Shown here: piece by piece, positions 1 through 32,172 of the stretch | Numbering within the stretch: the stretch's first letter is position 1 | Layout of the letters: each line of letters begins with the position of its first letter | Assembly (NCBI GenBank): GCA_937916515.1 | Contig: CALFSX010000118.1 | Coordinates: 1 to 32,172 of the forward strand | DNA: 32,172 nt | Source: an uncultured Planctomycetaceae bacterium | GTDB lineage: Bacteria > Planctomycetota > Planctomycetia > Planctomycetales > Planctomycetaceae | Direction: 5' to 3' | Position numbers and translations under genes: made by a program | The notes under the pieces: model-generated | The model's database searches: none | Seen by the model: only the letters and a program-made list of their open reading frames with translations | What the model was told of the DNA's origin: nothing

Positions 1-74
1 CCTTGACCCAGTGGCGTGGAATGCGGAAATAGATTGGAACGTTCGAATCGCCGAGTCGCTCCGTTGTCGCTACG
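1..74 (+). repeat. Dispersed repeat family A, copy 1 (truncated by window edge)
   Basis: The first ~70 bases recur almost unchanged 133 bases downstream (from position 134), differing at only a few positions. Related, more diverged copies lie in the opposite orientation near 22851-22970 and 24816-24904. The copy is cut by the window start, so its left boundary is unknown. No gene is seen between it and copy 2. Confidence 0.8.
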
Positions 75-118
75 AAAAAGATGCGAGTACCAAGCGTGCA
101 TCTCTTGAATAAAACTCC

Positions 119-203
119 CAACAAGGGCTTCGCCCTTGACCCAGTGGCGTGGAATGCGGAAATAGATTGGAACGTTCGAATCGCCGAGCCGCTCTGTTGT
201 CGC
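119..203 (+). repeat. Dispersed repeat family A, copy 2
   Basis: Near-identical to copy 1. It begins with CAACAAGGGCTTCGCCCTTG, which contains a small palindrome (AAGGGCTTCGCCCTT), and ends at GTTGTCGC. One frame of the repeat reads like WNxxIDWNVRIAEPLCCR, and similar peptides can be read from the other copies. It is followed directly by a family B palindrome. Confidence 0.8.
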
Positions 204-219
204 AGACCAGCATCCGTTG

Positions 220-236
220 GGTGGGCACCGCCCACC
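220..236. repeat. Short palindromic repeat family B (GGTGGGC-N3-GCCCACC), copy 1
   Basis: Perfect 7-bp arms GGTGGGC and GCCCACC around a 3-base centre. The same hairpin occurs at 9863-9879 and 11035-11051, with degenerate units at 11075-11088 and 11098-11114. It lies just downstream of the stop codon of the minus-strand GGDEF gene, so it could form an RNA hairpin there. Confidence 0.75.
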
Positions 237-260
237 ACAGCCTGCCACTACCGTCGCAAT

Positions 261-1253
261 CTACGCCAGCACGACTTCACAATTCGAAAAACGATCTTCG
301 ACAAATTGCGGCATGGTGTTTCCGTCCATGCCCAGTTCCACCTTGTACGCTTGATTTCGGCCAGCTTCTTTGGCGGCGTACAACGCTTCGTCGGCAAGGC
401 CCACCGGGTCGGCGGAACTCTTCACCAGTCGAACGTCGTGAGCAACCGCGGCTCCCACAGAAATTGTCGGCAGCGGGCGAGGAATCGTTGGGGCTTCGTG
501 AAGTGCCAGCACGGTTTCACGAATTCGGCGAAGCACAATATCAATTTCGCCCGGACGGCAGCCGCTGCAGATAACGGCGAATTCGTCGCCACCAAAGCGA
601 GCGACAAGGTCGTATGATCTCAAAGATGCTCGCAACGCTTTCCCAACATGATTTAACGCTGAATCTCCGGCCGCGTGACCGTAGGTGTCGTTAATCTGTT
701 TAAAGAAGTCCAGATCCACAAGCACAACAGATACAGAATGCAGGCCTCGGCTTGCTCGGTTGAATTCTGCATCCAGGTGATAGTCGAAAGCCTTGCGATT
801 GGGCAGGCCGGTGACGGCGTCGCCTTGAGCATTCTTCATTGACTTTTGAATCGACTTCCAGCTGACCAGCACGTCTGAATCAGTGATGATTCCCAGCAAA
901 GCGCCGTTGCGAGATACCTTTGTGTATTGAGAACTTTCTTCCGGGGTGCTGGGTGGCCCGTTGTCGGCTTCCAGAAGTTCGGGCACTTCGATTCGGCTTT
1001 GTAATGCAGAATCGGCTGGCATATCCATCCAGCGTCGCATTTCAAAGGGATTGGGGTGAGTAATCCGGCGCAGTACGTCTGCCGCCGCAAGAACTCCCAC
1101 CGGGCGTCCTTCTTCGTCTTCGACAAACAGGTATGGCCGACCGCCATCTTCTGTTCGCTGAAACACTTCAACAAGCCGGGCATTCGCTTTGACACTGCAA
1201 TGCGAAGCCAAAACCTCTGATCCTTCGATCAGGTGAGCGCTGTGAAAATCCAT
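261..1253 (-). CDS. CBS-domain diguanylate cyclase (GGDEF)
   Basis: Predicted cytoplasmic enzyme making cyclic di-GMP from two GTP. Residues ~1-135 look like a CBS pair (VGVLAAADVL and LLGIITDSDVL are typical CBS halves), which usually senses adenine nucleotides. The GGDEF domain starts at DAVTGLPNR (145-153); the active-site motif RFGGDEF is intact (GGDEF 221-225). An RxxD inhibitory site (RSYD 212-215) sits exactly five residues before it, so product inhibition is likely. No EAL domain and no membrane span is seen. The ATG is preceded by AGGAC five bases upstream. It is the distal gene of a minus-strand series with the receiver/zinc-ribbon gene and the HlyD gene, which suggests the three act together. 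The enzyme class is secure; the CBS ligand is inferred. Confidence 0.93.
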   Translation of the reverse strand: MDFHSAHLIEGSEVLASHCSVKANARLVEVFQRTEDGGRPYLFVEDEEGRPVGVLAAADVLRRITHPNPFEMRRWMDMPADSALQSRIEVPELLEADNGPPSTPEESSQYTKVSRNGALLGIITDSDVLVSWKSIQKSMKNAQGDAVTGLPNRKAFDYHLDAEFNRASRGLHSVSVVLVDLDFFKQINDTYGHAAGDSALNHVGKALRASLRSYDLVARFGGDEFAVICSGCRPGEIDIVLRRIRETVLALHEAPTIPRPLPTISVGAAVAHDVRLVKSSADPVGLADEALYAAKEAGRNQAYKVELGMDGNTMPQFVEDRFSNCEVVLA

Positions 1254-1504
1254 AATGTCCTGTTTATCCGTGTTTGCAACAGTGCCATTGACGTTTCAGA
1301 ATCGAACTTCGAGGTGGCGGGCATTGTCGGCGAATGACGCCGTTCGCCCACACAGCACCAGCGATTCGAATCGATCGTTGTCAGGCTGTTCTGCTGAACT
1401 GAATGGGGGTGATAAGTTTGAATTTAACAAGCGCTGAAGAATCATGATGACGATCATGAATCCTGCCGTGGCGCAAGTGGCAACGTGGTGTGGCCCGCGA
1501 CGTT

Positions 1505-2497
1505 TTACTGTGAACGCTGAGCGGTTGAACTGCTGCGTGATTCCATGGTTTGAAAGTTTGGAGCTGCAATTCTGGCGGAATTCGGTGCGGCACCTACCTG
1601 GTAACCATAGATGTCGTGGATCTTGCCTTCCGATGCCGGAAATCTTCGCTGGCACGCCAGACAGTGGCAGATCATTTCCGGTTGATTAAACACAGAACCA
1701 CAGTCGTTGCATTTCATGCAGCCTTCCACCTGGTCAAAGTCTGCTCCCACAACCAGGTCGTTGGTGCGACACTTGGGGCACGAAAGCCCGTCGTTGGCTG
1801 ACGAACGGAATTCCGATTCCGGGCCCACGTGAGCACACGCGTAGTGGTGAATCAACGACTCATGGTCCACCCAGGCACTGCCGCAGGATCCGCAGCCTGG
1901 TCGAAACGTCGGCACAGCTTCGCAGTCGGGGCACACGATGATTCGGTCCAGCGGAACTCGCTTCGTGTCCGGATCGTTTTCCCAACGAGCAACCCGGTTT
2001 TCATAGCGGCCAAAGGTAAATCGGTGAGCAGCCGCATCGTAGGTGGGCACAATATATTCCGGCTCTTCCGCAGTCGTGTCGCCAGCTTCTGCCAGAGTAT
2101 GTGCCTTGTCGATGCGTCGCACCTGATCTGCCGGAACGATGTTCGCTCGCATTCGCAGTTCGCGAGGTTCAAACGGAGCGACCAGTAAGTCTGTGGCACC
2201 GGCAATTAAGGCTGCCGCACCGTGAGTCAGTTCTGCTTCGTCAAAGATCATGATCACGCTGACTTCTTCACGTGAACGCAGTGTGCGAATATTTCTGCAC
2301 AGTTCCGTGCCTTGAATCTGCTTGCCGAAGCCTCGCAGCAGCACCAACGAAACCGTTGGATCTGCCTGCAGAATCTCCCATGCCTGCTGGCTGGAATCTG
2401 ACACAACGAATGGACGATTCGCGTCTTCCAGCGTTGAAATGATCGTTTTTAATGTTGAGATCTGATCATCAACAATGAGTGTAGTCTGTGTGCCCAT
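1505..2497 (-). CDS. Degenerate receiver fused to a TackOD1-like zinc-ribbon domain
   Basis: Residues 1-120 have a response-regulator fold signature (LIVDD at 7-11; GATDLLVAPFEPREL). The phospho-acceptor Asp after beta-3 is replaced by Arg55 (LVLLRGF), the conserved Thr region reads IFD, and the conserved Lys is Ala107. Phosphorylation is therefore unlikely. Residues ~185-290 carry cysteine pairs at C189/C192, C202/C205, C240/C243, C260/C263/C266 and C277/C279/C282, with LIHHYACAHVGPESEF between them. I recognise this pattern as TackOD1 (thaumarchaeal output domain 1), known in archaeal and some bacterial signalling proteins and thought to bind zinc; this assignment is from memory. The last ~30 residues are Ser/Ala-rich. 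The start has GGGAC upstream. It lies between the HlyD and GGDEF genes, suggesting a c-di-GMP-linked output, which is inference. Confidence 0.85.
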   Translation of the reverse strand: MGTQTTLIVDDQISTLKTIISTLEDANRPFVVSDSSQQAWEILQADPTVSLVLLRGFGKQIQGTELCRNIRTLRSREEVSVIMIFDEAELTHGAAALIAGATDLLVAPFEPRELRMRANIVPADQVRRIDKAHTLAEAGDTTAEEPEYIVPTYDAAAHRFTFGRYENRVARWENDPDTKRVPLDRIIVCPDCEAVPTFRPGCGSCGSAWVDHESLIHHYACAHVGPESEFRSSANDGLSCPKCRTNDLVVGADFDQVEGCMKCNDCGSVFNQPEMICHCLACQRRFPASEGKIHDIYGYQVGAAPNSARIAAPNFQTMESRSSSTAQRSQ

Positions 2498-2727
2498 TTT
2501 TCTGTCCCTTGTTCTTATTTGTAACGCTTAGCGGTTGCCGGTCTCAGCAAAGATTCAAGGTGTGTGTCAAGTTGCAGCGTTTGCTGACAGTTGTTGTGAG
2601 TTAAGGATTGATGAAAATGAATTCTGCAATTCCGCAGAAACGAAGTCGTGACTCAGTGTTCCTGTTGAACGACTGGCAAAGCCGTACGCTTTGTCCGCGT
2701 GCCTGAATTTACCGTGTTTTAATGCGA

Positions 2728-3912
2728 CTATCCTCGCCCTGCAAAGTGAGGCAGCTTGGCGACCGCTCCAATCGACATGCGTTTGTCACCAGCAAGTTCA
2801 GCCGGAGGTTGAACGCGGATTGGCAGCAATTTGACGTCTTTGCGATAGAACACTTCGATGTTGCTTGGTGGCTGGCGATGTTCTGTGCCGATGGCCGTTA
2901 CCTTGCATGGTACGAGGTCTGTGAATGGTTCGATTTTCAGCTTAACGGTGTCACCCACTTTGTACTTGTCTGTGATTTCCTGAGGCAGATACAGTTCAAT
3001 TTCCAGAGACGATTCTTCGATGACGCTGAACAGTGGTTCGTGAGACTTCACGCATTCGCCAGCAGGATGATGACGGTGCAGCACGGTTCCATTGACGGGT
3101 GCTCGCAGTTCACCCTGCGATGCCCAGTCGCGAATTCGCTTGGTTTCGTTTAACAGCATGTCGACTTTTGCGACCAGTGGAGCGAGTTGTTCAGCACCGA
3201 GTCGAGGACTATTAGCTGCCGCTTCGGCTCGATCTTTCAGCACTTTCAAAGCCTGCTGCACGGAAGCCAGCTTTTCCTGTTGAGCCTGTTCCTGAATAAC
3301 CTGAGTCTTCAGGTCGACTTCTCTGGCGGCTTTGCTTTCAATCAGTGCTTTGGTTCGTTCCAGTTCGTTCCGGATGACTCCCAGATCGCCGTTGGTTTCA
3401 AAAACCTGTCCTGCGCCTTCATAGAAGTCGGCCAGCGACTTGCTCATTTCCGTGTCCTGCACCTGAGCCTGCCATTGTACTTTGGCGGTTTCCGCGTGCA
3501 GCGTTGCTTCTGCAACTCGCAGTTCGTCTTCGATGCGTTCCAGCTTTTGTTCGTTTTCCAGATCGAAAACGGTTGCCAGACGGACGTCCTGTCGTACTTC
3601 GTCACCTTCTCTGACATGAACGTATTTCAGCACGCCACCAATCGGCGCTGAAATTTCAATCACCTTTCCGGTGACGACTCCATAAGCCTGATAGCGAAGC
3701 AAAGAATCCCACACAGTGGCAATGCCACCAGCACAGGCCGCGAACATTAAACCAGCGATCAAAAGTCGACCTCGAGGTCGCGTCCGCAGTGCCTTCGGAG
3801 CAGCTGCGGCGGCGGGTGCCGTTCGACTGGGTTCCGTTATAGGTTTCTCTGCTGGCTGGAATCGAAACTGATTTCTCAGGTCTTTGGAATTGGCATTTGT
3901 TGGTGTAGTCAT
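2728..3912 (-). CDS. HlyD-family membrane fusion (periplasmic adaptor) protein
   Basis: Residues 1-48 form an Ala/Pro-rich cytoplasmic tail, followed by one membrane span (~49-68). The first half of a biotinyl/lipoyl-like barrel is at VTGKVIEISAPIGGVLKYVHV (~80-100, with GD next to it), a long Glu/Gln/Lys-rich coiled coil at ~118-270, and the second half-barrel at LRAPVNGTVL (~280-290). A beta-barrel (LEIELYLPQEITDKYKVGDTV) follows. This is the normal HlyD order, and the length of 394 is typical. Such adaptors link an inner-membrane transporter or synthase to the outer layers; none is seen here. The ATG has only a weak ribosome site and begins 10 bases after the TGA of a possible small upstream frame, so coupling is possible. 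The neighbouring GGDEF gene suggests polysaccharide or protein export under c-di-GMP control. Confidence 0.88.
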   Translation of the reverse strand: MTTPTNANSKDLRNQFRFQPAEKPITEPSRTAPAAAAAPKALRTRPRGRLLIAGLMFAACAGGIATVWDSLLRYQAYGVVTGKVIEISAPIGGVLKYVHVREGDEVRQDVRLATVFDLENEQKLERIEDELRVAEATLHAETAKVQWQAQVQDTEMSKSLADFYEGAGQVFETNGDLGVIRNELERTKALIESKAAREVDLKTQVIQEQAQQEKLASVQQALKVLKDRAEAAANSPRLGAEQLAPLVAKVDMLLNETKRIRDWASQGELRAPVNGTVLHRHHPAGECVKSHEPLFSVIEESSLEIELYLPQEITDKYKVGDTVKLKIEPFTDLVPCKVTAIGTEHRQPPSNIEVFYRKDVKLLPIRVQPPAELAGDKRMSIGAVAKLPHFAGRG

Positions 3913-3922
3913 GATAAATCGA

Positions 3923-4156
3923 TCACTCGACAGGCGGTTTCTTGCTTTGCCGTTTCAAATTCTGCAGGTCTCCACGCAAGAACTGAGCAGATGAAACGAT
4001 GAACGAAAGAAACATAGGTTGCCGAAATGGAACACCCACAGCCAGGGTGATGCCAAAAGGAAACTTCGGGTAATCCCGCACCGAGTTTTTCGGCGGTTGC
4101 GCGCGCGACGATTCTGACGATCGTTCCGGCTGGTTCGCTTCTGCCGGACTGTTCAC
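3923..4156 (-). CDS. Possible small hydrophobic protein upstream of hlyD-like gene
   Basis: A 77-residue frame with a GTG start and no clear Shine-Dalgarno. A polar N-terminus (~1-27) is followed by a moderately hydrophobic stretch (FPFGITLAVGV...FLSFIV) and a basic end. It stops 10 bases before the HlyD start, which would allow translational coupling. No family is recognised. A longer overlapping frame (3909-4259) competes with it and looks less protein-like because it is Cys- and Arg-rich without pattern. Either or neither may be real. Confidence 0.33.
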   Translation of the reverse strand: MNSPAEANQPERSSESSRAQPPKNSVRDYPKFPFGITLAVGVPFRQPMFLSFIVSSAQFLRGDLQNLKRQSKKPPVE

Positions 4157-4527
4157 TGCTTTGCTCTGGTCTGATGATTCCGCAGCAGGCTCTATTTACT
4201 GGCTGTTTCATACAGCCGCTGTGGCTGGCAAAGTCACCCCGACACAAACTTCTTTGCACCGTTCACTGACCGACATGCTGTTCCGCGATTCCTTTAATTG
4301 CGACGACTTTACGGAAGTGGATTTCAGTTGACGTGGGTATGTTTGCCCACAGCGTTTTCACCAATTGTGAGCTCGCTGATGGCAGTGTGTTGCGGACACG
4401 TCGTTCGCCCTGCACTCACTGATTGACCAACTGTGCCCACCTTGAAAATGCAACATCTGGAACGACAAGCACGTTTGTCGAGCAAGTCCGTTTATGAAGC
4501 TCGGTTTGTGTAAAGGATAAGGTTCCT
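4157..4527. other. Divergent intergenic region
   Basis: About 370 bases between the minus-strand hlyD side and the plus-strand membrane protein at 4528. It should hold promoters for both directions. I see no convincing -35/-10 pair and no strong dyad. The only clear signal is the ribosome site AAAGGA at 4512-4517, ten bases before the TTG start at 4528. Confidence 0.5.
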
Positions 4528-5823
4528 TTGAAAGCTAAATACTATCCCCACGTGACGTTTCTGGCCGGAACAGCGCTGCTGCTGGGACCATTGTGCCTTG
4601 TACTGTTGCTGTCTCGTTCGTCGCTTGACTACGAAGTTGACCAGCAACTTGCGGCCATCAATACAAGAATTGATCCGGAGATCGGCAAGGAAATCGCCGC
4701 GGTCATCAACGACACTGCATCCATCACTGCAGATGCAGCGTTGGCGGCGAATGACAGGAAACCTTCTGAACAGCCGGCAAAGCCCAACTTCACGTCAACA
4801 GCGACAACGCCTCAGACAGCACCCGCGCCGGTCGTTCCTGAACCGTCGTCCAGCAACACGCGAGTTGCGATGCGCAACAGAAACGGCGGTGAAGCAGATT
4901 CCCTTTTGAATATTCCAGAAGGACACATACAGCCGCGTCGCATGACCGACACGGACGCTGTGCTGGACATGGCCAGTCTGGATGTCGCCGATATCGATAG
5001 GTCCAACACGGAAGAAGCGAGTTCGGACATGTTTCCTGAACCTCGCCTGGAAGTTGTTCCAATTCCTTCCGGCACCAGTTCGTTGGCTGGTCTGACAAAG
5101 CCTGTCGAAGATTTCATTGAACCGATCATTACGGCTCCATCACACTTCGGTGCCACCGGACACCTTTCCATGACGCACGGCGGCAATGGAGCGATGGCGG
5201 GAACGGCCATTCCTGCCATCGCGACCGTCCCTAAGTTACAGGCAGACGAAGATGACAGCTCAGCAGATTCTGGCGCTGTTGGCCGCATGGAAAACACCGA
5301 TGCGGCCAACAAGCCCGTTGTCGTTGCTTCAATAGACAGCGATTCTAAGCGTGCAGAATCGCCGGAAAGCTCCAGCAAAAGAACGCCGCGATCGCGTGCT
5401 GCAAAGGCAAAAGCTGATGAGGAGGAAAAGAAGATTCAGGAACAGATTGCCATGTCTTCTTCAGCAGCTGACACCAGTCGCATGATGAAGGATGGCACCT
5501 TTGGAGAAGCACCTCCCGAAGTGATGGAAAACATTATTCTGCAACAGCCTCTGGAATCGCGTCCGGTGGAAAGAATGGAAAACGTGGTCGCCGTTACAAA
5601 AGCCAAAGGCTGGCCGGTGGCACTGGTGCGTTCTGACCTGCCCGACGACGAATGGTGGGTGCAGCAAATGGTGGGAATTCGCGGCAACGCGTTTGCCGCC
5701 AGAGTAAACTTTGGAAATGAACATTCCATTTCGGGTAGCGTTTATCACCTTGTGTTTGTGTTTCTGGATTCACCTGATGAAGTGCGGCGATTCAGAATCG
5801 CCGCACTTCAAGAAGCTTCCTGA
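4528..5823 (+). CDS. Single-span membrane protein of unknown function
   Basis: 431 residues with a TTG start chosen because AAAGGA lies ten bases upstream and the hydrophobic span follows at once. One membrane span at ~9-29 is followed by a long Ser/Ala/Pro/Glu-rich low-complexity region (~60-330) with a basic/acidic helix (KRTPRSRAAKAKADEEEKKIQEQ). A compact C-terminal domain (~358-431) contains WPVALVRSDLPDDEWWVQQMVGI and a beta-rich GSVYHLVFVFLD. The family is not recognised. The layout is that of an anchored protein carrying a globular domain on a flexible stalk. The next plus-strand gene has the same overall plan, so the two may be partners. A perfect 31-base palindrome lies inside the last codons. 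Confidence 0.85.
   Translation: MKAKYYPHVTFLAGTALLLGPLCLVLLLSRSSLDYEVDQQLAAINTRIDPEIGKEIAAVINDTASITADAALAANDRKPSEQPAKPNFTSTATTPQTAPAPVVPEPSSSNTRVAMRNRNGGEADSLLNIPEGHIQPRRMTDTDAVLDMASLDVADIDRSNTEEASSDMFPEPRLEVVPIPSGTSSLAGLTKPVEDFIEPIITAPSHFGATGHLSMTHGGNGAMAGTAIPAIATVPKLQADEDDSSADSGAVGRMENTDAANKPVVVASIDSDSKRAESPESSSKRTPRSRAAKAKADEEEKKIQEQIAMSSSAADTSRMMKDGTFGEAPPEVMENIILQQPLESRPVERMENVVAVTKAKGWPVALVRSDLPDDEWWVQQMVGIRGNAFAARVNFGNEHSISGSVYHLVFVFLDSPDEVRRFRIAALQEAS
5779..5809. terminator. Perfect 15+1+15 palindrome inside the 3' end of the CDS
   Basis: GAAGTGCGGCGATTC, one central A, then GAATCGCCGCACTTC. The arms match at every position. It encodes EVRRFRIAALQ of the gene ending at 5823, so the hairpin forms before the stop codon. 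There is no T-tract, so it may be an mRNA-stabilising hairpin or a palindromic insertion rather than a classic terminator. Confidence 0.7.
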
Positions 5824-6020
5824 AGGAATTCGCCACACTCGTGAATTTACGTTTGTCCGCAGATAGAACAATCTACATTTTGTTAGCCACAGTCTTAGCT
5901 CGTGTGAACCACCCCACCTCGTCCGGCTTCTGAATCCCGCTGCCACAAGTCAGCGAAATTCGCAGATAGTTTTCAAAGACAGCAGGTTCGATGAATACGG
6001 GCCGCTTGATACGTTAGAAG

Positions 6021-7850
6021 ATGTTACAGGTCAGGAATACTCACGTGATTCAATCCAGCAATGAACACGATTCATCGTTCACCAAGAGTTCTTATCAGAA
6101 CGCCAGCGCGGATGCATCCAGCCATCTTCCGAAAGATTCTGCTGCGCACTACAACGCGGCAACTCTTGCGTTCGCGACTCAGGTGGTGATCGATTGCGGA
6201 GTGCCGCAGATGCTGCAACTGCCGGGAATCGATCACGACGAACACAACCTGGCGTACGAATCCGGAGCACGAATTGACAAGGTTGTGTCAAAACCAGTGC
6301 CAACTGCTTTGCCAGTGACACCCGCAAACGTCGAAACGAAGCCACCGGAAGCTTCGGTCAACAAAGCGCGAACACCGTTAACCACGCCCATCGCAAAGCG
6401 AACTCTGAATCGCATCGCTCCCAGAGCGGGCTCGAAGTCGTTGCTGTGCAAGCATCGACTGATGGCCAAACGTGATGAATTCGCGTCTCACGATTCCACC
6501 GCTGCGGAATCGACAGAAATCCCAGCCACAAAACCCATTGCTGTGGCGTCCATTCAATCTGCTGCAGATACGCAACAGCTTGCGAAAGTGGCAGCCCCGA
6601 AGTCTCCTAAGCGGACCGTCGCACCAACGCCTGACACGGCAAACGAAACCAACTGCCCAGCAGATTTGAACACTGTTAAAATGCCAGCCACGCACAAGGC
6701 GGCTCTTAAAGACAGGTCGACCCCACGCTCTGCCAACGCAGCGGCATCAGACGCCGCCGCGTTATTGGCATTGGCTGTTGCGACCAGTGCGGCAAAGACG
6801 GAACGCAGTCATCAGAAGACCGACAGGAAGCGTGCTAGAATCGCAGCCGCTCGATTGTCGCCGATGGTGCCCGCTGCGCTCATATTTCCAGAAACCAACG
6901 CGACTGAAGGTTTTCTGGCGACAGCCGTGACAAAGCCGACTTCCGAAGGCAAGTCCGCAAAATCAGCGAAAGGAAAGTTGAAGGGCGCTGCTGTCGCGGC
7001 TTCCATCGCATCTGTCGCTGCTGTGCCTAAGGCTGCTGAGGCACAACAGGAGGAGCTCGATTTCAGTTCAGCGACATCCACGTTTTCCGTCGCTGAACCG
7101 GAACCTCAGGAAGAAGAATGCTACACCGACTGGTTTGAGCGAGTCGTCGTAAAAAACCGTTGGGCGACCTGGTTCACCACGTTCTACGTACATTGGCTGC
7201 TGCTGCTTGCTCTGACGGTGATCATCGTGCATGGCCCCGAAAAAGCGGCTAATCTGTTAATCAACGCAACGATGGCCAGTGTCGATGAATTTGAAACACC
7301 CGCGTTTGAAGTGGATGTTTCAGGTCCGGCACCTCAGACTGAACCAGAACCAGTTGCCGAGCCCGTGAAAGTTAACGAGTTCAAAATTGAAGAAAAGGAA
7401 GTGCAGCTAAGCGAATCTTTGCTGGACCAGTTGTCTCCCAATGGAGACATTCCTGCCGCATCAGAAAGTAGTTCCTCCGCAGACGCTGAGCCAAAACCAA
7501 CAAAGCGAGCTCTCAATCCGGCTCCGGCATCTGCAATCTCGGAAGGCAGCTTTTCTGTCTGGACCGAACCAACTTATCCGGTCGCGGGGGAGCCGTATCG
7601 AATTATCATTCAGGTGTGTTTACCGGATGGAATTCAACGCTACAACATCGCAGACCTGGAAGGCGTGGTGGTTGGTAGTGACGGCTATCGCAAGCCAATT
7701 CCCGGATCGCTAAGAGGCTTTCTGCCCGTGGAAAACGGTTACGGTCGTTTGATTATTCCGATTGTCAGCGCCGACGCAACAGTGAAGGATACGGTCTATA
7801 TTCGCTCAAAGCTGCTTAAGGAAGCTCAAAAGCTGCTGATCGAATTTTAG
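6021..7850 (+). CDS. Large Ala/Lys/Pro-rich membrane protein of unknown function
   Basis: 609 residues. Residues ~1-370 are low-complexity (Ala, Lys, Thr, Pro) with no recognisable domain, likely a disordered cytoplasmic part. A short Trp/Tyr-rich segment (CYTDWFERVVVKNRWATWF) leads into one membrane span at ~385-407. A Pro/Glu stalk (TEPEPVAEPVKV) and Ser-rich linker follow, then a C-terminal beta-rich domain (~510-609; FSVWTEPTYPVAGEPYRIIIQV). This plan resembles TonB-like or adaptor proteins, but I see no TonB motif. The ATG at 6021 lacks a clear ribosome site; a GTG at 6045 (residue 9) preceded by CAGG is an alternative. It follows the other single-span protein by 197 bases on the same strand and is probably cotranscribed or functionally linked. 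Confidence 0.85.
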   Translation: MLQVRNTHVIQSSNEHDSSFTKSSYQNASADASSHLPKDSAAHYNAATLAFATQVVIDCGVPQMLQLPGIDHDEHNLAYESGARIDKVVSKPVPTALPVTPANVETKPPEASVNKARTPLTTPIAKRTLNRIAPRAGSKSLLCKHRLMAKRDEFASHDSTAAESTEIPATKPIAVASIQSAADTQQLAKVAAPKSPKRTVAPTPDTANETNCPADLNTVKMPATHKAALKDRSTPRSANAAASDAAALLALAVATSAAKTERSHQKTDRKRARIAAARLSPMVPAALIFPETNATEGFLATAVTKPTSEGKSAKSAKGKLKGAAVAASIASVAAVPKAAEAQQEELDFSSATSTFSVAEPEPQEEECYTDWFERVVVKNRWATWFTTFYVHWLLLLALTVIIVHGPEKAANLLINATMASVDEFETPAFEVDVSGPAPQTEPEPVAEPVKVNEFKIEEKEVQLSESLLDQLSPNGDIPAASESSSSADAEPKPTKRALNPAPASAISEGSFSVWTEPTYPVAGEPYRIIIQVCLPDGIQRYNIADLEGVVVGSDGYRKPIPGSLRGFLPVENGYGRLIIPIVSADATVKDTVYIRSKLLKEAQKLLIEF

Positions 7851-7998
7851 ACGTGCAGTCAGACAGCTTTCAGCGGCGAGCAATGTTCGCCAGGGGATTG
7901 CGTTCAGCGTATTTGCTGAGAGCGCTGGAAACAGGAGTTACGACAAGGCAATCCGAACGGTCGTGACCTGTGAATGTGGCCCGTTCATGCCGCAGTGG

Positions 7999-8343
7999 CT
8001 AAGCGGCTTCCGCGTAGTCGGTTGTGGATTCGTCTTCGTCATCAGTACCGGCAAGTTTTGCCAAAGCTTTTTCCAAAGCCTGTTTGCCTTTTGTACTGAT
8101 TTGGTAACGTAGGCCGAGATTGCTGCTGGAAATTTCGAACTGCAGGAAGCCTAACGCAATCAGCTGACCGTGCAGCTTGGTCAGATCCTCCTTGGCAAAG
8201 TTCTCTAGTTCGTTAATCCGCTCCAGCCATCCATCAAAGTTCTCAACGGACGCCTTTTGAGTGGCCGCTCGCATTGCATAAGCCTGCATGATCGGCAGGT
8301 TATGCTCGTTTAGCGAATCAAGTTGAAGTTGAAATGGAGTCAT
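7999..8343 (-). CDS. Small conserved-looking protein, possible winged helix
   Basis: 114 residues, starting at MTPFQLQLDS, which I prefer to a start 13 codons upstream because the extra N-terminus looks non-coding. The middle (LTKLHGQLIALGFLQFEISSSNLGLRYQISTKGKQALEKAL) resembles a winged-helix segment: helix, turn, beta-hairpin, then TxKGKQAL as in transcription factors with an MarR/PadR-like fold. The N-terminal half is helical (AYAMRAATQKASVENFDGW). The C-terminus is acidic. It stands alone between oppositely facing neighbours. A regulatory role is possible but the family is not identified. Confidence 0.75.
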   Translation of the reverse strand: MTPFQLQLDSLNEHNLPIMQAYAMRAATQKASVENFDGWLERINELENFAKEDLTKLHGQLIALGFLQFEISSSNLGLRYQISTKGKQALEKALAKLAGTDDEDESTTDYAEAA

Positions 8344-8591
8344 ACCGCGATTTATCGACGACAAAGCGGTTGACTTACACAATCACGTCGGCCTGCGGAA
8401 CGACCGTTGCGATTTGGTTATATTCGCTGACCGTTAAAGTTTGACTGTTCTCTCTGGCTACTCAGCGACAGCCCGCATCACGCTGGAAAATTGAATCACA
8501 GGGGCGATCGCGAAGGACGCGCAGTCGCCTGTGCCGCTATGCCTCTGAGCCTCCTGCCGAATTCAGCGGTTCAAAAAAATGCGACCTGATT

Positions 8592-9689
8592 TCAATGCGC
8601 AGAATTCATCTTTGCCGCTCCGTCAATTTCTGTCAGGTTCACTGCGTCTTCCTTTTGGCGAAGCAGCACATACATCAATGTCAGGCCAGACAGAAACGCG
8701 GCCAGTTGCAAAGCGTTGGGAAGTTGCTGCAGCATCGTTTGAGTATTCAGCAGCACAACTTCGGGAATGTCGGTGGCCGCTTTTATCGGCGGGCGAAATC
8801 GAGCAAACACGTTGGGCATTCTTGACGCGATTAAAGAAGAGGCAGCACCAACAATTCCCCAACCAATCAACTTCGCAATTAAAGATGCCAGCACGACCTG
8901 AAACAGATACCACAATGCCAGCAACTTGTGCGACAGAAAATAGTTCACTCCACGGCTTAACGCATCAGCCCCGCTGCAGTCGTCCGTTCCAATCGCCCCC
9001 AAAGAAAGCCACCAGCCAATCACCATCGTACTGGCTGCCAGTATAGCGACGATGGCCAGCACAAGAATCACCGGCCAGCAAAACCAGGACAGTTGAGCAA
9101 CCCAGTTTTGTGCTTCAGAAGCCATTCCGGCCAATGCCAACGGAACCACAACCAGAGCGACCAGGCCGATTGCCAAAAATGAAGCCAGCAGCATCGCCAA
9201 CAATCGATTTGCCGAATACTTGATGGCAGCTATCGGTCCCGTGCGACTGCTGCGGCAGAATTCCGTGGCGGTGGATCGAGCAATCGCGACACCGAAAATT
9301 CCTACAAGCAACATGTTCCACGTGAGCAACAGAAACTGAAATCGACTTCCATGATGCAGCAAACTGCCCGTGCTGGAAACGATTGTCGCAATTTGTTCAG
9401 GCACGACAACTTCGACGGAATTGTGTCCGATCTGAGAAGCGATGTCGAACGGCAGGTCGCCTGTGGCCCTCTGAATTCTGTGGCGACGCGCTGTTATGGT
9501 TTGAGCCGACGTGTTGCCTGATTCAGCGTCAAACAGTTCCTGCGGTTCCACCGTCGAAAACAACATTAAGACCGCGACGGGTATAAGAATGCGGATTCGA
9601 AACGCCATCCGCACTGAATTCCAAAGATGGATTCCCGGAAACAGTTTGGCCCATTCAACGCGATTTACCGCGACTAAGTCGGTATTCAA
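8592..9689 (-). CDS. Polytopic membrane protein of unknown function
   Basis: 365 residues from a TTG start at 9689, which has AAGGA seven bases upstream; an ATG 12 codons earlier has no ribosome site and would add a Cys-rich stretch. Hydrophobic segments appear at roughly ILIPVAVLMLF, FLLLTWNMLLVGIFGVAI, LLAMLLASFLAIGLVALVVV, FCWPVILVLAIVAILAA plus STMVIGWWLSLGAIG, LLALWYLFQVVLASLIAKL, and a last one near AAFLSGLTLMYVLL, giving about six or seven spans. The motif DDCSGADALSRGVNYFLSHKL before a span resembles the DGFDALSRxxxYV motif I associate with uncharacterised planctomycete membrane proteins. No transporter signature is seen. The function is unknown. Confidence 0.85.
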   Translation of the reverse strand: MNTDLVAVNRVEWAKLFPGIHLWNSVRMAFRIRILIPVAVLMLFSTVEPQELFDAESGNTSAQTITARRHRIQRATGDLPFDIASQIGHNSVEVVVPEQIATIVSSTGSLLHHGSRFQFLLLTWNMLLVGIFGVAIARSTATEFCRSSRTGPIAAIKYSANRLLAMLLASFLAIGLVALVVVPLALAGMASEAQNWVAQLSWFCWPVILVLAIVAILAASTMVIGWWLSLGAIGTDDCSGADALSRGVNYFLSHKLLALWYLFQVVLASLIAKLIGWGIVGAASSLIASRMPNVFARFRPPIKAATDIPEVVLLNTQTMLQQLPNALQLAAFLSGLTLMYVLLRQKEDAVNLTEIDGAAKMNSAH

Positions 9690-10045
9690 AGCACATATCC
9701 TTATGAAGCAAAAGCAACCGCACACACGCCGCCGCTTGTTGTTCGCAAGTATAGCAAAGAATCAAATCGCATGCCTCCATTTGAAATGAAGCCCCACAGG
9801 TGTCCGGCTAAGCCGCAGACCCAGCACGTGTATAATTTGTTTGGTGGGCCGCATGTTTGTGATTGGTGGGCAATGCCCACCCTACTTGACTGAGCTTGTG
9901 AACGTAACCCCGCGGTTTCGTTCGTACCTCGCTCCAACCACCGCCACCCTCGCCTACCGATCAATGGGGATTCATTCTTTTTGCCTGGAATCTGCTAACC
10001 AGCGCACTCGGCGAGAAACGCCCGCTTCAACATATCCCATCGAAA
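9690..10045. other. Intergenic region with dispersed repeats
   Basis: About 355 bases between a minus-strand membrane protein and the 3' end of the patatin gene. It contains a family B palindrome (9863-9879) and most of a family C repeat (10002-10075), whose inner end runs into the patatin reading frame. No gene is seen. Confidence 0.6.
9863..9879. repeat. Palindromic repeat family B, copy 2
   Basis: GGTGGGC-AAT-GCCCACC, with arms identical to those of the copies at 220 and 11035. The flank CCCTACTTG resembles the edges of other copies of this common planctomycete-type repeat. Confidence 0.75.
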
Positions 10046-10075
10046 CTACGCCATCGCCCGCCGGGGCGTCCCGGC
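10002..10075 (-). repeat. Dispersed repeat family C, copy 1 (3' end of patatin gene)
   Basis: Shares CGCACTCGGC, TTCAACATATCCC and GCCCGCCGRGGCGTCYCGGC with copies at 13263, 13419 and 17073. On the minus strand it supplies the last codons and stop of the patatin gene, but in a different frame (AGTPRRAMA) from the RDASAG frame used in the fadJ and fadD genes. The inner part is a hairpin (CCGGGACGCCCCGG). Confidence 0.75.
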
Positions 10076-10996
10076 CCCGGCAGTGATGAGGTGGAAGCGG
10101 TTTTCTGTGGGTGCGGATTGGCAGACGGCCGATGTCATGGCTTTGCGGCCTTGTTCGATGAGTAAAGCGGGATCGGAAAAGTCGTACCATGGAGTATAGG
10201 CGACGTCTGGTCGAATGATGACGTCGGCGATGGGTTTGGAATACGCACGCAGAATGGGTTCTCCGATATCGTACAGTCGCATGAAGATGTCGGCGGCGGT
10301 CGAGCATTCGGTGATGGGTTCAACGTTGCTGCCGACGTCGACGGCGATGGTCATGTCGGCGGAGTACGATTTGGCAACGTCGGCAGGAATGGCGTCGATC
10401 ATACCGATATCGCATAGCAACATGTTGCCCCATTTGATGGGAGGAAACACTCCCGGAATGGCGGCGGAGGCCATGACGGCGGCTTGCAGCGGGCCTTCCG
10501 TGAGGACGATTTTTTTGCCGGAGTACAAATCCAGAGCAACAATGCTTAGCGGCGTGCTGGTGTCGCGAATATCGATGTCAGGAATTAGCGCATCAACAAC
10601 TTCCTGCATGATATTGGCTTCGAGCAATGCCGGCTTACTGAACAACGCCGCCAGCTTTCGACGAGCTCCGATGTACTTTTTTACCTGGTGGTACCATGCG
10701 AACAGGCCGGACGCACCTGGTTCGTCGGCTTTGGGAGCCGCCATAAACAATGCTGCCTGTTTGGACTGAAAACGTTCTGACGTCAGATATTCGGTCACGT
10801 GAGACTGCACGGCGGCCGTATCGGGATCGACGGCGCAGAGTGCTCCCGCAAGTCCGCCGATGCTGACACCCACATAGCGTTGAATGCTGATGGGCATTTG
10901 ATGCAGGACTTCAATGACGCCCAGATGAGCGATTCCGCGAGCGCCGCCACCTCCAAGGGCAAGCACTGCTGCTGGGTTTTCAGATGCAATGATCAT
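10046..10996 (-). CDS. Patatin-like phospholipase / lipid acyl hydrolase
   Basis: 316 residues from the ATG at 10996, which has GAGGT upstream; a longer frame would translate repeat DNA. The oxyanion loop GGGGARG (15-21), the nucleophile in GVSIGG (Ser45) and the dyad Asp in LLCDIGMID (Asp196, usually DGG/DGA) are all present, so the Ser-Asp hydrolase should be active. The family releases fatty acids from membrane or storage lipids. There is no signal peptide, so it is probably cytoplasmic (RssA/YlbK-like). It lies 131 bases downstream of the acyl-CoA dehydrogenase gene on the same strand and could feed the beta-oxidation genes. The last nine or so residues (AGTPRRAMA) come from a dispersed repeat. 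Confidence 0.9.
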   Translation of the reverse strand: MIIASENPAAVLALGGGGARGIAHLGVIEVLHQMPISIQRYVGVSIGGLAGALCAVDPDTAAVQSHVTEYLTSERFQSKQAALFMAAPKADEPGASGLFAWYHQVKKYIGARRKLAALFSKPALLEANIMQEVVDALIPDIDIRDTSTPLSIVALDLYSGKKIVLTEGPLQAAVMASAAIPGVFPPIKWGNMLLCDIGMIDAIPADVAKSYSADMTIAVDVGSNVEPITECSTAADIFMRLYDIGEPILRAYSKPIADVIIRPDVAYTPWYDFSDPALLIEQGRKAMTSAVCQSAPTENRFHLITAGAGTPRRAMA

Positions 10997-11034
10997 GGTG
11001 ACCTCGAACGACGTTAGTGTAGCCGATCTTGTAA

Positions 11035-11114
11035 GGTGGGCACCGCCCACCATCCTGTTCAGAACGATCTCTTTGGTGGGCGGCACCCGTTGGAATTGGT
11101 GGGCGATGCCCCCC
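11035..11114. repeat. Cluster of three family B palindromes
   Basis: A perfect unit GGTGGGC-ACC-GCCCACC at 11035-11051, a degenerate unit at 11075-11088 (GGTGGGCGGCACCC) and another at 11098-11114 (GGTGGGC-GAT-GCCCCCC). They fill most of the 131-base gap between the acyl-CoA dehydrogenase stop and the patatin start, and could form RNA hairpins in the operon transcript. Confidence 0.75.
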
Positions 11115-11127
11115 CTTTACGGAAACA

Positions 11128-13056
11128 TCAATATTTCATAAGCACTTCCTCTGATTCCACGTCGTGTAAAGCGGCCCAACCACCTTCGGCGATTGCGGCA
11201 CCCAAGTCTGTTACTCGACGGAAATCTTTTCCCGTCGGCAACGTTCCCATCATGCGATGACGCAGGTGAGTACAAAGTACGGCCGCTGCGGATCGCGTGA
11301 CTTCACATTCAGACTTCGCACCGTACAGGCTGACCACCAGCATTGTCACCGCGTCCTGAACGCGAAGTGATGCCTGAGCCATGCTGCACTGTCGGTCGGC
11401 AAGTTTCAGCTGATAAGTTCTCATCATGTGGCTGATGTCGAAACAGGAATTGCTAAGAAATTCGCGAGCAAACTCGGCATGCTTCTTCAGATCAAGCGGC
11501 ATGCCGTGCATCGAATCGCGACTAACTCCCATCAGACGTCGCCCGGCATACCATTTTGCATACGCCGACACCGGGCCACGCAGCTTCCACAGGTGACCTG
11601 GGTTCATCAGGTTTGGCTGCTTGATGCCGGCATCAAACAGAATTCGTCCAATCGATTCGAAGTACTCTTTTCCGTGCTGTTTAACCAGCGATTTGAAGAA
11701 GGCCATGCCCAGCATTTCGCCTTCGCCTTCGTAAATACACGGAGCCAGAAACTCATGAACGTTGTCACCAAACAAATGCCCACGGATGAACGAACGTCCT
11801 CCGTGAGTCTTCATGAACAATTCAATCGCCGCCTCTTTCTGAGCTTCACTGCCGAAGATCTTGGCGATGATGCATTCCATTTCGCCTCGATAACCCTGAT
11901 CAATCAGCCCTCCGCACCACTGGACGAGTGCGTCGCAACCGACGATCAGTCCCGCCATGTGCCCAATGCGTCTCTGTACGAGCTCGCGGTTGGCGATTGG
12001 CTGTCCATAAGTTTTGCGGAAGCCAGCCCACGGCAGCATACTGGCCAGCATCGTTCGCATCGTGCCACCCGCGTTGGCGCACAAAGCGACTCGGCCGAGG
12101 TTAAGGCCATGATACGCAATCGTAAGTCCGTCGCCGATGTCCGGAGTCAGCAGGTTTTCTGCGGGTACACGGAAGTCACGGAAGATCAACCCGTTGTTGT
12201 GAGCTCGGCGAAGCGCGTACAAGCCGTACTCGTTCAGGCGGAACGATTCGTTCTGTTCTTCCGGCAAGTCAACAATCAGCACCGCTGGCTTGTCGTCGAT
12301 TTTGCAAACCAGCCCGATGGTGCGACCGGGAATTGCGTTTGTGATAAACAGCTTTTCTCCGTTCACAACATAGTTATCACCGTCCAGCACGGCCGTGGTC
12401 TTCAGGGCTGTCAAGTCGCTGCCAGCTCCCGGTTCTGTTAGAGCGAATGCAGAAAGTCGCCGTCCGCTGGCAAGCAATGGCAGGTACCTTTCTTTCTGAG
12501 TCGCTGTTCCAAAAGTGCGAACCGGGTCGACGGCTCCGATGCAACCATGAACCGAAGCCAACCCTGCAACCGTTGGTTCGATGGTTGCCATTCGAGTAAG
12601 AAACGCTGCGAAGTGCTGGAACGGAAGTCCGCAGCCGCCGTAACGTTTGTCAACCAGTGCTCCCCAGTAGCCAGCGGTGCCGAGTTCTGAAAGAACTGTG
12701 TTCGTCAGCTTTCCGTGCTCGTCATACAGAGTTCCATCTCGCTTGTGCTTACGAACCACATGCAGACACTCGTTGATCAGCTGCCGGACTTCCGGAGCCA
12801 TCTGCGGCGCATCAATGTAGAACAGGTCCGTCGGCACGCGACGTTCCCAAACGGCTTTGTGAACAGGACTTGCCGTGGTCCGGTGACGTTCGGCAAACAT
12901 GGTTTCGACCTGATCGTCAGCCGTGTCCAGTACTCCGGTGCGTCGAGCTTCATCGGCTGACTTGCCTCCGAGTCGAAGGGCTGTTTCGGCAAACGAAACG
13001 TTATCGGATCGCTTAGGATCATTCGCTTCATTTACGTTTTTGATGTCGATACTCAT
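11128..13056 (-). CDS. Long-form acyl-CoA dehydrogenase
   Basis: FAD enzyme introducing the alpha-beta double bond into acyl-CoA in beta-oxidation. 642 residues from the ATG at 13056, which has AAAGGGAGATATACC in front, a strong ribosome site. It carries the FAD/substrate motif [12 protein letters not shown] (204-215), [12 protein letters not shown] (230-241) and the expected catalytic Glu443 in IYEGEGEM. The family core is ~380 residues; the N-terminal ~75 and the C-terminal ~180 residues are extra, as in VLCAD/ACAD9-type enzymes, which suggests long-chain substrates. The C-terminal extension is His/Met-containing and helical. Upstream, 375 bases of repeats separate it from fadJ, so it may also have its own promoter. 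Confidence 0.93.
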
Positions 13057-13141
13057 GGTATATCTCCCTTTCGAAAATGACGTTTCTATTCGGTGGCTCG
13101 TGATCCCGTTTGAGTTTGAAAGTAGAGTCTCTGACGACCTG

Positions 13142-13208
13142 ATCAGCCGCCGGGCGTTAGCCCCGGTTATCTGTTGCAAAGAACCGGGGCTAACGCCCGG
13201 CGGCTGAT
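13142..13208. repeat. Perfect 27-bp inverted repeat (family D)
   Basis: Arms at 13142-13168 and 13182-13208 are perfect complements around a 13-base spacer. Each arm carries GGGGCTAACGCCCGGCGGC. Single related copies occur at 13335-13363, 23187-23205 and, weaker, 22991-23015. It lies in the leader of the acyl-CoA dehydrogenase gene and could fold into a very stable hairpin. Confidence 0.85.
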
Positions 13209-13262
13209 TTCTTTGGTTTGTTCCTAAATCACGTTTTGCATTTCACCTCTCAGCTTCTTAAC

Positions 13263-13334
13263 CGCACTCGGCTAATCAAACATTGTTCAACATATCCCGT
13301 CGTTCCAAGCCACCGCCTGCCGAGGCGTCTCGGC
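13263..13334 (-). repeat. Dispersed repeat family C, copy 2 (intergenic)
   Basis: 72 bases matching copy 3 exactly 156 bases further on with few differences. Its minus strand still reads RDASAGGGLERRDMLNNV followed by TGA, the same tail as fadJ, though no gene runs into it. Confidence 0.85.
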
Positions 13335-13418
13335 AAAACCGGGGCTAACGCCCTGCGGCTGATTACATTTGGTTTGCGACTAAATAGTGGTTTGCATCTC
13401 ACCTCTTAGCTTCTTAAC

Positions 13419-13490
13419 CGCACTCGGCTGATCAAACGTTGTTCAACATATCCCTTCGTTCCAAGCCACCGCCCGCCGAGGCGTCTCGGC
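13419..13490 (-). repeat. Dispersed repeat family C, copy 3 (fadJ tail)
   Basis: Covers the fadJ stop codon (13432-13434) and its last 18 codons. The palindrome GCCGAGACGCCTCGGC marks the inner end. Confidence 0.85.
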
Positions 13491-15705
13491 AGACATCGCC
13501 TGTTGGGGCGACTTGGCCGGGGCGGGTGAAGCGTCTTCCGTGACGGGCGGCGAGTACGTGTAGGTTGTTGTTGAGAGCTTCGTTGCCGATGGTTTCGGCG
13601 AGTGTCATGGGGCCGCCTCGAAATGGGGCGAAGCCTGTGCCGAGCACCATGGCGAGGTCCGCCATCCATGCTTCTGCGACAACTTCTTCGTGCAGGCAGA
13701 ATCCCACTTCGTTAATCATCGGGTAGATCAGGCGTCTCTGTATGTCGGTGAGACCGTCGGGCAGAAACACGCCGACGTTGGGATAACCCATTTTGTCTGA
13801 ATTTGAGTCCGCAAGTTTGGACTCGCCGCTGTTGATTGCCAGCGGCTTCAGATTCAACTCTGCCAGGTCTGTTGTGTCGCTGCGTTTGCCTTCAATATAT
13901 TCGTAGAAGCCTCGTCCGCTTTTGCGGCCCGTCCATCCGCGAGCCACCATGGCGCCGAGTAAGCGGATCACTTCGGCGGATTCAGGCAGCACGTCTTCCA
14001 GAGTTCCAGCAACGTGCCATGCAACGTCCAGGCCAACGTGATCGATAAGTTCAATCGGTCCCATTGGCATTCCGAATCGCTTGATCTCGCGGTCAAGTTC
14101 TGTGCCGTCATGACCTTCCATGACCATACGGACAGCTTCGCCGATGTAAGGGAACAGTACTCTGTTGACCAGAAATCCGGGTGAATCGCTGGTGACGATT
14201 GGAGTTTTACCCAGCTTCTTCGCAAGTTTTAAAAGTGTGGCCACGGTTTCCAGGCTCGTACCTGATGCTCGAACCACTTCAACAAGATCCATGCGATGGA
14301 CGGGGTTAAAGAAGTGCAACCCAGCAACTCGATCTGTTCGAATAGTTGCGGAAGCCATTTCGGAAACCGACAGCGCAGACGTGTTGGATACGATGATTGC
14401 TTCGGGCTTCAGTACGGAGTCCAGTGACGCAAAGACGGATTTTTTGACTTCCATCTTTTCGACGACCGCTTCAATCACCAGGTCGCAGTTGGTCATGTCA
14501 TTAAAGTTGTCAGTTACGGAAACGCGACTCAGCACGTTGTCACGTTCTGACGCAGATAACTGTTTTCGAGCGACCATTTCATCCAGCAGGTCGCTTACAC
14601 GATTCAGACCGGCTGCTGCCAGTTCGGGAGTCAGTTCTTTGAAGACGACCGAATAGCCCTTCAAAGCCGCCAACTGTCCGATGCCGGCACCCATTGCACC
14701 GGCACCGATAATTCCGATGCAGCGCACGTCTGGCTGTGGGTAAAGGTGCTCCCTGGCTGATGAAGTGATCTCAGGGTTGAGTTTCAGGGAATCCACCGAA
14801 CGAGCTTTCTCTCGCCATAAAAACAGATTCAACAGATTGCGGCACGTTGGTGTTTCAATAAGGTTCGCGAACTCTCGCCGTTCAACGGCGTAGCCATCTG
14901 CGTGATTGTCGAAGGCAGCCGAAACTGCTTTCACTGCCGCTGGTAACGCGGGGTAGTTTTCTGCATCGCGAGCGATCCGGCGTTCTGTGGTTCTCATAAC
15001 AAACCAGCGGCCCACGCCTGAATCGGCAAGTAACCGCAGAGCTCGCGACTTGACGCTGCGCCGTGACGTTGCCGCTAACTTGCCGCTTGCCAATCGATCC
15101 GCGAAGGTGTTTACCAGATTTTCCCAACCCGCTTCGTCAGCGATGGCATCTACGAGGCCCGCTTTCAAAGCCTTTGCTGCAGTGAGCTTCGTGCCCTGAA
15201 GAATCATGGGCAGTGCGTTTATCAGCCCAACGCGTTTCGGCAGTCTCTGAGTGCCCCCCCAGCCGGGAATCAGGCCGAGCTGTACTTCCGGAAGCCCCAT
15301 CCGCGTTGCCGAACTGTCCATTGCGATTCGATGTCTACACGCCAGTGCGAATTCCAGGCCGCCACCAAGGCAGGGGCCATGAATGGCGGCCACTGTCGGC
15401 ATCGGCAATCGCTCGATTCGGGCAAACAGATCCTGACCGGCGCTGATCACCTCTTCCACTTCTTTTCGAGTTCGCAGTGACGCAATCTTGTTAACGTCGG
15501 CTCCCGCGAAAAATCCCGAAGCCTTCGCGCTGCGGAAGACGACTGCTTTCGGGCGAGTCACTTCCAGTTGCTCCACCACGGCAAGGAGGTCTCGGATGAC
15601 CGAATCGTCTAATACGTTCATGCTATGATCTGCAACGTCGACCCAGACGGTGGTGACTCCCGTTTTGCCTGTTTCCATTCGGAAATGTCTTATATGTCGT
15701 GTCAT
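13432..15705 (-). CDS. fadJ: FadJ/FadB-type multifunctional beta-oxidation enzyme
   Basis: Carries enoyl-CoA hydratase and L-3-hydroxyacyl-CoA dehydrogenase on one chain. 757 residues from the ATG at 15705 with AAGGAA in front. The hydratase domain (~1-190) has HGPCLGGGLEFALACRHR and both catalytic glutamates, Glu118 and Glu140 (GLPEVQLGLIPGWGGTQRLP). The NAD fold begins at GIIGAGAMGAGIG (331-343); the dehydrogenase His is His464 in GLHFFNPVHRMDLVEV, with SNTSALSV upstream. The two C-terminal dehydrogenase domains follow. Residues ~740-757 (RDASAGGGLERRDMLNNV) are encoded by a dispersed repeat and look like an acquired tail. The start is 20 bases after the thiolase stop, as expected for the FadI-FadJ pair forming one complex. 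FadJ rather than FadB is chosen from the FadI-like partner. Confidence 0.94.
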   Translation of the reverse strand: MTRHIRHFRMETGKTGVTTVWVDVADHSMNVLDDSVIRDLLAVVEQLEVTRPKAVVFRSAKASGFFAGADVNKIASLRTRKEVEEVISAGQDLFARIERLPMPTVAAIHGPCLGGGLEFALACRHRIAMDSSATRMGLPEVQLGLIPGWGGTQRLPKRVGLINALPMILQGTKLTAAKALKAGLVDAIADEAGWENLVNTFADRLASGKLAATSRRSVKSRALRLLADSGVGRWFVMRTTERRIARDAENYPALPAAVKAVSAAFDNHADGYAVERREFANLIETPTCRNLLNLFLWREKARSVDSLKLNPEITSSAREHLYPQPDVRCIGIIGAGAMGAGIGQLAALKGYSVVFKELTPELAAAGLNRVSDLLDEMVARKQLSASERDNVLSRVSVTDNFNDMTNCDLVIEAVVEKMEVKKSVFASLDSVLKPEAIIVSNTSALSVSEMASATIRTDRVAGLHFFNPVHRMDLVEVVRASGTSLETVATLLKLAKKLGKTPIVTSDSPGFLVNRVLFPYIGEAVRMVMEGHDGTELDREIKRFGMPMGPIELIDHVGLDVAWHVAGTLEDVLPESAEVIRLLGAMVARGWTGRKSGRGFYEYIEGKRSDTTDLAELNLKPLAINSGESKLADSNSDKMGYPNVGVFLPDGLTDIQRRLIYPMINEVGFCLHEEVVAEAWMADLAMVLGTGFAPFRGGPMTLAETIGNEALNNNLHVLAARHGRRFTRPGQVAPTGDVCRDASAGGGLERRDMLNNV

Positions 15706-15725
15706 CGTGTTTCCTTCCATCAAAT

Positions 15726-17012
15726 TCAGTTGCTGTTTTCTACAACCATCGCGACGCCCTGGCCTCCGCCGACGCACAGTGTTGCGAGTCCTCTCTGCAG
15801 TCCCTTTTCTTTCAGAGCTCGCAGCAACGTGATGATCATGCGAGTCCCCGTTGTTCCCACTGGATGGCCCAATGCGATGGCTCCGCCGTGTATGTTCAAA
15901 CGGTCTACCGGTATTGTTCCCAACGCTTTGGAAAGGCCCAGTTCTTTTTTGGCGAACTCGTCTGATTCAAACGCAGCAAGGCACGCCAGCACCTGAGCTG
16001 CAAAGGCTTCATTGATTTCGAACAGGTCGAAGTCATTCAGGTTCAGGCCCGTTTGTTTCAATAACTTTGCGGTTGCGTAGACAGGGCCAAGTCCCATGCG
16101 AGACGGATCGCAGCCTGCGATGGCATAACTGGTGACGTAGCCCAATGGCTTGACCGAATCTGAATCGACGAGATCGGATCGAGTCAAAACAACAGCCGCC
16201 GCGCCGTCCGTGAGCGGGCAGCTGTTGCCGGGGGTAACAGATCCGTCCGCGTCGAATATCGGACGCAGTTTTTTTAACGCCTCGATCGTTTGATTCGAGC
16301 GTGGTCCATTGTCCTTTTCGATAAGATTGCCGGGCGACGTTTCGAACGGAGTGATCTCACCAGACAGAAAACAGCGTTCGCGAGCTGCCGCGGCTTTGAC
16401 GTGACTGTCCAGTGCGAAACGGTCCTGAGCTTCTCGCGAGATCTTGAATTCGCGAGCCAGCTTTTCCGCCGTTTGCCCCATGTTTAGTCCGCAAAACGGA
16501 TCGGTCAGGCCAAGCATGACTCCGGGAACAGGTTTCAAATGTTTTGGACGCAACCGACTTAAGATCTTCATTTTGGCGAACAAGGTTTTTGCTCGCGCAA
16601 GGTCCGCCAGCAGCTTTGTTGCCGACTTGCCAACAAGCAGAGGAATGTTCGACATCGATTCGGTGCCACCCGCGACAACGGTGTTGGCTCGCCCTTCGTT
16701 CAGAATCTGCCATGCCTGAAGAATGGATTCCATTCCGGAAGCACAGTTGCGATTAACCGTGTGCGCAATCCGGTTCTGCGGCACGCCTGCTTTGAGTGCG
16801 ATTACGCGAGCGATGTTGGCGGAATCGGCTGGCCCCGATACGTTGCCCATCACAACTTCATCGACGCGTCCGGTCGCAATGTTTGCTTTCCCTAACGCAG
16901 CCGCAACGGCAGACACACCAAGGTCCACCGCATGAACGTCGACCATCGCGGTGTAGGCCTTGCAGAACGGCGTTCTCATTCCGCTAAGAATTGCCAGAGA
17001 AGAGGAAGACAT
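15726..17012 (-). CDS. fadI: Acetyl-CoA acyltransferase (3-ketoacyl-CoA thiolase, FadI-like)
   Basis: Cleaves 3-ketoacyl-CoA with CoA in the last step of the cycle. 428 residues, close to the FadI length. The acylated cysteine is Cys90 in NRNCASGMES; the second half-site has His383 in GGAIALGHPVGTTGTR and the base Cys413 in LCVGGGQG. INEAFAAQ is also intact. The ATG is preceded by AAGGAG. It starts 39 bases after the acyl-CoA synthetase stop and ends 20 bases before fadJ, so these three genes are almost certainly one transcript. The insertion around residues 130-165 (LADLARAKTLFAKMKIL) is typical of the FadI branch. Confidence 0.95.
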   Translation of the reverse strand: MSSSSLAILSGMRTPFCKAYTAMVDVHAVDLGVSAVAAALGKANIATGRVDEVVMGNVSGPADSANIARVIALKAGVPQNRIAHTVNRNCASGMESILQAWQILNEGRANTVVAGGTESMSNIPLLVGKSATKLLADLARAKTLFAKMKILSRLRPKHLKPVPGVMLGLTDPFCGLNMGQTAEKLAREFKISREAQDRFALDSHVKAAAARERCFLSGEITPFETSPGNLIEKDNGPRSNQTIEALKKLRPIFDADGSVTPGNSCPLTDGAAAVVLTRSDLVDSDSVKPLGYVTSYAIAGCDPSRMGLGPVYATAKLLKQTGLNLNDFDLFEINEAFAAQVLACLAAFESDEFAKKELGLSKALGTIPVDRLNIHGGAIALGHPVGTTGTRMIITLLRALKEKGLQRGLATLCVGGGQGVAMVVENSN

Positions 17013-17051
17013 GGTTGGGGCTCCTTGGAGGAGAGGGCAGGTTTTCGGGTT

Positions 17052-18953
17052 TCATTTGTCATTTGTCATTGGCGCACTCGGCGGTTCGACGTCATTCAAC
17101 ATATCGCGTCGTTCCACGCCATCGCCCGCCGAGGCGTCTCGGCCTCCCGGCACTCGGCGAAGGTGGCGGCGGATGACTTTGCCGAGGAAGCTGCGAGGCA
17201 GGTCGCCTTTGCAGACTTCGATGGATTTTGGTCGTTTGTGAGCGGATAGGTGTTCTTTACAGAACTCGGTGATGCTGGTTTGGTCGAACGTAGCGTTGTC
17301 GTTAAGGACGATGAAGGCTTTGACGACTTCTCCTTTGTGTTCGTCGGGGATACCGATGACGGCGGCATCTTTGATGGAAGGATGTTTCTTCAGCACCGCT
17401 TCAACTTCCTGTGGATAGACGTTGAAGCCGGACGTGATGATCATGTCTTTTTTGCGTTCCATGATCTGAAACAAACCGTCGTGCGTAATGCGAGCCAGGT
17501 CGCCGGTGTGCAGCCAGCCGTCGTTGGCTGTTCCGTTGGGTGTGTTCAGGTGAGCGCCTGCCAATGGAAGTCCTGAGGCAAGGCGTTCGCGGATGTCGTG
17601 CCAGTAGCCGAGCATTACCTGAGGCCCTTTGACCAGCAGTTCTCCGACTTCGCCAAGCATCACGTCGTGGGCACCTGTTTCCGAATCGACCAGTCGGCAT
17701 TCGGTGTCCGGCAGTGGCAGACCGATGGTGCCGAAGTGAGCCGCACCTTCAAGCGGACCGACGTGAGTGACCGGCGAAGCTTCTGAAAGTCCATAACCTT
17801 CGACCACCAACGCTCCCGTGTGTTCGGCAAATTCGCGGCCGACGGCTTCCGGCAATGGGGCTCCTCCGCTGATAACCCATTTCAGCGATTTCAAGTTTGC
17901 GGGGTGCTTGCGAAGGTGCTCATTCATCGCCACCAGCATCGCCGGGACAGCATGAAAAACTGTGGGACGGTGTTCTTCGATCATGCGAATCGTCTTTCGC
18001 ACGTTGAAGCGGTGATCCATGATTAAAGTGCCAATCATGGCGGCTCCGCCCATCACGTTTGTCGACAGTCCATAGCTGTGGAAGAACGGCAGTACGGCAA
18101 GCAGCTTTTCTTTGCCGACGGCGGCTCCTGCCCAGTAGAACTGCTGCCATGCGTTGGCCACCATGTTGCGATGACTTAGCGTGACCGCCTTGGGATCACC
18201 CGTGGTGCCACCCGTTGGCAAAATGTAGGCTGGAGTGGTGGCCCAGTTCTTCGATTCAGAGGGCGCATCTTCGACCGGCTTGATCACTCCTCGGCGCGCC
18301 ATCGCTTCGGTCATGAGCGCATCAAGTTTAGGAACGGGCGAAGAGTCGTCGGAATCTTCTGCCATCAGTTCATCCCAGAACCAGCCAACGTGTTCGTTGG
18401 CGGTCATCCACCACAAGCCGGTGCGTTTTTTACGCAGGTACAGATAACCGAGCTGTTCGAACAGTGGCAATCGAGGACGCAGCGATACGAACAGCGTTTT
18501 GTCGGGGCGATGGGGGCCGGAAATTAGTGCGGCCAGCATGTCCAGGCAGATGACCACTTTGCAGTCAGTGGCTTCCAGCATGCGATCGGTTTCTTCCTGT
18601 ACGGCCATTGGGCTTAAAGCAACGGCGATTGCTTCAGCGCGCCAGATGCCGTTCAGGGCAATGATGTACTCGGGAATGTTGGGCAGCAAAATGCCAACTC
18701 GGTCACCGGGTTTTACGCCAAGTCGCCTTAGTGCAGCAGCGGCACGAATGGCGTCGAGGTTAAGCTCTTCCCACGTCCACTCAACGTCGTTGTAGTGGCA
18801 GGCGATGCGACCTGGCATCAGACAGGCCGCTCGTTCGAGCAGCACCCATGCGGGAATGTCCGGGTAATCCAGTGTTCGCGGAACTCCCGCGGGATAACGG
18901 ACAATGCTTGAAGCGTCGTTTAGGGACGTAGTCCCCCCGAAAATCTTTGCCAT
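17052..18953 (-). CDS. fadD: Long-chain acyl-CoA synthetase (AMP-forming)
   Basis: Activates free fatty acids with ATP and CoA. 633 residues from the ATG at 18953 with GAGGT upstream. The ATP loop is YILPTGGTTGDPKAVTLSH (243-261); other signatures are GYGLSEASPVTH, DGWLHTGDL and ERKKDMIITSGFNVYPQEVE, and the catalytic C-terminal lysine is in SFLGKVIRR (Lys592). The protein would normally end soon after this lysine. Here about 30 further residues (GRDASAGDGVERRDMLNDV and a short end) are read from a dispersed repeat. A ~60-residue insert (LRPRLPLFEQLGYLYLRKKR) before the ATP loop is seen in bacterial long-chain synthetases. It is the first gene of the beta-oxidation cluster, and the regulatory region should lie upstream in 18954-19330. 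Confidence 0.93.
   Translation of the reverse strand: MAKIFGGTTSLNDASSIVRYPAGVPRTLDYPDIPAWVLLERAACLMPGRIACHYNDVEWTWEELNLDAIRAAAALRRLGVKPGDRVGILLPNIPEYIIALNGIWRAEAIAVALSPMAVQEETDRMLEATDCKVVICLDMLAALISGPHRPDKTLFVSLRPRLPLFEQLGYLYLRKKRTGLWWMTANEHVGWFWDELMAEDSDDSSPVPKLDALMTEAMARRGVIKPVEDAPSESKNWATTPAYILPTGGTTGDPKAVTLSHRNMVANAWQQFYWAGAAVGKEKLLAVLPFFHSYGLSTNVMGGAAMIGTLIMDHRFNVRKTIRMIEEHRPTVFHAVPAMLVAMNEHLRKHPANLKSLKWVISGGAPLPEAVGREFAEHTGALVVEGYGLSEASPVTHVGPLEGAAHFGTIGLPLPDTECRLVDSETGAHDVMLGEVGELLVKGPQVMLGYWHDIRERLASGLPLAGAHLNTPNGTANDGWLHTGDLARITHDGLFQIMERKKDMIITSGFNVYPQEVEAVLKKHPSIKDAAVIGIPDEHKGEVVKAFIVLNDNATFDQTSITEFCKEHLSAHKRPKSIEVCKGDLPRSFLGKVIRRHLRRVPGGRDASAGDGVERRDMLNDVEPPSAPMTNDK
17073..17143 (-). 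repeat. Dispersed repeat family C, copy 4 (fadD tail)
   Basis: Shares CGCACTCGGCGG, TTCAACATATC, CGTCGTTCCA and GCCCGCCGAGGCGTCTCGGC with the other copies. It is translated as part of the acyl-CoA synthetase C-terminus in the same frame as in fadJ. Confidence 0.85.
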
Positions 18954-19115
18954 CACACACCTCGCTTGCAGAGCACAATTTGCTGCTGATCGATGGACCG
19001 GCAACTTGTTGTGATGTTGTGGAGGCGATCTGGTTTCAGACTTTCAAGTAGTCTCTGCCGTTGTTTGACAATCGCTTGTATGTCAGTAGGTTTTGCCTGA
19101 CAGCAGGCGTTTGTC

Positions 19116-19133
19116 GTTGAGCATCCGCTCAAC
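19116..19133. promoter_or_regulatory. Candidate operator upstream of beta-oxidation genes
   Basis: Perfect dyad GTTGAGC-ATCC-GCTCAAC, 163 bases before the fadD start, near an AT-rich patch (TATATTATGC at 19147-19156). The size fits a TetR- or GntR-family fatty-acid regulator site. No regulator gene is nearby, so this is inference from position and symmetry only. Confidence 0.4.
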
Positions 19134-19620
19134 TAATCGGCAATGCCGTATATTATGCAGAGACACCCTTCCTTCCGGGTTTGGTTACCTGATGAAAGCA
19201 GGTCGCAGTTTTAATACTTAGAGTCTTCAATGGTCTGACAGGTTCCGAAAAACGTTTGGGAATATGTTGTTGATAGTTGAACGACGTTTGAAGGTCATGA
19301 TTACTTACGAATTTTTCTCTTCATTGCGTTGATTGGTTTGTTTTTGTTTTCATGACTTTCGTTTACCCAGTGGCCAGATATTTCAGGCTTTCCTTGCCGT
19401 TGACCGCGGGCTAAATTTTGCAGATGCCGCTGTTGGGTTGTTTGAGCAGCGGGGTGAGTTGTTCAACCGAAAGCCTACACCTGAAACGGATCAAAAGCCA
19501 AATCGTGAAAACTGCTTTGTGTCGCAACGCCTTTTCAATAAACAGTTTACGTCGAAATAAAATTCGCCTGAATGATGCTCGCCAGCAGCACGTTTTGCTG
19601 TTTTCCGAATGACCGATTGA

Positions 19621-19685
19621 CGAGACTCAGTAGTTCAGAGCTGTTACCAACCGGCTCGCTGGCAAACGCCTGTTACTGAGTCTCG
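19621..19685. terminator. 12-bp perfect inverted repeat beyond the peroxidase stop
   Basis: CGAGACTCAGTA (19621-19632) and TACTGAGTCTCG (19674-19685) are perfect complements around 41 bases. It begins 42 bases after the peroxidase stop on the minus strand. It could be a transcript-end structure or the ends of a tiny element; no T-tract is seen. Confidence 0.45.
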
Positions 19686-19727
19686 CCTTGGGTGGCGGGG
19701 CTGGTGAGAGCACCGAACGTGACTTGG

Positions 19728-22484
19728 TTAGCGGCGAGTTCGGAAGATTCGTCCCAGGTCTCGAAACTGAACCGTTGAAAGTTCAGCCACAGCATCGCCC
19801 GGAACTGCTCCGCCGTCGCGATCGTACTGGTACAGCATTCCATCCGGCAGCACAAAGTACCACCCATTGGTGCCAAGCAACCAACGTTCACCAAGACCCA
19901 GATAGTTCTCGAACAGGTTTGCGGTGGCTCTTAGCCCCTCGGTCTGCTGCACGGCGGTGACAATGGAATCAAGATTTGCGGCTTGATCGTCGTCAGTCAT
20001 GACAGACGGCTGCACAAGAGCGTCTCGATTGTTGAACATCTCTGGCCCCAGCTCAGCAACGACGTTGCCAGTGGCTCCTTTTCCGCCGTCCCACATGTGC
20101 AGGTTGCCATCGGGAGTCATGAAGGTCCAGCCTTGATTGGACATCATCCACACTTCGCCGCGACCACCCCAATTCAGGAAGTCGTTTTTGGTATTGTGGA
20201 TCTGCAGACTGCCATGCAGGAACTCAGCAAGCCGTGGCATGTCCTGCGGACGGTCTCCGTTTCCATCCTGTACCAGCATGTCGTTGCCATCGCCGCCGTT
20301 CATCTGGTCTTTGCCGCCTTGACCGTATAGACGGTCATTTCCCGTTCCGCCAGACAACATGTCGTTGCCGTCACCGGCCAGCAGCACGTCCATACCGGCA
20401 CCGCCGAACAGTCGATCAGCGGCGTCGCTGCCCACAAGTGCGTCGTTGCCGTCGCCGCCCACCAGAATATTCAGCTGGCCTGATGACTGACTGACATCCA
20501 GCCAATCGTCTCCGTTGCCACCTTCCATAATCAGCGTGTCGATGTTTGCGAAGAAGACGTCCAGTTGGCCCAGGTCAATTTCGCTGCCGACGGCTGCGAC
20601 CACGTCGTTTCCGTCTGTGCCTTTAACAACCAGCGTGTCGTTGCCTCGTCGACCTCCGTTAACGTTTACGGGAATCGCCATGGCAGTGCCATCCGCTGAC
20701 ATCACGACAGTGAACCGCTCGCCCGTTTGGTCAGACCCACGCAGGTTGATGCCGCCTACTTCGTCCGCCGGGCGTTCCAGCAGCACTCGACCGCTGTCAA
20801 CATCGACGACCTGCACGGTTCCACCGTTCACGTGGACTTCGACGTTATTTATGCCCTCTCGTTCTGTGTTGACGTCCAGAACTTCCGTGCCCTTCAGAAA
20901 GAACAGGTTTGTTTGCAGTCCTTCAATGCCGGAATTGCGTTCGATGATGTCTGACAATCGAGTGTTCTCAATTTCAGCCAGAGCATCGCCTTCGAAGACG
21001 TTCTGATACCAGTATCGATCACCGGCTCGCAGACGTTCGAACTGATCAATGATAATGGTTGTGAAAGTTTCGCCCATGGACGAGCCGGCCAGATGGTCTT
21101 CTGCCAGGCCGCCGACCCACAGGTCGATGTTGTCGACTGAACCGTATGTCTCTTCCAGCTTGCGAGCAAGTTCTGGATCAGACGTGATTTGATCGAACGA
21201 AGTCACCGGCTGCAGCCCCAGGTCAACTCGCACCTGGTTGTAGTCTGCCAAACCATGATCGCGACCGCGCTGAATGTTCAACGACGCCAGATCCAGGCCG
21301 CCCGAACCGGGTGGTCCGAACAGGAAGTTCCGAATGTCGTCCACGACCTGAGCGTCAAGTTCCTGAGCCGCCTGGCTGGCTGCACCTCGGAAGATTGCAT
21401 CGATGCCGATCGCCGCCACTTGATCTGGCCGGAAGAAGGCTGACGCCAGGTCAATGTTGCCGCCTTCGACCACGTTGCCGTCGGCATCCAGCAGCTGCAA
21501 TTCCGGAGACAGCAGGCTGTGCCCGAATCGGTAAGCAGCGGTCGAAAATTCGTTGGCGATACTCGGATTCACCGTTGGATCGTAGCCGCCGTATTCGCTG
21601 ATCGCGTCGGCTCCGTGCAAAGCTGGCAGGTATTCGTTGAAGGTAATCGCCTGAATTTCAGCTCGCACAATCGCCCGAGCCTGCTGATACAGTTCTTCGT
21701 CGGTCAGCGAAGAATCTTCTGCAGCAAGTTCCGTCGCAATACGATTGTGTTCTCGCACAAAGATTGTTTGCATCGATGTCAGAGCGATGTTTTCATTGGC
21801 TCGAACGTCTCCCGCAAGAAACAGAGTTTCAGAGGTGCCACCCGCGTTGGCAAAGCCTTCTGTGTTAAACGGCAGCAGGTCGCCATCGCTGGTTTTCAGC
21901 AGCCCACCTTCGAAGGTGCGTAATGCGTCGGCTCGTTCCTGGTCAGAACCGTACACCACGGAGCCGTCGATGAAAGCGGTGATTTCGTTTAGCTGCTGAC
22001 GAATACCGTCGCTCGATTCATCGCCTTCGACGTAGCCGGACCGAGTTAATGGGATTTCAGCGGTGCCGGTTGCAAACGGGTCGAAGTAAGCATCGCCCAG
22101 CGGCACTTCGATGTTGAATTCTTCCGATGGGTCGGAACCTTCGGACAGGTCGATATCGTGATCGACGAATTGTCCCCAGATCCAGACGAAGTCGGTGAGG
22201 TTTCGGTCGTTGACGATCGATTCGCTTTGAGCAATCACCTCATTGCTGATCTCGCGAGCACTCGGAAGGGCTTCGCCGGATGGCGACGACACACCATCGG
22301 CATATTCCACGATCGTCAGGCGCAGCAGTTCAATGTCTGTGCTGCCCCATTCCGGGTTGTCGATGTTGTTGCCCGTGCCGTCGATTGAGGCGGAAACGGC
22401 AGACAACATCTGTCGCTCTTCGCAGACTTCCGCCTGCTGAATTTTTGCACGGTTGGAACGTGAACGTCGTTGAGATCGTTTCAT
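19728..22484 (-). CDS. Secreted animal-type haem peroxidase with RTX repeats
   Basis: 918 residues; ATG preceded by AAGGG. A basic N-terminus is followed by VCEERQMLSAV (20-30), resembling the LEPR-xLL motif of planctomycete exported proteins. The peroxidase domain (~40-560) has the distal WGQFVDHDID (Asp108, His109, Asp110), the catalytic Arg228 and haem-linking Glu231 in DVRANEN, FVREHNRIA, the proximal His322 in YRFGHSLLSPEL, and LNIQRGRDHGLADYN. By comparison with myeloperoxidase, the methionine that forms the sulfonium link is Asn232 here. RTX calcium-binding nonapeptides (GGxGxDxLx) follow at ~655-740. The last ~150 residues hold two copies of a ~50-residue module (GERWLLGTNGWYFVLPDG and GEVWMMSNQGWTFMTPDG). 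It probably acts outside the cell, making oxidants or crosslinking matrix. Confidence 0.93.
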   Translation of the reverse strand: MKRSQRRSRSNRAKIQQAEVCEERQMLSAVSASIDGTGNNIDNPEWGSTDIELLRLTIVEYADGVSSPSGEALPSAREISNEVIAQSESIVNDRNLTDFVWIWGQFVDHDIDLSEGSDPSEEFNIEVPLGDAYFDPFATGTAEIPLTRSGYVEGDESSDGIRQQLNEITAFIDGSVVYGSDQERADALRTFEGGLLKTSDGDLLPFNTEGFANAGGTSETLFLAGDVRANENIALTSMQTIFVREHNRIATELAAEDSSLTDEELYQQARAIVRAEIQAITFNEYLPALHGADAISEYGGYDPTVNPSIANEFSTAAYRFGHSLLSPELQLLDADGNVVEGGNIDLASAFFRPDQVAAIGIDAIFRGAASQAAQELDAQVVDDIRNFLFGPPGSGGLDLASLNIQRGRDHGLADYNQVRVDLGLQPVTSFDQITSDPELARKLEETYGSVDNIDLWVGGLAEDHLAGSSMGETFTTIIIDQFERLRAGDRYWYQNVFEGDALAEIENTRLSDIIERNSGIEGLQTNLFFLKGTEVLDVNTEREGINNVEVHVNGGTVQVVDVDSGRVLLERPADEVGGINLRGSDQTGERFTVVMSADGTAMAIPVNVNGGRRGNDTLVVKGTDGNDVVAAVGSEIDLGQLDVFFANIDTLIMEGGNGDDWLDVSQSSGQLNILVGGDGNDALVGSDAADRLFGGAGMDVLLAGDGNDMLSGGTGNDRLYGQGGKDQMNGGDGNDMLVQDGNGDRPQDMPRLAEFLHGSLQIHNTKNDFLNWGGRGEVWMMSNQGWTFMTPDGNLHMWDGGKGATGNVVAELGPEMFNNRDALVQPSVMTDDDQAANLDSIVTAVQQTEGLRATANLFENYLGLGERWLLGTNGWYFVLPDGMLYQYDRDGGAVPGDAVAELSTVQFRDLGRIFRTRR

Positions 22485-22577
22485 TGCGAATGCCCTTCAA
22501 TCGATTTTGAAACAGCCTCAGAACAAGTGCGCGGCGATAGCGCAGAAAGGTCGTTCGGGGGACTGCAGAGACGGGAT

Positions 22578-22601
22578 ACCTGCAGAGAAATCCCTGCAGG
22601 T
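22578..22601. promoter_or_regulatory. Dyad in the peroxidase leader
   Basis: ACCTGCAG (22578-22585) and CTGCAGGT (22594-22601) are perfect 8-bp arms around AGAAATCC. It lies 94 bases before the peroxidase start. This could be an operator or an RNA hairpin; the bound factor is unknown. Confidence 0.4.
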
Positions 22602-22850
22602 TGCTTCATCGATCTTGCCGGCAATGAAAGAAGCTTCATGAGAAGATTTCAAAGCGGTGACAAACTTAACTGACACCCATCATCAACACTCCTCATATAA
22701 GTCTAAACGCAGGTCAGCCTTGATGATCGTCTGGAAAAGTCACATTTTTGTTGGCACGACTCTTCCTGGAACAGCAACCGGCGCGGCTGGAATAATCGAT
22801 TCTTTTAGAGTATTGCTCAAAAAGATGCCTGCACGGTGGGCGCATGAATC

Positions 22851-22970
22851 TCGTAGCGACAACGGAACGGCACGGCACGGCACGGCACGGCGACCAGAAC
22901 GTTCCACGTCCTGTCTCAATCCACGCCCTTTCTCACTCCAGCCCACCAGGTCAAGAACGACGCGCTTGTA
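22851..22970 (-). repeat. Dispersed repeat family A, copy 3
   Basis: Inverted relative to copies 1 and 2. Shared blocks are TCGTAGCGACAACG, GAACGTTCCACGT, ATCCACGCC and CACCAGGTCAAGAACGA. It is expanded relative to the others by a run of ACGGC units and an insertion before the CCAGGTCAAG block. Confidence 0.65.
22867..22891. repeat. Pentanucleotide tandem run (ACGGC x5)
   Basis: Five exact ACGGC units in a row inside repeat copy A3. The other copies have a single unit-like sequence here, so this looks like a local slippage expansion. Confidence 0.85.
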
Positions 22971-23186
22971 AGCTGGACAGCGCAATTCTCAATCAGCCGC
23001 AAGGCGCTAGCCTCGTTTTTTTTCCGCCTGTCGTTACCCACAACAATTTTGATGGCCACCAGCAAATTGGTTGGCTGTTCTTGTTTGCGGGGCAAAGCTC
23101 CATTCGTTTGCCTGGCCTTTGGCCCGAATTTGACACTTGCAAATTCAGATTCGTGGGCAGAGACAAGGTTGTTTCCCCTGGTTGGC

Positions 23187-23205
23187 AAAAACCGGGGCTA
23201 ACGCC
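23187..23205. repeat. Family D single copy
   Basis: AAAACCGGGGCTAACGCC, matching the arms of the inverted repeat at 13142-13208 and the bridge at 13335-13363. A degenerate reverse copy is at 22991-23015 (AATCAGCCGCAAGGCGCTAG). Confidence 0.65.
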
Positions 23206-23283
23206 AACGCCGTGAAGGATTCTTGAGCTGAAACCCAATGAGTTAAAGCGAGACATCGCAGTCTGGAGTTTGGGTGCGTTCAA

Positions 23284-23477
23284 GTCACGAAGTGACGTTA
23301 GGTGATAGCCACGGGCGCGAGCCCGTGGAACAGCATTCGACAGTCGTTTTCAGTCCTGAAGGGACGACAGGCAACAACGCGAAATGACACGCCTATCGTC
23401 CCTTCGGGACTTTTCGTCTGACTTTTTGCAAACCACGGGCTCGCGCCCGTGGCTACTACCTGCCGTCACTTCGTGAC
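23284..23477. repeat. Three-tier nested palindrome element (~194 bp)
   Basis: Outer arms of 45 bp (23284-23328 and 23433-23477) are complementary with about five mismatches. Each outer arm is itself made of two small palindromes: GTCACGAAGTGAC and CCACGGGC-GCGA-GCCCGTGG. Inside are second arms of 21 bp (23352-23372 and 23391-23411; core TCCCGAAGGGAC) with two mismatches. The whole could extrude as a branched cruciform. No open frame lies within it, so it would be a non-autonomous element. Confidence 0.85.
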
Positions 23478-24306
23478 TGAAACGCATTCGACATGACTGC
23501 CTCTTCTCCAGTTCAAACAGTGTTTTTGCTTTTCAAAATCCTTCACTGCGTTGGGCGAACGCCCTGTGGCTGATGTGGCTGATCCGGTATCTTTCAAGCT
23601 CGCTTCCAGTATGGCGGCTGGCACCGAACGTGGAGCATTGAATCGCCGGCGATCCTGTTTCACGGCCGACATGTTAACGCTGGTGATTACCAATGCGGCT
23701 GCTCCCATTCTGACCGCTCCTTAAAGCGTTATGTGGCTGCGATTGCAACTCTGGCCGCGTCAACCAGTGGAGCCGTCGTTCGGCAGGCTTTCTTTCATCA
23801 GGTTGTGAACGAAGTGTCGCGAGAGAAATCGTCGTCGCGAGATTCTGTTGCTGTGATGGCATCGGATTGCAACCTGCGTCAGACACAGCCTTCACTTTCT
23901 CGTATTCACCAACGTTGGATCAACTGTGTCGATCGCGCCGATTTGCCGGTTCTGCCGATGCCTTTTCATTGAGCATCTTTGCCAGGCATGTTGGCCAGCG
24001 TTGGATAGTGATCTCCATTGCCGGGGATTTTGCCCTGGTGGGAATAACCATTAAATCACAAGACATTAACTGCGTTTTTACAGGTGAAACACAGACTTTC
24101 CGCAGTCAGGAGGTACTTGTCGACACACGAACCATTGGTCTGGCACGCCTATTGCTTTCCATAGATTCGGTTGCTTAGCAACATCGGGATCAAGGATCGA
24201 TTACTCAGCTGATCGCATGTCTGCAAATTTTCAGAGCAACAACAGAACGATTTTGATCGTCGGCTCGACTGAAATTTCAAACACATGCCTTTGTTAGGAG
24301 CCTGCA

Positions 24307-24621
24307 ATGAATTTTCTGAAGAAGAACTGGTTTCCCGTTTTGATGACACTGATCGCTGCCGTGTCGCTGTACGATACCGCGCTGATTGTGAAGTTCAGTG
24401 ACACGATTCATGGAATGGAAGAAAATCCAATTGGAATCTGGCTGCTGTCCGTTGGTGACGGCAGCATCTGGCTGTTTGTTCGAGCCAAAGTGGCTGGCAC
24501 CTTAACTGTACTGAGCGTGCTGACACTGATGTACAGATGTCGCAGCAACAAAACTCTTCCCGTCACGTCGTCGATTGCCGCTTACCAAACCGGCCTGTTT
24601 ACCTATCTGACATTCGCCTAG
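24307..24621 (+). CDS. Small membrane protein, DUF5658-like
   Basis: 104 residues; ATG with AGGAG six bases upstream, a strong ribosome site. Three hydrophobic segments are seen: ~9-30 (FPVLMTLIAAVSLYDTALIV), ~43-58 (IGIWLLSVGDGSIWLF) and ~62-77 (VAGTLTVLSVLTLMY), plus a hydrophobic end. The pattern of an Asp in the first span, then EENPIG, then a basic residue before the last span (RAKVAG) resembles the DUF5658 type of small membrane protein of unknown function. The match is by eye. The gene stands alone among repeats. Confidence 0.8.
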   Translation: MNFLKKNWFPVLMTLIAAVSLYDTALIVKFSDTIHGMEENPIGIWLLSVGDGSIWLFVRAKVAGTLTVLSVLTLMYRCRSNKTLPVTSSIAAYQTGLFTYLTFA

Positions 24622-24723
24622 AACAGCAGGCTGAAGGCACCGACACTTTCGAGAATCGCCTGCTTACCTGCCGGTACGCAGACGCAGAAATGCGTGGGCC
24701 ATCCACGCGTATAAACACTCCTT

Positions 24724-24794
24724 CGTCATTCCCGCGCAGGCGGGAATCCACCGGACAGTGTGGCGGCTGAATTCCCGCCTGCGCGGGAATGACG
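24724..24794. repeat. Perfect 24-bp inverted repeat
   Basis: Arms at 24724-24747 and 24771-24794 are perfect complements around 23 bases. Each arm has the core ATTCCCGCGCAGGCGGGAAT, itself a palindrome. This core is a common dispersed sequence in many bacterial genomes. It sits between the convergent genes ending at 24621 and 24902 and could stop transcription from both sides. Confidence 0.9.
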
Positions 24795-24815
24795 GTTGGG
24801 GGTGGGAAATGACGG

Positions 24816-24904
24816 TCGTAGCGACAACGTCGCGGCTCGGCGATTAGCACTTCCCACGTCTTGCGGCGATCCACGCCACCAGGTCAAGGACGAAGCCCTT
24901 GTTA
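24816..24904 (-). repeat. Dispersed repeat family A, copy 4
   Basis: Contains TCGTAGCGACAACG, CGGCTCGGCGATT, ATCCACGCCACCAGGTCAAG and CGAAGCCCTTGTTAG, i.e. the reverse of copies 1 and 2. The end of the element coincides with the TAA stop of the kinase gene at 24902. Its minus strand reads KTWEVLIAEPRRCRYDRH, similar to the peptide read from copies 1-3. Confidence 0.75.
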
Positions 24905-25342
24905 GTCGTCGTCTTCGACGATTGGCAGTTCGGAATTTCGTTGGCGTTCCATGGTGATCTTGCGACCACCGTTGGTGTATTCGACAAAATTCAGATACGC
25001 TCGCATCAACATCAGACCGCGTCCGCATGGGCGATCGATAAAATCGTCGGCTGTTGGATCAGGAACGTCTTCGGGGATGAAGCCTTCGCCCTGATCTTCC
25101 ACTTCCACACGCATCATTTCGTCGCCGACATCCGCGTGTACCGTAACCAGCTTGGCAACGTCGCTACCATTGCCATGTCTGATGGCATTAGTGATCGCTT
25201 CTTCCAGCGACAGTCTCATCGCGAAGATGTCCCGCATGCTGTATTCATGCTTCTCCATCAACGTCACAATCTGCTCCTGCACAGCCAACCCTTCGGTTGT
25301 GTCGCTGGGGATTGCAACGCGGATCTGCGAGACCTCAGGCAT
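24902..25342 (-). CDS. Anti-sigma factor serine kinase (RsbW/SpoIIAB-like)
   Basis: GHKL-type ATPase that in its family binds a sigma factor or phosphorylates its STAS antagonist. 146 residues from the ATG at 25342, with GGAG about 11 bases upstream; a GTG start 30 codons earlier has no ribosome site. The N box is LSLEEAITNAIRHGNG (45-60), the G1 box VEDQGEGF (81-88), and the G2 box GRGLMLM (107-113), all intact. The end is acidic (VEDDD). The antagonist gene lies 143 bases upstream on the same strand. No sigma factor or PP2C phosphatase is in the window, so the target is unknown. Confidence 0.9.
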   Translation of the reverse strand: MPEVSQIRVAIPSDTTEGLAVQEQIVTLMEKHEYSMRDIFAMRLSLEEAITNAIRHGNGSDVAKLVTVHADVGDEMMRVEVEDQGEGFIPEDVPDPTADDFIDRPCGRGLMLMRAYLNFVEYTNGGRKITMERQRNSELPIVEDDD

Positions 25343-25485
25343 GTGGGGACGTACTCCAGAATTAGGCTGGTCAGCAGCCTGACTGTTCCACTGCGAACGA
25401 CAATTGTTGCTGTATTCACGCCTCTGCGACACGTTCGCGTCGCAGTTGTCTTGAAGAAGACCTGACGGAAAGCAATCGCTGACTA

Positions 25486-25836
25486 CTAGAATTTCGACAA
25501 AGCGTCGTCAAGGTCGTCACATAGAGTCAGCACTTTGTGCAGCTGCGTGATCTTGAATACGTCCAGAATGTCTTTCTGGATGTTACACAGGGCACAGGTG
25601 CCACCAGCCGCTGAGACTTTCTTGTGCATGGTGATAAGCTTGCCCAGAGCAGCACTGGAAAGGTATTCGACCAACGAAAAGTCCAGAACGATCTGCTTGC
25701 GACCGTCCTGATCGACCAGCCCAAACAACTCCTGACCAATCTGGTCAATGTTGGCTTCGTCGAGAATTTTCTTGTCCAAAAATCGAGCGACCGTGACCGA
25801 CCCAATTTCTTCGATGTCAATACGCTGATCTGACAT
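25486..25836 (-). CDS. STAS-domain anti-sigma factor antagonist (RsbV/SpoIIAA-like)
   Basis: 116 residues, the usual length for a stand-alone STAS protein; the start has GAGG upstream. The conserved phosphorylation region is VEYLSSAALGKLI, with Ser60/Ser61 in place of the DSSG motif (the Asp is Leu here); Ser61 aligns with the phosphorylated serine. The FSLVEYLS strand and the helix after GGTCALCNIQ are typical. It should relieve inhibition by the adjacent kinase when unphosphorylated. Partner-switch pairs of this kind control stress or surface-related functions in many bacteria; here only the pair itself is visible. Confidence 0.93.
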   Translation of the reverse strand: MSDQRIDIEEIGSVTVARFLDKKILDEANIDQIGQELFGLVDQDGRKQIVLDFSLVEYLSSAALGKLITMHKKVSAAGGTCALCNIQKDILDVFKITQLHKVLTLCDDLDDALSKF

Positions 25837-26196
25837 TCAACAGCCTCAATTCAATGCTGTACTTTTCGGTTGCCGCTGACTTATACAGAAGCCCGCCGAC
25901 TGTTTGACGCCGCAAGACGATTTGCGAAGTCATAAATCATTCGTCAGGCTTCGCATCGCAAAACCTGAACTTTATTTAGCATAGCACATTAGTGCATTCG
26001 GCGGCACTGTCAAGCCGTCGATTCAGTGGAACTCCGCACGGTTTACAGCTTTTTAAGGCCACCAGGTTTCCCGGAACACATTTCCATAGCCTGGCTGATA
26101 GAGCCAGGCTGCTCAAACCGGGATTCCATGACAACCGGTAATCCAATTTTCCATCGGCACCCCAGGAATGTGGGGGAAAGCCCTGCTTATCCGATT
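25837..26196. other. Intergenic region with a hairpin
   Basis: 360 bases between the alpha/beta hydrolase stop and the STAS gene start, both on the minus strand. It holds the hairpin AGCCTGGCT-gatag-AGCCAGGCT (26088-26110), about 90 bases after the hydrolase stop, likely marking the transcript end though without a T-tract. A TATAAG near 25880-25886 (minus) could be a -10 for the STAS gene but has no good -35. No gene is seen. Confidence 0.55.
26088..26110. terminator. Hairpin downstream of the hydrolase gene
   Basis: Perfect 9-bp arms AGCCTGGCT and AGCCAGGCT with a 5-base loop. It follows the minus-strand hydrolase stop. No run of T follows, so termination is not certain. Confidence 0.5.
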
Positions 26197-27180
26197 TTAC
26201 GCAACGGAGGGCCGAGAGCACGAAACTTCAAGGCTGCCAAGTTCGGCAGTCGGGCACAGCGTTTTGTGAAAATGGGTTATCAGCTTCAGGTCGTAAGCTG
26301 TGGAAGCCACTTCTCGTGATTTGTTGTGCCTGGCTTTTTCAACCAGCCAAACGCAATCTGTGGCCTGCAGGCAGTTGGCGATGTGTTGCGTAACAACTGG
26401 AGTGACGTACGAATCGCGATTTCCGGAGATCAACAGCACGGGGTGTCGAATGTTGGCAGCTTCACGTTCAAGGTGCACATAGCGGCAGCCGTTTTTTCGT
26501 TCGCTAAGCCGGACAGCTTGTCGCAACGTAAATTCAACGTGCCATGCCGGCAATTTGCTGAAGAACCAGTCTGGAACGATATAGCGAGAATAGCGGGAAA
26601 TGAAGCTCTTCAGCATCCCCATGGTGCTGTAGGCGCCATCGGTGACCGCAGAAGTGATTTGTGGAAATCGACAGGCCGCAACAAGAGCCGCCGCGCCGCC
26701 TCGGCTGACTCCGAATATTCCCAAGGGAAGGTGGTTAAGATTCGGGGCCTGTTTCACAAACTTCAAAACCGCTTCAATGTCGGCGATTTCGGATTCTGTC
26801 ACCCAGTGGCGAGGCGTGTCGGTTTGCAGATGGTTAGCGTGAATGTCTCGAAATTCGAACGAAAGCACGGCGAATCCGGCTTCCACAAGACCGCTGCAAT
26901 AGTGTTCTGCCGACCAATGGTCGGCGCGAAGTTCCGGGCAGAAAATGATCAGGCCGATCGGATTGCCAGAAGGGCTGTGCAGGCTGGCTTTCAGGTTGTT
27001 AGAACCGTCAAACGGAATCGAAAGCTGTAAAGCAGACCTGCTGGATGCAGAATGGGCCGCTCCAAACAGCGGAACGTTTTCGAACAGCCGGCAAATCCGA
27101 CGCGAGGCGAATTGGCGATAGCCAATGTCTGCCATAATCAGCAGCACGGCTACGGACGTAATTGTCCAAACAAACGCCAC
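26197..27180 (-). CDS. Membrane-anchored alpha/beta hydrolase
   Basis: 327 residues from a GTG start with the strong ribosome site GGAGG. An N-terminal span (~4-20) anchors it, with the hydrolase domain from ~60. The nucleophile elbow is FGVSRGG (Ser159), the acid Asp256 in ISGNRDSYV, and the His285 in KARHNKS, giving a complete triad. IIFCPELRADHWS is likely the oxyanion/cap region. This looks like a serine esterase or peptidase of the BAAT/dienelactone-like group; the substrate is unknown. It lies 111 bases downstream of fabF on the same strand, so it may belong to the lipid-synthesis cluster, perhaps as a thioesterase or deacylase; that role is inferred from position only. Confidence 0.87.
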   Translation of the reverse strand: MAFVWTITSVAVLLIMADIGYRQFASRRICRLFENVPLFGAAHSASSRSALQLSIPFDGSNNLKASLHSPSGNPIGLIIFCPELRADHWSAEHYCSGLVEAGFAVLSFEFRDIHANHLQTDTPRHWVTESEIADIEAVLKFVKQAPNLNHLPLGIFGVSRGGAAALVAACRFPQITSAVTDGAYSTMGMLKSFISRYSRYIVPDWFFSKLPAWHVEFTLRQAVRLSERKNGCRYVHLEREAANIRHPVLLISGNRDSYVTPVVTQHIANCLQATDCVWLVEKARHNKSREVASTAYDLKLITHFHKTLCPTAELGSLEVSCSRPSVA

Positions 27181-27291
27181 GGTATCCTCCGCCGATTCAC
27201 GCCCTTTGTTTCGTGTGATTCAGGTCATGCCGACCCACGCGAATGGCATGCTAGCTGCGAAATTGCCCTTCAGGAACCCCCATTTGCAAAC

Positions 27292-28578
27292 CTAAGCGGC
27301 AAAATCTGAGATGATCAGCGAAACGTTCTGGCCACCGAATCCGAAACTATTGGACAAACAGGTGCTGACCTTCTTTTGTCGAGCTTCGTTTGGAATGTAG
27401 TCCAGGTCGCACGCTGGGTCGGGAGTGCTGTAGTTCATTGTTGGCGGAAGAACGCCGTCACGCATGGCCAGCAGGCAGGCAATGGCTTCTACGCTGCCAG
27501 CCGCAGCAATCAGGTGTCCCAGCATGCTTTTGATGCTGGAAACAGGAGTATTGTACGCGTGTTCACCCAAGCCGCCTTTAACCGCCTTGGTTTCCACCTG
27601 ATCGTTGACTTTTGTGCTGGTTCCGTGTGCGTTGACATAGCCAACCTGTTCCGGATTTACTTCAGCGTCTTTCAAAGCCATTTTGATGCAGGCGATGGCT
27701 CCGCGACCGTCCGGGTGAATGTCGGTAATGCGATAGGCATCAGCCGTTGAACCGTAGCCTTTGATTTCGCCGTAAATCTGAGCTCCACGTGCTTTTGCGT
27801 GTTCCAGTTCTTCCAGAATCAGCATGCCGGCACCTTCGCCGATAACGAACCCGTCGCGGTTCAGGTCGAATGGGCGAGACGCTCCTTGCGGGTCTTCGTT
27901 ATGTTCAGACAACGCGGTCAACAGATTGAAGCCCGTCAGCCCGAACGGGTGAATCATGCTGTGAGCACCGCCGGACAACATCGCGTCGGCGTCGCCTCGA
28001 CGAATGATTTCACTGGCTTCGCCAATCGCCTGACTGGACGCCGCACAGGCGGTAAGGCAGTTCAGGTTTGGTCCCTGAGCGTTGAACAGGCTGGCCAGGT
28101 GAGCGGCCGGCATGTTGGGTTCCAGTTCCAGTTCGAACTTGGGGTTCATGGACACCAGAAACTCTTTGGTGAAGCGTTCCAGGTCGACGTCGCCATTTTT
28201 GTTGGCGTTGGCCACAAGGCTCATAAACTGGATAAAGTCCTGCTGACCTTCGCCCGCACCCAGATAGACGCCCAGTCGAGCAGGGTCGAAGGATGAAGAA
28301 TCGGAGATGCCCGAATCTTTCATGGCCTGCGAGGCGGCTCCGATAGCGAAGCGGATATTCCGACCGGCATCGGCAAAACGCGACGGATCGGGAACGTAGG
28401 AATCGAAGTCGAAATTACGAACTTCGGCAGCAAAGCGAGTCGGAAAATTGCTGGCATCGAAGTGAGTAATCGGGCCTACTCCACTGCGGCCTTCCAGCAG
28501 TCCGGACCACATTTCGTCAATGCTGTTTCCCAATGGAGTGACGCAGCCAATTCCGGTAACAACCACTCGACGCTTCAT
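27292..28578 (-). CDS. fabF: 3-oxoacyl-ACP synthase II (FabF-type ketosynthase)
   Basis: Condenses malonyl-ACP with acyl-ACP. 428 residues from MKRRVVVTGIG; an ATG one codon earlier is equally possible and AAAGAG lies upstream. The catalytic Cys178 (CLTACAASSQ), His318 (NAHGTST) and His355 (SMLGHLIAAAG) are intact, with Lys350. GFGGQNVSLI closes the fold as usual. It is about 15 residues longer than E. coli FabF, mostly around 110-155 (FMSLVANANKNGDVDLERF). It lies 72 bases after the FabZ-like gene at the end of a FabZ-FabG-ACP-FabZ-FabF series. Genomes usually hold another FabF for bulk lipid, so this could be a specialised copy. Confidence 0.93.
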   Translation of the reverse strand: MKRRVVVTGIGCVTPLGNSIDEMWSGLLEGRSGVGPITHFDASNFPTRFAAEVRNFDFDSYVPDPSRFADAGRNIRFAIGAASQAMKDSGISDSSSFDPARLGVYLGAGEGQQDFIQFMSLVANANKNGDVDLERFTKEFLVSMNPKFELELEPNMPAAHLASLFNAQGPNLNCLTACAASSQAIGEASEIIRRGDADAMLSGGAHSMIHPFGLTGFNLLTALSEHNEDPQGASRPFDLNRDGFVIGEGAGMLILEELEHAKARGAQIYGEIKGYGSTADAYRITDIHPDGRGAIACIKMALKDAEVNPEQVGYVNAHGTSTKVNDQVETKAVKGGLGEHAYNTPVSSIKSMLGHLIAAAGSVEAIACLLAMRDGVLPPTMNYSTPDPACDLDYIPNEARQKKVSTCLSNSFGFGGQNVSLIISDFAA

Positions 28579-28650
28579 CATTTTTCTCTTTGCAATTTGT
28601 ATCAATTAGTTCTGCATTCATCTGCGGCGGCGATGCTTCGCCCGCGGAAT

Positions 28651-29139
28651 TCAGGACGCAGATTCTCCGGTGCCAGCCTTGCCGACGGTCAGAATGTCCA
28701 GCAGGTTCATTTTAAACACAAAGTTCTTCTGGTCGATGCGGCTAAGCTGCGGATCGTCCGACGAAAGGTGAACGAACACGATTTCGGCTTCGGCAACAAG
28801 GCGATCTTCGACAGTTGCCACAACTTTGACCGAACCGCCTTCTTCTCGAGCATCTTCCAAAGTGGCAGAATAAATTAACTGGTCACCTGGGCACGCCCAA
28901 CTGTGGAATTCCACTTTGGGAACTTTGGCCAGAATGACGTTGTATTGAAAATCGTTTTTTTCACCCAGCAAAATGCCACCGGTTTGAGCCATGCCTTCAA
29001 TCATTAAAGACGCGGGCATCACGGGAAAGCCGGGGAAGTGGTCGTGAAGGTGCTCTTCTGCAAGAGACACATTCTTGACCGCTTTAGCGGACTCACCGGA
29101 ATTGAACTCGATGAATTTATCAACCCAATACCAACGCAT
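28651..29139 (-). CDS. fabZ: FabZ/FabA-type 3-hydroxyacyl-ACP dehydratase-like protein
   Basis: Hot-dog fold, 162 residues. The catalytic pair is His34 in HDHFPGFPVMP and Glu48 in SLMIEGMAQ. The usual Gly of the PG turn is Ala here (MPAS). VEFHSWACPGDQLIYSATL corresponds to the second half of the fold. The C-terminus (~130-162) extends beyond FabZ and has no recognised function. It is a paralogue of the protein at 30932-31417: both begin with a short lead to VDxxxEL/EF and share KNVSLAEE and DHFPGF. One of the two could act as a different-length or non-dehydrating hot-dog protein. Confidence 0.9.
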   Translation of the reverse strand: MRWYWVDKFIEFNSGESAKAVKNVSLAEEHLHDHFPGFPVMPASLMIEGMAQTGGILLGEKNDFQYNVILAKVPKVEFHSWACPGDQLIYSATLEDAREEGGSVKVVATVEDRLVAEAEIVFVHLSSDDPQLSRIDQKNFVFKMNLLDILTVGKAGTGESAS

Positions 29140-29257
29140 CGAATACTGCCTTGATCGAAGACTGCCTTAAGCGAATACAACACTGATGGTTCGGCGACAA
29201 AAAATCAGACCACCTGAGGGCTCGAGAGCTTGTCGTTTCATGAAGTGTAAGACTGAT

Positions 29258-29291
29258 CTGAGGCCGGCAGAATGCATTATGCCGACCTCAG
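29258..29291. terminator. Strong hairpin between ACP and FabZ-like genes
   Basis: CTGAGGCCGGCA (29258-29269) pairs with TGCCGACCTCAG (29280-29291), with one mismatch (a G-U pair in the minus-strand RNA) over 12 bp and a 10-base loop. On the minus strand it lies about 90 bases after the ACP stop and ends 119 bases before the FabZ-like start. It could lower downstream expression relative to ACP. Confidence 0.5.
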
Positions 29292-29352
29292 AAATCGTAG
29301 TCCTGCGAACAACGCGGGGAACTTGCCCGATTGTTCATTTACCGGGGCTTGT

Positions 29353-29375
29353 ACCGCTGCATCAGATGCAGCGGT
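29353..29375. terminator. Perfect 11-bp palindrome just after the ACP stop
   Basis: ACCGCTGCATC-A-GATGCAGCGGT, seven bases beyond the ACP stop on the minus strand. The arms are perfect. No T-tract follows, so it is more likely an mRNA 3'-end stabiliser or partial terminator. Confidence 0.55.
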
Positions 29376-29382
29376 CAATTGA

Positions 29383-29769
29383 CTAGCCCAGGCGAGAAGC
29401 AATGAATTTGCCAATCATGTCGACAGTGAACAGATCCGGGATCTTGCTGACCTGTGGATCCTGAGCGAACTTATCCACATCAGCGTGTGGCATCTTTTCG
29501 CGAAGTTGAGCGATACCGTCAGCGGTAACTTTTCCGTCTGCAACAAAGCCCGAATCAGCAACTGCAAGATTCTCTGGGAACAGTTCGCCGCGAGGAATCT
29601 TAATGTCGAAGTTCTTTTCAAGTCGAAAAACGATATCAAGAAAGTCGATTGATTCTGCGCCAAGATCGCCAATCAACGTGGCTTCAGGAGTGACTTCGTC
29701 GTCATCTACTCCCAGTGCGTCGACTAGTGTTTCCTGAACCTTCTCAAAGATCTCTTCAGAGGATGCCAT
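29383..29769 (-). CDS. acpP: Acyl carrier protein, long form
   Basis: Carries the growing acyl chain on phosphopantetheine. 128 residues from the ATG at 29769, with AAGGAG in front; the frame upstream looks non-coding. The attachment site is GDLGAESIDFLDIVFRLE with Ser40. The canonical ACP is ~78 residues; here about 45 extra residues (ELFPENLAVADSGFVADGK and the following IAQLREKMPHADV) lie between helix II and the last helix (FTVDMIGKFIASRLG). This longer type is known next to ketosynthases in dedicated clusters; which product is made is unknown. It lies between fabG and a FabZ-like gene, with hairpins on both sides, as expected for a highly expressed ACP. Confidence 0.92.
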   Translation of the reverse strand: MASSEEIFEKVQETLVDALGVDDDEVTPEATLIGDLGAESIDFLDIVFRLEKNFDIKIPRGELFPENLAVADSGFVADGKVTADGIAQLREKMPHADVDKFAQDPQVSKIPDLFTVDMIGKFIASRLG

Positions 29770-29908
29770 CAAAAACGTCTCCTTTTGTCGCACCTTCTTG
29801 AGTGCAGACGAGGACTCACCGCCGAACCCAGCAACCTGTTTGGCCAGGCGATGATGGCGAAACATGGTGTTTATAAAAATTCTTCGAAGCCCCCAAGCCT
29901 CGAAAAAT

Positions 29909-29929
29909 GGTCCGCAGAGTCTACGGACC
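29909..29929. terminator. Hairpin in the fabG-ACP gap
   Basis: GGTCCG (29909-29914) and CGGACC (29924-29929) with a nine-base loop. It lies 140 bases upstream of the ACP start on the minus strand. It may be a leader structure; evidence is modest. Confidence 0.35.
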
Positions 29930-30011
29930 GCGTCTCCAAAAATCGACCACGAAGCTCGCGGAAGGAAGACCTGCATGCCAGTTTTCGGCCAGAATCGTCT
30001 CCGAGACTCGC

Positions 30012-30029
30012 CGAAAACCTCGGTTTTCG
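30012..30029. terminator. Hairpin immediately after the fabG stop
   Basis: CGAAAACC (30012-30019) and GGTTTTCG (30022-30029) around TC, three bases beyond the fabG stop on the minus strand. No T-tract follows. It may separate fabG from the ACP unit. Confidence 0.45.
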
Positions 30030-30032
30030 TGA

Positions 30033-30785
30033 TTAAATGCCGCCCAAAGTCAAACCACCGTCAACTTTGAGAATCTGCCCTGTCACGTACGAAGAAGACT
30101 CCTGAGCGAAGAACAACACCGCATTTGCGATGTCTTCCGGCAGACCAAGTCGACGAGCCGGGATCTTTTTCTTGATCTCAGCCCCCGCCATTTCAACCAC
30201 AGCTTCCGTCATATCTGTCTGAATAAAGCCCGGAGCAACCGCGTTGGCAGTAATTCCTCGGCGAGCCAATTCTGTGGCAATGCAGCGAGTAAAGCCTTCG
30301 ACGCCGCCTTTGCTGGCCGCATAGTTTGCCTGACCCGGATTACTGACATCAGCCGCAACACTGGACATGTTTATGATGCGTCCGTATCGCTGAGACATCA
30401 TCTGACGCGTTACTGATTGGCAGAAGTTGAACACGCTGGTCAGGTTTGTGTCGATGACAGCCTGCCACTGATTGGAATCCATAGTTGCCAGCAGGCCGTC
30501 TTTAATGATGCCCGCATTGTTGACAAGAATGTCCAGGCTGCCCCACATCTCAACAACGTCGTTGATAACTTTCTCTGCCGCTGCTTTGTCACAGACGTCG
30601 GCCTGAAAAGCCTTCACTTCAAAACCCAAAGCTGCTTGAGCCGCAACAATTTCGTCAGCCGCTGTTGAGCTGGAGTTGTAGACGAAGGCAACTTTGGCAC
30701 CGTCTGCCGCAAGCTTTTCCACAATCGCTCGGCCAATACCACGGCTTCCACCCGTCACCAGTGCGACACGTCCATTAAGACTCAT
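30033..30785 (-). CDS. fabG: 3-oxoacyl-ACP reductase (FabG-type SDR)
   Basis: NADPH-dependent reductase of the elongation cycle. 250 residues from MSLNGRVALVTGG, chosen because it aligns with the usual FabG start; an ATG three codons earlier has no room for a ribosome site. Motifs are TGGSRGIG (cofactor), NNAGI, the active-site Asn (DTNLTSVFN), Ser in NMSSVAADVSNPGQ, and YAASK. The C-terminal VTGQILKVDGG is typical. It lies 146 bases downstream of the second FabZ-like gene and 263 bases upstream of the ACP gene on the same strand. Confidence 0.95.
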   Translation of the reverse strand: MSLNGRVALVTGGSRGIGRAIVEKLAADGAKVAFVYNSSSTAADEIVAAQAALGFEVKAFQADVCDKAAAEKVINDVVEMWGSLDILVNNAGIIKDGLLATMDSNQWQAVIDTNLTSVFNFCQSVTRQMMSQRYGRIINMSSVAADVSNPGQANYAASKGGVEGFTRCIATELARRGITANAVAPGFIQTDMTEAVVEMAGAEIKKKIPARRLGLPEDIANAVLFFAQESSSYVTGQILKVDGGLTLGGI

Positions 30786-30931
30786 TTGAATCATCTTTCG
30801 AATTGATAGTTATTCCGCAGCGAAAATAGCTACAGTCAGGCGTTTCCACCACAGAACAAATTTGCAACTTGCTCATCGCTTGACGGCAAGAATTTACTAA
30901 CAAAGAAGCGTCTCACAAAGGCAGCCGCAAC

Positions 30932-31417
30932 TTACACAGACCGTAAAGCATCTGGACGAATCTGCTCAAAAAGCTCTTTCATCGAAGCCTGAATCCGTTC
31001 GTCTGCACTGGCCATGTCGGGCCTGTAATTGAACAGGTTTTGCTTCGATAGAATGATCTTCGCACTCACCGCAGACAGTTCGCCGACGGTGCCTGCAGCG
31101 ACAAAGCTGGCAGTGTCTGCGTCGTTCTTCTTTAGGGTTGCGGTGATCTTTAATGTCTGACCAGGCTTCAGAAAGTTGTTGAACTTTACAGCCTTCGCCT
31201 GCTTCAACAACAACGTGCTGAATGCAAAGTCGTCGGTGACGCGCGACAGCCAGGCACAGCTTTGCACCATTGCCTCAACCATCAACACTCCCGGCAATAC
31301 AGAAAAGCCCGGAAAGTGGTCCTGAAGGTACTCTTCAGCCAGTGAGACATTTTTTATTGTAGAAATCGATTCACCGACAGATAGCTCAGTGATACGATCG
31401 ACGAGGCAGAATTTCAT
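30932..31417 (-). CDS. fabZ: FabZ-like hot-dog protein, second paralogue
   Basis: 161 residues. The pair His34 (QDHFPGFSVLPG) and Glu48 (VLMVEAMVQ) is intact, and here the PG turn is normal. It shares length and layout with the protein at 28651-29139, but the middle and C-terminus (ASADERIQASMKELFEQIRPDALRSV) have diverged. It is the first gene of the series; a promoter-like pair lies about 100 bases upstream. Two dehydratase-type proteins in one cluster suggest handling of different chain lengths or a double-bond-setting step. Confidence 0.9.
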   Translation of the reverse strand: MKFCLVDRITELSVGESISTIKNVSLAEEYLQDHFPGFSVLPGVLMVEAMVQSCAWLSRVTDDFAFSTLLLKQAKAVKFNNFLKPGQTLKITATLKKNDADTASFVAAGTVGELSAVSAKIILSKQNLFNYRPDMASADERIQASMKELFEQIRPDALRSV

Positions 31418-31518
31418 GGTTTGCTGACTAATGGGTCAGGATGTTTAAGCGTGAAATCAGGTTCCCATCCGTACACCTCGCGAACGGATATGTCCGGGAA
31501 AGGCTGGAAGGCTGCGCA

Positions 31519-31547
31519 ACTATAGCCACTGAAATTTTTACCTACAA
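31519..31547 (-). promoter_or_regulatory. Candidate promoter for the fatty-acid synthesis cluster
   Basis: On the minus strand TTGTAG (31542-31547), 17 bases, then TATAGT (31519-31524). The -10 matches the sigma-70 consensus at five of six positions, the -35 at three. The start would be ~95 bases before the FabZ-like ATG. Confidence 0.4.
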
Positions 31548-31758
31548 TCAAAGTATGGAAATGTGAGTCGGAATTTTCCGCCTCAGTGTTGTGCCGCCTT
31601 CATTTGTTGGAAAAACAGTTCAGCTTACCCAGTCCGCTTAGTTTCATTCTTGCCAAAAGAAATTCTCGAATCTTCAAAGGCGGGAAACTTGCCGCAGATC
31701 GACGCGACTTAGTGGCACCAATTGCCATAAACCAACACACTACCGTAATCGTTAGAAC

Positions 31759-31788
31759 TTGACACGGGCAAGTAAAACACTGCATTAT
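31759..31788 (+). promoter_or_regulatory. Candidate distal promoter for the cysteine-rich gene
   Basis: A perfect TTGACA (31759-31764), 18 bases, then CATTAT (31783-31788, four of six). It would give a leader of ~250 bases. Confidence 0.4.
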
Positions 31789-31808
31789 CTGTATTTTACC
31801 TAACTTGC

Positions 31809-31838
31809 TTGTGTTACCGAAATGCCCCATGCTATAGT
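31809..31838 (+). promoter_or_regulatory. Candidate proximal promoter for the cysteine-rich gene
   Basis: TTGTGT (31809-31814), 18 bases, then TATAGT (31833-31838, five of six). It is the better -10 of the two and would give a leader of ~200 bases. Confidence 0.4.
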
Positions 31839-31878
31839 CCGGTGACGTGTTTGGGCAACGCCCTGAGGGGTTCTCGAA

Positions 31879-31909
31879 ACATTCACGTTGGCTTCATTTG
31901 GGTGAATGT
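31879..31909. promoter_or_regulatory. Leader hairpin 1 of the cysteine-rich gene
   Basis: ACATTCAC (31879-31886) and GTGAATGT (31902-31909), perfect 8-bp arms around 15 bases. CACGTTGG occurs here (31884) and again at 31922-31931, suggesting a duplicated leader block. Confidence 0.4.
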
Positions 31910-32005
31910 GGGCCGAAATCATCCACGTTGGGCTCATCGTTACTGAAGTTCTACATTTGTATGTGAGTTTGCACGGGGGGCGTTCTCCGTGACATTTCAG
32001 ATTCT

Positions 32006-32022
32006 GAATCAATTTGTGATTC
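32006..32022. promoter_or_regulatory. Leader hairpin 2, adjacent to the ribosome site
   Basis: GAATCA (32006-32011) and TGATTC (32017-32022) with a 5-base loop, ending four bases before the GGAGGGG ribosome site (32027-32033). It could influence translation start or transcript stability. Confidence 0.35.
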
Positions 32023-32043
32023 AATTGGAGGGGTTAATTGAAC

Positions 32044-32172
32044 ATGCGTTATGTTCTGACACTCGCAGCTGCAGTATTAATGACTGCTTCTGCACAGGCT
32101 GGTGGCTGCTTCGGCGGCAAGGTTAGTTCTTGTTGCTCTGCTCCTTGTGCCTCTAGCTGTAGCCCATGCGGT
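32044..32172 (+). CDS. Small cysteine-rich secreted protein (partial)
   Basis: Only the first 43 codons are in the window. A signal peptide (MRYVLTLAAAVLMTASAQA, likely cut after Ala19) is followed by a Gly/Ser/Cys-rich start (GGCFGGKVSSCCSAPCAS) with six cysteines in the 22 visible residues after it. The ATG at 32044 lies ten bases after GGAGGGG; an in-frame TTG two codons earlier is possible but too close. The region probably forms a short CxxC-type, disulfide- or metal-linked secreted protein. Similar short Cys-rich secreted proteins are common in planctomycetes and some are abundant; the function is unknown. The rest lies beyond the window. Confidence 0.75.
   Translation, partial: MRYVLTLAAAVLMTASAQAGGCFGGKVSSCCSAPCASSCSPCG

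Follow-up and report, generated by a model that had tools for sequence, protein, structure and literature searches.

The RPE of Rickettsia are inserted in frame into proteins. REPs of the GTAG type are dispersed palindromes near the 3' ends of ORFs, which are reported to supply TAG stops to these ORFs and are in some cases located inside them (PMC3733652). In S. pneumoniae ATCC 700669, 58 CDSs overlap a BOX element; in 36 of these, the stop codon at the very 3' terminus is part of the BOX repeat, and truncation is not strongly evident (PMC3049150). RU-1 of Erwinia carotovora is fused to the 3' end of ECA3499, where it appears to remove the stop codon and to add a C-terminal peptide (PMC2759123).

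Here we describe two repeat families, A and B, which behave like REP, BOX and RU elements, but neither carry the REP tag nor are associated with a RAYT. According to the reading that we consider probable, family A is a palindromic repeat that resembles REPs and occupies the 3' ends of genes; it is dispersed in the genus Fuerstiella and mostly untranslated, and the C-terminal tails that it adds to some proteins are by-products. A search for a published description of these repeats found none; it is weak evidence of absence, since most subscription journals and bioRxiv were beyond reach.

Family A copies in the fadJ/fadD gene cluster

The analysed stretch of 32,172 nucleotides (the window) corresponds to contig C118; the genome, designated G000, has a size of 8.33 Mb. 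Its family A copies and the adjacent genes are listed in Table 1. The earlier note had placed copies at the ends of the fadJ-like and the fadD-like gene and a further one in an intergenic region; blastn confirmed all three, each on the minus strand. With the fadD copy (17073-17153) as query against the genome, the two other copies were found with E-values of 1.1e-16 and 5.4e-14. The end of the thiolase gene that separates fadJ from fadD matched the element neither in blastn nor with the covariance model R1.

Table 1. Family A copies and genes of the fadJ/fadD cluster (positions in the window)
Feature	Position	Strand	Evidence
Family A copy, forms C-terminus and stop of the fadJ-like ORF	13419..13490	-	E 1.1e-16 (blastn); 84.6 bits (R1)
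Degenerate partial copy of the 5' module of the element, directly upstream, inside the fadJ tail	13490..13518	-	family D3, 69% identity to D3 reference copy
Second family A copy, intergenic, part of a local duplication	13263..13334	-	84.8 bits (R1)
Family A copy read through at the fadD-like C-terminus; stop outside the element	17073..17143	-	79.4 bits (R1)
Family A copy, supplies the last residues (GTPRRAMA*) and the stop codon to the patatin-like ORF; frame differs from that of fadJ/fadD	10003..10075	-	92.2 bits (R1)
fadJ-like multifunctional enzyme (enoyl-CoA hydratase and 3-hydroxyacyl-CoA dehydrogenase)	13432..15777	-	Pfam PF00378, PF02737, PF00725
fadD-like acyl-CoA synthetase	17052..19004	-	Pfam PF00501, PF13193
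Patatin-like phospholipase, same cluster	10046..11086	-	Pfam PF01734
Thiolase, encoded between fadJ and fadD; element not matched at its end	15726..17012	-	Pfam PF00108, PF02803

The similar tails reported for the two enzymes are real, and their hosts are unrelated according to Pfam. The fadJ ORF ends with RDASAGGGLERRDMLNNV, followed by a stop codon within the element, and the tail of the fadD ORF reads RDASAGDGVERRDMLNDV; 15 of 18 residues are common to both. In fadD, the tail continues beyond the repeat (EPPSAPMTNDK) up to a TGA, which is located 89 nt from the element start. As the frame used contains no stop inside the element, this repeat supplies no stop to fadD. The fadJ peptide and its stop recur in the intergenic copy, as had been stated; however, this agreement is due to recent copying, because the regions 13212-13335 and 13368-13491 form a local duplication (124 bp, 156 bp apart, 90% identical), which includes the intergenic copy. 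The intergenic and the fadJ copy differ at four positions, and the three differences in the peptide-coding part are all synonymous (codons compared by eye).

The assertion that both tails lie past the normal protein ends does not simply hold for fadJ. Five fadJ orthologues were fetched from the same genus, and all five go on with a conserved KPSAWLV, which is lost in the fadJ of the window. In this comparison, the fadJ tail replaces a conserved native end. A simple frameshift, which the earlier note had named as a possible cause of the read-through, was rejected for fadJ: the other two frames, inspected by eye, do not restore KPSAWLV. In the five fadD orthologues, RRxLR is followed by 1 to 13 further residues, which are not conserved, and the fadD tail therefore begins near the normal end. 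The tail peptide was found at the end of none of the five fadJ and none of the five fadD orthologues fetched, so that orthologues ending in the same peptide, which would have spoken against a repeat-derived tail, did not turn up. The named records comprised four relatives of fadJ, two from Fuerstiella and two from Planctomycetaceae MAGs.

Element-derived C-termini and internal copies

Thirteen G000 genes were picked because their ORF ends near an element. In five of these, including fadJ and fadD, the element is read through, in two frames and with different peptides. The ORFs of fadJ, fadD and a 527-residue protein read RDA(S/P)AG..., the patatin-like and the inositol-monophosphatase-like gene read (G)(T/A)PRRAMA and then a stop, and at another copy the frame of fadJ/fadD reads RDAPAGDGGRDASAGGGVGATGYVEE. 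A dispersed repeat thus provides, as the earlier note had proposed, the C-termini of several unrelated proteins: fadJ, fadD, the patatin-like and the inositol-monophosphatase-like enzyme, and one ORF without Pfam hit. The fusion of RU-1 to ECA3499 (PMC2759123) is the same kind of accident as the tails of fadJ and fadD. The RUs differ in that RU-1 to RU-3 are MITE-like and 103-168 bp long; this likening was made by description, and the available part of PMC2759123 gives no precise anchoring to stops.

The proposal that the repeat acts as a portable cassette, i.e. that a tail plus stop is kept as useful and perhaps marks the enzymes of one complex, is very improbable. It could draw on the similarity between two beta-oxidation enzymes of one cluster, on the synonymous nature of the differences between the fadJ copy and its duplicate, and on family B (see below), which yields QGLRP plus a stop in five of 84 sampled copies. 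However, the peptide varies with the frame: genus-wide, 12, 6 and 8 ORFs enter the element in frames 0, 1 and 2, respectively (at least 150 open codons upstream; some of these ORFs are perhaps spurious). As all three frames are used, the peptide is not what is kept, and a portable peptide is not supported by this distribution. The stop that the element contains is used in some frames only, and fadD is terminated outside the element. A common complex is unlikely in view of the neighbouring patatin-like enzyme, whose peptide differs, and of the two remaining tailed genes, which sit on other contigs (C51 and C121). Nothing among the tails looks like a maintained peptide; they are probably accidental by-products.

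Some copies are located inside reading frames. Among 90 copies examined, ORFs cross the whole element in six cases in sense and in three cases in antisense direction. Three of the six sense ORFs belong to G003 loci and may be spurious, two are from G000 and one is from G004 (L168). At the two in-frame internal copies of G000 (loci L052 and L022), the orthologues are shorter at the respective point, with the exception of the G004 orthologue of L052, which has a diverged insertion-like stretch at the same site. Judged by these alignments, the internal copies were presumably inserted into the sites at which the orthologues are shorter; both G000 hosts match a single Pfam family, DUF7133. The comparison with Rickettsia made in the earlier note has substance, as copies do occur in frame inside proteins. 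Family A resembles RPE by its probable in-frame insertion into proteins (PMC3733652) and differs from it in that many copies lie behind stops and a clear palindrome is confined to the 16-nt 5' part.

Structure and distribution of family A

An alignment of 22 copies revealed a dispersed, hairpin-forming repeat of about 70 bp. It comprises a 5' hairpin of 16 nt (6 bp, ACGC-type loop), which is followed by GGGCGRTGGCGT; this stretch and the CGCCGAG end are conserved, and the middle between them is variable. In the consensus fold, columns 1-6 pair with columns 11-16, only three further pairs are formed, and a long terminal inverted repeat is absent. A covariation test was performed with 120 matches (108 distinct rows). 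Helix 1 is paired in 98.3% of the alignment cells, and the covariation of the whole structure is 0.102 compared to 0.051 for shuffled columns; none of 500 shuffles reaches this value, which also exceeds that of every slid version, although kinship can beat shuffles and the alignment, which was made with model R1, leans to the model. A search of Rfam with the window and five loci containing A or B copies gave no match to the element; Acido-Lenti-1 was found elsewhere and a sub-threshold mir-929 off the element.

In G000, blastn detected 46 places at E<=10; part of the weaker hits belongs to family B. Searching for the hairpin core with up to 3 mismatches gave 26 hits in this genome and none in the reversed control, and model R1 gave 31 matches at E<=0.01. 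With the same model and threshold, another 66 matches came from six further Fuerstiella genomes (G003, 31; G005, 14; G004, 7; G001, 6; G007, 6; G002, 2), such that the element occurs in seven of eight Fuerstiella genomes, G000 included, and had no match in G006. No match was obtained in 140 further relatives outside the genus (E<=0.01), and a scan of 246 genomes of the phylum (E<=1e-4) gave matches in the own genome only; both scans used stricter filters, by which some weak matches are lost.

Position of family A relative to stop codons

The placement of the copies was analysed for 89 of 98 listed copies, which were kept after the removal of duplicates and of those with less than 320 nt upstream. 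A copy was considered as anchored, if a sense ORF of at least 100 codons has its stop ending within -12 to +4 nt of the first base of the element. This holds for 36 of the 89 copies: 13 at offset +1, where element and stop codon overlap by one base (the first of the element, the third of the codon), 8 at offset 0, and 15 elsewhere in the interval. Windows of equal width located 40, 80, 120 and 160 nt upstream contained a stop in only 4, 1, 4 and 2 of the 89 cases, respectively. When the analysis was limited to the 74 copies flanked by 320 nt or more on either side, 33 were anchored in sense direction, and none had an antisense stop at the same boundary (p ~2e-12). The sense anchoring is far above every control.

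The rule for the coding strand is not strict. At the other end of the element, antisense stops were found for 8 of 74 copies, compared to the 33 of 74 that are sense-anchored (p ~6e-6), and seven of these eight copies are also sense-anchored, i.e. the element is wedged between convergent genes. The remaining 53 of 89 copies are not anchored; into 25 of these runs an ORF, which in some cases is short and perhaps spurious, and 28 have neither anchor nor ORF, several of the latter being second copies of arrays.

These data do not support the second part of the cassette proposal, namely that the element delivers the stop: the most common single arrangement is a stop that precedes the element or shares its first base (36/89), and the element is then not translated by that gene. 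In this respect family A also differs from BOX, to which it was likened by description. The anchored copies of family A come after a stop or overlap just the last base of it, and the internal stop serves fewer genes.

Native gene ends and conservation at orthologous sites

In order to compare gene ends, the C-termini of 12 of the 13 element-bearing G000 genes were searched in eight genus genomes and read to their stops; rows with less than 45% identity were dropped. The omitted gene, examined by eye, is presumably integrase-like. A TIM-barrel gene (contig C261; PF01261) and a PEP-utilizing-enzyme gene (contig C306; PF02896), which we take to be PPDK, end at the same codon as seven of seven congeneric orthologues each. 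For an FMN-oxidoreductase gene (contig C214), two of five orthologues have the same end and the others are one or two residues longer. For family B, the ends of 12 genes were searched, and for 10 of these orthologues with at least 50% identity were present among the loci fetched. In 26 of the 45 orthologue rows, the alignment extends through the final residue and the stop is at the same codon, TAA, TAG and TGA all being used. As orthologues that lack the element frequently terminate at the identical position, the elements are placed mostly at or near native gene ends and not at truncations; fadJ differs in this regard.

Two gene ends carry the element in more than one species. The G005 orthologue of the C306 gene has an element at the same place. 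On the opposite strand, one terminator-like site was scored approximately 15-45 nt past the C306 copy. At the end of a gene that we assume to be AspRS-like, elements are present in G001, G002 and G007. At this orthologous site, the 5' 30 nt of the element are kept at 30/30, 29/30 and 29/30 positions, whereas the middle is identical at 13/27, 22/44 and 22/44 and the 3' flank at 47/66, 48/64 and 49/66 positions. The 5' part is preserved here, but the middle changes more rapidly than the flank, which points to selection on the element itself. Three other pairs show less of this contrast or none (KAAM, 25/30 vs. 18/29; LQQ, 27/30 vs. 24/29; C306, 28/30 vs. 26/30), and the signs of selection are thus mixed.

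These observations bear on an alternative explanation, which is less likely than the preferred one: family A could be a selected RNA structure of 3'-UTRs, whose hairpin behind the stop would stall terminating ribosomes or shield the mRNA end, and which would have spread for this reason. The sense orientation and the position within -12 to +4 nt would suit such a function, as would the covarying hairpin, the conserved ends and drifting middle at the AspRS-like site, and the presence of elements at corresponding gene ends of different species. Furthermore, E. coli REPs near stops are reported to affect translation (PMC12306157). On the other hand, some copies lie inside reading frames, and a spacing of 0-1 nt is closer than one would expect a regulatory hairpin to require. 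The distribution of family B, which is described in the following section, is burst-like and does not resemble a shared regulation.

A standard intrinsic terminator was rejected. The section 13100-17200 of the window contains four terminator-like sites compared to 5.8 in shuffled sequences; as this number is not above that of the shuffles, the element is not a standard terminator.

Family B

Family B begins with CAAGGGCTTCGCCCTTG at its 5' end and has GGTGGCGTGG and CGCCGAG in common with family A, whereas the 5' hairpins differ. Its core, searched with up to 3 mismatches, occurs 428 times in G000, compared to 0 hits in the control. Outside of this genome, 43 copies were found in one other genus and none in the seven other Fuerstiella genomes; overall, 2 of 58 genomes contained the core.

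Family B is also found at stops. In 24 of 84 sampled copies, the element follows the stop of a sense ORF at a distance of one nucleotide. An ORF that stops at +17 inside the element was found in 5/84 copies, all other sense offsets occur at most twice each, and the antisense maximum is 4/84 at offset -79, which is probably due to a stop inside the element. TAA is the stop at 20 of the 24 anchored copies in G000. Of the copies flanked by CTAAC, 19 are at stops, 11 are intergenic and 4 are inside ORFs. In the same DNA, background CTAA sites are distributed as 36 at stops, 273 intergenic and 605 inside ORFs, and background CTAAC sites as 3, 79 and 145. Comparing CTAAC-flanked copies with CTAA sites at stops and in intergenic regions gives an odds ratio of 13 (p ~7e-10), in a control that relies on a crude ORF caller and on loci most of which were fetched because they hold B copies. 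With the same type of ORF caller, 23 of all 84 copies are at a stop, 37 are intergenic and 24 are inside ORFs. A preference for CTAA sites is not enough to explain the placement of family B at stops.

Two other origins of family B were considered. The 3' motif of integron attC sites is GTTRRRY. Many B copies start with YYYAAC behind stops, but their 3' GTTGTCG does not agree with this motif and is not paired with the 5' end (inspected by eye), and an attC site was set aside for this reason. A tRNA-like origin (GTTCGAATC) was considered by eye only.

Origin of the repeats

The likeness of family A to REPs (GTAG, CGTC and E. coli types) consists of dispersed palindromic copies near ORF 3' ends. 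REP palindromes measure 20-40 bp, and that of family A is a supported hairpin of 16 nt inside a longer unit. Nevertheless, a classical REP family that is moved by a RAYT (Y1 HUH) transposase is an improbable explanation. In addition to this likeness, it is consistent with the finding that GTAG REPs are reported to give flanking ORFs TAG stops (PMC3733652) and that TAG is the stop at 24 of 36 anchored A copies, compared to 28 of 89 background ORFs from two G000 contigs. However, the foot of the hairpin carries no constant GTAG or CGTC tag: in the 36 anchored flanks, which were inspected by eye, the base before TAG varies, and non-anchored copies are mostly without TAG. Moreover, the unit is longer (about 70 bp) and has a two-part layout, and 21 of the 36 anchored copies are at offset 0 or +1. 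A link to RAYTs was not seen either. No Y1 matches were obtained in G003 and G007, which possess 31 and 6 copies of the element, respectively, and only one of 30 Y1 loci of the genus has the element in its flank. No transposase could be tied to the element. Membership in a RAYT-REP system was rejected on these grounds.

With respect to the preferred reading of a REP-like repeat of gene 3' ends, the following sequence of events is plausible. A small REP/BOX-type sequence, which is mobile or was so recently, would settle on the coding strand directly behind stops, and its position would most likely result from an insertion that favours stop-like TAG/TAA sequence. Copies behind stops would stay because they are harmless, tolerated or mildly useful as 3'-UTR hairpins. 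If a host gene loses its stop, or if the insertion occurs just before this codon, the element would be translated, as it is often open in sense frames, and the tails of fadJ and fadD may have originated in this manner. An empty site with both flanks intact was not found, and we therefore infer insertion as such.

A more far-reaching proposal, which is rather doubtful, is that both families integrate in a targeted manner at native stops (A mostly at TAG, B at (C)TAA) beyond what the numbers of such sites account for, and that they represent a new mode of targeting. If this were true, the targeting would read a signal of translation termination or of the gene end, and not the DNA sequence alone.

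Implications

Repeats near the 3' ends of genes are known from several bacteria; here, two families are located at native stops with near single-nucleotide precision. In comparison with their orthologues, most of the genes examined have lost no coding sequence or only little of it. This makes it possible to test target choice versus selection for such repeats. The placement of the repeat is striking, whereas the tail itself probably is not. The loss of a stop beside a translatable repeat is a simple route to look-alike C-termini in unrelated proteins, and for annotators this is a warning that a shared tail need not mean a shared function.

Family A elements within reading frames and in tandem

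Three copies of family A, the dispersed hairpin repeat of about 70 bp, lie in frame within long ORFs. Both hosts in the organism's own genome are DUF7133 proteins, and orthologues of the two ORFs are shorter at the position of the element. The third host, from another Fuerstiella genome (G004), was identified by eye as an orthologue of the L052 host. As judged in the same way, its element occupies a different site from that in L052; at the position where L052 has its element, the G004 ORF additionally shows a diverged stretch resembling an insertion.

At several places, the first 27 nt of the element were seen by eye to be repeated in tandem ahead of a full copy, a pattern as if this 5' module were able to copy on its own. 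On contigs C1, C29, C54, C138, C208, C215 and C325 of G000, copies are found near the end of the contig or arranged as short tandem arrays. Longer arrays may therefore be collapsed in this assembly, and the family A copy numbers given for G000 are minimum values.

Repeat features (G000, own genome; G003 and G004, other Fuerstiella genomes; C, contig; L, fetched locus)
Feature	Location	Strand	Basis
Tandem 27-nt 5' module before full A copy	G000 C297, C121; G003 C40, C90		by eye
In-frame A element in long ORF	L052, G000 C48:19944-20015
In-frame A element in long ORF	L022, G000 C15:30161-30231
In-frame A element in long ORF	L168, G004 C1:2060601-2060672
Family B piece	window 1-70		repeat list, assigned by eye
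Family B piece	window 134-203		repeat list, assigned by eye
Family B inverted piece	window near 22820-22876		repeat list, assigned by eye
Family B inverted piece	window near 24809-24916		repeat list, assigned by eye
Palindromic repeat AACCGGGGCTAACGCCCGGCGGCTGAT	window 13142-13208, 13337-13363, 22991-23020, 23181-23205		repeat list
Acido-Lenti-1 RNA (RF01687)	window 23283-23328	-
Acido-Lenti-1 RNA (RF01687)	window 23433-23478	+
Y1 (IS200-like) transposase match	L101, G000 C216, around 9796-10137

Family B and further repeats

Family B, which shares scaffold motifs with family A, has 428 core copies in G000; a gene stop lies one nucleotide ahead of the copy in 24 of the 84 sampled. No copies were found in the seven other Fuerstiella genomes, and 43 were found in one other genus.

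The window also contains the palindromic repeat AACCGGGGCTAACGCCCGGCGGCTGAT, partly within the local duplication adjoining the fadJ-like ORF. Its two Acido-Lenti-1 RNAs form an inverted pair separated by about 100 nt, an arrangement that recurs at locus L127. Elsewhere in G000, the Y1 transposase match is flanked by CCACCGGCTTTAGCCGGTGG-type palindromes, and together they may represent a REP system of their own.
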